DNA of 64,000 bases from a bacterium (GTDB taxonomy: Bacteria > Cyanobacteriota > Vampirovibrionia > Gastranaerophilales > JAILCC01): positions 1 to 64,000 of the forward strand of contig JAILCC010000019.1 of NCBI GenBank assembly GCA_024680555.1, read 5' to 3'. The notes under the pieces are model-generated. The model saw nothing but the letters and a program-made list of their open reading frames with translations. It ran no database searches and had not been told where the DNA came from. Below are positions 1 through 64,000 of the stretch, in pieces (within the stretch, counting starts at the first letter, position 1; every line of letters starts with the position of its first letter). Made by a program: the position numbers and the translations under genes.

Positions 1-3000
1 CGCTGTTAACGGTTAATGTTCCTGAATCTGTTAAGGTTAATGTTCCGTCGTTTAATGCTCCTGTTACATTAACATTATGAGCTGATATTGTTGCGTTGTT
101 TGTTAATGTTCCTGCGGTAATTGTCAGGGTATTTTGGGTTAATCCGGTGTTTATAGTGGTTGTTCCGCCTGTAATGGTGGTTGAACCTGAGCCGAGAGTG
201 TCAACAATACTATCAAATACGTTAGTACCGCTAAGTAGCATTGTGCCGCCATTATCAATGTCTGCCACGGAATTATCTTCAAAGAGGACATTTTCTATTT
301 CCAACGTGCCTTTTGCACCGTTAATAATAGCGGTATCAAAGTTTTTGTAAGAAGTAACTCCGTTTATGCTCAAAGTTTGTTCTGTAGCACCTGTACCGAG
401 TGTTATACCTGCGTGGTTCTGACCGTTTATCAAATATGTGTTATTTCCTGTAACGGCAAGACTGATACCGTGCAAAAGTCCCAAATCTGTTTCTACAAGT
501 TCATCTGCCGCAAGGCCGTATAATTTGATACTGTCATCACTTGCAACCTGTATAGCAAGAGAATTGCCAACTATTTTATCAATAACAATTATACCTTTGT
601 CCGCATCTTTACCTGCAATTGAGCCGAAATCAGAATACGAAAGGTTATAAGAGCCCGTAACGGTAGCTGCCTTTGCGATATGCGATGCCAAATCTCCCGA
701 CAGAGTATAAACCCCTTCAAATCTGTCATCTTCTGTCAAAACAATGTCGACTGCACTGGTCAATGAATCATTCAACAGATATACAGAGTTGATAACGATA
801 TTGTGGTCATTCGGTGTAAAATCGCCTTCTACAATTATTCCATCAGAGAGAGCATTTTCTAAGTCCAAATCAATTCCGAAAGACATATCACCGTTCAAAG
901 TCAGCGTACTAAACGTTTGATTTCCTGTGCTTTCATTTTGAAGATTTAAGGTTGAATTGCCTGCTATAAGGTTTACACTGTTAAAAGCATCATTCTTTCC
1001 GACATTCAAAATTGTATTATCTAATGTCAAATTTGTGTTATTGATGGTTGCGGCGCTTCCTAATGTAACTTTACCTGTGTCAAATGTAAATACTGTACTT
1101 GGTGTACCGGTAAGAACTCCGTTGAATGTTACATCTGCAGGTGTGCTGACTTCATCTATTGTATCCAAAATATCCAGCGTTGAATAATCGCCGCTCAGGG
1201 TTATATTGTCATCTATTTGCGTTTTGCTGCCGATATACAACTTTCCGTCTGTTTCAATTCCGCTGCCGTTATGATGTAAATATGAATCATAAATATATGT
1301 GTTTGCACTATAAGATGTACCTGTAATCAGGGCAGAAGAATTTTTGATTTCTACATTTTTAATGGTAAGATTTGTCGGCCCGTCTAACTCGAAACCTTTA
1401 TAATGGTTTGTTTCATTAAAATCTATAACAGAATGATTAACGGCATCTGCGCCTTTTATGGTTATGTTTCCGCCATTTGTTTCCCCCAAATCTGATTTGA
1501 CGGTATAAGTATCATTTTCTTTTGTTGTTTCAAAAGACCTGTTATACAAATTTGCCTGATTTACCGCCATCAGAGTATCCAAAGAGCCTATTTTAGTTTT
1601 ATTTTGCAAGGCTGACTCTATTTTCATATACAAAGTATCGTTTGTTGTGTCGGTTGTTCTTATCTCTGCGTTGCCAAGAACTTTTGTATTTACACTATAA
1701 ATCGCAATATCGTCATCCCATTTTGTAACAGGCTTAACATCATCAATATCCGTTTTAATATCATCTTGCAAAACAAAGAAAACAGAAAAGTCTCCTTCTC
1801 TTTTAAAATCTTCAGCCAATTGAAGATTTCCTGTCGGAGATTTAATAATTTGAACTGAAGTTTCCTGCCCCTTTGTTATTTTACTGACGTCATTGATAAA
1901 ATTAAGCGAACTTAACGTTATCAATCCTGAGGTTGATTTTGTTACACCATCTTCGGGAGTAAGACTTGCATTTAATGGCTTAAATGTATCAGCTGTTGAT
2001 GACGCAGGAGTTGTCGTATTAAAATCAATATCGACAACATATCTTGAATCAGCATCAGAAGATAACGTCGCAAAATTGTGTTCATGAATTATTCCGTCAG
2101 CGGTATCAATATTTGTATCCTGAATATCGGTCATTCCCTTATCTATATCACCGTACAAATAAAGAGTACCAGTCTTGTCGCCCGATATATCGACGTAGTA
2201 CCTGCTGTTTGTGCCGGTAATATTATCGTACATATACATTTTGCCGCTATTAGTCTGTTGGAGATTCAAGGTGGAATTTTGTTTATCCATCCATATACCG
2301 GTAGAAACTCCTCTCCTTAAATTATCTTTGAATGTCGTTATTCCGTCAGCACCATCAGCTAATATCGTCAATGTATCAGTTGATGCCCAGATGCCGCCGG
2401 CATAGTCATAGCCGCCGATATAGCCGTTGTTAATTATTGCGGAATTTTTAATTAAATCAATTTTTGATGTATATGTGCCTGTAGAGTCCGGTTCAATAAA
2501 AATACCGCCTCTTTCGTTATTTGAAATAGTAACATCATCAAGAGTAGTTATATAAGAGTCGCTTGTGGCATTTCTTCCCGAAACATTTATACCGTAACCT
2601 GTTGTGCCTGTTATAACAGATTGTTGAACCGTATCTGCGGTTGCTCCCCAAAAGCTCAAGCCGACACCGTTGCCGCCTATAATTGATAAATTTGTTACCG
2701 TTCCTATTGTTGCCCCTGTCTCATTTGCAATAATATTTTGCAAATTTTTTGCTTCATCCAAAGCAGCGCTGTTTGTTATGGTCAAATCTTTAATTATACC
2801 GATATGTCCGCTTTTATTTATTATTGCTCCGCCGTTACGAGCCTTGCCCCCATAAATATCAACATCGTCAATTGTATTTATGGTTGCATTATCCATATAT
2901 ATACTTGAGCCGTATAGGGATTTACTATCAGCATTATTATTTGTAAATGTTGTATGACTTAGTTCATCAACTGTTGTTTGTCCTCTCAGATATATTGCCG

Positions 3001-4507
3001 AGCTTCCGTTGTTTTCAATTGTTGAATTTGTTATTTTATCAATTGTGAATGAACTGTTTTGTGCAGCAGCATTGACACATATCCCGTTGCTGTTGATGTT
3101 TTGTAAAGTTAAGTTATCTATTGTTCCGATTGATGCGGCAACATTTTTGCCCAAACTTGCTGAAACACCGGAGGAATCCACTCCTGCAAGATTTTTTATT
3201 GTGGTATCAATAATGTTGTTGATGACACCATTACCACTTACATAGATACCGTTAGTGCTGATAGAGTCAGAGGGATTTTCTATAACAATATTATTTATTT
3301 CATCTATAGTACCGCTGGTATCAATAACTCCGCTTCCTTTTGGTGCAGAATTGTTAAGAAAATTTGAATTGGATATTATACTGATTGTTCCCGTATTTAG
3401 AATTGCACCACCTGTCTTGGTAACCGAATTGCCTTCAAAGTACGAATTATCAATTTTTGTTATTGTTCCGCTATTGTATATTGCTCCGCCGTGGGAATTT
3501 TCTCTGTTCGTATAATTGTTTAAAAATTTTGAACCAATAATGTTTTCAATTCTGCCGACATTATATATAGCTGCGCCATGGGTTGATGTTATGATATTTG
3601 CAAAATAACTGTTTTGAATATAGTCAATTATCCCGTTGGATTGATTGTATATTGCCCCGCCGCTATTTGCTCTGAGATTTATGAAATATGATTCATCGAT
3701 TGTGGTAATATTACCGTCATTCCACAGGGCATCACCTTGAGAAGAATAATTACCCCAATCTCCATCAGGCTTGTTTGATACGAACCAGGATTTTTCTATT
3801 GTACCGATTGAACTTCCTTTTTTGTTATGCAAGGAGCCGCCCTGATAGCCTACGTTTTCATAAAAAATGGAGTCAGAAATACTTGTTACGCTGCCCTCGT
3901 TAAATAAAGCACTTCCGCCTCTGTCTCCGCCCGTATTGGTATTAACATTGTTTGCGAAAACAGATTTTGCTATGCTAAGAGTTCCTTTGTTATATAATGC
4001 GCCGCCCCATTGACCGCTATTATTTGAAAAAGCAGAGTCTGTTATTGTTATATTTCCTGAATCCGAATAAATAGCACCCTGACCGCTCGTATTAACACCA
4101 AATCCATTCCAGGACTCACCGACGGTAACTCCTACGATAGCATCTATGCCGTCTATAATGTCGCTCGATGTGGTTGTAGTATAGGTACCGATATTTTTTA
4201 CGGTTAAACTTTGTCCGGAACCTATTTTTAAGTATGCACTCGAGTTTCCGGTTCCGTCAGTTATACCGTACTTGTTTGCGCTGCCATCAATAATCAAAGA
4301 GGAACCCTTTAGAGTGCCAAGTACAGCCGTAGTAGTTTCCGAACCGGTAAGTGTATATGTTTTGTCGGGTGTAGAAGTATCAGAAATAGCTTCTATCAAT
4401 GTACTATAAGCCAACGTAGAAGTATCCTGAGGCGATACCATTGCTGCAATCGTCGCCGCAAGCAAAATTTTTTTATAATCTACTGCACTCTTCTTCTTGT
4501 TACTCAT
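1..4507 (-). CDS. Giant secreted beta-helix repeat protein (3' end outside window)
   Basis: This reading frame is open from an ATG at 4507 to the window edge, so about 1,502 codons are visible and the C-terminus is missing. The N-terminus has a lysine-rich n-region followed by a hydrophobic stretch (KKILLAATIAAMVS), a plausible signal peptide. The body is a long run of short degenerate repeats rich in Gly, Asn, Thr, Ser, Ile and Val, such as GTLTLTDSGTLTVNS, GALYNKGTLSI and GGSALFNEGSVTSI. This is the usual look of right-handed beta-helix adhesins, autotransporter passengers and polymorphic outer-membrane proteins. No catalytic motif was recognised. A surface adhesin role is inference; whether it ends in a beta-barrel or another anchor cannot be seen. 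No clear Shine-Dalgarno precedes the ATG; a candidate promoter lies at 4580-4608. Confidence 0.85.
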   Translation of the reverse strand, partial: MSNKKKSAVDYKKILLAATIAAMVSPQDTSTLAYSTLIEAISDTSTPDKTYTLTGSETTTAVLGTLKGSSLIIDGSANKYGITDGTGNSSAYLKIGSGQSLTVKNIGTYTTTTSSDIIDGIDAIVGVTVGESWNGFGVNTSGQGAIYSDSGNITITDSAFSNNSGQWGGALYNKGTLSIAKSVFANNVNTNTGGDRGGSALFNEGSVTSISDSIFYENVGYQGGSLHNKKGSSIGTIEKSWFVSNKPDGDWGNYSSQGDALWNDGNITTIDESYFINLRANSGGAIYNQSNGIIDYIQNSYFANIITSTHGAAIYNVGRIENIIGSKFLNNYTNRENSHGGAIYNSGTITKIDNSYFEGNSVTKTGGAILNTGTISIISNSNFLNNSAPKGSGVIDTSGTIDEINNIVIENPSDSISTNGIYVSGNGVINNIIDTTIKNLAGVDSSGVSASLGKNVAASIGTIDNLTLQNINSNGICVNAAAQNSSFTIDKITNSTIENNGSSAIYLRGQTTVDELSHTTFTNNNADSKSLYGSSIYMDNATINTIDDVDIYGGKARNGGAIINKSGHIGIIKDLTITNSAALDEAKNLQNIIANETGATIGTVTNLSIIGGNGVGLSFWGATADTVQQSVITGTTGYGINVSGRNATSDSYITTLDDVTISNNERGGIFIEPDSTGTYTSKIDLIKNSAIINNGYIGGYDYAGGIWASTDTLTILADGADGITTFKDNLRRGVSTGIWMDKQNSTLNLQQTNSGKMYMYDNITGTNSRYYVDISGDKTGTLYLYGDIDKGMTDIQDTNIDTADGIIHEHNFATLSSDADSRYVVDIDFNTTTPASSTADTFKPLNASLTPEDGVTKSTSGLITLSSLNFINDVSKITKGQETSVQIIKSPTGNLQLAEDFKREGDFSVFFVLQDDIKTDIDDVKPVTKWDDDIAIYSVNTKVLGNAEIRTTDTTNDTLYMKIESALQNKTKIGSLDTLMAVNQANLYNRSFETTKENDTYTVKSDLGETNGGNITIKGADAVNHSVIDFNETNHYKGFELDGPTNLTIKNVEIKNSSALITGTSYSANTYIYDSYLHHNGSGIETDGKLYIGSKTQIDDNITLSGDYSTLDILDTIDEVSTPADVTFNGVLTGTPSTVFTFDTGKVTLGSAATINNTNLTLDNTILNVGKNDAFNSVNLIAGNSTLNLQNESTGNQTFSTLTLNGDMSFGIDLDLENALSDGIIVEGDFTPNDHNIVINSVYLLNDSLTSAVDIVLTEDDRFEGVYTLSGDLASHIAKAATVTGSYNLSYSDFGSIAGKDADKGIIVIDKIVGNSLAIQVASDDSIKLYGLAADELVETDLGLLHGISLAVTGNNTYLINGQNHAGITLGTGATEQTLSINGVTSYKNFDTAIINGAKGTLEIENVLFEDNSVADIDNGGTMLLSGTNVFDSIVDTLGSGSTTITGGTTTINTGLTQNTLTITAGTLTNNATISAHNVNVTGALNDGTLTLTDSGTLTVNS

Positions 4508-4579
4508 AATACTAGTCTATAACCACACAAACGCTATACCCGGCAAATGTTCCAAAGCCTTATGGAGCATATATATATT

Positions 4580-4608
4580 ATTCTAATATATAATGGTATA
4601 ATATTCAA
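4580..4608 (-). promoter_or_regulatory. Candidate sigma70 promoter for the beta-helix gene
   Basis: On the minus strand TTGAAT (4603-4608) is followed after 17 bases by TAGAAT (4580-4585). Transcription would start near 4573 and give a leader of about 66 bases before the ATG at 4507. Match to consensus is moderate, and the surroundings are very AT-rich. Confidence 0.45.
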
Positions 4609-4815
4609 GTTAAAATCTAATGAAATTAAATATCTGCGCCACTACCGAGATATACTGCCTTTGTAAAGTTAAGAAATGTTTAACTGACCAAAGCAACAAA
4701 CAATAAAAACGAGCTATTAGTAGATTTTTCGCAGACCTTGTAAAAAAAATGAATAATTTTTCAAAATACTCCAAATAAATGATATGTCTCGACAGAATAT
4801 AGCATATTATGCATT

Positions 4816-4850
4816 AAAAAAAGACCCTTTCGGGTCTCTCTCCAAGATTC
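4816..4850 (-). terminator. Terminator copy 1 of a duplicated tRNA-Ser-type trailer
   Basis: The hairpin GACCC-TTTC-GGGTC is followed on the minus strand by seven T residues. The same roughly 35-base block recurs at 4922-4956, each time next to a fragment resembling a tRNA-Ser 3' end. It is a good rho-independent terminator for minus-strand transcription. Confidence 0.7.
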
Positions 4851-4920
4851 TCAGAAGGGGGACTTCCCGAACTCGTGAGGGAACTGCGGCTTGTCCGCAT
4901 GAGGTTCGAATCCCCCAATA
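4850..4920 (-). repeat. tRNA-Ser-derived hairpin cassette
   Basis: This block lies between two copies of the same terminator. Closing arms GGGGGA (4857-4862) and TCCCCC (4911-4916) enclose two further hairpins: TTCCC/GGGAA with a 10-base loop and TGCGG/CCGCA with a 5-base loop. The right arm contains GGTTCGAATCCCCC, which is identical to the T-loop and 3' T-stem of the neighbouring tRNA-Ser but in inverted orientation. On the minus strand the block ends in a CCCCCTTCTGAG sequence resembling the tRNA-Ser 3' end. The architecture parallels the cassettes downstream of tRNA-Pro at 48.7 kb. Function is unknown; it may be a decayed tRNA duplication or a structured RNA. Confidence 0.6.
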
Positions 4921-4921
4921 C

Positions 4922-4956
4922 AAAAAAAGACCCTTTCGGGTCTCTCTCCAAGATTC
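4922..4956 (-). terminator. Terminator copy 2 of the duplicated trailer
   Basis: This is the same hairpin and T-run as at 4816-4850. It directly follows, on the minus strand, a CCCCCCTTCTCCGAATC remnant (4955-4970) that looks like the 3' end of a lost tRNA-Ser copy. Confidence 0.7.
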
Positions 4957-4990
4957 GGAGAAGGGGGGATTTTTCTTGAATTTTGCTCCA

Positions 4991-5049
4991 CGATTGCAGA
5001 TGCCTCCTACCCCCTCAATTATTCGGGGTTGTCGTCGGCACTGCAATCG
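4991..5049. repeat. Large imperfect inverted repeat in the tRNA-Ser spacer
   Basis: The arms CGATTGCAG (4991-4999) and CTGCAATCG (5041-5049) are perfectly complementary. The pairing continues inward with TGCC/GGCA and CCCC/GGGG. A smaller hairpin, TGGCAC-TTT-GTGCCA, follows near 5061-5075. No gene was recognised between 4508 and 5171; apart from the promoter, the duplicated trailers and these hairpins, nothing else can be assigned. Confidence 0.6.
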
Positions 5050-5132
5050 TCACTTCGAGTTTGGCACTTTGTGCCATCACTCTACGCAAAATTCGCCGAA
5101 CCCCAAATTAGGATTCTCGTCCTCCCCTTAAT

Positions 5133-5170
5133 ATTAAATCCCGACTATCTGATGATAATCGGGATTTAAT
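5133..5170 (-). terminator. Perfect hairpin immediately 3' of tRNA-Ser
   Basis: A 12-base perfect stem, ATTAAATCCCGA (5133-5144) with TCGGGATTTAAT (5159-5170), starts one base beyond the tRNA discriminator. There is no clear T-run, so it may act in 3'-end processing as well as termination. Confidence 0.6.
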
Positions 5171-5171
5171 T

Positions 5172-5261
5172 CGGAGAAAGGGGGATTCGAACCCCCGGTA
5201 CAGGTTATCCCCATACAACTTCTTAGCAGGAAGCCGCTTTCAGCCACTCAGCCACTTCTCC
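5172..5261 (-). tRNA. tRNA-Ser(GCU)
   Basis: The minus-strand sequence starts GGAGAAGTGGCTGAGTGG and ends in the T-arm GGTTCGAATCCCCC, acceptor strand TTTCTCC and discriminator G. The acceptor pairs over seven positions with one G-U. The anticodon loop reads CTGCTAA, giving GCU. The long variable arm and 90-base length are typical of class II serine tRNAs. CCA is not encoded. Confidence 0.95.
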
Positions 5262-5303
5262 GTACCCTCTTAGGATACCATAAAATTCTTTTTGTGCAAA
5301 TAT

Positions 5304-5699
5304 TTATTTTGTGGCGGTTACTTTTATCAAGTGATAGCCAAACTGTGTCTTAACAGGTTCGGTTATTTCACCTACCGGCGCAGAAAATGCAGCGTCTTCA
5401 AACGGTTTTACCATTTGTCCTCTGCCAAATCCGCCCAAATCACCGCCGCTTCTTCTTCCGGAAGGACATTTTGAATATTTTGCAGCTGCATCTTCGAATG
5501 AAATCTTGCCGCTTTCTATATCGCTTTTTAATTTTAATGCTTCGTCCTGTGTATCTACAAGAATATGGCTTGCTCTAACCATTGTTCTGTTAGGACTTTC
5601 ATAATTGCTTTTTGCTGAAACTTCCGTTTGATTTTCCATAATAAAACCGACTCCTATAAATGCTAAAGCTACAAACAAAACAGTTAAAAATTTTTTCAT
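5304..5699 (-). CDS. Exported parvulin-type peptidyl-prolyl isomerase
   Basis: This 131-residue protein has a hydrophobic N-terminus (KKFLTVLFVALAFIGVGFI) that acts as a signal peptide or anchor. A single PpiC/rotamase domain spans about residues 40-130. The domain shows the family landmarks RASHILV, the loop SGRRSGGDLGGFGRGQM, and the ending FGYHLIKV. It should catalyse cis-trans isomerisation of prolyl bonds in exported proteins. The start is supported by AGGAG eight bases upstream. It stands alone between tRNA-Ser and the glycan operon. It is much shorter than SurA or PrsA, having no chaperone domain. Confidence 0.9.
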   Translation of the reverse strand: MKKFLTVLFVALAFIGVGFIMENQTEVSAKSNYESPNRTMVRASHILVDTQDEALKLKSDIESGKISFEDAAAKYSKCPSGRRSGGDLGGFGRGQMVKPFEDAAFSAPVGEITEPVKTQFGYHLIKVTATK

Positions 5700-5711
5700 C
5701 TTGTACTCCTA

Positions 5712-5736
5712 ATAAAAAAGAGGCTTTACGACCTCT
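5712..5736 (-). terminator. Terminator at the end of the glycan operon
   Basis: The stem AGAGG/CCTCT is followed on the minus strand by TTTTTT. It lies 150 bases beyond the MBOAT stop codon and just upstream of the parvulin gene. Confidence 0.6.
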
Positions 5737-5884
5737 GTAAGTAGTAGTGTTCTAAATATGAAGTGTGTAAATATCCAAGTTTTGAAATTTCAATGTTCGT
5801 ATTCCCACCTGAATATCTATCACATGATTATGCTAACACAAAGATTTTTAATTTCAATAAGAAAATTACAATAAAATACAAAAC

Positions 5885-7348
5885 TTAAAATCTGAAGTAA
5901 ATAAACGGATTATACGTACCTGCTGCGATAGATACCGTCGATAAAACGAACATAACCAACAACCAGAAATTCACAAATGCTTTTGCCAATTTGTTTTGTG
6001 TATATATCATGTTCTTAAATATAGGCATTGAACAAAGAATAGCTGCAATAAACGCAATAATTTCGACAGTATCAACGTAATATCCGAAGCCGTACATTGG
6101 TGCATCGGATACCGCCTTTAAAAGTCCGAACATATTCAGAATATAGTTTGCCGCATAATGCAAACTGTCGCTTCTAAACAGCACCCAACCTATTACAAAA
6201 ACAAGGATGCAGCCAATATGCCGCAGAATTTCAAGCCCGAGAGGATGTTTCTTTTTTTCAAATTCTTTGATATTTAAAACTTTTTCCAAAATTATAAAAA
6301 ACCCATGCCATATACCCCAAAATACAAAATTCCATGCGGCTCCATGCCATATACCCGTCAACAAAAAAACAATTCCGAGGTTTCTACATGTTTTCACTAA
6401 ACCATTACGATTGCCACCAAGCGAGATATAAACGTACTGCTTAAACCACGTGGACAATGATATATGCCATCTTCTCCAAAATTCGGTTATTGATTTTGAT
6501 ATGTAAGGATAGTTGAAGTTTTCCAAGAACCTAAATCCGAATATCAACCCCAAGCCAATCGCCATATCCGAGTATCCCGAAAAATCAAAATAAATTTGGA
6601 ATGTATAAGCTATCGCACCAAGCCACGCAATAGCGTGCCCAAACGCATCAGGCGATTGAGAAAATATCTTATCGGCAATAAGCGCCATAGTGTTTGCGAT
6701 AAGAACTTTTTTGGAAAGCCCAATAATAAACCTTTTTACGCCCTCGTTGACTTTTGCAAAATTAACTTCTCTTGATGTAATTTGTTCTTCAATATCGTGA
6801 TACTTCACAATAGGTCCCGCTATCAATTGAGGGAACAAGCAAATATACAATGCAAGCTTGTACAAGTCTTTTTGAACTTTGACTTCACCCCTGTAAACAT
6901 CTATAACATAAGATAACGCCTGAAAAGTATAAAACGATATACCAATAGGCATAATTATATCAAGGGGTTCAAGATGCGCACCAAACAAACTATTTGCGTT
7001 TGAAACGAGAAAGTTAAAATATTTAAAATAAACCAAAAATGAAAGGTTTGCTATAATCGTACAAACCAAAATCAATTTTGGAGAGAATAATCTTTTAACA
7101 CTAGATACAAATAAAGGACTCTGTTCTTCCTTTGTGCAATATATTGCACACTCAATACATATTGCGCCCAAATAGTTTATCAATATTGCCATAAGCATTA
7201 TAGCAAGATACTTGGGTTCGCCCCAAGCATAAAATATGATGCTTGCAGCAAGTAATATCGGATTATGCAATTCCTTTTTTGTAACAAGATACAAAAACAG
7301 TAGAATCGGCAAAAATATGTATATAAAGGTCATTGATGAAAACAGCAT
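5885..7348 (-). CDS. MBOAT-family O-acyltransferase (AlgI-like)
   Basis: This is an approximately 487-residue polytopic membrane protein beginning MLFSSMTFIYIFLPILL, a typical AlgI/DltB-type start. The signature region GIWHGAAWNFVFWGIWHG carries the invariant membrane histidine, and EFWRRWHISLSTWFKQYVY is the other hallmark block. It should pass acetyl groups across the membrane for O-acetylation of an exported polysaccharide, working with the AlgX/J-like protein encoded just upstream. The ATG at 7348 shares one base with the upstream stop (TAATG), indicating translational coupling; an in-frame ATG six codons earlier is less likely. It is the last gene of the operon. Confidence 0.9.
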   Translation of the reverse strand: MLFSSMTFIYIFLPILLFLYLVTKKELHNPILLAASIIFYAWGEPKYLAIMLMAILINYLGAICIECAIYCTKEEQSPLFVSSVKRLFSPKLILVCTIIANLSFLVYFKYFNFLVSNANSLFGAHLEPLDIIMPIGISFYTFQALSYVIDVYRGEVKVQKDLYKLALYICLFPQLIAGPIVKYHDIEEQITSREVNFAKVNEGVKRFIIGLSKKVLIANTMALIADKIFSQSPDAFGHAIAWLGAIAYTFQIYFDFSGYSDMAIGLGLIFGFRFLENFNYPYISKSITEFWRRWHISLSTWFKQYVYISLGGNRNGLVKTCRNLGIVFLLTGIWHGAAWNFVFWGIWHGFFIILEKVLNIKEFEKKKHPLGLEILRHIGCILVFVIGWVLFRSDSLHYAANYILNMFGLLKAVSDAPMYGFGYYVDTVEIIAFIAAILCSMPIFKNMIYTQNKLAKAFVNFWLLVMFVLSTVSIAAGTYNPFIYFRF

Positions 7349-8709
7349 TATTGTACTTCCTCCCACCTATATTTATTAGGATACAAATTCAAAAGCGCCC
7401 TTATATACAATGACGTCACGTTTAAAATCAAAATATCAGGTTTGTACTCCTTGAATACATCCTCATAAACCTCAAAATTCATATACCGGTAATTGTCATA
7501 ATATCTTGCCGTATATTTGAAGCTATACGGCAAAAATTCGACTAAATTTGCCGCAAAGGAATTTCCTATAATCATAACTTTCTTATTCAAGCCATCCGGA
7601 CAGTAAAACAAATTATCCTGTTCATCGTGCTTGCCAATTTCGGGAATGGGGGCAAAGTTTCCCCCGATTTGAAGCTTTTCTTCATACGGATTTTTGTAAT
7701 AAAGATATGGGGTATCCAATATTTTTTTTGCATAAGACTTTGGCAGTCCCAACTGCTTAAATGTCTGCCCATTGTTAAACTCCTTGCCCCAATGCTCGGA
7801 AACTCTGTTATCATAATACTTTTCAAGAGAACTTTCTTCCAAAATCGGCACCGAGGGGAAATCTTTTTTTACTTGTCGCATAAGTTCATTATAACCGACA
7901 TAAGCACCCTTTTTTGTCCAGTGATGGTCTGTTTTGAAATAAACCGGAGTTTGCTTATTGGCGATTTTTAATGCCTCTTTCGGATATATTATGTTGGTTT
8001 TTGTATTGGCTTTTAAATAATCAACTATTTCCTCTGCAAAATCAGGTTCATAATTTCTTTTGTCAGCTAAAGGATAATTGAAAAAATCGGATTGTCTCGG
8101 TATTACAAGGAAATACAATTTTATACCGTTGTCATCACAAAATTTCTGAAGTGTATTCAGATTGCTAGCATAGGCAGCGAGTATTTCTTGTTCATTTTTT
8201 TGGGGTTTGGTAAGACCAAAATAATACCCGTTTCTATATAACAAATTGCCTTTTTTATAAAATGTAACGGTTTTATTACCGCAATAATTCGCATTAAGCG
8301 TACAATTTATGATGGTATTTAGCGCAATCATTTTGCTGCGCAGATTAAATCTGTCATTAAACCAATTGTTAAATTCCGTTCCAAAATTCAAATTCAATTT
8401 TTTCTGTTTAATAAGAGATGTTTTTGGTGCAAGATACCTGTTTTCCCTCTTTGTTTTTTGGGCTTTCTGAATATGAGATGCCGGAATACACAGAAGAATA
8501 AAAAATATCAAAAGTAATACAATATCTATTCTTGAATTATTTTTAACCGTTTTAAAATCAGCGATATAATCGGTGATTTTATATGCAAAAAGGAATGACA
8601 GCACCATTATTGAAATAAAAATCAAAACAGATTCATGGTGCCACACATTATAGGTTGCCAATATAGCTCCAATCGTCAAAAATATTGATATAAGAGCTCT
8701 CTTTTTCAT
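7348..8709 (-). CDS. AlgX/AlgJ-like SGNH O-acetyltransferase partner
   Basis: This 453-residue protein has three hydrophobic segments in the first 95 residues followed by a large extracytoplasmic domain. Recognisable SGNH/DHHW elements are FLVIPRQSDFF, the YFKTDHHWTKKGAY block and IGNSFAANLVEF. This family moves acetyl groups supplied by an MBOAT partner onto polysaccharides such as alginate; the partner is encoded directly downstream with TAATG coupling. The upstream exporter gene is coupled in the same way. The acceptor glycan is unknown. The assignment rests on motifs and context, since this family is divergent. Confidence 0.8.
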   Translation of the reverse strand: MKKRALISIFLTIGAILATYNVWHHESVLIFISIMVLSFLFAYKITDYIADFKTVKNNSRIDIVLLLIFFILLCIPASHIQKAQKTKRENRYLAPKTSLIKQKKLNLNFGTEFNNWFNDRFNLRSKMIALNTIINCTLNANYCGNKTVTFYKKGNLLYRNGYYFGLTKPQKNEQEILAAYASNLNTLQKFCDDNGIKLYFLVIPRQSDFFNYPLADKRNYEPDFAEEIVDYLKANTKTNIIYPKEALKIANKQTPVYFKTDHHWTKKGAYVGYNELMRQVKKDFPSVPILEESSLEKYYDNRVSEHWGKEFNNGQTFKQLGLPKSYAKKILDTPYLYYKNPYEEKLQIGGNFAPIPEIGKHDEQDNLFYCPDGLNKKVMIIGNSFAANLVEFLPYSFKYTARYYDNYRYMNFEVYEDVFKEYKPDILILNVTSLYIRALLNLYPNKYRWEEVQ

Positions 8710-11372
8710 TATACGGTTCCTAATACTTTTTCCTGTTTTTTGAACTGCATTTCATATAAATGCTTATATTGTCCGTTTTCAATATTCATAAGTTCATCAT
8801 GCGTACCGAGTTCGACGAGTTCGCCCTCGTTGATAACCGCAATCCTGTCTGCGTTCTTAATTGTTGAAAGCCTGTGTGCAATAATAAAAACGGTTCGATT
8901 TTTCATCAAATTATCCATTGCTTTTTGAACAATAGCCTCTGACTCATTGTCCAGTGCAGATGTTGCTTCATCCAAAATAACAATTGGTGCATTTCTAAGC
9001 ATCGCCCTTGCAATAGCAATACGCTGTCTTTGACCGCCCGACAAAGTCAAACCCCTTTCCCCTATAACGGTATCAAGCCCCTCGGGAAATTCTTCAATGG
9101 TTTTTTCCAAGTGGGCGTATTTAATAGCTATTTCAAGTTCTTCATTAGTTGCATCAGGCTTACCCATCAATATATTTTCCCTGATTGTTCCGGAGTATAG
9201 GAAATTATCCTGAAATACCATAGAAATAGAGCGTCTCAACGAACGCAGGGAAAACTCCCTTATATCTGTTCCGTCATATTTTACGGCACCCTCTTTTACG
9301 TCATAAAAACGGTTTACCAAATTAACAAGAGTTGATTTTCCTCCGCCGGAATTTCCCACTATGGCAAGAGTTTCATTTTTGGGAACAGTGAGATTGATAT
9401 TTTTCAATACAGGCTTGTTCGGCACGTATTCAAAATATACATTTTCAAATGTTATTGCGGTATTTAAGCCACGACAAATTTGCGGATTTGCTTTTTCTTG
9501 AATTGCAGGTTCCAAATCAAATAATTCAAATACCCGCCCCATTGCAACAAATATTTTCTGTATGCCTGTGAGAGTCGAACCCAAAGATTTAATCGGTTTG
9601 TAGAGCAGCAATAATGATGTTACAAAAGATGCAAAAGAGCCTGCTGTCATCTGCCCTGTGTTTATAAGATAAGTACCGTATCCCAAAACTATTGCAATAC
9701 CTACAGATGCAATTTGATACATCATCGGGGACATCCAAGCCGTTCTTTTCGTAAGAGACATATTAATGTTAAAAGCCTCTTTTACATACTGTCTGAAAAG
9801 ATTTTCCTGCCTGTCTTGCAAATCATAAGCAAACATAACTTTGTTACCGTTGTATGTCTCGTTCATGTTTGTAGTTATATTTCCCGAAATAACCATGTTT
9901 TCGTTAGAAGCTTTCCTTATCCTTTTCCGGAGCAGTGCAACCGGTACAAATGCAACACAAAGAACCAATACCCCTATAAATGCCAACTGCCAAGAACTGT
10001 ATATCATTACCGCAATAAGCCCCAAAGCACCAAATACACTTGTTGTAATGGCTTTTATGTCGCTGACAACGCCCGAAGATGCAGTAGATGCATCACTTAC
10101 ATATCTTGAGATAATTATTCCCGAGGGGTTATCATCAAAAAACTGAGGGTGCATATTGACCAAACGATGAAAAAGGTCAAACTTTACATCATTAGTTATT
10201 TTTCTACTTGTCCATGCAGAGATATATGAGTTTAAATATCTTAATACGCCTTGGAATGCCGCAAAAAGAATTATACCGACAGGCAATATAAATGCCATAG
10301 CCAAACTTGTTATGGTAATATCATGCCCGAGCAAAGAAAAACCGAAAGTTTTTCCGCCAATAACGTAGTCCATATAGGGTTTTAAAGCAAGTGCAGTTAC
10401 GCCGTCAAGCAATCCCAAAGGAACTGAAATCATAAAGCCTATTAAAATTCTGAACCAATAAGGCTTTATGTATGGAAACATTCGTGATAAGAGCCATTTG
10501 TAATTAAATGAATTTATGGCAGTAGTGGCTTTCAGTTTATACTGGTTAACTTCCTGAAAATCCTTAATTTCATCATAAACAGATGTTTTTTCCGCATATT
10601 TCCACCACAAATCTTTATATCCATTACAACAGTTTTTTTCTATTGGTTTAGCCCCAACAAATACTATAATTACCGGTTTTTCAGTATGCAGTAAATATTT
10701 TTTGTATTGCGTTCTAAGCTCTTCGGAACAATTTATATTCGTTTTATAATGCCACTTTTCTGCATAACCGTATTTCATTGGTAATTCTTTGCAATTATCT
10801 ATAAGAAGATTTAAAAAATGCATTTCCTGGCAACATCTGATATCGATATTTTCACCCTGAAGAAAACTTCTGGATAGCAATTTTTCATCAAGCTTGCGTT
10901 CTCTTAACTCTTTTAGATTCATTAGCAATAAGTAATTTGAAAATAAAAATTTATTTTTAGATTTTATAGGATAGCTTAACTCATAAATATATTTTGTTGA
11001 TGCACATAAACAATTAGAGACATCCGTACCATATAATTCACTTAAATCACCGTTCACAATACTTGCAGAATTTATATATAATATCTTGTCTGCATCAGTG
11101 ATTTTAGGTAATTCCAAACAGTACAATGAATTATAATAATGGCAAAACGAAGTATATTTTATATGATTTATTTTTGCACAATATAATGAACTGCAATTAT
11201 CATATTTCTTGATTATATCAAATTTTGAAATAAATTCTTGGCGTACAGTGCCATCATAAATAATATATAAATTGATATTATTATTTTGATTATTTGCAAA
11301 AAGGCTATATATAGATACCATAGCCATATAAAAATTCTCTTCGGATATTGAATAAGCTACATTAATTTCCAA
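8709..11372 (-). CDS. GT8-like domain fused to an MsbA-type ABC exporter
   Basis: This 887-residue protein combines two unrelated modules. Residues 1-275 resemble family 8 glycosyltransferases (start INVAYSISEENFYMAMVSIYSL). The expected DxD metal site near residue 99 reads ILYINSASIV, and the C-terminal His-containing motif reads VFVGAKPIE, so catalysis is doubtful. From about residue 294 there is a six-helix exporter domain, then an ATPase with Walker A VGNSGGGKST (about 672), LSGGQRQRIAIARA (about 776) and Walker B IVILDEATSALD. By context it should export the lipid-linked product of this operon. The GT8-like part may be a docking or sensing module. It is coupled to the next gene by TAATG, with a 66-base gap after the FrhB-like gene upstream. 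Confidence 0.85.
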   Translation of the reverse strand: MEINVAYSISEENFYMAMVSIYSLFANNQNNNINLYIIYDGTVRQEFISKFDIIKKYDNCSSLYCAKINHIKYTSFCHYYNSLYCLELPKITDADKILYINSASIVNGDLSELYGTDVSNCLCASTKYIYELSYPIKSKNKFLFSNYLLLMNLKELRERKLDEKLLSRSFLQGENIDIRCCQEMHFLNLLIDNCKELPMKYGYAEKWHYKTNINCSEELRTQYKKYLLHTEKPVIIVFVGAKPIEKNCCNGYKDLWWKYAEKTSVYDEIKDFQEVNQYKLKATTAINSFNYKWLLSRMFPYIKPYWFRILIGFMISVPLGLLDGVTALALKPYMDYVIGGKTFGFSLLGHDITITSLAMAFILPVGIILFAAFQGVLRYLNSYISAWTSRKITNDVKFDLFHRLVNMHPQFFDDNPSGIIISRYVSDASTASSGVVSDIKAITTSVFGALGLIAVMIYSSWQLAFIGVLVLCVAFVPVALLRKRIRKASNENMVISGNITTNMNETYNGNKVMFAYDLQDRQENLFRQYVKEAFNINMSLTKRTAWMSPMMYQIASVGIAIVLGYGTYLINTGQMTAGSFASFVTSLLLLYKPIKSLGSTLTGIQKIFVAMGRVFELFDLEPAIQEKANPQICRGLNTAITFENVYFEYVPNKPVLKNINLTVPKNETLAIVGNSGGGKSTLVNLVNRFYDVKEGAVKYDGTDIREFSLRSLRRSISMVFQDNFLYSGTIRENILMGKPDATNEELEIAIKYAHLEKTIEEFPEGLDTVIGERGLTLSGGQRQRIAIARAMLRNAPIVILDEATSALDNESEAIVQKAMDNLMKNRTVFIIAHRLSTIKNADRIAVINEGELVELGTHDELMNIENGQYKHLYEMQFKKQEKVLGTV

Positions 11373-11438
11373 TTTATATAGTTCCTCTATTGCATACCTT
11401 CAATACTATCATAAAAAACAATTATTACACTACCCAAA

Positions 11439-12653
11439 TTAAGATTTTCCTATAATTTTACACAAAAAATCCATAAGCTTCTTTTTATTATTTTCAAATT
11501 TTATATCTTTGGAAACTGCCATATACGGATACTTATCATTTCCGAGTTTTATTTTTTTTAATGCTTTTTTATACATACTTTTATATTTTTTACTACTATT
11601 TCCGTCCAATAATCCCTTTATTCTTGCATATTCAATATTTTTTTCCCTCAAATGAATTCCCTGACCTTTTGCTAATTCGGAAGATGTTTTACGCAAACAC
11701 CTAAAAAGACCAGCTGATTTTTCCCATATATCTTGTCCTAATTGAGTTCTTATTATAATTGTACTCTCCCCATTAATATCTCTATCTTTGGGTTTACCTA
11801 TATAATTGTCACCAAAAACTATATCTGCCCTTCTATTCAATTTGTCGGGACAGTACAAACATCTTTCAAGAACAAAGTAATCTTTTACCTCCATACGTTT
11901 TTTTCTCGGCAAATCAATATATGTTCCGTCAGTATACGTTAATCTCAAATTTCCAGGCCAACCACCAGCATCCTTTGTTCTAAAAAATAATTCTTTTAAA
12001 ATTTTTCCTTTTGAAACAGGATTCTCTTGAAAGTATTTATTTACATTATAATTCATGGTTTTATCGCAAATTAACCCCAATAACAGATAATTATCACGGT
12101 TTAATTTTTGTATGTTTATGAAATTATTAAATGCAACTATAACACACGGAGTTCCTACTATAATAATTTTTTCATCAGGATGATTTTTAATATAAAACGC
12201 TGTATTAAAATGATTTATTGTTAAATAGCGGCTTTTAGAAGTGTTATTTAAGTTATCACCTTTAATAAATCGCTTTGTTTGCAACTGCTTATCATAATTA
12301 TATCCTTCCACCAAAAAAGCAGACTCATAGACATCATTTTCAAGTAAATATTTTACTATTGAAGTAACTGCACCACCACTTTGCGAATTTGCCAAAATAT
12401 CTTTATCTAAAGTTTGAACATTATAAACATCAATTACATTACCCAAAATGTAATCATTTAAATTGGCAGAAGACTTATATTCTTTAAGCTGATTTATAGG
12501 ACAAGCCTTTTCGCACAATCCGCAATTTTTGCAATCACCATTAACATTAGGAAAATTATCTTTAAAACTTATACAATTCAGATGGCATATAGCAGAACAA
12601 ATACCACACTGGATACACAAATTTTCTTGTTTTACATGTTCAATATTACGCAT
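11439..12653 (-). CDS. FrhB/F420-dehydrogenase beta-like iron-sulfur protein of glycan loci
   Basis: The N-terminus carries two 4Fe-4S ferredoxin motifs, CIQCGICSAICHLNC and CKNCGLCEKACP. It is followed by FrhB-type N- and C-terminal domains (GGAVTSIVKYLL; IVGTPCVIVAF; CLYCPDKLNRRADIVFGD). Such proteins regularly sit beside polysaccharide pyruvyl transferases in capsule and LPS loci, as here: the upstream pyruvyl transferase gene overlaps by one base (TAATG). The reaction on glycans is not established; a flavin or iron-sulfur redox role is inferred. No other F420-related gene is visible. Confidence 0.85.
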   Translation of the reverse strand: MRNIEHVKQENLCIQCGICSAICHLNCISFKDNFPNVNGDCKNCGLCEKACPINQLKEYKSSANLNDYILGNVIDVYNVQTLDKDILANSQSGGAVTSIVKYLLENDVYESAFLVEGYNYDKQLQTKRFIKGDNLNNTSKSRYLTINHFNTAFYIKNHPDEKIIIVGTPCVIVAFNNFINIQKLNRDNYLLLGLICDKTMNYNVNKYFQENPVSKGKILKELFFRTKDAGGWPGNLRLTYTDGTYIDLPRKKRMEVKDYFVLERCLYCPDKLNRRADIVFGDNYIGKPKDRDINGESTIIIRTQLGQDIWEKSAGLFRCLRKTSSELAKGQGIHLREKNIEYARIKGLLDGNSSKKYKSMYKKALKKIKLGNDKYPYMAVSKDIKFENNKKKLMDFLCKIIGKS

Positions 12654-13936
12654 TAAAACATTCCCTTAATTACATCAAAACAAGTATTTTTTTGCACATC
12701 TTGTACTTTTTGTTTAATAATATATCTTATTTCTTCTTTATGGCCCTCAATATAATCAATACTCTTGAGCATTTCATCAATATTAAAATCATATCTGCAA
12801 TCAAACATCATTTTTTCTTGTCCAAGAAGTTGCAAAAGTTCATTGTATTTTATTGCCCACCCTAAAACAATACAGGGCATATATTTCTTGTAAGCATGAA
12901 CAATCGAATGAAATCTCGACAAAATCAGAAACTCAAACTTTTCAAAAATTTTCGGAAACTCAATACAATTAATATTTGATTCAATAAAATATACGTTCTC
13001 ATTTGTTTCAAACATTTGCTTAAATTCCTTGCATAAATCTATATCATACGTATCATAGTTAGAAATACAAACATTGTACCCCTTTGATAACAAATAATTT
13101 ATCATTGTCTTATAAACATCATAATAATTTCTGTTTGTACAATGTTCAAATAATCTTTTATTCGGAATTATAAGGACACTTTTGGGTTTAATTGCATCGT
13201 AACAATTAATATTTTCCTCGGGAACGCTTTTATACAGTCCCTGATACTCATGTGAATTTTGCAACACCATATCGTTAGATAAGTATATATTATTCAATCC
13301 TAATTCTTTTAATAAACGATACCCCTCCTTTTCACGACAGAAAATAATTTTGGGATACTTTAATATTTCTTTTAAACTTTCTTTGGTAATTCCCATTGAC
13401 CCATCAAAATCAATTGGTCCGATTGATTGAGGCATCAAAAACATTTTTTTGCCATACAATTTTGCAATTTGTATTTTATAAAGCAAAAGATTATTAATAG
13501 TTCTCGTTTTTTCTGAAGAAATAGAAAAGCCGCTTATATCAAAAATTGCATCAACATGTTTAATCGTTTTTAAAAAAGGTGTTTTTGTTTTAAATCTATA
13601 AATAAGTCTTTTTATAAAATTAGAATTTTCTTGGATAATTTCCTCTAACTCTTTAAAACTATTTTTTATAAATTGAGCATCAATATATTTTTTTTGTTGT
13701 TTCGCATTTTCAGTAAATTTAACCTGCACAATTATTTTGCAATTTGAATCATTTTCTTTTAGCCAAGAAATCATTGTATACAACATTGATTCAGCGCCTT
13801 TATTATTAAAACCGCCACCTGTAATAAAATACTTTTTGCATTTTGAAAAATAAAGTTTTATTCTTACCCCTAAAATTGTTACGACTTTATGTTTTTTTTC
13901 ATTTCTAACAGAAAAAATTTGTTTCAATAAATTCAT
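12653..13936 (-). CDS. Polysaccharide pyruvyl transferase family protein
   Basis: This 427-residue protein has the family opening ITGGGFNNKGAESMLYTMI near residue 40. It also has the middle block MFLMPQSIGPIDF, and FEFLILSRFHSIVHAYKKYMPCIVLGWAIKY near the C-terminus. Members transfer a pyruvyl group from phosphoenolpyruvate onto sugars, forming a ketal. The first 30 residues carry the short module FSVRNEKKHKVVTILGVRI, which recurs in three other proteins of this operon. It is coupled to the FrhB-like gene. The acceptor sugar is unknown. Confidence 0.85.
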   Translation of the reverse strand: MNLLKQIFSVRNEKKHKVVTILGVRIKLYFSKCKKYFITGGGFNNKGAESMLYTMISWLKENDSNCKIIVQVKFTENAKQQKKYIDAQFIKNSFKELEEIIQENSNFIKRLIYRFKTKTPFLKTIKHVDAIFDISGFSISSEKTRTINNLLLYKIQIAKLYGKKMFLMPQSIGPIDFDGSMGITKESLKEILKYPKIIFCREKEGYRLLKELGLNNIYLSNDMVLQNSHEYQGLYKSVPEENINCYDAIKPKSVLIIPNKRLFEHCTNRNYYDVYKTMINYLLSKGYNVCISNYDTYDIDLCKEFKQMFETNENVYFIESNINCIEFPKIFEKFEFLILSRFHSIVHAYKKYMPCIVLGWAIKYNELLQLLGQEKMMFDCRYDFNIDEMLKSIDYIEGHKEEIRYIIKQKVQDVQKNTCFDVIKGMF

Positions 13937-13967
13937 ATAACAATTCCTTGCACTTTCTTCTTATCGG

Positions 13968-16274
13968 TTAATCTTCTTTTGTTTTATTTTGTTCCAATAC
14001 TTCTATTATATACGAAAATATTTTATCCGCAGCAGGTTGTTTACAATCGACAATTTCATCCGCAATTCTTTCTCTTGATTCTTTTTTGTAATCTTTTTTA
14101 TTCAGGACCAAATCGGCAAAAATCTGTTCCAATTCATCATTGCTGTGAGACAGATAATATTCGGAGCAAACTTTTTGCCCAAGAATGTTATTTTCCATCG
14201 CCCTTGGGTTACACAATTTAATTACCGGCTTTTTGGTCGGCAAATATTCGACAAGGAATGACGAACAGTCCGTTATCATCAAATCCGAAGACTTGAAAAT
14301 ATCGAAATAATCGCCGGAGCCATAAACTTTTCCTATTTTCTTCCATTCTGCAACATATTCATCAAGCTCCTGCTGAGTCCAACCTATCTTTAAGAGTTTA
14401 TATTTCAACAAAGGATGGGGCTTATATACCCACGTTGTTTCCGGATGGGCCTTCGCCAAATCTTGAATGAATTTTCCGTTTTCAAGAAATGTTGAAATAT
14501 GCAAAACTTCACTTTCCAATATTGAATGGTGTGGAGCATATATAATTTTGTATTTATCGGGATTTTTCCAATATCTTGCCAAGTCAATATTGTCTGAATT
14601 ATTTACAAACACGTCAAGCTTAGGATAACCTGTCACCACGCAGTTTTCTGCCGCCCTTGAATTGTAGAGCGTATATCGTTCTTTATTTAACTCGTGTTCC
14701 ACGAAATAAGCAAATAACCATATATGAAAATCGTCCGTATAATTCGCACGCACATTTTCTATTTCATAGCCGTACGAACAAAAGAGGTTAAGCGCATATT
14801 GTGAGGTATATATCGGCCTGATTTCCCGAGGTAAATCAAATCTGGACATATAAAATATAATATCGGGATTAAACTTCTTTATATCCGTGTATTTTTTGCC
14901 TTTACATCCCAAGACAGCATCAATATTTCTGCTTTTATAAAATTTTATGTGCTCATTTATGATTTTTTTGCCGTTCTTTTTATCTTTTAAAACTCTTTTT
15001 CTCGGATATATGACAACCTTGGGTGAAAAATATCTGCTTTTCTTTAGGGTTTTATACAAGGAATCATATCCCCATTTTTGTTCTTCCTGAGAAATGAAAA
15101 TTACATTTATCGGTTCTTTTTTGTACTTTTCACGCAAACGTGCCAAAACATTTTCGTAATTGTTTTTTATTCTTTTTATGCTGCCTACCGTATGCCTGAT
15201 ACATATTCCGAATATCGTTATATTTTTCCTGACGGCATCGTAATAAACTTCTCTTGATACGGAAAATATTTTTTTCAAAAAGTTCTTTGGCTTTTCTTTT
15301 AAGCAAATGTTAAAGTTGTATGGCAAATCCGGTTCCGTTTTTTCACAAGGCAATTGCTCCGGGAAAAAAGAATTTAGTAAATACTTAATGCATTCTCTGT
15401 CATAATCATTTGCAGTCGGCTCGTCATTTATACAAAACAATGCAGGATTAGCAAGTTTTATTTTCCATTTCATTTTATTTATAGGCTCAACGGCGTACGT
15501 TGCGCTATCGACATTAGAATGTTTATTGGCTTTTATAATTCTTAAGGGACTTTTGCCCTTAACAATCTGATATAGCGAAAAAATTATTCTTTGGACTGAT
15601 AATTTACGAAACTTATGAGTTAAAAGCTCATCAAACTCATTTTTGTATTCGTTTTTACACGCTTTATACAGTGTTTTTGTATACGCATCCAAATTGTGAT
15701 GGGGTATGCAAGAATAAGCCTTATGAAATTTGCGTTTTATTAGCTGAATTGAAAGAAAGACGCTTCTTACATACAAACTGCGCTTCAAGCTTGCTTTTGT
15801 AAACTTCTTTTCTCTTAACCTTACAATCGGTTTGCCGTCAAACGTAAAAAAGAAAGAGGGTTTTAACTGTTTAAATACGAAGCAGTCGTCATTTGCCAGC
15901 AAAAAATGTTCCGACAAGCCAGGTATATTAGCCACGCAGGACTCAATGGCTCTCGAATTAAATACCGGCAGGCAATCGTTGGGCATTATTTCCTTATGCG
16001 TAACTATTTTTATTCTGTCATCTCGGGTATCAAGCCACTTTGGAACTTGTCCGTTAGTAACTATGTATATTTTATTTACCCACGGAATATTTTGAAAAAC
16101 CGAACGCAACGAATACCTGAGTTCGTCATTCTCAATATATCTGCTGTCACACACATCTTGTGAAACAGGAATATTTAATTTTTTTTGCCAAAAATTTTTT
16201 TCTTTTGCAAAATCTTCATCTGCTCCATTCACCCACAAATATACAAGGTCTATAGGATATTTTTTTAAATTCAT
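13968..16274 (-). CDS. Stealth phosphotransferase fused to CDP-glycerol glycerophosphotransferase-like domain
   Basis: Residues 1-310 hold all four Stealth conserved regions: IDLVYLWVNGADEDF, then ENDELRYSLRSVFQNIPWV with KIYIVTNGQVPKWLD, then HHNLDAYTKTLYK, then CINDEPTANDYD. Stealth enzymes move sugar-1-phosphate to make phosphodiester-linked polymers. A linker near residue 350 contains the recurring FSV...ITIFGICI module. From about residue 385 a TagB/TagF-like domain follows, with YAPHHS and DLMITDCSSFLVEYLPTKKP. It should transfer glycerol phosphate or a similar CDP-activated alcohol. A single protein may thus build two linkages of a repeat unit. The gene lies 30 bases after the dehydrogenase gene. 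Confidence 0.85.
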   Translation of the reverse strand: MNLKKYPIDLVYLWVNGADEDFAKEKNFWQKKLNIPVSQDVCDSRYIENDELRYSLRSVFQNIPWVNKIYIVTNGQVPKWLDTRDDRIKIVTHKEIMPNDCLPVFNSRAIESCVANIPGLSEHFLLANDDCFVFKQLKPSFFFTFDGKPIVRLREKKFTKASLKRSLYVRSVFLSIQLIKRKFHKAYSCIPHHNLDAYTKTLYKACKNEYKNEFDELLTHKFRKLSVQRIIFSLYQIVKGKSPLRIIKANKHSNVDSATYAVEPINKMKWKIKLANPALFCINDEPTANDYDRECIKYLLNSFFPEQLPCEKTEPDLPYNFNICLKEKPKNFLKKIFSVSREVYYDAVRKNITIFGICIRHTVGSIKRIKNNYENVLARLREKYKKEPINVIFISQEEQKWGYDSLYKTLKKSRYFSPKVVIYPRKRVLKDKKNGKKIINEHIKFYKSRNIDAVLGCKGKKYTDIKKFNPDIIFYMSRFDLPREIRPIYTSQYALNLFCSYGYEIENVRANYTDDFHIWLFAYFVEHELNKERYTLYNSRAAENCVVTGYPKLDVFVNNSDNIDLARYWKNPDKYKIIYAPHHSILESEVLHISTFLENGKFIQDLAKAHPETTWVYKPHPLLKYKLLKIGWTQQELDEYVAEWKKIGKVYGSGDYFDIFKSSDLMITDCSSFLVEYLPTKKPVIKLCNPRAMENNILGQKVCSEYYLSHSNDELEQIFADLVLNKKDYKKESRERIADEIVDCKQPAADKIFSYIIEVLEQNKTKED

Positions 16275-16304
16275 GAATTATTCCTTTTTACTTTCTTGAA
16301 GTTT

Positions 16305-17063
16305 TTATTTCCTGTATTTTCCGTTCACAAGAGGAACCAGTTTCATAATATCGTAAAGTTCGGTATCTTTGATGCACTCGATAAAAGCATTGACGTCTTT
16401 TGGAAAACATTTTCCGCCGTACCCAAATCGTCCGTCTGGTCCGGGAACAAGCGTATGAGGCTCATTTATATACCCGCTGAGAAGAACACCGTTATGAACA
16501 TTTTCGTAATCTATGCCAAGTTTTTGGCAGTATTCGTATATTCCGTTAAAATATGTTACTTTCAGTGCGCCAAACACATTATGCGCATATTTGGCAACTT
16601 CCGCCTCAAGAGAGGACATGCATACATATTCTTTGCCGACAAAAATTTCCTTCAATAATTCTTCGTTATTGGTAAACACCATAGGTTGACTATAAAAATC
16701 GCTTACGGCAGTTCTTTCCGTCAAAAATTCCGGCATAAAATTAATCTGCTTATTGTGCTTTTTTGATAACATATCGCATGTTCCGGGCTTCAGTGTGGTA
16801 CGAATATAAATCGGCACATCAGGGCACGAATCAATGATGTTTTCCAAAGTAGTCAAATCTTGCGAAAGGTCATCTTCCGTAGGAATATGAATACTTACAA
16901 AGATAGCATCCGCTTTTGAAATATCATCATTCAAGCCTTTCGGCGGATCAACACGCAATATATTACATTTTTCGGAATTGTTTTCTTCTATCCATTTTAT
17001 TAGCGCACCGCCTATAACACCGCAGCCTATAACGCCAACATTAATTTTATTCCTCTCTGTCAC
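16305..17063 (-). CDS. Short UDP-glucose/GDP-mannose dehydrogenase-family protein
   Basis: This 252-residue protein has a Rossmann start (GVIGCGVIGGAL) and the block EAEVAKYAHNVFGALKV. It also has the catalytic-cysteine motif GYGGKCFPKD near residue 220, so nucleotide-sugar oxidation is plausible. It ends about 30 residues after that motif: the C-terminal sugar-nucleotide-binding domain of usual 400-450-residue enzymes is absent, and the N-terminal domain is also compact. The frame is clean and the gene fits the operon, so this looks like a genuine short form. The start is GTG (TGACAGAG context) with GGAG seven bases before; the upstream stop is one base away. Confidence 0.8.
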   Translation of the reverse strand: MTERNKINVGVIGCGVIGGALIKWIEENNSEKCNILRVDPPKGLNDDISKADAIFVSIHIPTEDDLSQDLTTLENIIDSCPDVPIYIRTTLKPGTCDMLSKKHNKQINFMPEFLTERTAVSDFYSQPMVFTNNEELLKEIFVGKEYVCMSSLEAEVAKYAHNVFGALKVTYFNGIYEYCQKLGIDYENVHNGVLLSGYINEPHTLVPGPDGRFGYGGKCFPKDVNAFIECIKDTELYDIMKLVPLVNGKYRK

Positions 17064-17064
17064 T

Positions 17065-18204
17065 TTAGTGCTCCTTCCTCTTGGATTTAAATTGTATCTT
17101 CTTCCACAATATTGTTACTACTTTATATTTTTGTCTGTCAACAATTTTATTTTTTATTGAAAAAATATTTTCTAATATTCGTTTCCAAAATAGCTTTCTG
17201 CTTACGGTTATACATATTTTTTGATACTCCTGCAATTTCTTTTCGCAAAGCGGCTGACTATTTTTTTCCCAGTCTTGCTTTTTAGGATACATAATCTGAA
17301 GCAGATACGGCAATTGATTTCTATATTGGGAACTAACATCCGGCTCGTCATTTATGCACAACAGATACGGCGTTTTTGATAAAATCTGTCTTTGAAGTTT
17401 TGAAATTTCTTTGATATCAGCATATAGCGAATCTGCATGAATACCGTCAAACGTATCCTCGTACTCACACACGATATTCGATTCATGATTCGCTATTTGA
17501 TAAAGCAAAAAGATTACTCTTTGAATTGACAATTCCCGGAATTTTTGATTTCTCAATTTTTCAAATTCTTCTTTAAATTCTTCCAAACATTTATTAAATA
17601 TTTTTTTGCTGTATAAGTCCATATTGTGATGAGGAACATACATCAATGTCTTTCCGTACTTTTCTTTTATTAAATTTATGCTGTGCAGAACAGATTTTTT
17701 ATACAAACTTTTTTCCAAAACTTCGTCAGTATAATCATAATGAAACAAGCGTGGAATCGGCAAACCGCTATCATCTATGAAAAAATCAGGCTGCACCGGT
17801 CTGTTTACGAAGCAATCATCGTTTGAAAGCAAAAAATATTCGGATAAATCGGGTATATTCGTAACAAAAGTTTCTATAACACGAGAATTAAAACATGGTA
17901 AGTATTTTGCGGGTATTATAGCTTTGTGGTTGATAATTTTAATCTTGTCGGTTTTGGATAAATCCAGCCAATCCGGAATTTGACCGTTCGTAACAATATA
18001 AATTTTGTTTACCCATGGTGCATTTATTTCGACAGAACGCAAAGAATAACGCAATTCCTGATTATCAACAAACCTTGCATCCGCATTATCATCATTATGC
18101 GGAATTCCAAGCTTTTCTTGCCAATCTTTCTTTTCCTTTATAAATTCAGAGTCAGAACCGTCTACCCACAAATATACAATATCTATTTTCAGATTTTCAG
18201 ACAC
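17065..18204 (-). CDS. Stealth-family sugar-phosphate transferase
   Basis: This protein of about 379 residues carries the Stealth regions IDIVYLWVDGSDSEF, DNQELRYSLRSVEINAPWV, HHNMDLYSKK and CINDEPDVSSQYR. It is a paralogue of the first half of the fusion protein two genes downstream. Its C-terminus carries the recurring FSIKN...KYKVVTIL module. A GTG start at 18204 is chosen because AGGAG lies seven bases upstream and the protein then begins SENLKIDIVYLW, matching its paralogue; an upstream ATG at 18222 lacks such a site. It should make phosphodiester-linked glycan. Confidence 0.85.
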   Translation of the reverse strand: MSENLKIDIVYLWVDGSDSEFIKEKKDWQEKLGIPHNDDNADARFVDNQELRYSLRSVEINAPWVNKIYIVTNGQIPDWLDLSKTDKIKIINHKAIIPAKYLPCFNSRVIETFVTNIPDLSEYFLLSNDDCFVNRPVQPDFFIDDSGLPIPRLFHYDYTDEVLEKSLYKKSVLHSINLIKEKYGKTLMYVPHHNMDLYSKKIFNKCLEEFKEEFEKLRNQKFRELSIQRVIFLLYQIANHESNIVCEYEDTFDGIHADSLYADIKEISKLQRQILSKTPYLLCINDEPDVSSQYRNQLPYLLQIMYPKKQDWEKNSQPLCEKKLQEYQKICITVSRKLFWKRILENIFSIKNKIVDRQKYKVVTILWKKIQFKSKRKEH

Positions 18205-18214
18205 GCCATAACTC

Positions 18215-19099
18215 CTATTCATAAGAATATTTTTCCGGCAATGCCATATAGTCGCCGTACAATATCCGCAAATATTTGTCATACATATTCGGACAAGGAT
18301 ACGTTTCACCCTCAAATTTTAATGTTGTAAGCGGAAACATATCATCGTAATCAAACACAAGCATTTTATATCGGTGAGGATAATCAATTCCATAGAACAA
18401 AGCAGGATTAGCCTCAGCGCACTCCTTGTTGTCCAATACTTTTTCCTGTTGTATTTTTTTCATATCTGACTTTGCCTTTTGAATAAGCTCGCCACTAAAA
18501 CGTTTTTGCGTATATTCAGAGTGGAATATTTTTACCGCACTTCTTATTTTATTTGTTAAACTTTCTTTTTCTTCCTGACTTAAAGCTCCTCTATTGTATT
18601 TATCCACGGGAAATATATCCAGACCTATTCGTTCACAATGCTTATTGATAATTCTTATTTGATAATAATTCATTACAGGCGCTCTTTCTCTGATATAGAA
18701 ATCGGAGTCTTTAAATTCTTCTTTTAGAATAGGGAGAATTTTTTCATAATCATCTCTCAACATACAAATGTCGATGTCATCATCCCAAGGCACAAAGCCC
18801 TTATGGCGAACCGCACCGATTAACGTACCGAAATCCAACCAATACGTGAGATTGTTGTTCTCGCAAATTTGTTTTACTCTTGCCAGAAGCTTTGCACACT
18901 CCAATTGTATTTCTCTCAGCTCTCCCTTTGCAGGAGGAACTTTCGTAATATCAATACAACAATTCATTATATTGCGAAGCATTTCAACTTCTTTTTGCAA
19001 ATCATCAAGTTTTACTTTTCTCTTTCGTATTGAAAACCTAATACCAAAAATCGTGTATATAACATATCTTTGATTTTTTTCAATTCCAAACAGTTTCAT
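18215..19099 (-). CDS. LicD-family phosphotransferase
   Basis: This 294-residue protein shows the LicD core YWLDFGTLIGAVRHKGF followed by PWDDDIDICM near residue 103. That is the nucleotidyltransferase-fold active site with its acidic cluster. LicD enzymes transfer phosphocholine or related phospho-alcohols from CDP carriers onto sugars. The cytidylyltransferase 26 bases upstream could supply the CDP donor. The N-terminus (FGIEKNQRYVIYTIFGIRFSIR) is another copy of the short module shared in this operon. The phospho-alcohol itself is not identifiable. Confidence 0.85.
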   Translation of the reverse strand: MKLFGIEKNQRYVIYTIFGIRFSIRKRKVKLDDLQKEVEMLRNIMNCCIDITKVPPAKGELREIQLECAKLLARVKQICENNNLTYWLDFGTLIGAVRHKGFVPWDDDIDICMLRDDYEKILPILKEEFKDSDFYIRERAPVMNYYQIRIINKHCERIGLDIFPVDKYNRGALSQEEKESLTNKIRSAVKIFHSEYTQKRFSGELIQKAKSDMKKIQQEKVLDNKECAEANPALFYGIDYPHRYKMLVFDYDDMFPLTTLKFEGETYPCPNMYDKYLRILYGDYMALPEKYSYE

Positions 19100-19125
19100 T
19101 TTAATATCTCTCTCCTTTGTCAGAC

Positions 19126-19590
19126 TTATTGCTCTCTGACATCAGTATCAATTGGAAGGTGGTTATTAGCTTTATCTTGAAGTTTTTTATAGTTATTATA
19201 TATTTTTCTTTTCAAATTTGATGAGCTTATGCCTGCTCCATATGGAAAGTAAAATACCTGAACACCTTGTTCTTTTAAATAATCATATTTCCCTGTCCAA
19301 TCATCACCAACCACAAAAATATCAAAATTGAGTTTGCTTACCTTGTCTGTGTGGTCTAAAGAACGTTGCGGAATAACTATATCAGGTCCTTTTATAGCTT
19401 TCATAAGAGCAATTCTTTCCTCAAAAGGAATTATCGGTGTTGACTTATATGTAGCAACCAACTCGTCCGTATTTACCCCGACAATCAGAATATCGCCGAG
19501 CGCACGAGCATATTCTATCATCTTCAAATGGTTAATATGAAGCATATCGAATGTACCTGATGTATATACAACAGTCTTATTACCTATCAT
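19126..19590 (-). CDS. TagD-type cytidylyltransferase
   Basis: The 154-residue product begins MIGNKTVVYTSGTFDMLHINH, the nucleotidyltransferase HxxH motif. It continues with IVGVNTDEL and FVVGDDWTGKYDYL, then GISSSNLKRKI near the end. It belongs with glycerol-3-phosphate and phosphoethanolamine/phosphocholine cytidylyltransferases and should form a CDP-alcohol from CTP. The start at 19590 has AGGAG seven bases upstream and overlaps the end of the aminotransferase gene by 11 bases. With LicD and the TagF-like domain downstream, it is the likely donor-activating step. Confidence 0.88.
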   Translation of the reverse strand: MIGNKTVVYTSGTFDMLHINHLKMIEYARALGDILIVGVNTDELVATYKSTPIIPFEERIALMKAIKGPDIVIPQRSLDHTDKVSKLNFDIFVVGDDWTGKYDYLKEQGVQVFYFPYGAGISSSNLKRKIYNNYKKLQDKANNHLPIDTDVREQ

Positions 19591-20680
19591 AAGCAAACTC
19601 CTTATTTTTTATCTCGTTTATAGAAAGCATTATTTTTTCAATCAAATCATCAAAATCTTCTACCGTAGTGTTACCTATATGTGAAACTCTGAACATCTTG
19701 TCTGCCAACGCACCACCACATGGATTTACGCACAATTCATATTTATCTCTGAGATGTTTCACAAGTTCACCCGCCTTAATATCGTTACAAATTATAGGTG
19801 TCAGCATATTTGACAAGGGGTATTTTTCGGGAAACGCAAGTCCGTTTTCCTTCGCCAATTTTCTAAAATGAATACATTTTTCCTCAATAATTTTCAGCAG
19901 GGCATCTTTTCCGCCAATTTTGTCTATATAGTCAAGTACCGCTTTTAATTCATACATAATAAATACTGCGGGAGTATACGGAGTTTGACCTCTTTCAATA
20001 TTTTTAAAATAATCTTTAAAGTCAAAATATTGACTTTTTACGAAATCGTTGTTTAGCACCTTATCTTTCATTCTTTGGCTGAAAGAAATAAACGATAACC
20101 CCGGCGACATACAAAAACCTTTTTGGGAACTTACAATAGTAACATCTATACCGTATTTTTCCATATCATAATCATCTGCCAAAAAAGTAGAAATTGCATC
20201 GACCACCAAATACATTCCGTTCTCTTTGCAAAAATCGGAAAGGATTTTTATGTCATACAACTGTCCTGTTGACGTTTCGTGAAGGTTAACAAACAGCGTT
20301 GTGTATCCTTTTTGGGCATACGGGAGCAAATGAGCCCATTCCAATTTTTCATCCCACGCCAAATTTATTGAGTCATACGCTGCATTATGATGTTTTAATA
20401 ATTCACAAAACCTCTTCCCAAAAGTACCGCCGTTGATTACCAAGGCTTTATCGTTGTTTGCAATACAATTTTCAATTACCGCTTCCATAGCTGCCGTTCC
20501 TGATGCGGTAAGATATATGAGAGAATTTTCGACATTATTATTGAGCAGCTTTGATGTTCTGTTCATATTTTCTTTGACCATATTTCCGAATTCTTCGGTT
20601 CTAAAATAGAAGTAGTCCTTGTTGTATATGTCTTTTGTGAAAGGATATAACTCAACAGGTCCGACAATAAAATGCTTCAT
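19580..20680 (-). CDS. Class V aminotransferase (2-aminoethylphosphonate transaminase-like)
   Basis: This 366-residue PLP enzyme starts MKHFIVGPVELYP. It has the cofactor lysine in SSQKGFCMSPG (about residue 187) and an upstream Asp in LVVDAISTFLADDY. Closest in style are 2-aminoethylphosphonate-pyruvate and alanine-glyoxylate/serine-pyruvate aminotransferases. It heads the operon and overlaps the cytidylyltransferase. A role in making or interconverting an amino-alcohol head group that is then activated as a CDP derivative is an attractive inference. No phosphoenolpyruvate mutase is present to support a phosphonate pathway. Confidence 0.8.
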   Translation of the reverse strand: MKHFIVGPVELYPFTKDIYNKDYFYFRTEEFGNMVKENMNRTSKLLNNNVENSLIYLTASGTAAMEAVIENCIANNDKALVINGGTFGKRFCELLKHHNAAYDSINLAWDEKLEWAHLLPYAQKGYTTLFVNLHETSTGQLYDIKILSDFCKENGMYLVVDAISTFLADDYDMEKYGIDVTIVSSQKGFCMSPGLSFISFSQRMKDKVLNNDFVKSQYFDFKDYFKNIERGQTPYTPAVFIMYELKAVLDYIDKIGGKDALLKIIEEKCIHFRKLAKENGLAFPEKYPLSNMLTPIICNDIKAGELVKHLRDKYELCVNPCGGALADKMFRVSHIGNTTVEDFDDLIEKIMLSINEIKNKEFAYDR

Positions 20681-20818
20681 CCGCTCCCTCCGCTATAACG
20701 GCATGCTTTCACTACAAATTTAAAATATATTCTCAACCGCAATACTCTTAAATAGCATGATAAGTATAACACAAAAATATGTTCGTGCTAATATATTGAT
20801 ACATGAGATTTAGGCAAG

Positions 20819-22216
20819 ATGAGAATAGTTGACGCATCAAAAAGCTTAATAGTTCTATCACTATTGACTGTCGTTATGGTAACGCAGCCATGCTTTGCCA
20901 TAAAAGAAAAAGCAAAAAAAGATAAAACTCAGCAAAATCAAGAAATTCAAATTGAAGAAACCGAGAAAAAGCTTGTTGGAAAAATTTCCTTTGATGATGT
21001 GGTAAAAAAAGCTGAAGAACACGCATACGACTTAAAAATCGCAGACTATAATATCTTAATTGCCAAACAGGATATCAGAGGAGCAAGAAGCGAATACTTC
21101 CCCAAACTCAATTTTATGGCAGGCACGGAATATACGAGAAACTTCCAAGATATAAAAGACACAACGATAATGTCTATCAGCGATGCGTTCATTAACCCAT
21201 ACACAAGATTCCAATCTATTCTCGGAATAACCGTTATGTATAATCTCTTTGATTTCGGAGTAAGAAGCTGCAATCTAAAAATAGCAAAAGAAGATACTGC
21301 ATTAAAAGAGCTTGAAGTAAAGCAAAAATTTCAGGAAATGAACTTAACGCTGCTTGACAGCTATGCAAAAATTCTTATAACCACCAAACAAATTGAATTA
21401 AACGAAGAAATATTGAAACTTCAGGAAAAAAATCTTGAAATGAAAGAAAGATTATATGAAGCAAAAGAAATTTCCAAAACGGATTTGAATGATGCAAAAG
21501 CTGAAGTAGCAAAAACCAAGTACAAAATATCGGATTTAAAATCAGTCAGAGGAGATTCTTTGAATTGGTTATCTTTTTATACCGGTGAACAGTATGATAC
21601 CAATAACCTGAAGGTTGAAGTATTAAAAAAATCTGATTTTGATGTACTTGAATTTCAAGATTATACAAAAAGCGTAATTTGGAAAATTCACGAAAAAAAT
21701 ATTAAAAAGAAAGAATTGGAAGTATCTGCGGCAAAGCGTAACTACTTGCCAAAAGTTAATGCGTACGGCAGATATTATTTATACGGTTCAAATTACAGCA
21801 ACTACGGAAAAGCGCTTGGCATTAAACCATCGAACCTATCAGTCGGCGCATCATTGAACATGCCCATTTTTGACGGTTTTAAGAACAGTTCAATTGTGCA
21901 AAAAGCCGAACTTGAATTAAAACAGCTGCAAGTGGAAAGAGACAAGGCAATTGCAGAACTCATGACAAGGCTTGCCTCCATGCGTTCAAATCTTATTTAT
22001 CTTGATGAACAAATAAATGAAAACTCTAAAGCGATATCCGAACTGACAGATAAAGAAAAATCAATACATAAATTGGTTGCAAATAAAGTATCTTCACCTG
22101 TTGAAGAAAATGAAGCAAAAATCGAACTTTTAAATCAAAAAATTGAACTTGAAAAAAGTTGTATAACACAAAACGCATTAAAAAGAGGAATACAAATACT
22201 TACTGAGGAATACTAA
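20819..22216 (+). CDS. TolC-family outer membrane efflux protein
   Basis: This 465-residue protein begins with a signal peptide (SLIVLSLLTVVMVTQPCFA). A linker and two related long-helix/beta halves follow, with IRGARSEYFPKLNFMAGTEY and VSAAKRNYLPKVNAYGRYYLYG as the repeated landmarks, and FDGFKNSSIVQKAELEL in the second half. It should form the outer-membrane channel of the type I secretion machine whose ABC and HlyD parts follow. Its stop overlaps the next start (TAATG). It is divergently oriented from the glycan operon, with a 138-base shared upstream region. Confidence 0.9.
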   Translation: MRIVDASKSLIVLSLLTVVMVTQPCFAIKEKAKKDKTQQNQEIQIEETEKKLVGKISFDDVVKKAEEHAYDLKIADYNILIAKQDIRGARSEYFPKLNFMAGTEYTRNFQDIKDTTIMSISDAFINPYTRFQSILGITVMYNLFDFGVRSCNLKIAKEDTALKELEVKQKFQEMNLTLLDSYAKILITTKQIELNEEILKLQEKNLEMKERLYEAKEISKTDLNDAKAEVAKTKYKISDLKSVRGDSLNWLSFYTGEQYDTNNLKVEVLKKSDFDVLEFQDYTKSVIWKIHEKNIKKKELEVSAAKRNYLPKVNAYGRYYLYGSNYSNYGKALGIKPSNLSVGASLNMPIFDGFKNSSIVQKAELELKQLQVERDKAIAELMTRLASMRSNLIYLDEQINENSKAISELTDKEKSIHKLVANKVSSPVEENEAKIELLNQKIELEKSCITQNALKRGIQILTEEY

Positions 22217-24363
22217 TGACAACACAGGAAACGCAAGAAGCACAAGAAAGAGCAAAAAATGTAAATACCGGATTGATTTCGCTAGAAATTGTATCCAGAA
22301 TAAACAATGTCGATATTGACATGAGAGGCATTGTTAGGGAATACGGTATCTCTACTGCAGATATTGAACCCGAAGAAATTATACGAATTGCAAAAAACAA
22401 AGGGTTCAAGGTAAAGAAAAAATCCATGCAGCTGAAAGATTTATCAGCAAAATACCCGCTTCCTGCCATTATTCAGAAAAAAGACGGAAGCTACCTTGTC
22501 CTACTTGCATTAAAACCTGAAGATAATAAAGTCCTCACTCTGACTCCTCTTGAAAAACATCCTGAAAGTCATGATTATGAAGAATTACAAGAAGAATTAA
22601 AAGATTATATTCTTATTTTACGTCACAAAAACATGAATTCTGATGTAAAATTCGGCTTCAAGTGGTTCTTTAATGAAATATTCAAATATAAAAAAATAAT
22701 CGGACAAGTCCTGTTGGGTTCATTCGTTATCCAACTATTCGGACTTGTTACACCGTTATTCACGCAGGTTATTTTGGATAAAGTTCTTGTAAACAGAACA
22801 CTTGCAACACTGGATGTTTTGGCGGTAGCATTTATCGTGGTAGCTGTTTTTGAACTATTACTTAACCTATCAAGAAATTATATCTTTATACATACGACAA
22901 ATAAAATTGATGCAAAGCTCGGAGCAAAACTTTTCAAACACCTGTTCCAACTATACTATGTATATTTTGAAAACAGACAAGTTGGTAACATTGTCGCGAG
23001 AGTCAGAGAACTTGACCGTATCAGAGAATTCATAACCGACAAATCGGTATCGGTATTGATTGATGCGTTTTTCTCCGTAGTTTTCCTTGTGATAATGTTC
23101 ATATACAGTCCTAAGCTGACATTCATCTCGCTAGGATTTTTGGCAATAATTGCAGTAATTTATCTTCTTATCACACCAGAATTGCGTGTAAGATTGGAAG
23201 ATAAATTCCAAATGGGTGCACATTCAAACTCCTACCTTGTTGAATCGGTAACAGGAGTTCAGACAGTTAAATCACTCGCTATTGAAGGTTCAATGTTCAG
23301 AAAATGGGAAGAAAAATTGGGCAAATATTTGAAGTCCAGTTTCAATCTTGCCATTATGGGCAACTTTACCGGCTCTATCTGCGGCTTTCTACAAAAAGGC
23401 ATGACTATCGCAATTTTATACTTGGGTGTAATGCTCGTTATTGAAAACAAGCTAACAATAGGTCAATTAATCGCTTTCCAAATGTTTTCCGGACAATTCG
23501 CAGCTCCGATGTTGAGACTGGTCGGCTTATGGAACGATTTCCAACAAACCCTGCTTGCTGTTGACCGGATTGGCGATATTTTAAACAGCCCTCTAGAAAT
23601 GCAGTCCGGAAATGCAATTACGCTGAGCAACGTTAAAGGTGATATTAAAATTGATAATCTCTCATTCAGATACAATGTTGATGCGCCAATGGTATTGAAC
23701 AACATAAACATTGACATTAAGGCAGGAGAAAAAATAGGTTTTGTAGGACGTTCAGGAAGCGGAAAATCAACGATAGCAAAACTTATTCAAAGGTTGTACT
23801 ATACAACGGAAGGAACAATATACATTGACGGAATTGATATAAGAAATATCAACCCTGTTTGGCTAAGAACCAATATCGGTATAGTTTTGCAGGAAAATTA
23901 CCTATTCTCAGGCACAATAAAAGACAACATTGCACTCCCAAGACCAAACATACCGATGGAAGGAATTGTTCAGGTTGCACAGATTTCAGGTGCGCATGAA
24001 TTTATTTCAAAACTTCCAAGAGGATACGATACAGAAGTAGGAGAACGTGGTTCATCGCTTTCAGGAGGTCAAAAACAAAGAATCGCTATTGCTAGAGCGT
24101 TGATATCCAATCCTCGTATTTTGATTTTTGACGAAGCTACATCAGCATTAGACTATGAATCGGAAAAAATAATCAGAGATAATATGAATATGATTTCACA
24201 AGGAAGAACGGTTATAATAATTGCGCACAGACTTTCAACAATAAAAGGCTGTGACAGAATTGTCTGCTTTGATAACGGAAGAATTGTTGAAACCGGTACG
24301 CATGACGAACTTCTTTCACACGACGGATATTACAGAAAATTATATGAAGCACAGATGGGATAA
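22216..24363 (+). CDS. HlyB-like type I secretion ABC transporter with C39-like domain
   Basis: The 715-residue protein has an N-terminal peptidase-like domain (about 15-135: GLISLEIVSRINNVDID, KVKKKSMQLKDLSAKYPLPAII). The catalytic cysteine of true C39 peptidases is missing, as in HlyB, so no leader cleavage is expected. A six-helix region (about 155-420) follows. The ATPase has GFVGRSGSGKST (about 510), LSGGQKQRIAIARAL (about 614) and ILIFDEATSALD. It should drive one-step export of a protein through the TolC partner encoded upstream. The substrate is not encoded in the operon. Confidence 0.92.
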   Translation: MTTQETQEAQERAKNVNTGLISLEIVSRINNVDIDMRGIVREYGISTADIEPEEIIRIAKNKGFKVKKKSMQLKDLSAKYPLPAIIQKKDGSYLVLLALKPEDNKVLTLTPLEKHPESHDYEELQEELKDYILILRHKNMNSDVKFGFKWFFNEIFKYKKIIGQVLLGSFVIQLFGLVTPLFTQVILDKVLVNRTLATLDVLAVAFIVVAVFELLLNLSRNYIFIHTTNKIDAKLGAKLFKHLFQLYYVYFENRQVGNIVARVRELDRIREFITDKSVSVLIDAFFSVVFLVIMFIYSPKLTFISLGFLAIIAVIYLLITPELRVRLEDKFQMGAHSNSYLVESVTGVQTVKSLAIEGSMFRKWEEKLGKYLKSSFNLAIMGNFTGSICGFLQKGMTIAILYLGVMLVIENKLTIGQLIAFQMFSGQFAAPMLRLVGLWNDFQQTLLAVDRIGDILNSPLEMQSGNAITLSNVKGDIKIDNLSFRYNVDAPMVLNNINIDIKAGEKIGFVGRSGSGKSTIAKLIQRLYYTTEGTIYIDGIDIRNINPVWLRTNIGIVLQENYLFSGTIKDNIALPRPNIPMEGIVQVAQISGAHEFISKLPRGYDTEVGERGSSLSGGQKQRIAIARALISNPRILIFDEATSALDYESEKIIRDNMNMISQGRTVIIIAHRLSTIKGCDRIVCFDNGRIVETGTHDELLSHDGYYRKLYEAQMG

Positions 24364-24369
24364 TATAAA

Positions 24370-25401
24370 ATGAAACTAATAGACAAATTGATACCAAAAC
24401 AAGATGACAGTCACGAATTTAAGCCTATATTGGCGGAAATTGAAGATGCACCGTTAAACCCATTAGGGAACACTATTTTTTGGGTAATAATTACATTTAT
24501 GCTCCTTGCAGGACTTTGGATGTACTTCGGCAAAGTCGATATTGTAGTAACCGCAAGGGGTTTGATTATTCCGTCCGGAGAAGAAAAGGTTGTTCAATCT
24601 TTAGATAAAGGTGTTGTAACAACAATTTCCGTTAAGGAAGGTGAATACGTAAACGAAGGACAAATTGTTGCAATAGTTACTCCGGCTGAATACGAACCGG
24701 GGTTGGAATTGAATAACATAAGAGAAGAAGAAGCAAAAGTTGCCGAGCAGCTAGCTTCAAGCAGAAGCAAATACTCAATTGCCGTTGCAAACAAAAACAG
24801 GCTTGCAACCGTAAGAGACATAATTCCGGGTTCAAGATATGATGATGCAGCAAAAGAAGTTACGGAGCTTTCTCATGAAATAGGTGCATTGTCTGCAGCA
24901 CTTTCCGAAATCAGAAACAAAAGAACTCAGTTGGAAAAGCAGAAACAGCTCTTAAAGTCTCCTATAGACGGCTATGTTAATACTATTTTTGTACATACAA
25001 TAGGCGGCGTCGTTCAACCTGCCGAAAAAATAATGACCGTAGTACCTAAAGATGCCAAGAAGATGATTAAGGCAAAAGTTATGAACCAAGATGTCGGCTT
25101 TATTGAAAGCGGCATGCCAGTATCCATTAAGGTAGATACTTACAACTTCCAAAAATACGGTATATTAAACGGCAAAGTTACTATCGTTTCACCAAACAGT
25201 GTTGAAGATGAAAAACTTGGTGATATTTACGAAGTCTATATTGAACCCGAAAACTCGACATTGTTGGTAGAAGGCAAAGAACAAACCATAAAATACGGTA
25301 TGACTACCACAAACGAAATTAAAATCGGCAAACGCAGAATTATAGAATTCTTCATATATCCGTTGATAAAATATATGGATGAAAGCATTAAAGTAAGGTA
25401 G
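24370..25401 (+). CDS. HlyD-family membrane fusion protein
   Basis: The 343-residue adaptor has a single transmembrane segment (about 36-56, FWVIITFMLLAGLWMYF). A lipoyl-like beta region follows (ARGLIIPSGEEKVVQSLDKG), then a short coiled coil, then LKSPIDGYVNTIFVHTIGGVV and a beta-barrel. It links the inner-membrane ABC protein to TolC. The coiled coil is shorter than in E. coli HlyD (478 residues). The gene starts six bases after the transporter stop, completing the operon. Confidence 0.92.
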   Translation: MKLIDKLIPKQDDSHEFKPILAEIEDAPLNPLGNTIFWVIITFMLLAGLWMYFGKVDIVVTARGLIIPSGEEKVVQSLDKGVVTTISVKEGEYVNEGQIVAIVTPAEYEPGLELNNIREEEAKVAEQLASSRSKYSIAVANKNRLATVRDIIPGSRYDDAAKEVTELSHEIGALSAALSEIRNKRTQLEKQKQLLKSPIDGYVNTIFVHTIGGVVQPAEKIMTVVPKDAKKMIKAKVMNQDVGFIESGMPVSIKVDTYNFQKYGILNGKVTIVSPNSVEDEKLGDIYEVYIEPENSTLLVEGKEQTIKYGMTTTNEIKIGKRRIIEFFIYPLIKYMDESIKVR

Positions 25402-25417
25402 CCATATAAATCAGGGC

Positions 25418-25443
25418 ATAAAAAAAGAACCTAACAGGTTCTT
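25418..25443 (-). terminator. Terminator of tRNA-Ile
   Basis: An eight-base stem, AAGAACCT/AGGTTCTT with a 3-base loop, is followed on the minus strand by six T residues. It lies just beyond the tRNA CCA end and may also serve the secretion operon from the other side. Confidence 0.75.
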
Positions 25444-25449
25444 CAATAA

Positions 25450-25526
<77 letters not shown>

Positions 25527-25635
25527 GAATATGAGGCACTATTAACAAGTTCACTTACCACTCAAATTTGCGTCCTTTTGAGATTTGCCTCACATAAATT
25601 AGTATAACAAAAACATATTTTTGCACAAGTATTTT

Positions 25636-27156
25636 TTACTTTATTATGCTTTCGCCTGTCATTTCTGCAGGTTTTTCTATTCCCATAAGTTTAAGAACCG
25701 TTGGAGAAACATCGCACAACGCAGCATTTTCACGAAGTTCAATGTTTTCTTTATCATTTATAACTGCAAAAGGAACAACATTTGTTGTATGAGCAGTATG
25801 AGGATTACCTGTAGTTCTGTCTATCATCATTTCTGCATTTCCGTGGTCAGCGGTCAATAACATAACATAGTCATTTTCTTTAACCGCTTCAACAATTTTA
25901 CCAAGGCAAGTATCAACCGCTTCAACCGCTTTTTCAGCCGCTTCAATTATGCCGGTATGCCCAACCATATCGGGGTTTGCAAAGTTTACCAAAACAAACG
26001 GATATTCTCCGGAATTGAGCGCATTGACTACGTTGTCGCAAACTTCATAAGCACTCATTTCGGGCTGCAAATCATAAGTTGCAACCGCAGGTGATTTTAC
26101 AAGTGCTCTTGTTTCCGTAGCAAAAGGTTTTTCCACGCCGCCGTTAAAGAAGAACGTAACGTGCGCATATTTTTCCGTTTCGGCAGTTCTAAATTGTTTA
26201 ATGCCATTATTATCAAGCACTTCGCCCAATATGTTTTTCCAAGATTGCGGCTTGAATGCTATCGGAAGTCCGAATTTCTCATCGTATTGCGTCATACATA
26301 CATAATATAAATCGTTCAAAACTTTTTTCCGATTGAAACCGTCAAACTCTTTAAAGTTTATTGCTCTTGTTATTTCTCTTGCTCTGTCAGGTCGGAAGTT
26401 GAAGAATATAACGGAATCTCCGTCAGAAATTCTTGAGTTTTCAAGAGTAACAGTCGGAATTACAAATTCATCCGTAACGCCGTCCGCATAAGATTTCTCA
26501 ATCGCTTCGGCTGAATTTTGGGCAGCATTACCTTCGCCAAGAACGAGTGCATTGTATGCCTTTTCTACTCTTTCCCAACGGTTATCCCTGTCCATTGCAT
26601 AATATCTGCCTGAAATTGTTGCAATTTGAGGAAAACCCTCTGATTTCAGCTTTGTATCAACTTCTTTAAGATAATCTATTGCACTTTGCGGAGGAGTATC
26701 TCTGCCATCCAAAAATGCGTGAACATAGAATTTTTGGATGTTGTTTCTTTTGGCAAGCTCAATAAGCCCATATATATGCTTCATAGCGCTATGAACACCG
26801 CCATCACTCAATAAACCGTACACATGAAGTGCGGAATTATTTTTCTTAACATGATTTATTGCATTCATAAATTCTTCGTTGGTGAAGAAATCGCCCTCAT
26901 CAATAGCTTTGTTTATTCTCGTTAATTCCTGATAAACAATTCTGCCTGCGCCGAGGTTAAGGTGTCCCACTTCGGAATTTCCCATTTGACCTTCAGGAAG
27001 TCCGACATGAAGTCCATCTGCATATATTTTTGTATTCGGATAAGTTGAAATTATATTTTTAAAGTTGGGAAGATTTGCATGCGTAATAGCATTCCCTTCA
27101 TAATCTTCGCCAATTCCCCATCCGTCCATAATCATAAGTATTACTTTGTTCTTCAT
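25636..27156 (-). CDS. gpmI: 2,3-bisphosphoglycerate-independent phosphoglycerate mutase
   Basis: The 506-residue enzyme has the metal site IMDGWGIG, the phospho-serine site QMGNSEVGHLNLGAGR and the phosphate-binding DGRDTPP. It also has the C-terminal metal ligands LLTADHGNAEMM and PHTAHTTNVVPF. It interconverts 3- and 2-phosphoglycerate in glycolysis without 2,3-BPG. Length is normal for the family. It is transcribed alone, with tRNA-Ile downstream on the same strand. Confidence 0.97.
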   Translation of the reverse strand: MKNKVILMIMDGWGIGEDYEGNAITHANLPNFKNIISTYPNTKIYADGLHVGLPEGQMGNSEVGHLNLGAGRIVYQELTRINKAIDEGDFFTNEEFMNAINHVKKNNSALHVYGLLSDGGVHSAMKHIYGLIELAKRNNIQKFYVHAFLDGRDTPPQSAIDYLKEVDTKLKSEGFPQIATISGRYYAMDRDNRWERVEKAYNALVLGEGNAAQNSAEAIEKSYADGVTDEFVIPTVTLENSRISDGDSVIFFNFRPDRAREITRAINFKEFDGFNRKKVLNDLYYVCMTQYDEKFGLPIAFKPQSWKNILGEVLDNNGIKQFRTAETEKYAHVTFFFNGGVEKPFATETRALVKSPAVATYDLQPEMSAYEVCDNVVNALNSGEYPFVLVNFANPDMVGHTGIIEAAEKAVEAVDTCLGKIVEAVKENDYVMLLTADHGNAEMMIDRTTGNPHTAHTTNVVPFAVINDKENIELRENAALCDVSPTVLKLMGIEKPAEMTGESIIK

Positions 27157-27271
27157 CGTTTTTGCCTCATTTAAGCTTTATCTCTAACTATGTTATCACA
27201 AAGATTTTTAAGATTGTAGATATATAAAATTTGAGACAGTATCAAAACCATATCATTTGTTAAGTTTTATT

Positions 27272-27305
27272 AACTGGCGCAAAACCAATTCCACAGCCAG
27301 TTTTT
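27272..27305 (+). terminator. Inverted repeat with T-run upstream of the EF-hand gene
   Basis: The arms AACTGGC and GCCAGTT, separated by 17 bases, are followed on the plus strand by five T residues. It could end an unseen plus-strand transcript or act as an attenuator before the gene at 27391. The rest of 27157-27390 is plain AT-rich promoter sequence. Confidence 0.35.
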
Positions 27306-27390
27306 AAAAAAGGCAAAACAATGCCAGCAATAAAGTATATACTTTTTATTTTATTAGTATATATCTATAAGTAAATGAGGAGTAGTAGAG

Positions 27391-28638
27391 ATGACAACAA
27401 TCTATTTAACAAATTGGCAGTATCAAATGATACTAGATGGGCAAGTAAGAACACATGTAGACAAAATGGATAACAATCATGATGGTATAATAACACACCA
27501 AGATGCTCATGTATATTGTGAAGGAGCCACGACAAAATATGGTCCGCATTGTGACATGTATACATATTCAGATTTATATGATGGATCTGATGAAGGTTAC
27601 GAAGCAGGAACCGATATACAAGCCATCGGTCTATCAGATGAAGGTGCTATTGGCGGTTATTCAAAAAATGAAGAAGACTTTGGCGGACAATTATACGCAT
27701 ATAACGTTGAAGACCTCAATAAAGTTATTGATTATTATAACAATGGCGGAGGCTATTGCGATGATGACTTTGAAAAGCATGTATATGAAGGCATCGGTGC
27801 CACAGGTAAAAAAGCACCTGAAGGAAAATACAAATATACGGAAGACCACTATTTTAAACACATAGAAGATGATATAAATGCCAGCGATTATACAGACGAA
27901 GAATATAGAGCAATGTTTGTTCATGACTTATTAGAAGCCGGAGCAACTGATATAAAATACACAAAAGACGGACTAATCGGAAGCTACACTATAGATGGCG
28001 TAACCTACAACATGAGTAGTGGTTCGTGGGCTGAATGTACATGGAATGGTGCAACTTACGATTTCAATTGTGGCAGAAGGGGAGAATATTATGCAAACGA
28101 TGCCCGCACGCAAGAATTATTGGCTATTGTTGACCAAATGACAGGCAAAGTTAACGCAGCCGAAACAGAAAAAGCTGAACTTGAAGCAGAACAAGCAAAA
28201 TTAGAAGAAGAACAAGCAGGGCTGGAAGCAAAAGCCGCAGCTGCAAAAGCAGATTATGAAAAAGAGGTCAATGAACTGCAAGAAAATATTACAGCAGCAA
28301 ATAAAATTCAAAACGAGATAGAAGATGTAAATAATGCAATAGAAGAAGAAAATGCAACTGTTCAAAAATCAGGCGCTTCAAATAGTTCAAAATCATCTTC
28401 ATTAGGTTACAAAGCAAGCAGCCTTGCAAGCAAATTGGGCGGCATTAAAAACAATATTTCGACACAAAAATTCTCAGTTATATATTCCAAAATAGCATTA
28501 TCAAGTATTAACTCAAACTTGAACAATGTTTCAGGACAAGTAGATGATGTAAATACTCAAATATCTGCAAAAAATTCCGAAATTGACGACTTAAAGGCTC
28601 AAATTGAAGAAAAACAAGCAGAATTATCAAGTCTGTAA
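27391..28638 (+). CDS. EF-hand and coiled-coil protein of unknown function
   Basis: This 415-residue protein is not recognised as a known family. Residues 27-38 (DNNHDGIITHQD) form a nearly canonical EF-hand calcium loop. The middle (about 60-235) is acidic and Tyr/Gly-rich, and includes DGLIGSYTIDGVTYNMSSG. From about 245 to the end it is coiled coil (EKAELEAEQAKLEEEQAGLE; DDLKAQIEEKQAELSSL). No signal peptide is visible. Start is supported by GAGGAG upstream. It shares overall style (N-terminal unique part, C-terminal coiled coil) with the protein at 59334. Two kilobases upstream is a complete type I secretion operon, so export as a calcium-binding substrate is possible but unproven. Confidence 0.75.
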   Translation: MTTIYLTNWQYQMILDGQVRTHVDKMDNNHDGIITHQDAHVYCEGATTKYGPHCDMYTYSDLYDGSDEGYEAGTDIQAIGLSDEGAIGGYSKNEEDFGGQLYAYNVEDLNKVIDYYNNGGGYCDDDFEKHVYEGIGATGKKAPEGKYKYTEDHYFKHIEDDINASDYTDEEYRAMFVHDLLEAGATDIKYTKDGLIGSYTIDGVTYNMSSGSWAECTWNGATYDFNCGRRGEYYANDARTQELLAIVDQMTGKVNAAETEKAELEAEQAKLEEEQAGLEAKAAAAKADYEKEVNELQENITAANKIQNEIEDVNNAIEEENATVQKSGASNSSKSSSLGYKASSLASKLGGIKNNISTQKFSVIYSKIALSSINSNLNNVSGQVDDVNTQISAKNSEIDDLKAQIEEKQAELSSL

Positions 28639-28656
28639 TTTTAAACAAGTATAAAT

Positions 28657-28689
28657 AAAAAAGGCTGCAGAAAATGCAGTCTTTTTTTG
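28657..28689 (+). terminator. Bidirectional terminator between the EF-hand gene and leuA
   Basis: The stem GGCTGCA/TGCAGTC (one G-U) with loop GAAAA has A residues before it and TTTTTTT after it. It serves both converging genes. Confidence 0.85.
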
Positions 28690-30210
28690 TTATTTTATTG
28701 CAGATATGAGATTCAAGCCGTTGAAGAGTGCTATAATGTTTGCCATTGCAGTACTTGTATGCAAACCACGGCAGGTAACAACCGTACCGTTTGGTGCTTC
28801 AAGTTTTATTACCGTCATAGCATCTGCACTAACACCTTTTATTTCACCGTCAATTGCAACTTGTTCGTAGTGAATAAGTTTTTGAGGGAAACCCGCTTTA
28901 CGAAGTGCATCAAGACAAGCTGATAACGGTCCGTTATCTTCACCGACAATATTGTAGCGTTTATTGTTATACTTAAATTCGACTCTGAATTTATTTTCGG
29001 AAATCTTTGTAAATTTATCAAGCGTAAACGGACCTTTGACCTTGAATACTTCTTTGAAGTAGATATCCGTAATATTCCTTGTCGGAAGTTCCCCAACCTT
29101 TTCGGCAGCTTCTTTGATAATAGGTGTAATCCTAATAGCTTCTTCCATAGTGATAGGATAACCCGCACTCTTGATAATTTCGTAAATTGCGGTTTTTCCG
29201 GATTGACTTGTAAAGGAAACTTTTTCATCATCTCTGCCGATAAGGGACGGATGTATCGGTCTGTATGCTCCTTTTTCCATATCCTTGGTTTTGATAGCAC
29301 CGTCCTGATGAATACCGCTACGGTGCGCAAGAGAGTCTTGCCCGATAAGGGGTGCTTTTTCATAAATAGGAACACCTGATTTTTCGGATATCATAAGTGC
29401 GGTTTCATAGATTTCTTTTAAATTCATCGGCACATCCACACCGCAATTGTGGAGTACAACCGCAACCTCAAAGAGATTTGTATTTCCGGCTCTTTCGCCA
29501 AGTCCGTTCAGACATCCTTCCAATTGCGTAGCTCCGGCAAAATAACTCTCAACTGTTGTTGCGGTAGCCATACCCAAATCATTATGACAATGGACTGCAA
29601 CGACAATATCTTTAGGCAGCGCATCTATAACCATTTTAACCCTGTTAACAAAATCAACGGGGCGTGTACGCTCTACGGTATTAGGAAGATTGATTGTTGT
29701 TGCACCGGCCTCAACCACTTTTTGCAAAGTTTCAATTACAAACGGCATATTTTCTGCACAATCGCCAAAATGTTCTACCGAAAACTGAACATCGCCTTTT
29801 GAACCGATAAGCGCTTTTGCGTATCTTACGGCATCTACTGCAATCTTGCTTACATCTTCAGGTTTTTTTTGAAGAACATACTGCATATTAAACGGAGAAA
29901 GTGTAATAAAAGTATGAATTCTCGGCTTCACTGCGTCTTTTATCGCATCGTACGCAAGATTTATATCCCTCTCAACCGCTCTTGCCAAACCGCAAACAAC
30001 AATGTCATCACCTGCCTGAGATGCAAGCTGCTTGCAAGTATCAAACTCCATATCGCACGAACCGGGATAACCGATTTCAACTGCCTGAACACCTAGATTT
30101 TTCAACAAGGAAAACACAAATTCTTTTTCGCCCAAATTCCACGGCTTTCTCAATGCCTGATTTCCGTCACGCAACGTTGAATCAAAAAAGAAAGGTTTTC
30201 TGTTTTCCAT
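28690..30210 (-). CDS. leuA: 2-isopropylmalate synthase
   Basis: This 506-residue DRE-TIM enzyme has FFDSTLRDGNQAL at the start, the metal ligands HCHNDLG near residue 207 and GLGERAGNTNL. It ends in a C-terminal regulatory domain that includes DNGPLSACLDALRKAG and GLHTSTAMANIIALFNGL. It condenses acetyl-CoA with 2-ketoisovalerate in leucine synthesis. A leuC gene for the next step lies at 34266. Citramalate synthase of the LeuA-like CimA type is a possible alternative. It heads away from kdsC, which lies 15 bases upstream. Confidence 0.88.
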   Translation of the reverse strand: MENRKPFFFDSTLRDGNQALRKPWNLGEKEFVFSLLKNLGVQAVEIGYPGSCDMEFDTCKQLASQAGDDIVVCGLARAVERDINLAYDAIKDAVKPRIHTFITLSPFNMQYVLQKKPEDVSKIAVDAVRYAKALIGSKGDVQFSVEHFGDCAENMPFVIETLQKVVEAGATTINLPNTVERTRPVDFVNRVKMVIDALPKDIVVAVHCHNDLGMATATTVESYFAGATQLEGCLNGLGERAGNTNLFEVAVVLHNCGVDVPMNLKEIYETALMISEKSGVPIYEKAPLIGQDSLAHRSGIHQDGAIKTKDMEKGAYRPIHPSLIGRDDEKVSFTSQSGKTAIYEIIKSAGYPITMEEAIRITPIIKEAAEKVGELPTRNITDIYFKEVFKVKGPFTLDKFTKISENKFRVEFKYNNKRYNIVGEDNGPLSACLDALRKAGFPQKLIHYEQVAIDGEIKGVSADAMTVIKLEAPNGTVVTCRGLHTSTAMANIIALFNGLNLISAIK

Positions 30211-30225
30211 TGTTTTTACTCCTAA

Positions 30226-30747
30226 TTATATCTTTGGCAATTCAATTGGCTTCTTTTCGGATTTGATTTTTGCAGGGTAATATATTAAATCCGTAAGCTC
30301 CCTGACTGCCCCTTTGCCGCCGTTTTTTGCTGCCTTAAAATTGCAAATCTTTTTCACTTCATCTACCGCATCATTCGGACACGCCTTTATTCCGACAACA
30401 TTCAAAATCGGAATATCCGGCAAATCATCTCCCATATAGGCAATTTCTTCATTTGTAATGCCGAGTGTCGTTTTTAAATATTCCAATTTTTCAAGCTTGT
30501 TTTTTGCACCTTGAAAAACATATTGGACACCGAGGTCGTTTGCTCTTTTTTGAACAATAGTTGATGTTCTTGCCGTAATTATGGCAACCTTTATGCCTAG
30601 CTTTGTCAGCATTGCTATGCCTTGACCGTCTTTTGCATTAAATGTTTTTATTTCTTTCCCATCATCGGTATAGGAAATTGAACCATCGGTCAAAACACCG
30701 TCAACATCAAGTGCAAGAAGTTTCACATTTTGATAATCAAGTGTCAT
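30226..30747 (-). CDS. kdsC: 3-deoxy-D-manno-octulosonate 8-phosphate phosphatase
   Basis: The 173-residue C0-type HAD phosphatase has LALDVDGVLTDGSISY (nucleophile Asp) and KTFNAKDGQGIAMLTKLGI. It also has YMGDDLPDIPIL, and GKGAVRELTDLI at the end. It releases phosphate from KDO-8-phosphate for lipopolysaccharide inner core. It directly follows kdsD (TAG then ATG), the preceding pathway enzyme. Confidence 0.93.
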   Translation of the reverse strand: MTLDYQNVKLLALDVDGVLTDGSISYTDDGKEIKTFNAKDGQGIAMLTKLGIKVAIITARTSTIVQKRANDLGVQYVFQGAKNKLEKLEYLKTTLGITNEEIAYMGDDLPDIPILNVVGIKACPNDAVDEVKKICNFKAAKNGGKGAVRELTDLIYYPAKIKSEKKPIELPKI

Positions 30748-31734
30748 CTACGCTACTCCTGCTTTTAATAAATCATGAATATGTATAATACCTTTGGGGC
30801 AACCGTTTTCATCGTTTACAAGGAGAGAAGTAATAGAATATTTTTCCATAATTTGAAGTGCCTTTGCAGCCAAGTCCTTTTCTTCAATGAATTTTGGATT
30901 ACCGTTCATAACATCCTTAACAAGTAAAGTTTCGGCATCATGTGCTTTCATAATTGCACGCCTGATATCACCGTCAGAAACAACACCTGTTGTTTTGCCG
31001 TTTTCATCGGTAACAACACCGATACCGAGGCGTTTTTCGGTAATAATTGTTATTGCATCGGTAAATTTATCCGTAGCGTTTATGACAGGGAGTTCCTCAT
31101 TAGAGTGCATAAGCTCTTTGACAGTATATAAGAAACCTTTGCCCAGTGAACCTGACGGATGGAATAAAAGAAAATCTTCCGAAGTAAAGCCTCTTTTCTT
31201 GAGAAGACATATTGCCAAAGCATCGCCCATAGCAAGAGTTGCCGTCGTACTTGCCGTAGGTGCTTTATTTAGGGGACAAGCTTCTCTTTCTACACCTATA
31301 TCAAGAACAATATCACTCATATTGCCGAGTGTGGAGTTTGTATTTCCGACCATCGCAATAATTTGAAGCCCCATTCTTTTTACAATCGGTAAAAGTTTGA
31401 GCAATTCCGCCGTTTCTCCGCTGTTAGAAATAGCAATAACGACATCGTCCTTGGTCAAAATTCCACTATCGCCGTGAGTTGATTCAGCAGGATGAAGAAA
31501 ATACGATGGTGTGCCTGTACTTGACATTGTTGCGGCAATTTTTCTACCGACAAGACCAGATTTTCCCATACCCGAAATAACAACACGACCTTTACAGGAA
31601 TACAAAAGATTTATAGCCTCAACAAAAGAGTGTCCGAGCCTGTCAGAAAGCGCAGCTACTGAACGGCTTTCTATATCAAGCACTTCTTTTGCATCATTTA
31701 TAATGTTTGTCTCTTCGTTTTGTTCAATTATCAT
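30748..31734 (-). CDS. kdsD: Arabinose-5-phosphate isomerase
   Basis: The 328-residue protein has a SIS sugar-phosphate isomerase domain (GMGKSGLVGRKIAATM; STHGDSGILTKDDVVIAISNSGET; HPSGSLGK). Two CBS domains follow after about residue 200. It converts ribulose-5-phosphate to arabinose-5-phosphate, the KDO precursor. The ATG at 31734 is preferred because AGGGG lies upstream; an ATG eight codons earlier has no such site. It is followed immediately by kdsC. Confidence 0.93.
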   Translation of the reverse strand: MIIEQNEETNIINDAKEVLDIESRSVAALSDRLGHSFVEAINLLYSCKGRVVISGMGKSGLVGRKIAATMSSTGTPSYFLHPAESTHGDSGILTKDDVVIAISNSGETAELLKLLPIVKRMGLQIIAMVGNTNSTLGNMSDIVLDIGVEREACPLNKAPTASTTATLAMGDALAICLLKKRGFTSEDFLLFHPSGSLGKGFLYTVKELMHSNEELPVINATDKFTDAITIITEKRLGIGVVTDENGKTTGVVSDGDIRRAIMKAHDAETLLVKDVMNGNPKFIEEKDLAAKALQIMEKYSITSLLVNDENGCPKGIIHIHDLLKAGVA

Positions 31735-31826
31735 CACGAATTTACCCCTAATTACCATTCTATAAATATATTATAGAACAACAATAGTATTTTTGGGGAA
31801 ATGTAAAGAACAAATACAACAAATAT

Positions 31827-32270
31827 TTATATCTTTATCTTCACAATAACTTTTTTTACGGTTTTCGGAATATCTGCAACCTGACACGGAAGATGAGCGT
31901 CTGTCGGATAAAAAATAATAAACTCATTTTCTTTTACAAGCGTAAGAGGGGCATCGCCTTTGTAAAATTCAACATCTTTTTCTTCCGCATATTCATCAGT
32001 AACAACCAAATTATCAAGAGTGGTTACACCCATATTTTCTTCGCCTTTTATCATATATTGAATATCAATATATTTTTTGTGCGCCTCAATATTGTCGGAA
32101 ACTCTGGTTGTGTATTCCTCGACATTCATATACAAATTTCTTCCGTCTATATCATAAGAACCTTTTTCATATTTGGAAAAATCAGTATTCTGAAGAAATT
32201 TAAGCGCTCTTTCAATAGAAGGCGACAAATTATAATATTTTTCTGCGTTAATTAAAACATCTTTAATCAT
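31827..32270 (-). CDS. YhcH/YjgK/YiaL family protein
   Basis: This 147-residue beta-sandwich protein has landmarks GSYDIDGRNLYMNVEEY, EAHKKYIDIQYMIKGEE, FIIFYPTDAHLPCQV and KKVIVKIKI. The family (formerly DUF386, including NanQ and EbgC) comprises probable sugar anomerases or processing enzymes with a metal-binding cupin-like core; the His in DAHLPC fits that. The substrate is unknown. A start-to-start spacer of about 80 bases separates it from the divergent His-rich gene. Confidence 0.85.
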   Translation of the reverse strand: MIKDVLINAEKYYNLSPSIERALKFLQNTDFSKYEKGSYDIDGRNLYMNVEEYTTRVSDNIEAHKKYIDIQYMIKGEENMGVTTLDNLVVTDEYAEEKDVEFYKGDAPLTLVKENEFIIFYPTDAHLPCQVADIPKTVKKVIVKIKI

Positions 32271-32308
32271 AAAATAATCTTATTACAAAATGAACTTTTT
32301 AGAAAGTT

Positions 32309-32318
32309 ATTACGTAAT
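32309..32318. promoter_or_regulatory. Perfect 10-base palindrome in a divergent promoter region
   Basis: ATTACGTAAT lies between the divergent YhcH-like and His-rich genes, flanked by GTT and GAAC to extend the dyad. It is a possible operator; the regulator is unknown. Confidence 0.35.
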
Positions 32319-32349
32319 GAACATGTAAACTTGCTCCATGGAGGTATAT

Positions 32350-32883
32350 ATGAAAAAGATTTTTCTTGTACTTTGCTTTTTAATAGGATTTCAATTGCAG
32401 GCGGATGCGGTAATTGTCGATCCTTATATTGCGCCCATACCTAATTATTATGCCGGAAGCGCAGTTGATTTTTCTATCAATGTAGGTGCACCCTACTATC
32501 CTTATTACTGTGATCCTTATTATCCTTATTATTGTAGAACCCCATACTATTCAAGCGGTGTTTATGTAAGTCCGTATTGGAATGTAGGTTTCGGCTGGGG
32601 TTGGGGAAGGCCGTATCATCATCACCACCCTGCACCCCCTCCAAGACATCACGGACATATTGCACCACCACCTCACGGACATCATAGCGCACATGGTGCT
32701 CCCCCTCCAGCAAGACCATCAGGCGGACACGTAGCTCCGGCTTCCGGTCATCACTCTGGCGGAAACCATGTTGCACCACGCAGCGGTGGAGGCGGACATG
32801 CTTCACACGGAGGCGGACACGCTTCTCATGGCGGCGGAGGGCACGCTTCTCATGGCGGTCATGGCAGCGGTCACAGAAGATAA
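32350..32883 (+). CDS. Secreted histidine/glycine-rich protein
   Basis: The 177-residue product has a clear signal peptide (MKKIFLVLCFLIGFQLQADA). A Tyr/Pro/Cys-rich stretch follows (about 20-75, with YCDPYYPYYCRTPYY). The C-terminal 90 residues are built mainly of His, Gly, Pro, Ala and Ser, with short repeats such as GGHASHGG. Such regions bind metals (nickel, zinc, copper) in known His-rich proteins; here that is inference. The ATG at 32350 has GGAGG six bases upstream and is preferred over the ATG at 32338, which lies at the start of that same site. A terminator follows. Confidence 0.85.
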   Translation: MKKIFLVLCFLIGFQLQADAVIVDPYIAPIPNYYAGSAVDFSINVGAPYYPYYCDPYYPYYCRTPYYSSGVYVSPYWNVGFGWGWGRPYHHHHPAPPPRHHGHIAPPPHGHHSAHGAPPPARPSGGHVAPASGHHSGGNHVAPRSGGGGHASHGGGHASHGGGGHASHGGHGSGHRR

Positions 32884-32913
32884 ATAGCAAATTTTAAAAT
32901 GTTCATACTTAAT

Positions 32914-32954
32914 ATGCCTGTAGTAAAATTTAACATGCTACAGGCATGTTTTTT
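32914..32954 (+). terminator. Terminator of the His-rich gene
   Basis: The stem ATGCCTGTA/TACAGGCAT with a 16-base loop is followed by GTTTTTT. The next gene starts only about eight bases later, so that gene must depend on readthrough or its own signals. Confidence 0.8.
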
Positions 32955-32961
32955 GGGAAAA

Positions 32962-33234
32962 ATGCAGATTACACAACCATCAACAAACACTTTTGGCAGT
33001 ATTAAAAGAAAAGCAATCAGGAGAAAACGCTCTTCAACAAAGCATGCTGAAAAAGTATCCCTTGAAGAACTGTTAAAAGAATATGCATATAGCAAGCAGA
33101 CATTTTACAGAGACTTATACGGTCATCGTGATAATATCGCAACTGCAGAATCGGAAACAATAAAACAAGCGGTCAAAACCGGATTTTTCAAAAAACTTGT
33201 GACTGTAATAAAATCAATCTTTAAACACAAATAG
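32962..33234 (+). CDS. Small basic protein with the MQxx..F tag, unknown function
   Basis: This is a 90-residue lysine/arginine-rich protein beginning MQITQPSTNTFGSIKRKAIR. The opening resembles the tag M-Q-(I/V)-N/T...(S/T)-F-G shared by the next three genes. The C-terminus (KKLVTVIKSIFKHK) is basic and amphipathic. No domain was recognised. The start at 32962 is chosen because it aligns with the tag; a longer frame would begin inside the preceding terminator. First of four tandem small genes. Confidence 0.6.
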   Translation: MQITQPSTNTFGSIKRKAIRRKRSSTKHAEKVSLEELLKEYAYSKQTFYRDLYGHRDNIATAESETIKQAVKTGFFKKLVTVIKSIFKHK

Positions 33235-33248
33235 AAAGGACATATAAA

Positions 33249-33581
33249 ATGCAAGTAAACTCAATTAACAACCAAAATTTTAACGGGATAATAATTCCAA
33301 GCAATGTTAAAACCAAATTAGAACAAGATATTATAAAAATGATGAGCCATGATACCCAAAAGCTCGCAGATACATCAAAGCTTATTTTCAGCATTCAAAA
33401 AGACAAACCAAACTTCAATTTGCGTATCGTTCCGAAACATGACAAATTAACCCCGAAAACAGATGCAGATTTTGACGTATTTGTGGAAGATATATCTAAA
33501 CACTCACAAGTAGCGGTTCAAGGTGACTCACTTGCGACAAGATTTATAAACGGCTTAAAACAAATATCTCGAATGGGTTAA
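33249..33581 (+). CDS. Small tagged protein, unknown function
   Basis: This 110-residue protein begins MQVNSINNQNFNGIIIPSNV and then has an alternating lysine-rich sequence with one likely beta region (NFNLRIVPKHDKL) and ADFDVFVED. No domain or signal peptide was recognised. GAAAGGA precedes the start. It is the second of four tandem genes whose N-termini share the same tag. Confidence 0.7.
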   Translation: MQVNSINNQNFNGIIIPSNVKTKLEQDIIKMMSHDTQKLADTSKLIFSIQKDKPNFNLRIVPKHDKLTPKTDADFDVFVEDISKHSQVAVQGDSLATRFINGLKQISRMG

Positions 33582-33586
33582 AACAA

Positions 33587-33895
33587 ATGCAAATAAATAA
33601 AACCGACAACTATTCTTTCGGACAAATAATAGCAGATAGAAGCGTCAGAAAAGCCATCACAAATATGCTTGGTACACAAGAAGCTTCTTTTGTAAAACGT
33701 TTTGAAACAGGATGGAATGCATGCAAAAATACCGAGTTTGCAGACCTCCTTATCACTAAGAACAGGGAAGTATTTGTCGTAGGAAAAGAAAGCCAAAATA
33801 TGAAAAAGATGAAGTCATTCAACTCTTTTATACACAACATTTACAACGGAATTCAACATGTAATTTTTGCCGAAGAAAATAAATTCCGTTATTGA
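33587..33895 (+). CDS. Small tagged protein, paralogue of the next gene
   Basis: The 102-residue protein begins MQINKTDNYSFGQIIADRSV. It shares with the following gene a pattern of aromatic-W-x2-C-x-NT, FxDLLIT and a following Val-rich strand (WNACKNTEFADLLITKNREV here). This suggests tandem duplication. No known family. Six bases separate it from the gene before. Confidence 0.7.
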   Translation: MQINKTDNYSFGQIIADRSVRKAITNMLGTQEASFVKRFETGWNACKNTEFADLLITKNREVFVVGKESQNMKKMKSFNSFIHNIYNGIQHVIFAEENKFRY

Positions 33896-33908
33896 TAAGG
33901 AAGGAAAA

Positions 33909-34247
33909 ATGCAAGTAAACTCAATTCAAAACACATCATTCGGACAAATCTTCGTATCTCCGGAAATGAAAGAAAGAATAAAAAAACAATTCGCAAAAAT
34001 GCCGGAAGATAGAAGACCTGATTGGCAAGTATTCAAAAACAATTGGAAAAGATGCCAAAACACGAAGGAGTTTGACCTTTTAATCACAAATGACGCAAAA
34101 GTGTACATGCTTGATAAAAACGGTCAACGTGTACTGGAAGAAAAAATTCTTTCAAGGTTTATTTGGAACATTGATACCGCACTCAAACGCATCTTACTGT
34201 TTGAGGACGCAAATCCCTTCCAACAAGCAAGCAAATACGACCATTAA
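33909..34247 (+). CDS. Small tagged protein, paralogue of the previous gene
   Basis: The 112-residue protein begins MQVNSIQNTSFGQIFVSPEM and contains WKRCQNTKEFDLLITNDAKV, matching its neighbour. The ATG at 33909 follows AAGGAAGG and is preferred to an in-frame ATG 42 bases upstream inside the preceding gene. Function unknown. Confidence 0.7.
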   Translation: MQVNSIQNTSFGQIFVSPEMKERIKKQFAKMPEDRRPDWQVFKNNWKRCQNTKEFDLLITNDAKVYMLDKNGQRVLEEKILSRFIWNIDTALKRILLFEDANPFQQASKYDH

Positions 34248-34265
34248 CCGATTTCGGCAGACTGA

Positions 34266-35525
34266 TTAAAGTTCATCCGGCGAACCTATTCTGCCCAATA
34301 TAGCGCTAGCTGCAGCTATAGCAGGGTTTGCTAGATAAACTTCGCTGTCAACATGTCCCATTCTGCCTACAAAGTTCCTGTTTGTAGTAGATATTGCTCT
34401 TTCACCCGCCGCAAGTATGCCTGCATGTCCGCCCAAACACGGTCCGCAGGTCGGCGTTGAAACCGCCCCTTGTGCTTCAATTATTGTTTGAACATATCCT
34501 AGCTCAATAGCTTTCAGGTATATATCTTGTGTTCCCGGGAAAACAATGAGCCTTACATCTTTATGAACTTTTCTGCCCTTTAGTATTTCAGCAGCAAGTT
34601 TTAGGTCGGAAAGTCTGCCGTTTGTACAGCTTCCTATAACTGCTTGGTTGATTTTTACATTACCAACTTGAGAAATAGGCCTAGTATTTTCGGGAAGATG
34701 AGGAAAAGCAACAGTAGGTTCGATATCTGCTACATCATATTTTATAACCCTTGAATAAACGGCATCTGCGTCACTTTGATAAAATTTATAAGGTCTGAGA
34801 GTTCTGCCTTTAAGATATTCTTCCGTTATCGCATCAGGAGGAATAATACCGTTTTTTGCACCTGCTTCAATTGCCATATTACAAATAGTAAAACGTCCAT
34901 CCATAGGCATTTCAGAAATGGTTGAACCTGTAATTTCCAATGTTTTATACAAGGCACCGTCAACACCGATATCTCCGATAAGATGAAGTATAAGGTCTTT
35001 GCCGCCTACCCATTTATTGAGTTTGCCGTTAAATTCGACCTTTATTGCCTCTGGTACCTTAAACCAAGTTTCACCTGATGCCATAGCACAGGCAAGGTCA
35101 GTTGAACCTACACCGGTAGAAAATGCGCCCAACGCACCATAAGTACAAGTATGACTATCTGCACCAATTACGAGGTCGCCTGCACCTACTATACCCTTAT
35201 CAGGCAATAATGCGTGTTCAATGCCCATTCTTCCGACATCAAAGTAGTGCTCTAACTCCTGTTCACGAGCAAAATCTCTAATCATTTTAGCCTGTTCAGC
35301 CGATTTTATATCTTTATTCGGAACAAAATGGTCGGGAACAAAAACAACCCTTGTCTTATCAAAAACCTTGTCCACGCCGATTTTCTTAAATTCTTTAATG
35401 GCAACAGGTCCGGTAATATCGTTGGCAAGAGTAACATCTACTTTCGCCGTAATAAGGTCGCCCGCTTTAACTTCATCTACACCTGCGTGAGCCGCAAAAA
35501 TTTTTTCCGTTATATTCATTGGCAT
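34266..35525 (-). CDS. leuC: 3-isopropylmalate dehydratase large subunit
   Basis: The 419-residue aconitase-family protein has PDHFVP, the block [21 protein letters not shown] and the cluster cysteines ([19 protein letters not shown]). This is the LeuC/homoaconitase type that pairs with a separate small subunit. It isomerises 2- to 3-isopropylmalate. No leuD or leuB was seen in the window. It follows lysS by 13 bases, so both may be co-transcribed. AGGAG precedes the first ATG. Confidence 0.93.
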
Positions 35526-35538
35526 AATTTTGCTCCTA

Positions 35539-37029
35539 CTATTTTTTCAAATTTCTCATTGTCGGGAAAGCGATTACATCTCTGATTGATGCACTGTCAG
35601 TAAGCAACATTACAAGTCTGTCTATACCCAAACCAAGACCGCCTGTCGGAGGCATACCGTATTCAAGTGCATTGATATAATCTTCATCAATTTCTTGTGC
35701 TTCTTCATCCCCTTGTGCCTTCGCTTGCATTTGAAGCTCAAATCTGTGACGTTGGTCAATCGGGTCAGATAATTCAGAAAAGGCATTGGATATTTCCCAT
35801 CCGTTAACTCTAGTTTCGAACCTTTCCGTCAATCTCGGATTGTTTCTGTGGGGTTTAGCAAGAGGAGAAATATCTTTCGGATAATCTAAGATATGAACAG
35901 GGTTAATCAAGTTGGGTTCAACTTTTTCTTCAAAAATTCTGTCCAATACTTTGCCCCAGTTTTCGCAATCATCAGCATCTATACCGATTTTCTTTGCTTC
36001 GTCTTTTGCTTCTTCAACGGTAATTTTGTCTGAAAAATCAATGCCTGTGTATTCCTTTATCGCACCGAGCATTGTTTTTCTGTCCCAAGGAGGTGTAAGG
36101 TCGATATCCCTGCCTTGGTATGTAATTTTTGTTGTACCGAGAACGTTTTGCGCAACAGTTGCAACCATATTTTCCAATAATACCATCATATCGTTATAAT
36201 CTGCATAGGCTTGATATAATTCCATCATTGTAAATTCGGGGTTGTGCTTCAGATCTATACCTTCATTTCTAAAGCTTCTGTTTATTTCAAAAACTCTTTC
36301 GCTTGCACCGCCTACGATAAGTCTTTTTAAATATAATTCCGGCGCAATTCTGAGATACATATCCATATCAAGAGCATTGTGATGAGTTACAAACGGTCTT
36401 GCACTTGCACCACCTGCAATGGTATGGAGCATTGGTGTTTCAACTTCCAAAAATCCTAAATCGGTCATATATTTTCTGATTTCCGAAATAATTCTTGAAC
36501 GTTTTACAAAAGTGTCCCTGACATCTTGGTTCATAATCATATCAAGATATCTTTGGCGATATCGCGTTTCCTTGTCAGTCAGTCCGTGGAACTTTTCGGG
36601 AAGTTGCTGCAAAGATTTGGACAATATTTTAATATCTTTTGATTTAATAGTCAGTTCTCCTCTGGGAGTACGTCTGATTGTACCTGTAACACCAATCATA
36701 TCGCCAACATCCAATAATTTTAAAAGTTTCATTTTATCTTCGGGAAGGTTTTCTTTGTGAGAAAAAATTTGAATTTTTCCCGAGGAATCCATAAGGTCAA
36801 TAAACATGCCCGAATTTCTCATCCCCATAATCCTGCCTGCAACGGAATAATAATCTTCTGTTTCCGTACCTGCTTCGATATCGGCATATTTGTTTTGTAA
36901 ATCTCTAGCACAAGCATTTTTATCAAATGTATACGGATAGGGATTTATACCCATCTCCACTAATTCGGTTAACTTTTGAATGCGTCCTTCACGAACGGTT
37001 TCCGCTCTGTTTAATGTTTCTTGTTCCAC
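35539..37029 (-). CDS. lysS: Lysyl-tRNA synthetase (class II)
   Basis: The 496-residue protein has an N-terminal OB-fold ([17 protein letters not shown]) and class II motif 1/2 elements ([31 protein letters not shown]). Motif 3 is [22 protein letters not shown]. It charges tRNA-Lys. The start is GTG with GAGG six bases upstream. Confidence 0.97.
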
Positions 37030-37052
37030 TTTTAACCTCGTTTCTTAGCATT

Positions 37053-37120
37053 ATGTCATTCCGAACTTGTTTCGGAATTTTATCACCATAACAAATCCTG
37101 AAACAAGTTCAGGATGACAT
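37053..37120. repeat. Double-palindrome intergenic repeat
   Basis: Two 28-base arms (37053-37080 and 37093-37120) are inverted copies with 24 of 28 matches. Each arm is itself a perfect hairpin: TTCCGAA-CTTGT-TTCGGAA and TCCTGAA-ACAAG-TTCAGGA. The four differences between arms are compensated inside each hairpin. This looks like a small palindromic mobile repeat of the TCATTCCGAACTTGTTTCGG type seen in many bacterial genomes. Confidence 0.8.
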
Positions 37121-37179
37121 GAGTAATATTAACACAAAAAAACATACAATGAACTATGGCTTAAAAAGAAAATAGAATA

Positions 37180-37191
37180 TATAATAGTTCT
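37180..37191 (+). promoter_or_regulatory. -10 box placed for a leaderless transcript
   Basis: TATAAT at 37180-37185 puts the expected start of transcription on the A of the ATG at 37192. No Shine-Dalgarno is present. The -35 region is weak. Confidence 0.5.
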
Positions 37192-38142
37192 ATGAGTTTA
37201 TTGGAAATAAAAAATTTAAAAGTAGCATTCAGCGTAGATAAATATAGCCTTGAAGCAATACATGGCATAGATTTATCAATCAATGAAGGAGAATCGTTAG
37301 GACTCGTCGGAGAGTCTGGTTGCGGAAAATCCATAACCGCATTGTCTGTATTAAGGCTGCTTCCGCCAAACGCAGTTATAAATAGCGGCGAAATCTTTTT
37401 TAACAAAAAAGACATCCTGAAAATGAATAACAACGACCTGAGAAAAATTCGAGGCAAAAAAATTGCACTTATTCCTCAAGACCCAATGACTTCATTAAAC
37501 CCCTTATACACAATTGGCGAACAAATTCTTGAAGCGGTGGAATTACACTCCGAATACAAAGGTGAAAAAGCAAAAGAAATAGTTATAAATGCGCTTAAAG
37601 AAGTGCAAATTCCGGATGCAGCCGAAAAATATAATGCATATCCCCACCAATTATCCGGCGGCATGAGGCAAAGAGCAATTATCGCCATGGCTCTCAGCTG
37701 CAACAGCGAAGTTTTAATCGCAGATGAGCCTACAACTGCTTTGGATGTGACTGTTCAAGCACAGATTTTAAAACTTATTAAAACTATTCAAGAAAAGCAC
37801 AAGATGTCTCTTCTTCTTATTACCCACGACCTCTGTGTTGTATATAATACCTGCGACAGGATAGCAGTTATGTATTCCGGTAGCATTGTTGAAGAAGCTC
37901 CGACAAAAGAACTTTTTAGTAACCCGAGACACCCTTATACGAAAGCGCTATTGAGTTCATTAACCAACGACAGAATTATTTTGAAAGGGCAACCTCCTGC
38001 CATTACCGAAATAATTGATGGTTGCAAGTTCAACCCGAGATGCAATTTCTGTACGGATATTTGCACCGAAAAAATCCCCGAACTTGTTTCTGTCGGGGAT
38101 AATCATCAAATATCCTGTTTTAATTCTTTGGAAATTAGTTAA
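37192..38142 (+). CDS. OppD/DppD-like peptide ABC transporter ATPase
   Basis: The 316-residue ATPase has Walker A GLVGESGCGKS, Q-loop LIPQDPMTSLNP, signature LSGGMRQRAIIAMAL, Walker B VLIADEPTTALD and THDL. The C-terminal oligopeptide-transporter extension ends with a cysteine cluster (CKFNPRCNFCTDIC) typical of DppD/OppD. No permease, binding protein or OppF is nearby, so its partners must be elsewhere. It overlaps tail-to-tail by eight bases with the next gene. It is probably translated from a leaderless mRNA. Confidence 0.88.
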   Translation: MSLLEIKNLKVAFSVDKYSLEAIHGIDLSINEGESLGLVGESGCGKSITALSVLRLLPPNAVINSGEIFFNKKDILKMNNNDLRKIRGKKIALIPQDPMTSLNPLYTIGEQILEAVELHSEYKGEKAKEIVINALKEVQIPDAAEKYNAYPHQLSGGMRQRAIIAMALSCNSEVLIADEPTTALDVTVQAQILKLIKTIQEKHKMSLLLITHDLCVVYNTCDRIAVMYSGSIVEEAPTKELFSNPRHPYTKALLSSLTNDRIILKGQPPAITEIIDGCKFNPRCNFCTDICTEKIPELVSVGDNHQISCFNSLEIS

Positions 38143-38437
38143 ACAAACTTACAAGTGTTTGACCGATTGTTGTAATTGAAGATGTAACACCTTCTTTAAT
38201 TAAATCTGCGGTCAATTTCAAAGGACTTTGTTTGTCAACGTGATCGAATGCAACATAAATAGGATCTCTTGAGTTTTTAAATCTCATTCTGTCATACGCA
38301 GGATTAAACGGATCATAGACTCCTGAATTAGATTGCATACCTTGTTTTTTCGTTTTCAAAGGTTTGTATTTTCCGTTACCACCTTGTGAAAAGTTACCTG
38401 AGGTTGTCATTCTTTGGTCTGATACTGATGTAGCCAT
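38135..38437 (-). CDS. Small hypothetical protein
   Basis: The 100-residue protein begins MATSVSDQRMTTSGNFSQGG. It is Ser/Gly/Lys-rich in the first 45 residues, followed by FNPAYDRMRFKNSRDPIYVAF and an amphipathic C-terminus (TSSITTIGQTLVSLFN). No family recognised. Its last eight bases overlap the end of the convergent ATPase gene. Confidence 0.6.
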   Translation of the reverse strand: MATSVSDQRMTTSGNFSQGGNGKYKPLKTKKQGMQSNSGVYDPFNPAYDRMRFKNSRDPIYVAFDHVDKQSPLKLTADLIKEGVTSSITTIGQTLVSLFN

Positions 38438-38532
38438 TTTTATAACTCTCTATTTATCTCGTACATTATAATAAAGTCAAGAATATATAAAAAATTGCTC
38501 AGATATATATACTTTTGTTACAAAAGTTAATA

Positions 38533-39117
38533 TTATTTTTCAAGCCAAATTTTTATTGCATTTCTTCCTGCTTCACCGCTTTTTTCAGGGTGGAATTGCA
38601 CTGCAGCAAGATTTTCTTTTTCAATTGATGCACAAAACTCGCCGTAATAATCAGCAACGGAAGAAATTACATCTTTATCTAACGGATTAACATAATACGA
38701 ATTTACAAAGTAATAGTAATCGTTTTTTAAAAATGTGTTGTTATCTCTTGTTACTATTTCATTCCAACCTATTTGTGGAGTCTTTCCGCTACGATATTTT
38801 ATAACAGAGCCTTTTAATAAACCTAAGCCCTGCACATTCGGAGCTTCTTCGCTGCTTTCAAATAAAACCTGCAGTCCTACGCAAATCCCCAAGAACGGTA
38901 TTCTCTTTTCAATAGCTTTGTGTATCGCAAAATCAAGAGCTTTTGATTTTAGTGCTTCCATCGATTGGCCAAAATGACCTTGCCCAGGAAAAATAATTTT
39001 TTGGGCAGACAAAATATCACTCTCTTTATCCGTAACAAGATATTCGCATCCCAAAGATGACAAAAGGTTTGTTACGCTTCTGAGATTACCTCCGCCATAA
39101 TTTATTACACAAATCAT
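38533..39117 (-). CDS. hisH: Imidazole glycerol phosphate synthase, glutaminase subunit
   Basis: The 194-residue class I glutamine amidotransferase has INYGGGNLRSV, the nucleophile block FLGICVGLQVLFESSEE and the C-terminal catalytic AVQFHPEKSG. It supplies ammonia to HisF for histidine synthesis; hisF is not in the window. Start overlaps the hisB stop by four bases (ATGA). Confidence 0.95.
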   Translation of the reverse strand: MICVINYGGGNLRSVTNLLSSLGCEYLVTDKESDILSAQKIIFPGQGHFGQSMEALKSKALDFAIHKAIEKRIPFLGICVGLQVLFESSEEAPNVQGLGLLKGSVIKYRSGKTPQIGWNEIVTRDNNTFLKNDYYYFVNSYYVNPLDKDVISSVADYYGEFCASIEKENLAAVQFHPEKSGEAGRNAIKIWLEK

Positions 39118-39698
39118 AGGACACCTTTGGTGGATGGAGTAATGTCTTTATGCTTCTCATCTATTTCACAAGCCGCTTTTAATGCTCTTGCAAAAGATTT
39201 AAATGCAGCTTCAATAACGTGGTGAGTATCATCACCGTATAGTGATTTTATGTGGATTGTCGAAAGTGAATTTGCCGCAAAACTTGAGAAGAAATGTTTC
39301 ACCAATATCGTGTCAAAATCGCCCGTCTTCTCTTCTTTTATATTCAAATCCGTATTCGAATAAGCTCTACCGCTAAGGTCTATTGCCGTAAGCACAAGAG
39401 CTTCATCCATAGGAACAGATGCGTTTCCGTAACGATTTATGCCTTTTTTATCGCCCAACGCTTCTTTAAAAGCCTGTCCTAGCACAATGGCAACATCTTC
39501 AACACTGTGATGGATATCACCATCGAGAGATTTTGCCGTCAAATCAATATCAAAATAACCATGGGCTGCAAATTGCTCAAGCATATGTTTAAAAAACGGA
39601 ATATCAATTTGGATATTTTTCTTTCCGCAACCGTCAATATTCAACTCAAGTTTTATTTGTGTTTCTAGAGTATTGCGCTCAATATTTGCTTTTCTCAT
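39114..39698 (-). CDS. hisB: Imidazoleglycerol-phosphate dehydratase
   Basis: The 194-residue enzyme has the two metal-binding histidine motifs DGDIHHSVEDVAI and DDTHHVIEAAFKSFARAL, plus FFKHMLEQFAAHGYFD. It is the single-function dehydratase, without the histidinol phosphatase domain found in enteric HisB. This makes the HAD domain fused to the HisC encoded next door relevant. Confidence 0.96.
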   Translation of the reverse strand: MRKANIERNTLETQIKLELNIDGCGKKNIQIDIPFFKHMLEQFAAHGYFDIDLTAKSLDGDIHHSVEDVAIVLGQAFKEALGDKKGINRYGNASVPMDEALVLTAIDLSGRAYSNTDLNIKEEKTGDFDTILVKHFFSSFAANSLSTIHIKSLYGDDTHHVIEAAFKSFARALKAACEIDEKHKDITPSTKGVL

Positions 39699-39699
39699 A

Positions 39700-41406
39700 C
39701 TATTTCTCCAAAAATTTTTCCACGTTCTTTACACTATCTAATATACCAATTGCACCGTCATTTTTCAAAAGATTTTTTAATTCTTCCGATTTATCCTGAG
39801 GGGGCAACACGCCAATAGTCGGAACTTCTGCAGCCAAACCCGCTTTAACATCATCCCGTGTATCACCGAGATAATACATTTTTTTCGGACGAACAATTGC
39901 CTTTATCATTTCGAGTCCTTTGGGAGACGGTTTTTGGTCTTCCCCGACTTCGTCCATAGTAATAACCGGGGCAAATAAATCTTCAACACCTGCATTTTTC
40001 AATGCAAATATGGCTTCTTTTTTTTGTCTGCCGGTAAATATTGCAAGGTCATATTTCTTAGAAAGCTCTTGCAAATCTTCTTTTGAAATAAGCCATTTTT
40101 CATTTGAAATCAGACCATCGCCATCATTTCCGAAATAAAACTCATTGAATTTTTTAACAATATCTTCGTATTTAACTTTGATTTTTGCTTCTTCCAATAA
40201 TTTTTGCGTCAAAATCCAATCGTTATTATATCCGCCTTTGTTTTTCCATTGTTGAATTTCTGATAGCGACACCTGCTTTTTACTGAAGAACATATACGTC
40301 TCTTGTATAGCTATTCTGTACGAAGCGGATGCATCCACCAAAACTCCGTCCATATCAAAGACCAACAAGGGCTTTTTTGTTTTCAACACCTTCATGAGTT
40401 TTTTTGCATCACGAAGCGGCGGAATAGTTAGGCGAAAGCAGTTTTTTGCAAGACCTGAAAGTATTTTGGTTTTTATTTTATTTTTCAAAAGTTTTTTGTA
40501 AATATAATCAGCCCTGTCCCCGAAATCTACACACAAGAAGTTTGTTTCACTCGGATAAACTTCCTGCGCAATGGGAGCAAGTTCTTCCGTAAGGTATTTT
40601 TTGGATTTTGCTATTTCTTTCTTAACCCATTCAACGTGACGAACATCTTCAAGTGCCGCAACACCTGCAATAGCAGCAACCGAGTTGACGCTATATGGTG
40701 AAGCAATACGTCTGATGTTGTCAATTATCTCTCTGTTTCCGATTAAATACCCTAGTCTTAAACCTGCCGTTGCAAAGTCTTTTGACATAGATTTCAAAAT
40801 CAAAACATTGTCGTATTTTTCGGAATATTCAATATATGTTTTATTCGCATAATTTGCATACGTTTCATCTATAACGACAAGACTGTTATTTGCCTTCTCT
40901 ATAATGCGCACAAGATTTTCGTCGCTGATAAGCTCTCCTGTAGGACTGTTTGGGCTTGTTACAATAACAAGTTTTACAGAGGGAGTTATCTCTCCCAAAA
41001 ATTCCTCTATCGGAAATTCCCATTTTGTTTGATATGGAACTTCTTTATAATTACAGTTTGCAATAGCAGCATAAATTTTGGGCATTGAAAAAGCCGGAGT
41101 AACGGTCAAAACATTGTCACCCAAGCCGCAATACGCATCAAAAATATACCTGTAGCCTTCATCCGTACCGTTGACAGGAATAACATTTTCGGTTTTTACT
41201 TTATTGTATTTTGCAATAGCTGCTATAAGTTTTTCATAAAACGGATAGAATTTTATTTTTTCAGGTTTTATGTTTCTAATCGCACGAACAACTCTCGGCG
41301 AAGGTCCGATTAAATTTTCGTTAAAATCAAGTTTCAAATCCCAGTCAAATTCCTCATCAACAGGATATGGGATAATATTTTGAAGATGTTTTTTAGCTTC
41401 CGGCAT
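39700..41406 (-). CDS. hisC: Histidinol-phosphate aminotransferase fused to a HAD phosphatase
   Basis: Residues 1-345 form a HisC-type aminotransferase: LKLDFNENLIGPSP, NGTDEGYRYIFDAYC, TSPNSPTGELIS, and the PLP lysine in KSMSKDFATAGLRLGYL near residue 207. Residues 346-568 are a HAD hydrolase with VFDMDGVLVDASASY (nucleophile Asp), AIFTGRQKKEAI, the KPSP lysine and YYLGDTRDDVKAG. Transamination of imidazole-acetol phosphate gives histidinol phosphate, whose dephosphorylation is the next pathway step. The HAD half is therefore a candidate histidinol-phosphate phosphatase, by inference. It lies two bases before hisB in the same operon. Confidence 0.9.
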   Translation of the reverse strand: MPEAKKHLQNIIPYPVDEEFDWDLKLDFNENLIGPSPRVVRAIRNIKPEKIKFYPFYEKLIAAIAKYNKVKTENVIPVNGTDEGYRYIFDAYCGLGDNVLTVTPAFSMPKIYAAIANCNYKEVPYQTKWEFPIEEFLGEITPSVKLVIVTSPNSPTGELISDENLVRIIEKANNSLVVIDETYANYANKTYIEYSEKYDNVLILKSMSKDFATAGLRLGYLIGNREIIDNIRRIASPYSVNSVAAIAGVAALEDVRHVEWVKKEIAKSKKYLTEELAPIAQEVYPSETNFLCVDFGDRADYIYKKLLKNKIKTKILSGLAKNCFRLTIPPLRDAKKLMKVLKTKKPLLVFDMDGVLVDASASYRIAIQETYMFFSKKQVSLSEIQQWKNKGGYNNDWILTQKLLEEAKIKVKYEDIVKKFNEFYFGNDGDGLISNEKWLISKEDLQELSKKYDLAIFTGRQKKEAIFALKNAGVEDLFAPVITMDEVGEDQKPSPKGLEMIKAIVRPKKMYYLGDTRDDVKAGLAAEVPTIGVLPPQDKSEELKNLLKNDGAIGILDSVKNVEKFLEK

Positions 41407-41471
41407 AGTATCCTCTCTTTATCTGAAATAATGATACCTTATTTTTGACTTAAAGACAACATAGGCAAAAG

Positions 41472-42350
41472 CTACTCTTCCAACATCAGGAGTGTTCTTA
41501 TATCCGGAGGAATTATTTCTTTATCTTTTACAATTAGAGCTGATTTCACTGCTCTTGAAGCGCCTTTTTCTTCTCTGTCCTGATAAAAATAGTCATCGCT
41601 TAATTTCACATACTGTTTTTTCTTGGCATACAATGATACAGAACCTCCGCCATCAAAAGCTAATGCCTTTTCTAAGCCTAATTTTTTGACTTTGTTTTGG
41701 AGTTCATATATTGTTACCGGCGAATTTTCATCCGTGATTATAATGTATAAATATTTGCCTTTTATCCCAATCATCGAACGGTCAGTACGTCTTGTTAAGC
41801 CTGCTCCGTCACGCAAAATTTTGCCGTTTCTTTCTATAACAAAATATTCTTTTTCCAAATCCATTTCAGGCAAAAGTATAGGTCCTGCTTGGATAGAACT
41901 CGTTAGCTCACAATCAGGCAAATATTCATCATCATGATATGTTATATCGACCTTTTTCTCGCCGCTGCAATTATAAAATCGTATTTCCCCCCTGTTAAAA
42001 ATTCTGTCTAAATACGGCTGGAGTTTTTCATTAGAAGTCAGATTTTCATTTTTTGTCGGATCGGCAAGAATTTGACCGTTTAGGGTAACATAAGAAACCG
42101 TTTTTTTGTTCTTTGCATCAAAAAAACCTGCATTTATTGCAACTTCCGCATTTGACCTTAGAGCCATATCTTTAACCGTTCTCAATTCTGTTGCAACATA
42201 CGGATAAATGTACTTATTTTCGTAATTGATTTTTACAATATATAGTCCGTCTTTTTGGACAACTTTCGGTAATCTGTCACACGCAAATACCGCAGAGATA
42301 TACCCCGCAATCATCAACGCAATTACACTTACGAAAAAAGATTTACGCAT
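41472..42350 (-). CDS. Exported phosphodiester glycosidase (NAGPA) domain protein
   Basis: The 292-residue protein has a signal peptide (SFFVSVIALMIAGYISAVFA). The NAGPA/DUF2233 fold shows AEVAINAGFFDAKNKK, TSSIQAGPILLPE, RRTDRSMIGI and LAFDGGGSVSLYAKKK. Family members cleave sugar phosphodiester bonds (for example the mannose-6-phosphate uncovering enzyme and wall glycan enzymes). An envelope substrate is likely, and it could act on the phosphodiester glycan predicted from the operon at 6-20 kb. It overlaps the MerR gene by eight bases. Confidence 0.85.
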   Translation of the reverse strand: MRKSFFVSVIALMIAGYISAVFACDRLPKVVQKDGLYIVKINYENKYIYPYVATELRTVKDMALRSNAEVAINAGFFDAKNKKTVSYVTLNGQILADPTKNENLTSNEKLQPYLDRIFNRGEIRFYNCSGEKKVDITYHDDEYLPDCELTSSIQAGPILLPEMDLEKEYFVIERNGKILRDGAGLTRRTDRSMIGIKGKYLYIIITDENSPVTIYELQNKVKKLGLEKALAFDGGGSVSLYAKKKQYVKLSDDYFYQDREEKGASRAVKSALIVKDKEIIPPDIRTLLMLEE

Positions 42351-42756
42351 TTTTTGGTTTTCTTCCCCGCTTCATAAGTTTTTGTCTTTTTTGAGCCTGT
42401 TCTTCCGGAGTAATATTCAGACTGCGTGCAACCTTTTGAAGATGTGAAACATAATTTTCCGGAGCAACTTTCAATTGGAAAAGGAGATTAAAAATAATTC
42501 TCACACCTGCAAGATTTATACCCAAATCACGAGTCAAATATTGTATGAATTTGCCTCTTTCCACATCATCCATGGAATACAATCTTCTGTTTTTTTCTGT
42601 TCTTTTCGGAACCAAAAGCCCTTCTTCATCATATATTCTCAATGTTCTTTGATGAACGCCAATCATCTCCGATATAATGCTTATCGGGAATATAGGAGCG
42701 GCAGGATTTATAAAACTTGAAAATTTTTTATTATCATTCTTTGTTGCTGTTGGCAT
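42343..42756 (-). CDS. MerR-family regulator (HspR-like)
   Basis: The 137-residue protein has an N-terminal winged helix: PISIISEMIGVHQRTLRIYDEEGLLVPKRTEKNRRLYSMDDVERGKFIQYL, given here in shortened form as ISEMIGVHQRTLRIYDEEGL then NRRLYSMDDVER. A short coiled tail ends in lysines. It lacks the cysteines of metal-sensing MerR proteins and resembles HspR, a heat-shock repressor. Target genes are not apparent. Confidence 0.85.
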   Translation of the reverse strand: MPTATKNDNKKFSSFINPAAPIFPISIISEMIGVHQRTLRIYDEEGLLVPKRTEKNRRLYSMDDVERGKFIQYLTRDLGINLAGVRIIFNLLFQLKVAPENYVSHLQKVARSLNITPEEQAQKRQKLMKRGRKPKNA

Positions 42757-42830
42757 AATAGCACTCTCCTTTTTTATTTATCTTTGTTTAAAAATAACAA
42801 AAATACAGATGTTATTCAAGCAAAGACCGA

Positions 42831-43064
42831 CTAATGAAGAGAATAAATATTCTCTATATTGGACACGCTTTCGTAACATGCACCTGCTTCTGTAAGTTCT
42901 TCGGCATGCAGACCAAACAACGATATCATCTTTTTTGCTTTTATACTTTTAGGCTTCGTCATAAGTTCGTTCACAACAAAATCAATCGCTTGATGGCGAG
43001 TCATATCATACATATATGAGAGGTTTTTTCCCCTACCCATGATTCTTTGTTTAGATTTACCCAT
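42831..43064 (-). CDS. Small hypothetical protein
   Basis: The 77-residue protein begins MGKSKQRIMGRGKNLSYMYD and contains RHQAIDFVVNELMTKPK and KKMISLFGLHAEELTEAG. No family was recognised. It lies six bases after rpiB in the same direction and is likely co-transcribed. Codon use looks like its neighbours. Confidence 0.6.
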   Translation of the reverse strand: MGKSKQRIMGRGKNLSYMYDMTRHQAIDFVVNELMTKPKSIKAKKMISLFGLHAEELTEAGACYESVSNIENIYSLH

Positions 43065-43070
43065 TTTGTA

Positions 43071-43526
43071 TTATTGTTCCTCAATCATAGAAACTCTAAC
43101 CTGATGTCTGCCGCCTTCAAATTCGGTTTTTAACCAAGTTAAAACAACGTCTTTTGCTAAGTCAACACCAATTACCCTCGCACCCATAGTCAAGACATTT
43201 GCATCATTGTGAGTACGGCTGACTCTTGCAGAATAAGTTTCATGACAAGTAACCGCACGGATACCGACTACTTTGTTAGCTACAATGCACACACCAAGTC
43301 CGCTTCCGCATATAATAATACCTTTGTCAAATTCGTGATCAGCTACAGCAAGAGCTACTTCTTTTGCAATAGATGGATAATCTGCAGGAGCTTTATCATA
43401 AACTCCGAAATCATAACATTCAACTCCCAATTTATGCAGATAAGCAACAATATCCTGCTTTAAATCAAAACCTGCGTGGTCACAACCAATCGCAATTTTT
43501 TGCGCTTTCCAGTCAAATTCAGTCAA
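43071..43526 (-). CDS. rpiB: Ribose-5-phosphate isomerase B
   Basis: The 151-residue RpiB/LacAB protein has IAIGCDHAGFDLKQDIVAYL, the catalytic cysteine block GIIICGSGLGVCIVANKV and RAVTCHETYSARVSRTHNDANVLTMG. It interconverts ribulose- and ribose-5-phosphate. The start is TTG, supported by AAGGAG nine bases upstream; it overlaps the tsaC end by eight bases. Confidence 0.95.
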   Translation of the reverse strand: MTEFDWKAQKIAIGCDHAGFDLKQDIVAYLHKLGVECYDFGVYDKAPADYPSIAKEVALAVADHEFDKGIIICGSGLGVCIVANKVVGIRAVTCHETYSARVSRTHNDANVLTMGARVIGVDLAKDVVLTWLKTEFEGGRHQVRVSMIEEQ

Positions 43527-44121
43527 TTTTTACGACTCCTTGTCTCAATACATGCCAGCCATTTTCATATCTTATTATAGTAGATTCTAAGTTTTCTGCA
43601 TAGTAACCAAAGTCATTTGTTACAAAATTTAAATTTTGCCCGAAATACTTTATTACATCATCTTTTTTCAATGCTGACGGCTGAGTTGAGAGGTTTGCAC
43701 TTGTTGTTGCTAATACCTTATTCGGCGCCAAATCTGCAACCTCAGCAAATACAGGGTGTTTGGGTATTCTTATACCGACGGTATCAAACCCCGATGTCAT
43801 ATAATCAGGTGTCAGCGATGACTTTTTTGTAATCAGCGTCAATGCTCCGGGAGAATATTTTTTGAACATATTTTCTTCCTCAACCGAAAGTTCCCGAATA
43901 TAAGGTTTTAAATATTCAAACGAACTCGCCATAAGGATGAGAGGCTTATTTCCGTCTCTCTTTTTTAATTCATATATTCTTTTCACGGCATTTTCATTGT
44001 TGGGATTGGCACCCAAACCCCAAACCGTATCGGTTGGATAAGCAATAACCCCATCTCGTGCAAGTGCTTCCTTTATTTTTTCTCTATCACTTGGGCTCAA
44101 TATATATTGATTTGGTATCAC
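43519..44121 (-). CDS. tsaC: L-threonylcarbamoyladenylate synthase (Sua5/YrdC)
   Basis: The 200-residue YrdC-domain enzyme has IAYPTDTVWGLGANPNNENAV, RIYELKKRDGNKPLILM, SPGALTLI, VGIRIPKHPVF and TSANLSTQPSALK. It makes threonylcarbamoyl-AMP for the t6A37 modification of ANN-decoding tRNAs. The best start is GTG at 44121, eight bases after GGAG; the frame could open two codons earlier at TTG. It overlaps the upstream gene by 35 bases. Confidence 0.93.
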   Translation of the reverse strand: MIPNQYILSPSDREKIKEALARDGVIAYPTDTVWGLGANPNNENAVKRIYELKKRDGNKPLILMASSFEYLKPYIRELSVEEENMFKKYSPGALTLITKKSSLTPDYMTSGFDTVGIRIPKHPVFAEVADLAPNKVLATTSANLSTQPSALKKDDVIKYFGQNLNFVTNDFGYYAENLESTIIRYENGWHVLRQGVVKID

Positions 44122-44971
44122 TATCAATTCTCCTTTGTTTTGCGAATATATCCCCCATATCAGGAATAAACTTCAAGCATTTGCCGTTTGCGGAGATATT
44201 AATTCTGTAATTCTCATCCAACGAAAGCATATATGCGTTTTGCCCCCGATAATCTACCGCCCACAAGCCAAGATTTCTTCTCTCATTCTTATAATATCCA
44301 TACGCCTGAACAATCACTTTGTCTGAACCAACCTCAAAACCAAGCGGTTTTATATCCCACTTGTAATCGTTTAAAAATATACCCTTATTCGTCCAAAAAT
44401 CAATTATACTCGTACGAACAATGTTCAAATCATAAATATGCTCTGATGCCATATCATACAGATACAGCTTTGTCATATAGATTTTGTCATAATTTTCACC
44501 GATTTTTTCTTTGAACAATATTTTGTCTGAATTTTGATTCCAATCGACAGGGGTATAAGTATCAAACTTCATGGGATAAAGTTTTGCATAATCGGTTTCT
44601 ATTATGGGGTTAGGAAGTTTATCCTTTGTCGATACCGACAAGATTGCCTCTCTGTTTGAAAGATTAGAGTCCAACGGAACTATATAAAGTGCACTTGCAG
44701 TAACTCTCGGATCAGGATAGAAATACACCTCAGAATAAACAAGCATATTAAAATCGGGAGAAGCTACAGCATTTATATTATACTGACCTTGCGAACGGAG
44801 TCCGAACAGGTTCAATTCCCGTGAACCGGCAGGGTAATTGTAGTCTATAATTTCATAGTTAGAGGCATCCAAAATTTGGTCATAGATGTAACTCGGTTCA
44901 ACCGCAACATCTCTTGCGAACACTGTTGAAGATATACATAACAATCCGATTGCGGCAAGGAGTTTTTTCAT
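44087..44971 (-). CDS. Exported beta-rich protein of unknown function
   Basis: The 294-residue protein has a signal peptide (MKKLLAAIGLLCISSTVFA). The rest looks like short beta blades: YNINAVASPDFNMLVYSEVYF, TPVDWNQNSDKILFKEK, GLWAVDYRGQNAYMLSLDE and ISANGKCLKFIPDMG. This suggests a PD40/WD40-type partial propeller. No catalytic motif recognised. It is coupled to the response regulator gene upstream by TAATG, so it may belong to the same regulatory unit. Confidence 0.75.
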   Translation of the reverse strand: MKKLLAAIGLLCISSTVFARDVAVEPSYIYDQILDASNYEIIDYNYPAGSRELNLFGLRSQGQYNINAVASPDFNMLVYSEVYFYPDPRVTASALYIVPLDSNLSNREAILSVSTKDKLPNPIIETDYAKLYPMKFDTYTPVDWNQNSDKILFKEKIGENYDKIYMTKLYLYDMASEHIYDLNIVRTSIIDFWTNKGIFLNDYKWDIKPLGFEVGSDKVIVQAYGYYKNERRNLGLWAVDYRGQNAYMLSLDENYRINISANGKCLKFIPDMGDIFAKQRRIDSDTKSIYIEPK

Positions 44972-45633
44972 TAAACCAACCCTTCATTTACAGCAACAAT
45001 AGTAGCCTGCGTTTTGTTTTTCACACACAGTTTTTGAAGAATATTATGTACATGAGCTTTTGTTGTTGCCAATGAAACAACAAGTTTGTCCGCTATTTCA
45101 GAATTGCTCATTCCGTCGGAAATCAAAGCAAGCACTTCTAATTCTCTTTTTGTAAGTCCGACACTCTTTACAAAGTCGGCAGGATTTTTAGCCTTGTTCG
45201 GACTTTGACCTGTCGCTCTGCTTAATACGAGTCTGGCAATAGAAGCATCAAGCCACGACGCACCGGAATTTACCGCTTCAATAGCAGAAGCCAGCTGCGT
45301 TATATTAGTTCCTTTAGTGACATAGCCGTCCGCACCTGCCGATAAAGCCGCAAAAACATCCTCCTCGTCTTCACGAGAAGTGAACATAAGAATTTTGGAA
45401 GATAATTCTAATTCCTTAATTCTTCTGGTAGCTTCAATTCCGTCAATTTCAGGCAAACCTATATCCATTAAAATAACATCGGGTTGAAGCTTTTGGGCAA
45501 GTTCAACACCGCTAAGACCGTCTGCAGCTTGTCCGACAAGAACAAGCCCATCAGTTTTTTCTATACCGACTTCCAATCCCATTCTGGTCATTTCATGGTC
45601 TTCAACCAACAACACTCTTATTGCTTCAGTCAT
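44971..45633 (-). CDS. NarL/FixJ-type response regulator
   Basis: The 220-residue protein has a receiver domain (VLLVEDHEMTR; phosphoacceptor Asp57 in VILMDIGLPEIDG; KTN-type switch in VTKGTNITQLA). A LuxR-type HTH follows (GLTKRELEVLALISDGMSNSEIADKLVVSLATTKAHVHNIL, shown here as LTKRELEVLALISDGMSNSE). It overlaps the histidine kinase gene by eight bases. The output genes are unknown. A close relation to cyanobacterial RpaB/NarL regulators is possible. Confidence 0.93.
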   Translation of the reverse strand: MTEAIRVLLVEDHEMTRMGLEVGIEKTDGLVLVGQAADGLSGVELAQKLQPDVILMDIGLPEIDGIEATRRIKELELSSKILMFTSREDEEDVFAALSAGADGYVTKGTNITQLASAIEAVNSGASWLDASIARLVLSRATGQSPNKAKNPADFVKSVGLTKRELEVLALISDGMSNSEIADKLVVSLATTKAHVHNILQKLCVKNKTQATIVAVNEGLV

Positions 45634-46726
45634 TTTTTATATCCCCTAATTTAAAATAAAATTCGCTACCTTCATTGAGTTTGGTATCCAAACCTATTTC
45701 ACCGCCGTGAGCCTCAATAATTTGTCTACTCAAATACAAGCCCAAGCCTGTTCCGGTGGAACGTTTTTTTGATGTTCCCTGAGAAAATCTCTTAAACAAT
45801 TTTTTTGCATCTTCATCTGAGATACCCTCACCGTTATCTTTAACGGAAAATTTTATAATGTCATTTTCTTTGGAAATTTTTACCTCAATTGTGTCTTTTG
45901 TATGGACAATCGCATTACCTATAAAATTCGCCACAACACGGCGTAGTTCTCTTTTATCCGCATATATAATCACGGACGGCGGCATATTATTAACTATATT
46001 TATGTTTTTTTTCTGAGCTATAGCTGTAATTTCCTGCAATGATTGATTAACAAGTGGGACAAAGTCAAAATGTTCTTTATTTAATACATAATTTCCGGCT
46101 TCATATTTGTAAACCTCAAGCAAAGCATTAACCAACCCTAGCATATCTTCATTAGAGCCTAGCATTGTCGATAAAAACTTCTTTTGCTTGTCCGATATTT
46201 CCCCGAGAGTTCCGTCGAGAAAAAACTCCAAGGTTTGAATAGCAGCAAGTAATGGTGTTCTTAAATCATGCGTCAAGGTTGCAATAAAATCATTTCTCAA
46301 CCTTTCTATTTCTTTTTGCATTTTAATGGTTTCGACAAGTCTGCTTCTCTCAACACCGTTTTTTATATTCATTATCAGGTCATCGTCATTCCACGGTTTT
46401 TCAAGATATTTATATATTCCGACTTCATTTATAGCCTTTATTGCATTTTCTTTATCCGCATAACCCGTCAAAAGTATAGAGGTTACAGAGGGTTTTATTT
46501 TTTTTAGTTCTGTAAGAAATTCTATACCGTTCATATCCGGCATAACAAAATCAGATACAACAAGGTCAACTTCATTTTCTTTTAAAAAGTCCAAAGCTGC
46601 CTCTGCGGAATTAAACGTAACAACATCAAAAGATGTTCTCATAGATAAAAGCAACTTGAACGTCTTGGTTGCAAGCTCATCATCATCAAGCATCAATATT
46701 CTTGCTGTATCAATATCCTCTATCAC
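45626..46726 (-). CDS. Receiver-histidine kinase hybrid
   Basis: The 366-residue protein has an N-terminal receiver (LMLDDDELATKTF; Asp55 in LVVSDFVMPDMNG) directly joined to a kinase. The kinase has the H-box ATLTHDLRTPLLAAI (His near 153), N-box LRRVVANFIGNAIVHT and G-boxes DNGEGIS and GTGLGLYLSRQI. There is no membrane segment, so it is a cytoplasmic kinase whose input may be phosphorylation of its own receiver. The start is GTG with GGGAG upstream. It is paired with the response regulator downstream. Confidence 0.92.
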   Translation of the reverse strand: MIEDIDTARILMLDDDELATKTFKLLLSMRTSFDVVTFNSAEAALDFLKENEVDLVVSDFVMPDMNGIEFLTELKKIKPSVTSILLTGYADKENAIKAINEVGIYKYLEKPWNDDDLIMNIKNGVERSRLVETIKMQKEIERLRNDFIATLTHDLRTPLLAAIQTLEFFLDGTLGEISDKQKKFLSTMLGSNEDMLGLVNALLEVYKYEAGNYVLNKEHFDFVPLVNQSLQEITAIAQKKNINIVNNMPPSVIIYADKRELRRVVANFIGNAIVHTKDTIEVKISKENDIIKFSVKDNGEGISDEDAKKLFKRFSQGTSKKRSTGTGLGLYLSRQIIEAHGGEIGLDTKLNEGSEFYFKLGDIKND

Positions 46727-46790
46727 AACTGCAATCTCCCAACAATAGAATATACTATGGTCGGGAAATATACAAATAAATTAAGAAAGG

Positions 46791-47147
46791 TTAAAAGGTT
46801 ACTTTTTTTATAACTTTTCTCATCAGCAACGGATAATTTTCGATTTTGTCAACTATCTCACGTTCGGTATAAAATTCTCTTGCAAGCTTTGCCGGAGGAG
46901 AAGTTAAATCCCAAAGCCTTAAAAACCAATTTTTTCTTGATGAAACAGACTTAAATGAAAGCCTGAACGTGTCACACGAGTTATTGTCCACCGCACGCCG
47001 CCTTTGAGTTTTTACCAATAAATTTTTTCTTCCCGCAATAAAGTTCTGCACCTGAGTATTGTTTGTCAAAGTCTCTCTTATAGCATCCGTTGTTTCGCCT
47101 ACAAAAAAAATTCTCCCGCTAAATGATATTTCATTCCTAATTTTCAT
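46791..47147 (-). CDS. Small tagged protein (paralogue of next), unknown function
   Basis: The 118-residue protein begins MKIRNEISFSGRIFFVGETT. It shares with the neighbouring gene the blocks VGE-T-TxA, NN/NP...F(I/V)(A/S)G(K/R)KNLLVK, DxFRLSFK and W-x-ARF-like aromatic stretch. Start 47147 is chosen because AGGT precedes it and the tag then aligns; a longer frame adds 11 residues. Tandem duplication is clear; function unknown. Confidence 0.7.
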   Translation of the reverse strand: MKIRNEISFSGRIFFVGETTDAIRETLTNNTQVQNFIAGRKNLLVKTQRRRAVDNNSCDTFRLSFKSVSSRKNWFLRLWDLTSPPAKLAREFYTEREIVDKIENYPLLMRKVIKKVTF

Positions 47148-47189
47148 AATTTCAACCTGTATTACTTGTCTGTGCGGCAAATAACAAAT

Positions 47190-47570
47190 TTAACCCAATT
47201 TATCCAGCCGCTCCGTCAAATAGCTTTTACTTTTTAGCCAAATCAAATTTCCATGTTCCGCATGGTGGTCGCTGTCTTGGGCAAGGCGTACCGAACTGCG
47301 GAAAAAGTCGATAAAACGAGCAAACCAAGAATCACTGTCTGTAAATCTTTTAAATGTTATTCTATACAATTCATCATCACGCCTTTTTCGTTGAATTTCA
47401 TGCTTTGTTGCCTCTCTACACTCAATCTTTACAAGCAGGTTTTTCTTGCCGGAAACATATTTTTGAATCAAGGGATTTGATGAAACCGCTTCTTTAAGCG
47501 CCGTTGTACCCTCACCAACAAATTTTATTCTGGCGTTAAAATTGGTATTTGATATTCCGTTTAGTTCCAT
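47190..47570 (-). CDS. Small tagged protein, unknown function
   Basis: The 126-residue protein begins MELNGISNTNFNARIKFVGE, with VSGKKNLLVKIECREA and LYRITFKRFTDSDSWFARF matching its downstream paralogue. The opening belongs to the same N-terminal tag as the genes at 33-34 kb. No known domain. It is divergent from the pseudopilin gene. Confidence 0.7.
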   Translation of the reverse strand: MELNGISNTNFNARIKFVGEGTTALKEAVSSNPLIQKYVSGKKNLLVKIECREATKHEIQRKRRDDELYRITFKRFTDSDSWFARFIDFFRSSVRLAQDSDHHAEHGNLIWLKSKSYLTERLDKLG

Positions 47571-47694
47571 GCCTGTTCCGTTGGTTTGTTACTACTGTAT
47601 GAACAACCGTAAAAATTTTTTTTGATAGCTGCAGGAATTTCGACAAAGAATAATAGTTTTATTGATGCATAGGTTATTTATAAACTTGCAAGCA

Positions 47695-47723
47695 TTGCAG
47701 ATAGGCCCCTGACATGATATAAT
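47695..47723 (+). promoter_or_regulatory. Sigma70-type promoter of the pseudopilin gene
   Basis: TTGCAG (47695-47700), a 17-base spacer and TATAAT (47718-47723) extended by TGA upstream. The leader would be about 45 bases. Confidence 0.65.
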
Positions 47724-47774
47724 TAGCGACATAACTAAAAATCAACTTTATATTGGATAGAAGAAAGGTTAAGT

Positions 47775-48560
47775 ATGATGAAAAGAGGTTTTACATTAGC
47801 GGAAGTTTTAGTTACACTTCTCGTTATTGGTGTTATTGCGGCACTAACTATTCCGCAGTTAATTAATTCAACAGAAGACAGGCAATTCAAAACTGCATAC
47901 AAGAAAGCTGTTTCAAGCATAGCAAATGCGACGGAATTGATGGAAGCAAACGAAATAAGTTGCTCTGTTAGTAACGATTCGGACCTGGCAAAATGCATGA
48001 AAAATGCGATAAAGGGCACAGTTACTAACGCAAATGGCGAACCTGACGAAGAAGGTAATGTTCTTGTTACCCAAGACGGTATGGCTTTCATGTTTTTCTT
48101 GCCTTGGATATATAAGGGCAATATTGAATCTTTGCAAGGTGAAAATGAGAATTATGCCGCTCCTAAGCGTGCAATTAGTAAAATTTGCCCAAATTTCAAT
48201 TGGGAACCAACTAATTATTTTGATTTTAACAGTCAGGACACAGCTACTAGTTGCTATGTTTTTGTTGATTTAGATGGCTTAGGCAAAAATTCATCCTTTG
48301 CAGGCGTAGGCATGGATAGCGATGATTTTAAATATTATTTTATAGATAATCCTGTAAACTTCCCTGACATTGTAAAATCCGGAGATATCCAAATATTTGG
48401 TTTTACCGGCAAAGGCGAAGTCAGACCTGTATATATAAACTCGAATGAGGATTTGGAAGCAAATAACGGCTATAGATACATGTACGGTGAAGAAACACTT
48501 GAAAAATTAAAGGAAAACTATCAACCGCACCGCAATCCTGATGTTGAATACATACAGTAA
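47775..48560 (+). CDS. Type IV pilin-like / pseudopilin protein
   Basis: The 261-residue protein opens MMKRGFTLAEVLVTLLV followed by IGVIAALTIPQLINS. This is a class III prepilin leader cut between Gly and Phe by prepilin peptidase, with the conserved Glu5. The hydrophobic helix is followed by a globular domain with cysteines (SCSVSNDSDLAKC; CPNF; SCYVFVDLDG). It probably assembles into a type IV pilus or type II secretion pseudopilus. No assembly genes are nearby. A strong terminator follows. Confidence 0.9.
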   Translation: MMKRGFTLAEVLVTLLVIGVIAALTIPQLINSTEDRQFKTAYKKAVSSIANATELMEANEISCSVSNDSDLAKCMKNAIKGTVTNANGEPDEEGNVLVTQDGMAFMFFLPWIYKGNIESLQGENENYAAPKRAISKICPNFNWEPTNYFDFNSQDTATSCYVFVDLDGLGKNSSFAGVGMDSDDFKYYFIDNPVNFPDIVKSGDIQIFGFTGKGEVRPVYINSNEDLEANNGYRYMYGEETLEKLKENYQPHRNPDVEYIQ

Positions 48561-48578
48561 CGTATATCATAAAAAATA

Positions 48579-48612
48579 AAAGGCTTTCAGGGATTTTCTG
48601 AAAGCCTTTATG
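48579..48612 (+). terminator. Terminator of the pseudopilin gene
   Basis: A perfect 12-base stem, AAAGGCTTTCAG/CTGAAAGCCTTT, has a 7-base loop. The A-rich left side also suits minus-strand transcripts. Confidence 0.8.
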
Positions 48613-48635
48613 TTATTGGAAATATTTTATTCCTG

Positions 48636-48653
48636 CCATACGTTTCCGATGGC
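48636..48653 (-). terminator. Degenerate third copy of the tRNA-Pro terminator
   Basis: CCATACGTTTCCGATGG resembles the hairpins at 48738 and 48841 but has an unpaired insertion. It ends the cassette array. Confidence 0.5.
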
Positions 48654-48660
48654 CCTAAAA

Positions 48661-48730
48661 TGGTCGGGATGACAGGACTAGGCGAACAACGCGGAGCCGC
48701 ATACAGATTAAAGAGTTCAAATCCTGTCAT
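48661..48730 (-). repeat. tRNA-Pro-derived cassette A
   Basis: Read on the minus strand, this 70-base block starts ATGACAGGATTTGAAC, an inverted copy of the 3' part of tRNA-Pro. It has a core with ATGCGG-CT-CCGCG, and ends TCCTGTCATCCCGACCA, identical to the tRNA-Pro 3' end including CCA. Arms ATGACAGGA and TCCTGTCAT pair perfectly. It is nearly identical to cassette B. Confidence 0.8.
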
Positions 48731-48737
48731 AAAAAGA

Positions 48738-48757
48738 GACCATCGTTTCCGATGGTC
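48738..48757 (-). terminator. Terminator copy between tRNA-Pro cassettes
   Basis: GACCATCG-TTTC-CGATGGTC followed on the minus strand by a short T-rich run (TCTCTTTTT). It is an exact copy of the hairpin at 48841-48860. Confidence 0.75.
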
Positions 48758-48763
48758 CTAAAA

Positions 48764-48832
48764 TGGTCGGGATGACAGGACTAGGCGAGCAACGCGGAGC
48801 CGCATACGATTCAAGAGTTCAAATCCTGTCAT
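48764..48832 (-). repeat. tRNA-Pro-derived cassette B
   Basis: This 69-base block has the same layout as cassette A, differing by a few bases in the core (GCTCGCC versus GTTCGCC). It lies directly after the tRNA-Pro terminator. The inverted arm could pair with the 3' 16 bases of tRNA-Pro itself in a readthrough transcript. Confidence 0.8.
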
Positions 48833-48840
48833 AAAAAAAA

Positions 48841-48860
48841 GACCATCGTTTCCGATGGTC
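48841..48860 (-). terminator. Terminator of tRNA-Pro
   Basis: A perfect eight-base stem, GACCATCG/CGATGGTC with loop TTTC, is followed on the minus strand by eight T residues. Confidence 0.85.
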
Positions 48861-48866
48861 CTAAAA

Positions 48867-48943
48867 TGGTCGGGATGACAGGATTTGAACCTGCGACCCC
48901 CTCGTCCCAAGCGAGGTGCGCTACCAAGCTGCGCCACATCCCG
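48867..48943 (-). tRNA. tRNA-Pro(UGG)
   Basis: The minus strand begins CGGGATGTGGCGCAGCTTGG. The anticodon loop CTTGGGA gives anticodon UGG; the T-loop is GGTTCAAATCC and the end is CATCCCG-A-CCA with encoded CCA. The acceptor pairs perfectly. Length 77 bases. The 5' C1 is usual for proline tRNAs. Confidence 0.96.
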
Positions 48944-48982
48944 GTAAATACATTTTACGACAAAACTTATTTTATTTTCAAT

Positions 48983-49063
48983 TGGTCGGAATTTGCGAGG
49001 TGCTACCTCTCACGAACGATACTCAATCGTTCGTTCGGCAGAGTCAAGCTGCGCTACATCCCG
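48983..49063 (-). other. tRNA-Pro-derived cloverleaf-like element with encoded CCA
   Basis: This 81-base segment begins CGGGATGTAGCGCAGCTTG, almost the tRNA-Pro 5' end, and ends ATTCCG-A-CCA. The ends pair over six positions (one G-U) like an acceptor stem. Inside are three self-complementary hairpins: GCAG/CTGC, ACGAACGAT/ATCGTTCGT with loop TGAGT, and GAGGT/ACCTC with loop AGC. There is no standard anticodon loop or T-loop. The segment GGTAGC-ACCTCGC also comes from tRNA-Pro, so the element looks like a tRNA with a 36-base insertion in the D-loop and loss of most of the 3' half. It could be a decayed tRNA or a tRNA-like RNA. Confidence 0.55.
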
Positions 49064-49104
49064 ATGTGCTACGCACGTATTCATAGTAACATAATCAGAT
49101 TTTT

Positions 49105-50370
49105 TTACAAGTTTTTCAAACTATTATCTATATCTGCAATAATGTCATTGACATTTTCAAGCCCGACAGAAAGTCTTACCAATCCGGGATTAATACCGCA
49201 AGCTAATAACTGTTCATCGGTAAGTTGCCTGTGTGTTGCACTTGCAGGGTGCAAGATGCATGTTCTTATATCGGCAACGTGAACTTCGTTACAAGCCAAA
49301 TTCAAACCGTCAATAAACTTAACAGCTTTTTCTTTGCCCCCTTTTATCGTCAGTGCCATAACTCCGCTACATCCGTCCGGAAGATATTTTTGAGCAAGGT
49401 CGTAATATTTATTATCACTAAGTCTCGGATAATTTACCGCTTCAATTTTGTCTGATTGTTCAACAAACTTTGCTACTTCCATCGCATTTTTACAGTATTG
49501 CTTCATTCTTAGAGCAAGTGTTTCAAGTCCTATATTAAGCAAAAAGCCGGAATGCCCTGACGGATATGCACCAAAATCTCTCATTAACTGCATTCTTGCC
49601 TTAATAATATACGGCGCAAACGCATAATCACGAGTATAAATCGTTCCGTGATATGATTCATCAGGCTCGGTAAAATCGGGGAAATTGCCGTTTGCATAGT
49701 CAAACTTACCGGAATCAACAATTACACCGCCAACCTGAAGAGCATGCCCATCCATATACTTTGTTGTTGAATGGATAACAACATCGGCACCCCATTCAAT
49801 CGGTCTGCAAAGGATTGGTGTCGGAAATGTATTATCTATTATGAGCGGAATACCGTTTTTGTGAGCAACTTTTGCAAATTTTTCTATATCAAACACCTGT
49901 AATGACGGGTTAGTTAATGTTTCGCCAAAGATGAGTTTTGTATTAGGTTTTATGGCTTTTTGTATTTCTTCTTCCGTAGAATCAACATCAACGTAAATAC
50001 ATTCTATTCCCAGTTTTTTTAATGTTATCGAAAACAGGTTAACCGTTCCGCCATATATTGATGCGGAAGAAACAAAGCTGTCGCCGGCACTGCAAAGGTT
50101 TAATATTGACATCAATGACGCCATTTGACCTGAAGAAGTACACATGGCAGCAACGCCACCTTCTAATTCGGCTATCTTTTTTTCAACGCAATCTACAGTC
50201 GGGTTTGTAAATCTTGTATAAATATGAGCCTTGGTCGGATCATTAAAAACGTCACCGATTTCATCACTCGAATGAAATCTGAATGTTGTGCTTTGGTATA
50301 TTGGCATAACTCCGGGACCGCCGTTTTCTGGTTTGTAACCGGCGTGTAAACATTTTGTTTCTTTTTCCAT
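49105..50370 (-). CDS. metY: O-acetylhomoserine sulfhydrylase-type trans-sulfuration enzyme
   Basis: The 421-residue Cys/Met-metabolism PLP enzyme has TRFTNPTVDCVEKKIAELEGG, SSGQMASL, FGETLTNPSL, the PLP lysine in HSTTKYMDGHA and GVMALTIKGGKEKAV. Length and the SYHGTIYTRDYAF insert fit O-acetylhomoserine aminocarboxypropyltransferase (homocysteine from sulfide); methionine gamma-lyase or cystathionine gamma-synthase are possible alternatives. A good promoter lies upstream at 50411-50438. Confidence 0.87.
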   Translation of the reverse strand: MEKETKCLHAGYKPENGGPGVMPIYQSTTFRFHSSDEIGDVFNDPTKAHIYTRFTNPTVDCVEKKIAELEGGVAAMCTSSGQMASLMSILNLCSAGDSFVSSASIYGGTVNLFSITLKKLGIECIYVDVDSTEEEIQKAIKPNTKLIFGETLTNPSLQVFDIEKFAKVAHKNGIPLIIDNTFPTPILCRPIEWGADVVIHSTTKYMDGHALQVGGVIVDSGKFDYANGNFPDFTEPDESYHGTIYTRDYAFAPYIIKARMQLMRDFGAYPSGHSGFLLNIGLETLALRMKQYCKNAMEVAKFVEQSDKIEAVNYPRLSDNKYYDLAQKYLPDGCSGVMALTIKGGKEKAVKFIDGLNLACNEVHVADIRTCILHPASATHRQLTDEQLLACGINPGLVRLSVGLENVNDIIADIDNSLKNL

Positions 50371-50410
50371 ATTCCTTACCTCATATTCTAAAAATTACAT
50401 TGCTACAACT

Positions 50411-50438
50411 AGTTTATAACTTTTTATACTTCTGTCAA
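50411..50438 (-). promoter_or_regulatory. Promoter of the metY-like gene
   Basis: Minus-strand TTGACA (50433-50438) is a perfect -35 box, followed after 16 bases by TAAACT (50411-50416). The leader is about 35 bases and contains AGG before the ATG. GCCC-TAAT-GGGT just upstream is a small dyad and possible operator. Confidence 0.6.
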
Positions 50439-50526
50439 TAACTGCCCTAATGGGTAATATCGCAAATCAGAACAAAGTACTATATTTAGATGTGCATATT
50501 CCACTCTCACTCATAAACTTTATTCT

Positions 50527-50549
50527 GACCGTTTTACGGTCTTTTTTTT
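50527..50549 (+). terminator. Plus-strand terminator without an obvious gene
   Basis: GACCG-TTTTA-CGGTC is followed on the plus strand by eight T residues. Both flanking genes lie on the minus strand, so it may end a small plus-strand RNA from the 177-base gap; on the minus strand it has no T-run. Confidence 0.65.
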
Positions 50550-52005
50550 ATATTACACCGAGAACATCTAGTCTGTAATCTTTACACAGTTCTTCTTTTG
50601 CAATAACTCTTATTTTGGGTAAAAAGCCTTTCAATACACCACTTACAATTGCTCGAATTTCAGATGGTACAATTATCGGCGTTTTTTCAGGATTATATCC
50701 GCTTACGTATATTGCTTTATTGATTTTGGAAATAAGCTTATCCACCTTTTTGATATCAACTGATGTGCCGTTTTCTTCATCCTCAATAATATTGCAGAAT
50801 ACGTCTGCCGCATCATCACCTAGCACAAAACCCGATATTGTATTACCGTCAACAGAAAGATTTTTGCTGATTTGCCGAGCAAGCGACATTCTGATTTCTT
50901 CAATCAAATCAAACTCTTCATCATCAGAAGCAAAATCACCTATCTTCTCAAATATAAATACTATATCTCTTACACTGATATAATCGCTTATAAGCTGCGC
51001 TAATATATAACGAATTTCGCCGACAGAAACCACTTCCGGAATAAGACTGTCAACAAGATAGTGATTTTTCTTTAATACCAAATCAAGGTAATTATTTATA
51101 TCCGAATAGTCGATAATATCATCCGCATGCTTAACAGTTATAAATTCCAAGGCATCAACTATGTACTGAACTGCGCTTCTTCCGTTTTTCCAATAATCTT
51201 TCATGCTTTCAGCCTTTACCCAATAAACCGCTTCATGCGAAATTTCATCATATTCTTCAATAGCGTTTCTTGGCTTCTTTTCTAATTCCGACTTTTTAAT
51301 AACCCTTGAATCGGAGTACGCAACACTTTTGTATGCTGTAATATCCCGAACCTGAATTTCAAATTCATTTGGCTCAAGATTTTCGGAGCAGTCGAATTTT
51401 ACATAAGGAAGAACATATCCAAGCTCATCAGTGAGTTTTTGGCGAAGTTTTACTGTTTCACACAACAATTCGTTTACACCGTCCTTGTCGGCAAGGCATG
51501 ACAATTCTTCACTAAGCAATATGGTAACTTTGCTTGTTTCAATGGTATCAAACATTTTGTCGGGATGAATTATTGCGGAAAGATCAGTTTTCATATCCTG
51601 CAAATCTTTCAACTCTCGGGAGATTTCTTTGTTTAATTTTTTGTGTTCTTCTTCCGAATTAACCGTTTCGAGCTTTTCTTTAATTTTTTTAATTTTTTCT
51701 TTTTTCTCTTTCATCTTACGCTGCGCTTGAACACATTGATTATACGGCTCATCTGAGTTTTCAAACATTTTTTCAAGAGGGCTTTTTATATCACCGATTT
51801 CAACATTTTCTGTTTCTTCGTAGTATTCAACTTCACGTGAGAAAATACAATTGTAACAAGGCTTTCCGCTATGAGTTTCAGCCTCATGTATTGTATAAAG
51901 TTCCCACCCCTCATTGGACATGGTGTTGAGAAGAAGTTCAACTTCGGTAGTATCGTTAAGCGGTGCAGTTCTAACCGCATATTCATTACGTATATCCTTA
52001 AACAT
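50548..52005 (-). CDS. Soluble protein with FlhA/SctV cytoplasmic-like domain
   Basis: The 485-residue protein has no membrane segment. Residues 1-60 resemble a DUF4177-type domain (MSNEGWELYTIHEAE). A charged coiled coil follows at about 90-140. Residues 150-485 resemble the cytoplasmic domain of the FlhA/SctV export-gate family: VSVGEIRYILAQLISDYISVRDIVFIFEKIGDFA near 325-358 (abbreviated: VGEIRYILAQLISDYISVRD) and SEIRAIVSGVLKGFLPKI near 445. FlhA-C binds chaperone-substrate pairs in flagellar and type III export; here the channel part is absent and no flagellar gene is nearby. A repurposed adaptor is inferred. AGAGGG precedes the ATG. Confidence 0.7.
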   Translation of the reverse strand: MFKDIRNEYAVRTAPLNDTTEVELLLNTMSNEGWELYTIHEAETHSGKPCYNCIFSREVEYYEETENVEIGDIKSPLEKMFENSDEPYNQCVQAQRKMKEKKEKIKKIKEKLETVNSEEEHKKLNKEISRELKDLQDMKTDLSAIIHPDKMFDTIETSKVTILLSEELSCLADKDGVNELLCETVKLRQKLTDELGYVLPYVKFDCSENLEPNEFEIQVRDITAYKSVAYSDSRVIKKSELEKKPRNAIEEYDEISHEAVYWVKAESMKDYWKNGRSAVQYIVDALEFITVKHADDIIDYSDINNYLDLVLKKNHYLVDSLIPEVVSVGEIRYILAQLISDYISVRDIVFIFEKIGDFASDDEEFDLIEEIRMSLARQISKNLSVDGNTISGFVLGDDAADVFCNIIEDEENGTSVDIKKVDKLISKINKAIYVSGYNPEKTPIIVPSEIRAIVSGVLKGFLPKIRVIAKEELCKDYRLDVLGVI

Positions 52006-52129
52006 TTATACCCTCTTTCAGCCTAAATAACCTTGCTCTAATTATAACAGAGAAAAAATGTAAACAAATATTTACAGAGTATATATAAAATATAGCAATT
52101 TTTAAAACAAACTTGTTTTTATATAAATG

Positions 52130-52280
52130 TGAGAGCTAAGAAAACCACAAACCCTAGAGAGATTGAAAAAGAGAGAATTTTTAAAGAGAGACAAAAGACT
52201 TACTTATAAACCCTAATATTTTATCCTATTTACCCCTATTTACCTACCCCTGAGAGCTTAACATCTATCAGGGCTTTTTA
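52130..52280 (+). ncRNA. Candidate small RNA ending in a terminator
   Basis: The gap 52006-52344 carries no protein gene. A plus-strand hairpin CCCTGA...TCAGGG (52248-52273) followed by CTTTTT would end a transcript that cannot come from the minus-strand gene upstream. A TATATAAAT stretch near 52116-52125 could be its -10 region. The segment is purine-rich with repeated GAGAG motifs. Boundaries are approximate. Confidence 0.35.
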
Positions 52281-52344
52281 TTATAGGCAATAAAACGGGC
52301 AAAAATGTTTTTATATACTCAAGGGTAATTATAGGGAATTCACC

Positions 52345-53598
52345 ATGGGAATTAAAGTTTCTGAAATCAAAACGGAAGTATGTCCTACAAATTCTTTGGA
52401 AACAACAAAAAAAGTTGGCACCCCAAAGCATGATAATATAATGGTCTTTCCTCCGCAAGAAAATACTGTCCTAAAGAAATCCGAAAATAATGAAGAACCC
52501 AAGAGTTCTGTACTGCCAAAAATTCTGCTGGCTTCTTTAGGTATTTTTAGCGGACTTGTCCTTACTGTTGCGGCAAAAGGTCCTATAAGAAAATTTAAAA
52601 ATTTTAGAGCAATTCCAAAAGATCTAAGGGGTATTTTTTAATCAATAAAAAACAAAGAAAATGATGAATTTGTCCAATGCGCATATTCAGAATTATCAAA
52701 ACATTTTGGTATTGAAAAGAATTTACCAAATAGTTTTAGCCTGAGATACCAAAAAGACATAGCAGAAAATATCTGTAAGTATGATTTTGCAGAACATGCT
52801 CTCACGGTTAACAACTATTTTCACTGCCAGCCAAAAGAAAAACAGTTCCTGATATTAACAAACGGACTGAAACAATGCAAAGAAGTATTAACACGAGAAA
52901 TTAACAGTATTCCTGAGGAATTAAGAACCGCTTTTAGTTCGCTAAGGGGGCTTAAAGGGAAAGAATTTGCAGAAGCCGCATATCCCAAACTTGTTTCTTA
53001 TATGAAACTGGATGGTATAGCACCAAAAAAACTTAGAATAGTAAAACCGACAGAAATAGACAAATTTGGATTTGCAGCCGGAGGATATCATCCTACATAT
53101 AACAAAATTTATATTAATGAAAAATTGTTATTTGAAATGTCGCAAAAACGTATGCTTGATATACTTGCACACGAACTGAAACACTGCGAGCAGCATACCA
53201 ATATGTGCCGATTAGCAGGAATGACACCGGATAAATATGCCAGAGTACTTGCGGAAGGTGCCGTAAATCGTGCAATAAATGGAGGAAACGGTATAACAGG
53301 GTATTTTTACAAAAGGGCGGTACAAGAAGGTAACGGGCAGAAATTCATAGAGGAAAATGTACAAAATGTTATCAGAAAGAATATAGAGAAAATCAAATCA
53401 GCATTTGCTTCAGTATTTAAAGCCCCCAAAATAAGTCCCGATTCCCCGGAGGGTAAAAAAGCATTATTACAATTAGAATCGCTAAAAACTTATGGCGGAT
53501 ATAGCAGACATTATGAAGAACCGATTGAAATTGAAGCACATGAATGGGGCAATAAAATAAAAAATTTCTTTCAAAAATTTTTAGAATTAAAATTGTAG
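52345..53598 (+). pseudogene. Membrane-anchored HExxH protease-like gene split by an in-frame stop
   Basis: One frame runs from ATG 52345 to 53598 with a single TAA at 52639-52641. The first part (98 residues) has a membrane segment (ILLASLGIFSGLVLTVAA). The second part continues in the same frame without a stop and contains the zinc-protease motif HELKHCEQH near 53170, after MLDILA. Reinitiation could occur at ATG 53002, giving a 198-residue product that retains the motif. Coding-like composition on both sides of the stop suggests a recent nonsense mutation, readthrough, or two genes. Substrate unknown. Confidence 0.7.
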
Positions 53599-53677
53599 AT
53601 ACCCAAACAACATATCTTCCCCTACCTGCTAATATAAAAACAAAAAAATCAGAGTAATATTAAAGCAGGAGTACATT

Positions 53678-53923
53678 ATGACAACAATTTTTGGTATAAG
53701 ATTATCCGACAGAATAAACAATTCAACCGATTTGCAAAACCTGCTGACAGAATTCGGCTGCATTATAAAAACCCGCATTGGGCTTCATGACACATCATGC
53801 GGAGTGTGTTCGCCATACGGCATAATTCTTTTGGAAGTAGTAAAAAACGAAGAAAAAGTCAATGAATTCTTATGTGAATTGCAAAATTTAAAAGGTGTGA
53901 AATTTAATATAATGGAGCTCTAA
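53678..53923 (+). CDS. Small ACT-like regulator (TM1266/hydrogenase-regulator type)
   Basis: The 81-residue protein contains IKTRIGLHDTSCGVCSPYGIILLEVVKNEEKV in shortened form RIGLHDTSCGVCSPYGIILL and ends with LQNLKGVKFNIMEL. This pattern matches the small ferredoxin-like fold family that includes the putative iron-only hydrogenase system regulator. AGGAG precedes the start. No hydrogenase genes are in the window. The assignment is tentative. Confidence 0.6.
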   Translation: MTTIFGIRLSDRINNSTDLQNLLTEFGCIIKTRIGLHDTSCGVCSPYGIILLEVVKNEEKVNEFLCELQNLKGVKFNIMEL

Positions 53924-54028
53924 ATTTACAAAACTTAATCTTTTTGAACGAATTTTCAAGCATATTTGGCTATTTTAATGCTTTTCTTGCTTTTTTCACA
54001 TAGTGTGGTACATTATTGCTGATATACG

Positions 54029-54072
54029 ATATAACATTATCACATATTTATAGTACAATTATAGTGTTATAT
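54029..54072. promoter_or_regulatory. Inverted repeat upstream of the phosphorylase-like gene
   Basis: ATATAACA (54029-54036) and TGTTATAT (54065-54072) form an eight-base dyad spaced by 28 bases, 31 bases before the start codon. It is a possible operator or promoter-flanking site. Confidence 0.35.
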
Positions 54073-54102
54073 GCTCTAAGTTAGTTTAAAAAGGATAAGA
54101 AA

Positions 54103-55797
54103 ATGACATTACCAAAAGTTGCTTATTTTTCAATGGAGATGGCTCTTGACCAATCTCTAAGTACATACTCCGGCGGCTTAGGCTTCTTGGCAGGAAGCCA
54201 CATGCAATCAGCAGGCTATCTTGGTTTACCGATGGTCGGAGTAACTTTCTTGTGGTCTTTTGGCTATTATGACCAACGAATCGACCAAAACAACAATGTA
54301 GAAGTCGCTTACGTCAGAAAACATTATGACTTTTTAACCGATCCTAATATTATGGTTGATGTTGAAGTTTTCGGTAAAAACATTAAAGTCAAAGCTTTCC
54401 GTGTTGAACCGAAACTTTTTGGTACATGTCCTATATACCTGTTGACAACAGATATTCCCGAAAATGATGAAGAAGCAAGAAAAATTTCTCACCGCTTATA
54501 TGACGGAGATGAAAAAATCAGAATCAGCCAAGAAATTGTTCTCGGTATCGCAGGTGTAAGAGTTTTGTGGGCAGCAGGTTACAAGTTCGATGTCCTTCAC
54601 ATGAATGAAGGTCATGCTCTTCCTGCAGCATTTGAACTTTTAAGAAAATACAACGGAAACCTCGACAAGGTACAACAAAAAACAGTATTCACAACACACA
54701 CTCCTGTAGCCGCAGGTAACGAAGTACACAAAGTTGATTTACTGCATCAAGCAGGTTTCTTTGCCGGAGCATCAAGAGAAACGGCTGTTCATTTGGGCGG
54801 AGAAGATTTCTCATTAACAGTTGCAGCTCTCAGAATGAGCCGTATTGCAAATGCCGTTTCACAGCTTCACGGCTTGGTTGCCAATAAAATGTGGGAATGG
54901 GTTGACGGCAAATGTCCTATTACCGCTATTACAAACGCAGTAAATCTTCACTACTGGCAAGACAAGAGAATTAGAGATGCACAAACAGGTCAAGACCTTT
55001 TGAATGCAAAACTTGAAATGAAAAAAGAACTCTTTAAATATATCTCAAGCAACACAGGTAAAATGTTTGATCCAAACGTTCTTACTATCACCTGGGCAAG
55101 AAGATTTGCCGATTACAAACGTGCTTGGCTTATTTTAATGGACAGAGACAGAATTTCAAAACTATTAAATGAAAATAAAATTCAACTTATTTTTGCCGGA
55201 AAATTCCACCCGGATGACACAATGGGCAGAGAAATGTTTAACAAAATTCTGCACCAATCCACGGAAATGAAAAACGTTGTTGTTCTGCCTAACTACGAGC
55301 TTGAACTCAGCGCACTTCTCAAGAGAGGTACGGATGTTTGGTTGAACACTCCGCTTCGTCCGTTTGAAGCATCAGGTACATCAGGTATGTCAGCCAATAT
55401 GAACGGCGCTATTCACCTTTCAATATATGACGGTTGGACAGTAGAAGGTACATTTAACGGCATAAACGGATACTCTGTCGAATACCCCGGATTGGATGAT
55501 GATATTCCTTGGGAAGAAAGACACTGGAAAGACCATGAATATATTATGAACGTTATAGAAACGGATATCATTCCTACATACTATGAAAACAAAGACAGAT
55601 GGGCAAGATTGATGAGACAAGCCGTCAGAATTTCAGAAGGCTACTTCAATTCTGACAGAATGGTAATTGAGTACTATAACAGATTATATCGTCCTATTGC
55701 ACACAGAAATAGTTCAAACCCCGAATATGATGACGAGGAACTAATATCAGAAGATGGTGCAAACCTTGATGCTTGGACATACTCAAATATTAAATAG
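54103..55797 (+). CDS. Alpha-glucan phosphorylase-family enzyme with atypical PLP site
   Basis: The 564-residue protein resembles the short alpha-glucan phosphorylase family (GT35): YFSMEMALDQSLSTYSGGLG, FDVLHMNEGHALPAAFELL, TVFTTHTPVAAGNEVH, TWARRFADYKRAWL, FAGKFHPDD and WLNTPLRPFEASGTSGM. Where family members carry the cofactor-binding lysine (GTSGMK or GTGNMK) this sequence reads GTSGMSANMNGA, with serine near residue 429. A classic PLP-dependent phosphorolysis is therefore uncertain; a glucosyltransferase role is possible. It is smaller than usual phosphorylases. AAGGATAAG precedes the ATG, and a strong terminator follows. Confidence 0.85.
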   Translation: MTLPKVAYFSMEMALDQSLSTYSGGLGFLAGSHMQSAGYLGLPMVGVTFLWSFGYYDQRIDQNNNVEVAYVRKHYDFLTDPNIMVDVEVFGKNIKVKAFRVEPKLFGTCPIYLLTTDIPENDEEARKISHRLYDGDEKIRISQEIVLGIAGVRVLWAAGYKFDVLHMNEGHALPAAFELLRKYNGNLDKVQQKTVFTTHTPVAAGNEVHKVDLLHQAGFFAGASRETAVHLGGEDFSLTVAALRMSRIANAVSQLHGLVANKMWEWVDGKCPITAITNAVNLHYWQDKRIRDAQTGQDLLNAKLEMKKELFKYISSNTGKMFDPNVLTITWARRFADYKRAWLILMDRDRISKLLNENKIQLIFAGKFHPDDTMGREMFNKILHQSTEMKNVVVLPNYELELSALLKRGTDVWLNTPLRPFEASGTSGMSANMNGAIHLSIYDGWTVEGTFNGINGYSVEYPGLDDDIPWEERHWKDHEYIMNVIETDIIPTYYENKDRWARLMRQAVRISEGYFNSDRMVIEYYNRLYRPIAHRNSSNPEYDDEELISEDGANLDAWTYSNIK

Positions 55798-55816
55798 GCA
55801 AAATCCAAATAAAACA

Positions 55817-55852
55817 GAAACAGAAACGGTATTTTATCGTTTCTGTTTCTTT
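55817..55852 (+). terminator. Terminator of the phosphorylase-like gene
   Basis: The 12-base perfect stem GAAACAGAAACG/CGTTTCTGTTTC with a 9-base loop is followed by TTT. Confidence 0.8.
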
Positions 55853-55904
55853 ATATACAGATTTATGTTATTATTAAAGAAAATAGTTAGGTAAAGAGGG
55901 AAAT

Positions 55905-56240
55905 ATGACGCAATATAGAAGATGGTATGACAATGATCCTGTTCTTAAAGAAGCACTTGAACTTTTATCAATGGCAACGGATGATGAAAAAGATGAAGCT
56001 ACAAGGTTTTTATTAAATCTGCAAAATGAAGTGGCAAAAGATGTAATAGAAAGCTTATATGAACAAATAAAAGGATACCAGGAACATGGAAATCGCTGGT
56101 ATGACAAGGATCCTGTCATGTTAAAAAGCGTAGAATTGTTACGTGTTGCTCCGCCAAATGTTCAACGCAAGGCGGCAAAAAAACTCCTTTCTACCTTATA
56201 CAAAGACAGAGAAGACATCGAAGAAAAACAAAATGACTAA
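55905..56240 (+). CDS. Small protein with an internal duplication
   Basis: The 111-residue helical protein has two copies of one unit: RWYDNDPVLKEALELLSMA (about 6-24) and RWYDKDPVMLKSVELLRVA (about 64-82), each followed by a charged helix (EATRFLLNLQNEV; RKAAKKLLSTLYK). No known function. AGAGGG precedes the start. Its stop overlaps the folE2 start (ATGACTAA), so it is translationally coupled to that gene. Confidence 0.75.
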   Translation: MTQYRRWYDNDPVLKEALELLSMATDDEKDEATRFLLNLQNEVAKDVIESLYEQIKGYQEHGNRWYDKDPVMLKSVELLRVAPPNVQRKAAKKLLSTLYKDREDIEEKQND

Positions 56241-57039
56241 AACTCTTACTGATATACAAAACATGAATGATTCAAGGGGAGTGGAAATACAAAAAGTCGG
56301 CGTTAAGAATGTCGAAATTCCTCTTTGCGTTCAGCGAAAAAATGATACCGACCAAATTGTAAGCGCAAAAGCTCGCCTTAGCGTATCTTTGCCTCACAAT
56401 TATAAAGGTACGCACATGTCTCGTTTTATAGAAATATTATCCGAATGGGAACAAAAAAAACTTTTGGGGATAGACATAAAGGGCTGCCTCATTGATATGT
56501 GCGAAAAGCTGAAAGCCAAAAAAGCCGAAATAAAATTTGAATTCAAATACTTTATCCGCAAAGCTGCACCCGTGAGCAAAAAGAAGTCCTTAATGGGATA
56601 TGATTGCTCATTCAAAGGAGTTTATAAAAAAGCGGGAGAATACAAATTCATACTTGGAGTAAAAGTTCCTATAACAACACTTTGTCCGTGCAGCAAGGAA
56701 ATTTCCGACTACGGCGCACATAACCAAAGAGCTATTGTCTCCGTAAATATAAGCTATGATGAAGAAAACATTATATGGCTTGAAGATTTAATTGAAATGA
56801 TAGAAAGCTGCGCAAGTTCGCCGCTATATCCCCTGCTGAAAAGAGCGGATGAAAAATACGTAACGGAACACGCATATGATAATCCAAAATTCGTCGAAGA
56901 TGTGCTTAGGGATGTTGTCCTAAAATGCAGAGCTCATGAAGGAATAAAATGGTTTGAAGTTGATATTGAATCAATAGAAAGTATTCACAATCACAGTGCA
57001 TGGGCATATCAAAAAGAAAGTAAGGAACTTACGGAGTAA
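56233..57039 (+). CDS. folE2: GTP cyclohydrolase FolE2 (GCYH-IB)
   Basis: The 268-residue protein matches the FolE2 family: VGVKNVEIPLCVQ, ARLSVSLPHNYKGTHMSRFIE, the catalytic-cysteine block VPITTLCPCSKEISDYGAHNQR, and IESIHNHSAWAY near the end. It converts GTP to 7,8-dihydroneopterin triphosphate for folate or queuosine synthesis. FolE2 tolerates metals other than zinc. The start at 56233 (MTKTLTDIQ) overlaps the previous stop; a longer frame would run through that gene. Confidence 0.94.
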   Translation: MTKTLTDIQNMNDSRGVEIQKVGVKNVEIPLCVQRKNDTDQIVSAKARLSVSLPHNYKGTHMSRFIEILSEWEQKKLLGIDIKGCLIDMCEKLKAKKAEIKFEFKYFIRKAAPVSKKKSLMGYDCSFKGVYKKAGEYKFILGVKVPITTLCPCSKEISDYGAHNQRAIVSVNISYDEENIIWLEDLIEMIESCASSPLYPLLKRADEKYVTEHAYDNPKFVEDVLRDVVLKCRAHEGIKWFEVDIESIESIHNHSAWAYQKESKELTE

Positions 57040-57045
57040 TACCCG

Positions 57046-58131
57046 GTGAAAAAGCTACTGTTTGATGCAAATTTCAAAAAAGATATGATAGGACAGCAAT
57101 TAACTTTCAGGTTGATAAATGCCTGCAAAAGCATTGTTCCGGACTGCGTTTTTGAAGGTATAGCACAATACCCGACAAAAGAAAAAATTCCTGAAAATGT
57201 TAAAATATACCGAAGCATAAATATGCTGGGCATTGACAGTCTTTGGTACGCAACCGTACCCGCACTCAATGCACTTATAAGTAAAGATGAACCGTTTTAT
57301 TTTCCGATGGGAAATATTCCGGGACTTATGCCCTCAAATACTCCTGTCATATCCTTGGTCAGAGATATTCTACCCCTTGATGCAATAAAAGATGAAGATT
57401 TATTGAAAAAATACAAACGGAAGCTTCAAACCGACATAAATCGTTCCGACTTGATTTTTGTCCTGAATGACAACATAAAAAACAGACTGACTCAAGAATT
57501 TTTATTTTTAAATGAACCGGTCGTGCTGAATTTTGCATCACTTATTCCCGCAGAATACCTTGATTTACCAATGGCGAGATTAAACGAAAAATATTTCTTT
57601 GTAGATGTCGAAAATGTTTCCCCTACAGGACTAAGCGAACTTTTAAAAGTATTCATATATTCTCAAATGAAAGACAGAAAGGCAACAAAATTATATCTTT
57701 CCGGAAAATTGAGAGTCGCAACTAACGAACTTTTAATCAATTTGGAAGTTGCAAGAAAAGTTGGAGTAATAAGGGAATACAAAAACCTGACTTCAGAACA
57801 ACGTTCAATGCTTCTGCGTGGCGCATTGGCTGCAATTTTACCGACAAAAGTTGATGTTATGCCTTTTGCACATCTTGATGCAATGAAATGCTCTTGTCCC
57901 GTTGTAACCGATGCAATGCCATCCATAATGGAAATATGCGGCGATGCCGTCATATATGCGGATATTTCCGAAGCAGAAAGTTTTAAAGTGCTGCTTTTGC
58001 GCCTTGAACAAGATGAAGCATACAGAAATGAATATATATACAAAGGTCTGTGCCGAGAAAAAAATTACTCATGGGATAAATCCGCACAGGTATTTATAGA
58101 GAGCATAGACCGTCTATATACGGAAGAATAG
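57046..58131 (+). CDS. Glycosyltransferase (GT4-like)
   Basis: The 361-residue protein starts at GTG with GGAG upstream, six bases after folE2. It has the GT-B C-terminal pattern KYFFVDVENVSPTGLSELLKVF, RGALAAILPTKVDVMPFAHLDAMKCSCPVVTD and AVIYADISEAE, with a conserved Glu-like position replaced by Asp/His (MPFAHLD). The N-terminal half is divergent. Donor and acceptor are unknown. Confidence 0.75.
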   Translation: MKKLLFDANFKKDMIGQQLTFRLINACKSIVPDCVFEGIAQYPTKEKIPENVKIYRSINMLGIDSLWYATVPALNALISKDEPFYFPMGNIPGLMPSNTPVISLVRDILPLDAIKDEDLLKKYKRKLQTDINRSDLIFVLNDNIKNRLTQEFLFLNEPVVLNFASLIPAEYLDLPMARLNEKYFFVDVENVSPTGLSELLKVFIYSQMKDRKATKLYLSGKLRVATNELLINLEVARKVGVIREYKNLTSEQRSMLLRGALAAILPTKVDVMPFAHLDAMKCSCPVVTDAMPSIMEICGDAVIYADISEAESFKVLLLRLEQDEAYRNEYIYKGLCREKNYSWDKSAQVFIESIDRLYTEE

Positions 58132-58172
58132 CAAAACAATCTTAACCATTTTTAATTTTTAAACACATATTG

Positions 58173-58184
58173 TATAATGACCGT
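58173..58184 (+). promoter_or_regulatory. -10 box placed for a leaderless transcript
   Basis: TATAAT at 58173-58178 puts the expected transcription start on the A of the ATG at 58185. No Shine-Dalgarno is present. The -35 region is weak. Confidence 0.5.
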
Positions 58185-59168
58185 ATGTTAAATGTAGTTA
58201 TAGTAGGCACAGGTGAAATGGCGAGTTCGCTTCTTTTGGGGATAAAAGAAGCAGGACACAATGTAGTCGGTTTTTTCAGGAGAGAAAGTTTATCAAAAAT
58301 GCCGCTAAGAAAAGCATTTCTTGATTTTTTTGCCCCAAGTGACTTTTATATGCTCGCAAAAAACTACAAAATTCCCGAAATCAAAGCTCACAGCGTAAAT
58401 TCGGAAAAGTTTCGACATAGCGTGCGCAAGCTTCACGCCGATGTAGTTTTGGTAGCAACCTGGGGAGAAAAATTGTCACAAAAAACAATAAATACCCCAA
58501 AACTTGCCTGCATAAACTGTCATCCATCCATGCTCCCCGCATACAGAGGTCCTAATCCTTATATGGCGGCTATATGCAACGGAGAAGATAAAACCGGCAT
58601 TACATTTCATCTTATGGATACAGGTTATGACACCGGAGCAATATTGTTGCAAAAAGAAGTTCCCATTCTCCTGTCAGATAACGGTTATACCTTGAAACTC
58701 AGATGCGCACAAACCGCAAGATGCGCATTGAAAGAACTTCTCGACGGAGTGGAAAACGGCTCACTTGTCCCCATAGAACAAGACGAGTCCCAAGCATCAT
58801 ATTATTCAGGAATTACAAATAAAGATATCTACATAGATTTTTCGATGGATGCAACCGATATTTATAACAAGGTCAGAGGCTTTGAGCCGTGGGCATCTTG
58901 TTATTTAAGGGTAAATCGGCAGTTTTTAAAAATCGGTCATGCCAAAGTCATAGACCTCAGGCTGAATGAGTTTTTTGTAAAAAACAAAAAATATCGCATG
59001 CCCGACGTTATGCCAAACATTAATTCCGGCAAAATACTTGCCAGAGGCTCGAATTGGATGCTTTGCACTACAACTGAACCTAATAAAGCAATTTTGTTAT
59101 ATAACTTAAAATTATACGGTTTTTGTAAACAATTCTTAACAAAAAGCTTAATATATTCACTTAAATAG
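58185..59168 (+). CDS. Formyltransferase-family protein (Fmt-like)
   Basis: The 327-residue protein has the N10-formyl-tetrahydrofolate-dependent formyltransferase core. This comprises LNVVIVGTGEMASSLLLGI, ADVVLVATWGEKLS, CINCHPSMLPAYRGPNPY (catalytic Asn and His) and TFHLMDTGYDTGAILLQ (catalytic Asp). A C-terminal domain has IYNKVRGFEPWASCYL. It could be methionyl-tRNA formyltransferase or a sugar amine formyltransferase. The ATG at 58185 is preferred to a TTG five codons upstream, which overlaps the -10 box. Confidence 0.8.
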   Translation: MLNVVIVGTGEMASSLLLGIKEAGHNVVGFFRRESLSKMPLRKAFLDFFAPSDFYMLAKNYKIPEIKAHSVNSEKFRHSVRKLHADVVLVATWGEKLSQKTINTPKLACINCHPSMLPAYRGPNPYMAAICNGEDKTGITFHLMDTGYDTGAILLQKEVPILLSDNGYTLKLRCAQTARCALKELLDGVENGSLVPIEQDESQASYYSGITNKDIYIDFSMDATDIYNKVRGFEPWASCYLRVNRQFLKIGHAKVIDLRLNEFFVKNKKYRMPDVMPNINSGKILARGSNWMLCTTTEPNKAILLYNLKLYGFCKQFLTKSLIYSLK

Positions 59169-59333
59169 AACTTTCCTTATAAGCCGAAAACCCCATATAT
59201 ATCAGGCATTTTAAGGCAAACAACAATGCGTCGCCACTTTACATTTCTTCACAAATATATGGCAAAAATTAAAGTTTTCCTTAAAGACATCCGATAACAA
59301 TACCACAAGAACGAAATTCGGAGGTCGAACCAA

Positions 59334-60341
59334 ATGGGTTTATCAGCAACACAAATGAGATTTTTGATGGTGACGGCACGCAAGTCCAACGTCGAATATC
59401 AAGGTCAACAGATTAACCAAGCAAGAACAGCTCTTGCAAACCAATCTGCAGATTTGTTTGCTGAGTTGATGAGCTTGAAAGCGCCAACAGCACCGTCAAT
59501 TTATCAATATGTAATCAACCCTACACCCAATCCCACAATCGATTGGAGAGACGATAGCACTTGGCCGCTCAACGAAACAGATGCCAAAAACTTTATGGTT
59601 TACTACGCAGGTAACGAACCATACTTTGAAGATTTTGCAATCCCTCAACTTATTAAAAACGAAGACGGCTCTCGCTACTTGAGAACTTATCTTGGCAAAG
59701 ATGAAAACGGAAAAGCAATTTACGAAGACAAAAATGTAGAAGATGACGATGAATTAAATTACACTACATACTTCGAAAAGAAAACAGGCAAAGATAGTGT
59801 CGGTAACGATGTCAAATACTTCTCCATACACGTAAATGAAAATGCTAACTTTGGTTATGATATAGAAACCGGCAGATTTACCGGTGAAAACGAAAGCGTA
59901 AGAGAAGTTGACTTGCCTAAATGGGCGCAAGCATACAACCTTGCAAGAGTACAATATGAAACATATTCAAAACCTAAAAAAGAAGCAACATATACTGAAG
60001 ACTTTTTCAACGATACTTCTGCAGATGGTTATGAAGCAAACAAAGATGTGCCTATCAGATTAAAAGAAGAAGTACAATCTTACGACTCAACCGCAACAAT
60101 TTCATACAACCAAGCGCAATATGATGCAGCAATGGCAGAATATGAAAAAGACCTTGAGGAATACGAAAGAACTTGCGACCAAATCAACGCTAAGACTGAC
60201 GAAATTCACGAGGCAGACAAAAAACTTGAATTACAATTGAAGCAATTAGATACAGAACAAGAAGCAATTCAAACAGAATACGAAGCCTTGAAGAAAGTTC
60301 TTGAAAAGAACATTGAAAACACTTACAAGACATTCGGTTAA
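59334..60341 (+). CDS. Coiled-coil protein of unknown function
   Basis: The 335-residue protein begins MGLSATQMRFLMVTARKSNV, then EYQGQQINQARTALANQSADLF, an amphipathic helix. The middle is acidic and Tyr/Asn-rich, and the C-terminus is a coiled coil (KKLELQLKQLDTEQEAIQTE) ending KNIENTYKTFG. There is no signal peptide. Helical N- and C-termini around a variable middle recall flagellin- or type III-like secreted proteins, but no homology can be claimed. GGAGG precedes the ATG. Confidence 0.75.
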   Translation: MGLSATQMRFLMVTARKSNVEYQGQQINQARTALANQSADLFAELMSLKAPTAPSIYQYVINPTPNPTIDWRDDSTWPLNETDAKNFMVYYAGNEPYFEDFAIPQLIKNEDGSRYLRTYLGKDENGKAIYEDKNVEDDDELNYTTYFEKKTGKDSVGNDVKYFSIHVNENANFGYDIETGRFTGENESVREVDLPKWAQAYNLARVQYETYSKPKKEATYTEDFFNDTSADGYEANKDVPIRLKEEVQSYDSTATISYNQAQYDAAMAEYEKDLEEYERTCDQINAKTDEIHEADKKLELQLKQLDTEQEAIQTEYEALKKVLEKNIENTYKTFG

Positions 60342-60468
60342 TAAATAACATGCCGGCTAGAGGTGCCGTGCACTGCGATAAATACCAAAGCACAACATGT
60401 CAAGTTGAACATGTTTTAAAATCCAAAAGCAAAACTAACGATACTAATTTATATTCGACCTCCTTTTC

Positions 60469-60496
60469 AAGTCAACCAAGCGTTGACTTTTTTTTT
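60469..60496 (+). terminator. Terminator downstream of the coiled-coil gene
   Basis: The stem AAGTCAAC/GTTGACTT with loop CAAGC is followed by a nine-base T-run. Confidence 0.85.
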
Positions 60497-60654
60497 GCGG
60501 ATTTCGGCAAGGCTGACTGACCGAAGGGAAGGAATGCCGTCTCAGTGAGGAGAGTTATGAAGTGAAGTTTTTACAAAGTAAAAACGGAATGAAATTCAAA
60601 CTCTACGAACTGCCGATAATCCAAGAAGCGGATTTCGGCAATGCTAACTGACCG
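60497..60654. repeat. Pair of 27-base direct repeats
   Basis: GCGGATTTCGGCAAGGCTGA... at 60497-60523 recurs at 60628-60654 with two base differences. A shorter relative (GATTTCGGCAGACTGA) is present near 34253. No gene was seen between 60342 and 60696, which separates two convergent genes; apart from the terminator and this repeat nothing else is assigned. Confidence 0.6.
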
Positions 60655-60696
60655 TAAGTAATGTCAAAGTAATGATTATAAAGCCAGTTCTAAAGA

Positions 60697-63600
60697 TTAT
60701 GCTTTAAGCATTTTCTTTTGGTCATCATTGCCTTCAGAAGCGGTTTCTGTAGAAGAAGCATCATCTGTTGTTGAAGCTTCAGCTGATTCGGAAGTTTCTT
60801 CAGTTTCTTCTGATTCTTGGGTTTCTTCGGATTCTTCTGTTTCTTCTGTTTCTTCGGATTCTTCTGTTTCTTCTGTTTCTTCTTCTTCCTCAGTTTCTTC
60901 TACTTCTTCATCTTCTTTAACTTTATTATCTTTCTTATCGTCTTTCTTAACTTCTTTATCTTCTTTATTTTCAGAAATTGTCATGCCATTAGAAGTAGAG
61001 CCACCTTTAGCAGAATCAGTATTTGCTAACGAAATACTGTTGTCTGATGTATCTGTTGTATCTGCTTCTGCATCTGATGAAACATCACTTACATCTTGTG
61101 CCGTTGCAGCAACATCTTCAACACCATTATCTTGAACAGTTAATTGAGAAGCATCACCTGATTTTGCAATCTTTTCTGCATCAGTCATTGCTGCTTCTTC
61201 TCTTTCAGCACCGCTTTTAGCAACGCTTGAAGCTTTTTCTACATCAGCACTAGCATCTTGCGCAATTTGTTCTTGTTCTTCTTTTTCGGATAACACATTT
61301 TCTTTTTCTGATTCTAAGGAACTTACTTCAGATTTTAATTCAGAAGCCTTTGAAGATTCAGCTGATGCTTCGCTTGCAGCAGCTGATGCATCGGACGCCG
61401 CATTTTTAGCTTCATTTGCAGTACTTGATGTTCCGGAAGTTGCAGTATTATTTGCAGAAGTACCAACATTAACAGTTTTTTCACCTTTTTCGGTACTTGT
61501 TAAACCTACAGCCATAAGTGCACCACCAGCTGCCATCAACTCAACACCAATACCCATTGTACTCGTCATTGCTGCATAACAAGTACTTGCCATTGACGCA
61601 CAAAATGCACCTGCAGCTGAAGCAGCCCCTGCAAGAGAGAAACTTTTAGCCGCATCACCTTGTGCTGCTCCTGCATTTGCTCCGTTTTCAACACCAGCTA
61701 CATCAGCAGCTTCCGCCCCAGGTTCAGATGTTCCCAATGAAGGTACATCTAGAGAGTGTAAAGTTGCTCCAGTACTAAGACATCCGACTTCCAAAGCTTC
61801 AAAATGAGCACTTAACTGTTCATCCGTCATGCCTTCTGTTTCATCTACAGTCGCTTCTGCATTATTTGCCGCAGCATCTGCAGTTTCTTCAGCTCCGGCT
61901 TTACCAAAATCACATGCCATTCCTATTGCAACGCCACCACCTGCCATTAGCAAACCTCCACCTGCAGTTTCGACAGTACCCATTGTTGTCATTTCTTTAC
62001 CTGTAGAAACAGTTTTTGTTGCATTCGCACCTGCTTGGTTGTATGTTGCATTTGCCTTTGACATTTGATTCGATATTTGCGTAGATAAAGATTCTTTTTG
62101 TGCTGCAGCTTGAGCTTTTGATTCTGCATTTTCAGCTGCAGACTGTTTAGCTGAAATTTGTTCATCTATATTTGATGCTTTATTTGCTAAATTTTCAGCA
62201 TTTGAATTTGCATTTTCTGCTTTTTCAGATGCAGCTGAAACCTCTTCATTTGCTTGAGCAACTTGTTCAGCGGCTGCTGCTTTTTCTGCATTTATTGTTT
62301 CAAATGCTGCTTGAACTTGGGAAACTTTTTCTCCTGCATCTTCTTGTTCATCAGCTTTTTCTTTTTGGTCTTTCGCTTGAGATTCTTGAGCGTCTTTATT
62401 TTCTTTTGCTTGCGCATCTTGTTTATCTTTTACTTCATCTTGTTGATCCTTTTGCGCTGCTTGAGCTTTCTCTTGTTGATCTTTTTGAGATGCTTGCGCT
62501 TTATCATTTTGTTCTTTTTGAGCATCTTTTGCATTAGCTTCTTTAGACTGTTGTTGCTTTTTAGCTTTTTCTTCAGCTTCAGCTTGTAAAGCCTTTGTAT
62601 CTGCTGATTTGGTATCAATTTTATCTTTTTTCACATCTACAGAATTTGCAGAATAAGACTCACCTGATGCAGAGGATGAACTTGCTGATGCAGAAGTAGA
62701 AACACCATCAGCAGAACCTGATTTTGCTTGTGCTTTTTCATTGTTTGCTCTTTGCAACAATGTTTGTGTCTTATTGGTATCGTTTTGTCCTTTAGAAACT
62801 TTCTCATTTCCCTGAGATTGGGTCATTTTAGCTTCTGATTTTTGCGCTTTGCTTTTTTGATTTTGTATCTTTCCTTTTTGAATCTTTCCATTATTTTTTG
62901 ATTGATCTCTGTTTGCATCAGATTCCAAAGATGCTTGATTATTTGCATTTTCGTTAACTTGTTCTGCGGCAGAATTTGCTTGCATTGTGGAATCGTCGGC
63001 AGACTTTTCGGCACTATCACCAGCTGCATCACTTTCTTTTCCACACTTGTCTACTGAACTTGGATCATCAGAATCTACATCAGTATCAACATCTGCTTCA
63101 AAATCCAATGTTCCGTATTTTGTATCAGAATGTAAATCTTGAGTAAAATTGCCGCCACCGGCAACTACACCTACTGGAGAATTTCCTGCTGCGTTTTGAG
63201 CTTTCTGGGTATCTTGTGCAGAAAATTCAACATTTAAACCGCTTTGCAAAGTTTTAACAGCGCCAATTAAATCATTTGCGCTGATGTCTGATGCAGCTGC
63301 ACCGTTATTTGCTTGACCTATATTTTTGAAGTTATTTGTAACTTTAGAAACTGTTGCATCATCAAGTTTGTCTGCAACTTTTTTATCATCTTGTTCAAAA
63401 GAAGACTTGTTTTGTTGATATGTTGTTTGAATTTTGTCTTTTAATTCAGAATCATTGTTTGTATTTTTTGCTTTATTTTGTTCATCTTCAGCTGAGTTAG
63501 CTGCACCTGCTTTTTGAGTCAAAGAACCAAAAGTGGTTGTTTGATTGTTAGCAGCTGCAGTTTTGTTAGTTAATGAACCGAATGTAGTAGTTTTGTTTGC

Positions 63601-64000
63601 TTCACCTGCTTTAACAGGGTTTGTTGTTGTGTTTTTAGTAGTCAAAGAACCAAAAGAAGTTGTTTTGTTTGCGTTGTCTTCTTTTGTTGTATCTGCTTTT
63701 TGTTCAGTTTGAGAAGCTTGTGTTTTTTGTGCTTCTTGTACACCTTGAGCTTTACCTGTAGTTAATGAACCAAAACCGTTTTTAATCGGGTTAGTTTGTT
63801 TTTGTGATTCATCAGCTTGTTTGTCTTCTGTTTTTGTATTTTCAACTTGTTTTGCATCGTGTGCTTTAAGTGCGTTTTTGTCACCTTGTGCAACTGCTTG
63901 CATTTCGGAAAGTGAAAGTGAAGATACATCAACTGCTTGCATATTTCCGTTTTCATCTTTTGCTTTAGCATTTGCAGCTTTACCGGAATTATTTAAATAT
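60697..64000 (-). CDS. Large Ala/Ser/Glu-rich low-complexity protein (5' end outside window)
   Basis: The frame is open from the window edge to the stop at 60697, about 1,100 residues. A methionine at 63942 exists, but the codons before it (KAANAKAKDENGN) are clearly coding-like, so the start is probably outside. The N-terminal part has at least four copies of a TTxFGSLTxK repeat. The middle is Gln/Ala/Lys coiled coil (KDQQEKAQAAQKDQQ). Two hydrophobic Gly/Ala stretches follow (GGGLLMAGGGVAIGMA; VELMAAGGALMAVGL). The end is an acidic Glu/Thr repeat (EETEESEETEETEESEE). No enzyme motif; a surface or secreted structural protein is inferred. Confidence 0.8.
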   Translation of the reverse strand, partial: YLNNSGKAANAKAKDENGNMQAVDVSSLSLSEMQAVAQGDKNALKAHDAKQVENTKTEDKQADESQKQTNPIKNGFGSLTTGKAQGVQEAQKTQASQTEQKADTTKEDNANKTTSFGSLTTKNTTTNPVKAGEANKTTTFGSLTNKTAAANNQTTTFGSLTQKAGAANSAEDEQNKAKNTNNDSELKDKIQTTYQQNKSSFEQDDKKVADKLDDATVSKVTNNFKNIGQANNGAAASDISANDLIGAVKTLQSGLNVEFSAQDTQKAQNAAGNSPVGVVAGGGNFTQDLHSDTKYGTLDFEADVDTDVDSDDPSSVDKCGKESDAAGDSAEKSADDSTMQANSAAEQVNENANNQASLESDANRDQSKNNGKIQKGKIQNQKSKAQKSEAKMTQSQGNEKVSKGQNDTNKTQTLLQRANNEKAQAKSGSADGVSTSASASSSSASGESYSANSVDVKKDKIDTKSADTKALQAEAEEKAKKQQQSKEANAKDAQKEQNDKAQASQKDQQEKAQAAQKDQQDEVKDKQDAQAKENKDAQESQAKDQKEKADEQEDAGEKVSQVQAAFETINAEKAAAAEQVAQANEEVSAASEKAENANSNAENLANKASNIDEQISAKQSAAENAESKAQAAAQKESLSTQISNQMSKANATYNQAGANATKTVSTGKEMTTMGTVETAGGGLLMAGGGVAIGMACDFGKAGAEETADAAANNAEATVDETEGMTDEQLSAHFEALEVGCLSTGATLHSLDVPSLGTSEPGAEAADVAGVENGANAGAAQGDAAKSFSLAGAASAAGAFCASMASTCYAAMTSTMGIGVELMAAGGALMAVGLTSTEKGEKTVNVGTSANNTATSGTSSTANEAKNAASDASAAASEASAESSKASELKSEVSSLESEKENVLSEKEEQEQIAQDASADVEKASSVAKSGAEREEAAMTDAEKIAKSGDASQLTVQDNGVEDVAATAQDVSDVSSDAEADTTDTSDNSISLANTDSAKGGSTSNGMTISENKEDKEVKKDDKKDNKVKEDEEVEETEEEEETEETEESEETEETEESEETQESEETEETSESAEASTTDDASSTETASEGNDDQKKMLKA

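Follow-up and report, generated by a model that had tools for sequence, protein, structure and literature searches.

Behind a tRNA-Ser gene in the 64,000 nt analysed here (the window), the gene's own 3' end and terminator recur around a short block. This raises the question whether the block is a local accident or belongs to a system which acts at many tRNA genes, and how its parts come to resemble the neighbouring tRNA. The first-pass annotation had described at 4816-4970 duplicated terminators, GGGGGA...TCCCCC arms, an inverted T-arm and a hairpin, and had proposed one mechanism by which parts of the adjacent tRNA, whichever this is, are copied.

Two cassettes follow tRNA-Ser(GCT)

The anchor gene, tRNA-Ser(GCT), is located on the minus strand at 5171..5262 (ARAGORN; Rfam RF00005, 54.7 bits); the cut point discussed below, C56|R57 of the T loop, is within 5180-5193. 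All features of the locus are on the minus strand and in this direction their order is tRNA-Ser(GCT), terminator, first cassette, 3'-end copy, second terminator, the block, a decayed copy and a third terminator. Every part described earlier at 4816-4970 was present. The block is, however, one of two cassettes 3' of the gene: a second, different unit at 4955-5170, between tRNA-Ser and the block (body 4971-5097), had been overlooked.

In this first unit the proximal terminator hairpin of tRNA-Ser (5133..5170; 17-nt inverted repeat, 94%) is followed by a left module at 5098..5132, which consists of an inverted T-arm (GGACGAGAATCC) and a direct copy of the 5' strand of the T-arm (T5'), TTGGGGTTC. 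The body at 4971..5097 (GGCGAATTTTGCG...GCAAAATTCAAGAAAA) has palindromic ends of a family common to other tRNAs. It is followed by the first tRNA-Ser 3'-end copy (ATCCCCCCTTCTCCG, 4955..4970), which starts at the T loop and matches the gene in 15/16 positions, and by the first cassette terminator (GACCCGAAAGGGTC T7) with trailer at 4922..4954, part of a direct repeat.

The second unit has as inverted T-arm the inverted GGTTCGAATCCCCC (4903..4916), which is 100% complementary over 14 nt to the T-arm of tRNA-Ser at 5180-5193. Next comes a class A body with the hairpin TGCGG-CTTGT-CCGCA at 4885..4899, which covaries with TGCAG/CTGC in relatives, and a T5'-like element, GAGTTC, at 4869..4874 (compare CTCAGGTTC in Pro-GGG). 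The second 3'-end copy at 4850..4862 (TCCCCCTTCTGAG, seen by direct repeats) is decayed. The second cassette terminator with trailer (4816..4849, direct repeat) is 96% identical to the first. Taken together, the tRNA-Ser 3' end and terminator are duplicated as two 46-nt copies, 4816-4861 and 4922-4967, with 96% identity and 106 nt apart; the GGGGGA...TCCCCC arms correspond to 4857-4862 and 4911-4916. Folded alone as a single sequence the block was unremarkable (z about -1.8). The evidence for it is comparative.

The same plan at tRNA-Pro(TGG)

The second array in the window is anchored by tRNA-Pro(TGG) on the minus strand (48867..48943, ARAGORN). Two cassettes follow downstream on the same strand with a spacing of 103 nt. 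The first, at 48764..48832, comprises an inverted T-arm (48817-48832), a body and a 3'-end copy (48764-48780). The second, at 48661..48730, has its inverted T-arm at 48715-48730, then a body and a 3'-end copy at 48661-48677; its terminator is decayed. Inverted GTTCAAATCCTGTCAT (16 nt, 100%) is present in both. The parts have the same order at tRNA-Ser and tRNA-Pro and the arms are identical to the local tRNA, as had been proposed from these two loci; the survey below identified one system at many tRNAs.

On the 5' side of tRNA-Pro, at 48985-49063, we observed a tRNA-Pro remnant (CAAGCTGCGCTACATCCCG repeat) broken by TACCTCTCACGAACGATACTCAATCGTTCGTTCGGCAGAGTC. A body much like this interruption closes part of a tmRNA array in another genome (G055, L247 about 1180-1215).

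Cassettes at other tRNA and tmRNA genes

The last 18 nt of each tRNA were sought in the 500 nt downstream, and the counts were reviewed by eye. In the window's genome (G000), with 30 tRNA matches, an own 3'-end copy was found 79-330 nt downstream of 12/29 tRNA genes (or 13, if a weak case at Val is counted); this count leaves out one match which is a neighbouring tRNA gene and takes in one 13/18 case with a recognised body. Positive were Ser-GCT, Ser-GGA, Lys-TTT, two Met, Pro, Gly-GCC, Leu-CAA, Leu-GAG, Gln, Glu-CTC and Glu-TTC. The copies matched in 13-18 of 18 positions versus a shuffle maximum of 11-14. Of the same family, G002 (99% complete) had such copies at 14-15 of 33 tRNAs, i.e. 13 clear and one or two weaker cases, and G003 (97% complete) at 0/35; two flagged matches in G003 were true neighbour tRNA genes. 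Presence and absence thus differ among relatives. Further units were detected in G001, G010, G018, G033, G045, G048, G050, G056, G058 and probably G017, with a partial survey in G014 (8 genes) and G018 (11 genes).

The target is not restricted to tRNAs. In G055 the array behind a tmRNA gene contains four or more 3'-end copies. tmRNA genes are the other classic target of islands. Two or more body types occur in the G055 array (L247 1-2300), and another copy is located about 1 kb past its first cluster.

In G002, near-identical units stand two or three in a row behind Arg-TCT, Lys-TTT, Met, Phe, Asp and Pro-GGG. N runs in the Gly-TCC and Ala-GGC arrays of this genome (L152, L154) are assembly gaps within tandem units. 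Because assemblies collapse repeats, and G000 is 87% complete, array lengths are lower bounds.

A fixed cut point and arms that match the local tRNA

In 36/36 units from at least ten genomes the identity with the tRNA starts at C56|R57 of the T loop (TTC|RA), with an ambiguity of at most three letters per unit. From there the 3'-end copy spans the 3' strand of the T-stem and the acceptor strand and runs into trailer or terminator; in young arrays it extends through the terminator. Past the terminator the units continue with the inverted T-arm and, in most cases, a hairpin; a direct T5' copy ending in TTC, a structured variable body and the 3'-end copy come next. Some units, notably those of classes B, C and D, have a weak or missing T5' copy or inverted T-arm. 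The closing stem, in which the inverted T-arm pairs with the 3'-end copy, is strong in class A units and weak in some others.

The first-pass annotation had the arms follow the local tRNA, and this held beyond chance. Among 36 cassettes the T5' copy matched its own tRNA better than other tRNAs (z 5.3; 0/5000 permutations reached the observed sum), as did the inverted T-arm (permutation z 4.1). Position 57 tracks the tRNA in class C: CAAGC-AA-GTCC after tRNA-Ile and CAAGC-GA-GTCTC after tRNA-Ala. Two other candidate features were dropped. An inverted complete tRNA gene within cassettes was abandoned as the alignments were not reliable past the T-arm; a conserved GAGAA in the inverted T-arm was too weak (9/38 versus 3.4 in shuffles with a maximum of 9, and 16/154 in controls).

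Several body classes

A universal GCGG..CCGCAT core, as had been expected beside each tRNA, is not supported. It belongs to one body class, A, which occurs at Ser-GCT, Ser-GGA and Pro-TGG in G000 and at Met, Pro-GGG and, with changed letters, Phe in G002. The bodies at other tRNAs are of a very different kind: class B at Met, Asp and Leu-CAA, class C at Ile, Ala and Leu-GAG, and class D at Arg-TCT and Lys-TTT. A large palindromic family, RGCGRATTTYGSC...AATYCAAGA, is found at Leu, Gly, Asp, His, Ser and tmRNA. Absence of the core beside other tRNAs, which the first-pass annotation had named as telling against its proposal, was observed for GCGG..CCGCAT, but not for the architecture around it.

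In class A the arms and hairpin vary on both sides in 4/14 pairs. In the palindromic family the ends covary as a stem: in 13 cleaned pairs of ends, 60/78 pairs versus 47.7 +/- 2.5 with right ends permuted, and 0/10000 permutations reached this value.

Members of one body family are also located 3' of protein-gene terminators, e.g. at 60497..60626 on the plus strand, where the GCGGATTTCGGC...GCCGATAATCCAAGA body stands alone behind a T-run, with no adjoining tRNA. Such palindromic repeats of 125-131 nt abut terminator-like T-runs of protein genes away from tRNAs, sometimes in tandem (window 60497-60626; L096 972-1228; L097 793-932). Another recurrent sequence (TTTTTCAGGACAGT...TTGGTCGGAAGT) is located downstream near several tRNAs (L012, L042, L051, L063) and resembles a different MITE family.

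Gain of a unit at tRNA-Asp

The congeners G050 and G058 have a common unit at tRNA-Asp, 97% identical over 253 nt. In G058 there is one extra unit, proximal to the shared one and exactly between GTTC and GAGCC. Because its body differs from that of the shared unit and because it is placed exactly at the T loop, the extra unit was acquired at the T loop and did not arise by duplication of the local one.

How the cassettes may arise

On balance, and with some reserve, we consider the cassettes to be RtT-like, non-coding, T-loop-targeted units which restore the tRNA they enter. The fixed cut point, the restored tRNA, the displaced 3' end, the tmRNA target and the unit difference at tRNA-Asp together argue for T-loop insertion. 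Short non-coding units would enter tRNA or tmRNA genes between C56 and R57. The unit would read tRNA 3' part (R57 to discriminator or CCA), trailer/terminator, inverted T-arm, hairpin, T5' copy (TTC) and body. Its leading tRNA 3' part would replace the lost end so that the tRNA is functional after insertion, and the old 3' end would shift downstream and mark the far side of the unit. Tandem arrays may result from repeated insertion or from unequal exchange between units. The arms would match the local tRNA for two reasons: the tRNA stays functional only if the 3' end of the unit fits, and adjacent copies become homogenised. The unit presumably moves as one piece, either as a small circle or as a recombined segment, and candidate recombinases are the Xer pair of the host or an integrase which passing islands would supply in trans.

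Several points count against the insertion reading. For mechanical reasons, double-stranded recombination is difficult with circles of 80-330 bp, and neither a circle nor an excision event was observed. One body class is found at tRNAs with different 3' ends, so that simple site-specific integration needs an extra step. Further, a dedicated recombinase was not found in the array-rich G002, which has only two tyrosine recombinases (PF00589), both apparently Xer-like by length and sequence. The cassette-free G003 has the same number, and one was found in G000 (87% complete).

The covariation of closing stem and hairpins and the terminators at the unit ends also speak for an account in which structured RNAs came first. 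RtT-like RNAs would be co-transcribed with the tRNA, freed by tRNA processing and kept for a putative RNA function. The arrays would then be due to unequal recombination, and body classes would spread by homologous exchange at the shared T-loop sequence. We regard this as unlikely but a real possibility: the presence of cassettes is erratic (0/35 tRNAs in G003), bodies are wholly different between tRNAs of one genome, distal units at Pro and Ser are decayed, and one body family is also located at terminators which are not beside tRNAs.

The original proposal that pieces of the neighbouring tRNA are copied accurately describes the outcome. Active copying is one candidate cause of it; T-loop insertion of a unit which already carries the 3' end of the tRNA would, together with selection and gene conversion, lead to the same result. 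In its explicit form, copy-in would template the arms from the target tRNA at each insertion, so that a donor body becomes flanked by newly written copies of the tRNA 3' end and of the inverted T-arm, either by DNA template switching or by priming on the tRNA or its T-loop-cut 3' fragment. One body class with different, locally exact arms at different tRNAs speaks for this, as does the fact that direct and inverted copies both stop at the T loop. We nevertheless consider copying, by any of these routes, quite improbable. Tandem units share terminators too, which selection and gene conversion explain. Reverse transcriptase (PF00078) is absent from G000, G002 and G055, and is present in G050 and G058; the Y1 HUH transposase (PF01797) expected for IS200/IS605 or REP/RAYT elements is absent from G000, a genome 87% complete. 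Even more remote appears an integron-like process in which an integron-type integrase would build arrays at the tRNA from folded single-stranded, attC-like hairpins. It would accommodate heterogeneous members at one end-site, as at the G055 tmRNA, and long imperfect palindromic bodies with covarying ends. However, the boundary is TTC|RA and not G|TTRRRY, 0 cassettes contain a gene, and G002 has no extra tyrosine recombinase; we consider this reading highly improbable.

Comparison with known systems

With integron arrays the cassettes have in common an array at one end-site and palindromic recombination elements. They differ in having no recognised attC core (GTTRRRY), no apparent IntI, with no extra tyrosine recombinase in G002, and no cassette genes. 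The GCGGATTTCGGC...AATCCAAGA body, a 125-131 nt imperfect palindrome which also occurs after protein-gene terminators, resembles MITE/REP repeats; at tRNAs, in contrast, the T5' half of the local T-arm flanks it on one side and the T3' half on the other. A search for the class A pattern in 84,980 genomes, from whose records the window's own lineage is possibly absent, and in IMG/VR yielded nine genome stretches and one viral stretch. These were treated as chance, for the genome matches because no tRNA was near any of the nine loci.

The likeness to tRNA/tmRNA islands is closer. Such islands restore the target and leave a displaced fragment (Islander, PMC4383910). The cassettes show the same combination of an intact target and a displaced 3' fragment in the same orientation: the carried 3' end restores the target and the displaced 3' fragment marks the far end. 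Shared with islands are also the crossover in the T loop, the tandem arrays and the favoured tmRNA target. In contrast, the cassettes are 80-330 bp, free of genes and of an integrase, and too short to encode one. Islander rejects candidates below 2 kb or without integrase (PMC4383910); therefore, cassettes of this size escape it. This exposes a blind spot, as island finders drop anything which is shorter than 2 kb or integrase-free. The ssrA islands of Dehalococcoides consist of tandem units, each marked by a 20-bp repeat of the ssrA 3' end; they are of kilobase size, carry genes, have an integration module in 16/31 cases, employ the serine recombinase DsiB and use only ssrA (PMC3146451). Many tandem units with a 3'-end repeat are thus common to both, whereas the cassettes described here are small and gene-free. 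In G010, integrase genes adjoin tRNA-Met, tRNA-Asp, tRNA-Gly and tRNA-Ala (L220, L224, L225, L226), and tRNA-Asp there also has an integrase-free cassette ending in CAAGACA.

The closest relatives in plan are the RtT repeats, a feature of E. coli described decades ago (Bosl and Kersten 1991, cited in PMC4986893). We found no account of their origin in the open-access literature; an earlier general description of such cassettes may exist elsewhere. At the E. coli tyrT locus each RtT unit contains a 3'-end copy from the T loop, an inverted T-arm (15/18), a T5' copy (8/9) and a body; one tRNA-Tyr gene has a tandem pair of units and the other a single one. In the consensus structure of Rfam RF00391, the inverted T-arm forms a stem with the 3'-end copy. 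RtT units and cassettes are both located 3' of a tRNA gene, in tandem where the gene has more than one, with the same parts in the same order, the same T-loop start point, a direct T5' copy ending in GTTC within the unit and a hairpin body. A 20-nt stretch, TCGAGCGA(A/T)AGCGAG(A/C)GAAC, is common to RtT and three tRNA-Leu cassettes (0/100 shuffles each with an equal score).

The differences concern sequence and distribution. The RF00391 covariance model, which holds tRNA-Tyr arms, had no match to the cassettes tested at E <= 0.5 or 5. For this reason we call the cassettes RtT-like: they have the same plan and are not members of RF00391. No RtT-like patterns were found in IMG/VR, and in the loci scanned no Rfam family other than tRNA/tmRNA was above gathering. 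In the E. coli genome examined, RtT is limited to two tRNA-Tyr genes at one locus, whereas the cassettes occur at about half of the tRNA genes and, in a relative, at tmRNA, with arms of their own tRNA and several body classes.

It is unlikely, yet conceivable, that cassettes and RtT together form an unrecognised class of self-propagating, gene-free elements which would insert at C56|R57, derive their arms anew from the target and be moved by host machinery that is not known to do this. The shared plan in itself gives a class in which a putative T-loop-cutting enzyme, unit circulation and a possible RNA effect on tRNA supply can be studied. The same plan at about half of the tRNA genes in two members of a lineage unrelated to E. 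coli, plus tmRNA, and with presence and absence among relatives, suggests that RtT, an oddity of a single locus, belongs to a kind of element which is widespread.

Follow-up and report, generated by a model that had tools for sequence, protein, structure and literature searches.

Behind tRNA genes of a gut bacterium and its relatives stand short hairpin cassettes that look like undescribed, tiny mobile DNA tailored to tRNA genes. The observation is real and recurrent, and it is not the decayed curiosity of one locus: the pair of cassettes behind tRNA-Pro in the window (i.e., the whole stretch of 64,000 nt that was analysed) is a short, tandemly amplified member of a wider cassette family. On balance, and with considerable reserve, we regard the cassettes (approximately 75-300 bp) as mobile palindromes that have no genes, are non-autonomous and use the 3' ends of tRNA and tmRNA genes as insertion sites.

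Genes for tRNA are classical landing sites of mobile DNA. To our knowledge, the users of these genes described so far possess an integrase, and each is specialised for one tRNA or a few of them. Gene-less palindromes that occur in three genomes behind about one tRNA gene in three, in others behind tmRNA and 5S rRNA, and that carry the T-arm of the host gene, would call for a mechanism of copying or insertion to which we cannot put a name. The cassettes may also account for repeats, and for the ends of contigs, in the vicinity of tRNA genes of this common gut lineage.

The tRNA-Pro locus and other units of the window

The host belongs to the order Candidatus Gastranaerophilales, and its genome (G000) comprises 1.79 Mb in 25 contigs. 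On the 3' side of tRNA-Pro(TGG) lie two tandem units of 103 bp, and the direct repeat D1 occurs three times at spacings of 103 and 103 nt. The order of elements proposed in an earlier note on this DNA (tRNA-Pro, terminator, cassette B, terminator, cassette A, degenerate terminator) was confirmed, the inverted arms, cores and tRNA tails standing where the note had placed them (Table 1). On the minus strand, cassette B covers 48832-48764 and cassette A covers 48730-48661, and a terminator precedes each of them.

According to the same note, each cassette opens with an inverted copy of the last 16 bases of the tRNA. Perfect inverted copies of 16 nt are indeed present in both cassettes (100% complementary to the 3' region of tRNA-Pro), but they derive from the T-loop, the T-stem and the first bases of the acceptor strand (GTTCAAATCCTGTCAT) instead of the last 16 bases. 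Closure by the last 17 nt of the tRNA, including CCA, holds for both A and B, and the 16-nt tail of tRNA-Pro occurs three times against 0.13 expected by chance. Likewise, the core that the cassettes were said to share is there in two copies (16 nt, at most three mismatches; 0.16 expected by chance). Cassette B folds best into a hairpin, with the arms derived from the T-arm as its closing stem. A pseudoknot for the Pro-type core was abandoned, a simple hairpin being preferred. A stem of at least 5 pairs adjoins the core in 16 of 41 core sites (which include L148, L154, L161 and L165, otherwise read as coding or chance) vs 5.2% of re-paired controls; this flanking stem is absent from the two copies in the window, which score only 2. 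An ORF of 138 aa that starts with MVGMTGFEPATPSSQAR (48866-49282, plus strand) runs antisense to tRNA-Pro and is likely an annotation trap.

Table 1. Features of the tRNA-Pro and tRNA-Ser loci in the window.
Feature	Position	Strand	Support
tRNA-Pro(TGG), intact	48867..48943	-	ARAGORN; RF00005 66.5 bits
Terminator 1, GGACCATCGGAAACGATGGTC + T8	48833..48866	-	
Cassette B, inverted T-arm copy ATGACAGGATTTGAAC	48817..48832	-	inverted repeat I2, 100%
Cassette B, core GCGGCTCCGCGTTGCTCGCC, short form of the GGCTC..CGCC loop	48784..48803	-	
Cassette B, closing copy TCCTGTCATCCCGACCA, the 3' 17 nt of tRNA-Pro including CCA	48764..48780	-	
Terminator 2	48731..48763	-	
Cassette A, inverted T-arm copy	48715..48730	-	inverted repeat I1, 100%
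Cassette A, core GCGGCTCCGCGTTGTTCGCC	48681..48700	-	
Cassette A, closing copy, the 3' 17 nt of tRNA-Pro including CCA	48661..48677	-	
Terminator 3, degenerate	48627..48660	-	
Degenerate tRNA-Pro copy upstream of tRNA-Pro	48983..49063	-	direct repeat D4, 95%
tRNA-Ser(GCT)	5171..5262	-	ARAGORN
tRNA-Ser cassette 1: a palindromic terminator of its own, then a hairpin that includes a T-arm copy, a long hairpin and, at the close, the tRNA-Ser 3' end again (4971-4955)	4955..5170	-	
tRNA-Ser cassette 2, unlike the first: terminator, inverted T-arm GGGGGATTCGAACC (4916-4903), two hairpins (by eye), closing TCCCCCTTCT	4849..4954	-	

The window holds other units of this kind, which had escaped the earlier note. 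The tRNA-Ser(GCT) gene is followed by two differing cassettes in series, each closed by the tail of tRNA-Ser, with a different terminator before the first; the tRNA-Ile(gat) gene has no cassette (score 7.5). The degenerate copy upstream of tRNA-Pro retains the 5' end and CCGACCA, has lost the anticodon and T arms, and shows a D-loop hairpin (ACGAACGATTGAGTATCGTTCGT); in relatives, similar units also stand upstream of tRNA-Pro. Hairpin-bearing 5' tRNA halves, some in tandem, were seen upstream of the tRNA in L033, L030, L023, L146 and L158 as well, as a mirror of the downstream cassettes. Copies of the tRNA 5' end upstream (score of at least 13.5) amount to 2 of 30 in G000, 8 of 35 in the genome G002 and 3 of 40 in the genome G055.

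Recurrence and turnover in related genomes

In these same three genomes, the 3' end of the gene is repeated downstream of 38 of 104 tRNA genes (11 of 29 in G000, 12 of 35 in G002 and 15 of 40 in G055), and 66 lack such a copy at the threshold used, i.e., a score of at least 13 when the last 30 nt of each tRNA are aligned to its 600 nt downstream, with a flank of at least 100 nt. Among mismatched pairs of tRNA and flank, 0.92% of 10284 reach that score, in a control that includes neighbouring tRNAs. Actually, 40 tRNA genes scored at least 13 and two of them were excluded, L176 since it matches a neighbouring tRNA and L236 since all 30 nt are copied and a second gene is possible; L214 was kept despite a run of N. 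The tRNA sets consisted of 30 (G000), 35 (G002) and 42 (G055) from Rfam, and of 105 from ARAGORN on the fetched flanks. Many of the genomes compared here are fragmented drafts.

Among the loci read, cassettes or their left parts stand behind tRNA-Pro(TGG) in 20 genomes: 15 from 106 loci that were not selected as cassette-bearing (L003-L032 and L068-L143, of which the first 30 were ranked by similarity to a query that contains the window cassettes) and five reached through the core or tail pattern (G078, G089, G101, G189 and G269). These Pro cassettes are mostly longer than those of the window, and are composed of an inverted T-arm (e.g., CACGATTACATCGTG), a variable hairpin, a hairpin around GGCTC..CGCC, the tRNA tail and a terminator. 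In L137, with CATG as T-stem, the inverted arm is CATGATTACATCATG; the G089 locus, like the window, contains two similar units. Few genomes of the order, 7 of 383, have the Pro-type tail pattern when one mismatch is allowed. In a wider contig collection an 18-nt tail pattern is found in 10 stretches, four of them apparently from genomes of the order; the six from other taxa have no repeat context and look like chance. Downstream of tRNA-Pro in L014, L017, L018, L023, L028, L031 and L132, a terminator is accompanied by variants of TTTTGCGACTGATTTTCGACTGG, possibly the attachment end of another element.

The core, which the earlier note suggested looking for beside other tRNA genes, is found there in related genomes, and the layout recurs. 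Its form GGCGAA..TGAGCC is present in 18 of 60 genomes, with matches that include free-standing sites and cassettes behind (i) tRNA-Val, in G000 itself; (ii) tRNA-Leu; (iii) tRNA-Asp; (iv) tRNA-Pro(CGG); and (v) 5S rRNA. The core-pattern matches L034, L036, L037, L039, L041, L044, L148, L154, L161 and L165 were read as coding or chance and set aside. As for 5S rRNA, the gene before the cassette is established in L172 (Rfam 80.1 bits), while L168 and L173, whose contigs hold only the gene end, were read as 5S rRNA by eye and without confirmation by Rfam. Cassettes also stand behind tmRNA (L279 and L367), and in L364 differing cassettes with different terminators follow one gene.

The best-sampled type of cassette, type C, was aligned as 40 matches from 40 chosen sources by means of a model, R1. 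A tRNA or tmRNA gene lies upstream on the same strand within 700 nt of 31 of these matches, which start 63-94 nt past the gene in 25 cases and 222-302 nt past it in 6. Strong R1 matches were considered at 27 loci (14 with at least 60 bits, L302 being excluded as part of the same array as L275, and 13 from a search of the phylum, where L362 is a training cassette; many further matches are not among them), and 24 of the 27 lie behind a tRNA (22) or tmRNA (2) of the same strand, at a distance of about 750 nt in one case. The remaining three (L283, L369 and L370) have no tRNA upstream, and each closes with a tail that resembles tRNA-Asp. The T-arm copy of the L369 cassette is the exact point where the upstream DNA changes, which would fit the joining of another element at this place; T-arm copies may act as decoy attachment sites.

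Free-standing relatives of type C without a tRNA were found as weaker matches in L288, L289, L291, L292, L294 and L297. The type C-like hairpin of L288 (G017:C23) is located between genes that, by eye, look like those for ribosomal proteins L35 and L20. Six viral contigs of IMG/VR (L356-L361) carry free-standing relatives of the type C hairpin and no tRNA genes; a second type C pattern had no match in viral contigs, and type A patterns and similarity searches of viral and phage collections returned nothing.

The distribution of these cassettes is patchy. Ten genomes of one genus (g4) have 19, 19, 13, 8, 5, 5, 1, 0, 0 and 0 copies. Behind tRNA-Arg(tct), G020 has two identical units of 184 bp, and G215 provides the orthologous empty site, with the same tRNA-Arg(tct), 59 of 60 upstream bases, the same downstream gene and no cassette; G065 also lacks the cassette at this gene. 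At an E-value of 1e-7, R1 matches 53 of 146 genomes of the phylum, and all 53 belong to the same order. It matches none of 11 genomes listed as of the same class or phylum, and 73 further matchless genomes have no listed kinship. In G000, R1 finds no match, as the model does not reach the host's own variant cassettes.

Structure, tailoring and possible origin of the cassettes

Compensatory change in the arms, for which the earlier note had proposed a covariation test, was found. In the 40-sequence alignment, which was fitted to the structure and hence flatters the figures, 95.0% of 938 cells of the type C core are paired vs 66.6% after shuffling and at most 42.8% after sliding, and 266 cells show double changes vs 76.9 after shuffling. 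The alignment of the 11 cassettes behind 11 tRNA genes of G055 was not so fitted; there, RNAalifold gives 25 pairs, 18 of them with compensatory double changes. RNA stems tolerate G-U pairs, while DNA hairpins and structures formed on both strands do not. The standard pairs of type C comprise 846 Watson-Crick and 9 G-U (9/855, 1%; one pair that is nearly always G-U is left out of this count), compared with 2151 Watson-Crick and 175 G-U (175/2326, 7.5%) in the tRNA stems of the three genomes; the Fisher p of 3e-15 is no true probability, since the sequences are related. This depletion points to DNA palindromes, or to a structure of both strands, rather than to RNA.

The strong covariation, the position on the same strand close behind the gene (31 of 40 type C matches) and T-arm copies that could pair with the tRNA would also suit a structured RNA, that is, a readthrough trailer that folds or pairs with the T-arm of the tRNA as a mimic, a sponge or a control of processing. 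However, the pairing is nearly pure Watson-Crick, terminators stand before both window cassettes and many others, related hairpins are free-standing or lie on viral contigs, no cassette reaches an Rfam gathering score, and 66 of 104 tRNA genes are without a copy at threshold. The tRNA-mimic or T-arm-pairing RNA envisaged in the earlier note is thus unsupported, and we judge a structured RNA of this kind distinctly unlikely. The Rfam search covered the window and the relatives' loci: the Pro locus gave the tRNA above threshold and four sub-threshold matches, other loci gave tRNAs, one tmRNA and the 5S rRNA of L172, and, among other sub-threshold matches, psRNA14 overlaps the L198 cassette on the opposite strand (E 0.011) and rli61 lies beside the L283 cassette (E 0.0044).

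The cassettes also follow the sequence of the gene behind which they stand. Of 29 distinct cassettes that follow an RNA gene, 27 have the base of the host gene at position 52 of the T-stem, vs 11.8 expected from permutation (none of 20000 permutations reaches 27); agreement is weaker at positions 50 and 51 (p 0.02 and 0.04) and there is none at position 49 (p 0.11). In the alignment A1, the inner hairpins are near-identical across the Met, Ser-gct and Ser-gga cassettes and the outer stems differ, so that modules seem to move between loci. A bolder and rather doubtful reading is that of a class of gene-less mobile DNA which customises itself to its target, the T-arm of the host being rebuilt around a shared hairpin at each insertion, so that one family colonises many tRNA genes and tmRNA harmlessly.

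From the arrangement of the cassettes we infer mobility as a process, a DNA-hairpin intermediate and a duplication of the target. In the proposed mechanism, (i) insertion would duplicate the segment that reaches from the T-loop as far as the discriminator base or CCA, and the tRNA would thereby keep a complete 3' end; (ii) the old tRNA end would be pushed downstream, behind the cassette; (iii) the insert, in type C, would often bring its own palindromic terminator, a hairpin of the 5' strand of the T-arm and its inverse, and also an imperfect palindrome common to cassettes of different tRNAs; and (iv) arrays would arise from repeated insertion and tandem amplification, with decay of the distal copies. 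A putative recombinase or transposase probably recognises a folded DNA strand, not RNA. Reverse transcription halting at a modified base of the T-loop was considered as a putative source of the left border of the tail copy.

The tail copy starts in or beside the T-loop. At L234 (Lys) and L248 (Asp) the distal copy alone is followed by an encoded CCA, the insert beginning between the discriminator base and CCA. Such a start and such a placement of CCA are expected from an insertion that duplicates the T-loop to the end of the tRNA; the T-arm copy inside the insert is not expected of a simple insertion and counts against it. The terminators before and behind the cassette differ in L234, L241, L245, L248 and L254, and agree in L240, L247, L267 and the window. 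Like terminators are explained by tandem duplication and not by a duplication of 17 nt; hence, insertion with an own terminator and later tandem amplification both seem to be needed.

Duplication has also to be weighed as the sole cause, as the earlier note did with a decayed tandem tRNA duplication: the 3' ends of tRNAs would be passively copied in tandem by slippage and template switching, and would then decay. In this manner the tandem units, identical or near-identical, and the degenerate distal copies find an explanation, and template switching would give inverted copies. Nevertheless, hairpin modules common to different tRNAs of one genome, to tmRNA and to free-standing relatives, compensatory changes, and different successive terminators within one array are left unexplained, and we consider passive duplication quite improbable.

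Regarding the enzyme, tyrosine recombinases (PF00589) are present in 14 of 14 genomes, but only one was found in G000 (87% complete), where 11 tRNA genes have cassettes. Y1 transposases (PF01797) are present in 2 of the 14, and there is none in G000, G002, G055, G010, G028 and G038. In 20 regions around tyrosine-recombinase genes, mostly small ones, a tRNA gene lies in 4, i.e., no link. No candidate emerged from PF01797, PF00589 or these 20 regions.

Some of these features would also be left by ordinary integrative elements, whose tyrosine integrases cross over in the T-loop: the cassettes would then be gene-less attL/attR remnants, with the tRNA tail copy as attR. What is duplicated, the stretch from T-loop to 3' end, matches the classical att identity block; in L064 (G101:C7) about 1.7 kb separate tRNA-Pro from a displaced 3' copy and cassette, and the orphan tRNA-Asp-tailed cassettes L283, L369 and L370 lack an upstream tRNA as if other DNA had intervened. 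This origin is unlikely, however: one hairpin core is common to cassettes of tmRNA and of many tRNA species, 5S rRNA having other cores, whereas remnants of unrelated integrases should not share a core; moreover, the T-stem of the cassette is tailored to each tRNA, and G000 has that single tyrosine recombinase.

Comparison with known systems

The earlier note knew of no described family with such a layout, and no description was found in the one open-access library searched. Palindromic candidate RNAs have been reported from human microbiomes, and the portion of that report consulted does not mention the cassette layout (PMC8040213). REPs are described as palindromes of 20-40 bp with a GTAG or CGTC tag (PMC3733652). 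Cassettes resemble the REP/REPIN (Y1/RAYT) system in being imperfect palindromes of small size and without genes, which are dispersed with a patchy distribution and amplified in tandem. But, unlike REPs, they stand behind RNA genes, duplicate the 3' end of the gene, copy the T-arm and often carry terminators; by eye, no GTAG or CGTC tag is fixed beside the hairpin in the alignments A1 and A2, the cassette palindrome measures about 80-110 nt, and a Y1 transposase is present in just 2 of 14 genomes.

MITEs and Rickettsia palindromic elements are non-autonomous palindromic inserts of about 100-200 bp with many copies, and the cassettes are likewise non-autonomous, palindromic and multi-copy. Unlike in these elements, no fixed terminal inverted repeats were seen in the cassettes, the outer stems follow the host tRNA, and what is repeated at the flank is the tail of the tRNA, not a short duplication of the target; no autonomous partner was found via PF01797 and PF00589. 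With respect to target-site duplication, the copy from the T-loop to the end is regular, one empty site only is at hand, and the terminators are alike in some cases.

Integron attC sites are imperfect hairpins, conserved in structure and variable in sequence, that occur in arrays. Compared by layout alone, the cassettes share the hairpin arrays and differ in having no cassette genes between units.

Finally, integrative elements of tRNA genes (phages, ICEs, satellites and tycheposons) use the 3' end of tRNA or tmRNA as target, leave a distal copy of the tail and form arrays by accretion. The cassettes have in common with them the target, the distal tRNA-tail copy (38 of 104 tRNA genes) and the arrays. 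No integrase or cargo was found in the cassettes: in the printed cases the copy starts 76-320 nt past the tRNA, and the interval reads as hairpins and terminators. Hence, the cassettes differ from these elements in being gene-less, in their size of some 75-300 bp, and in that one hairpin family serves many tRNAs. We class them with the small mobile palindromes, marked off by an unusual tailoring to the host tRNA, and a wholly new kind of element is possible too.
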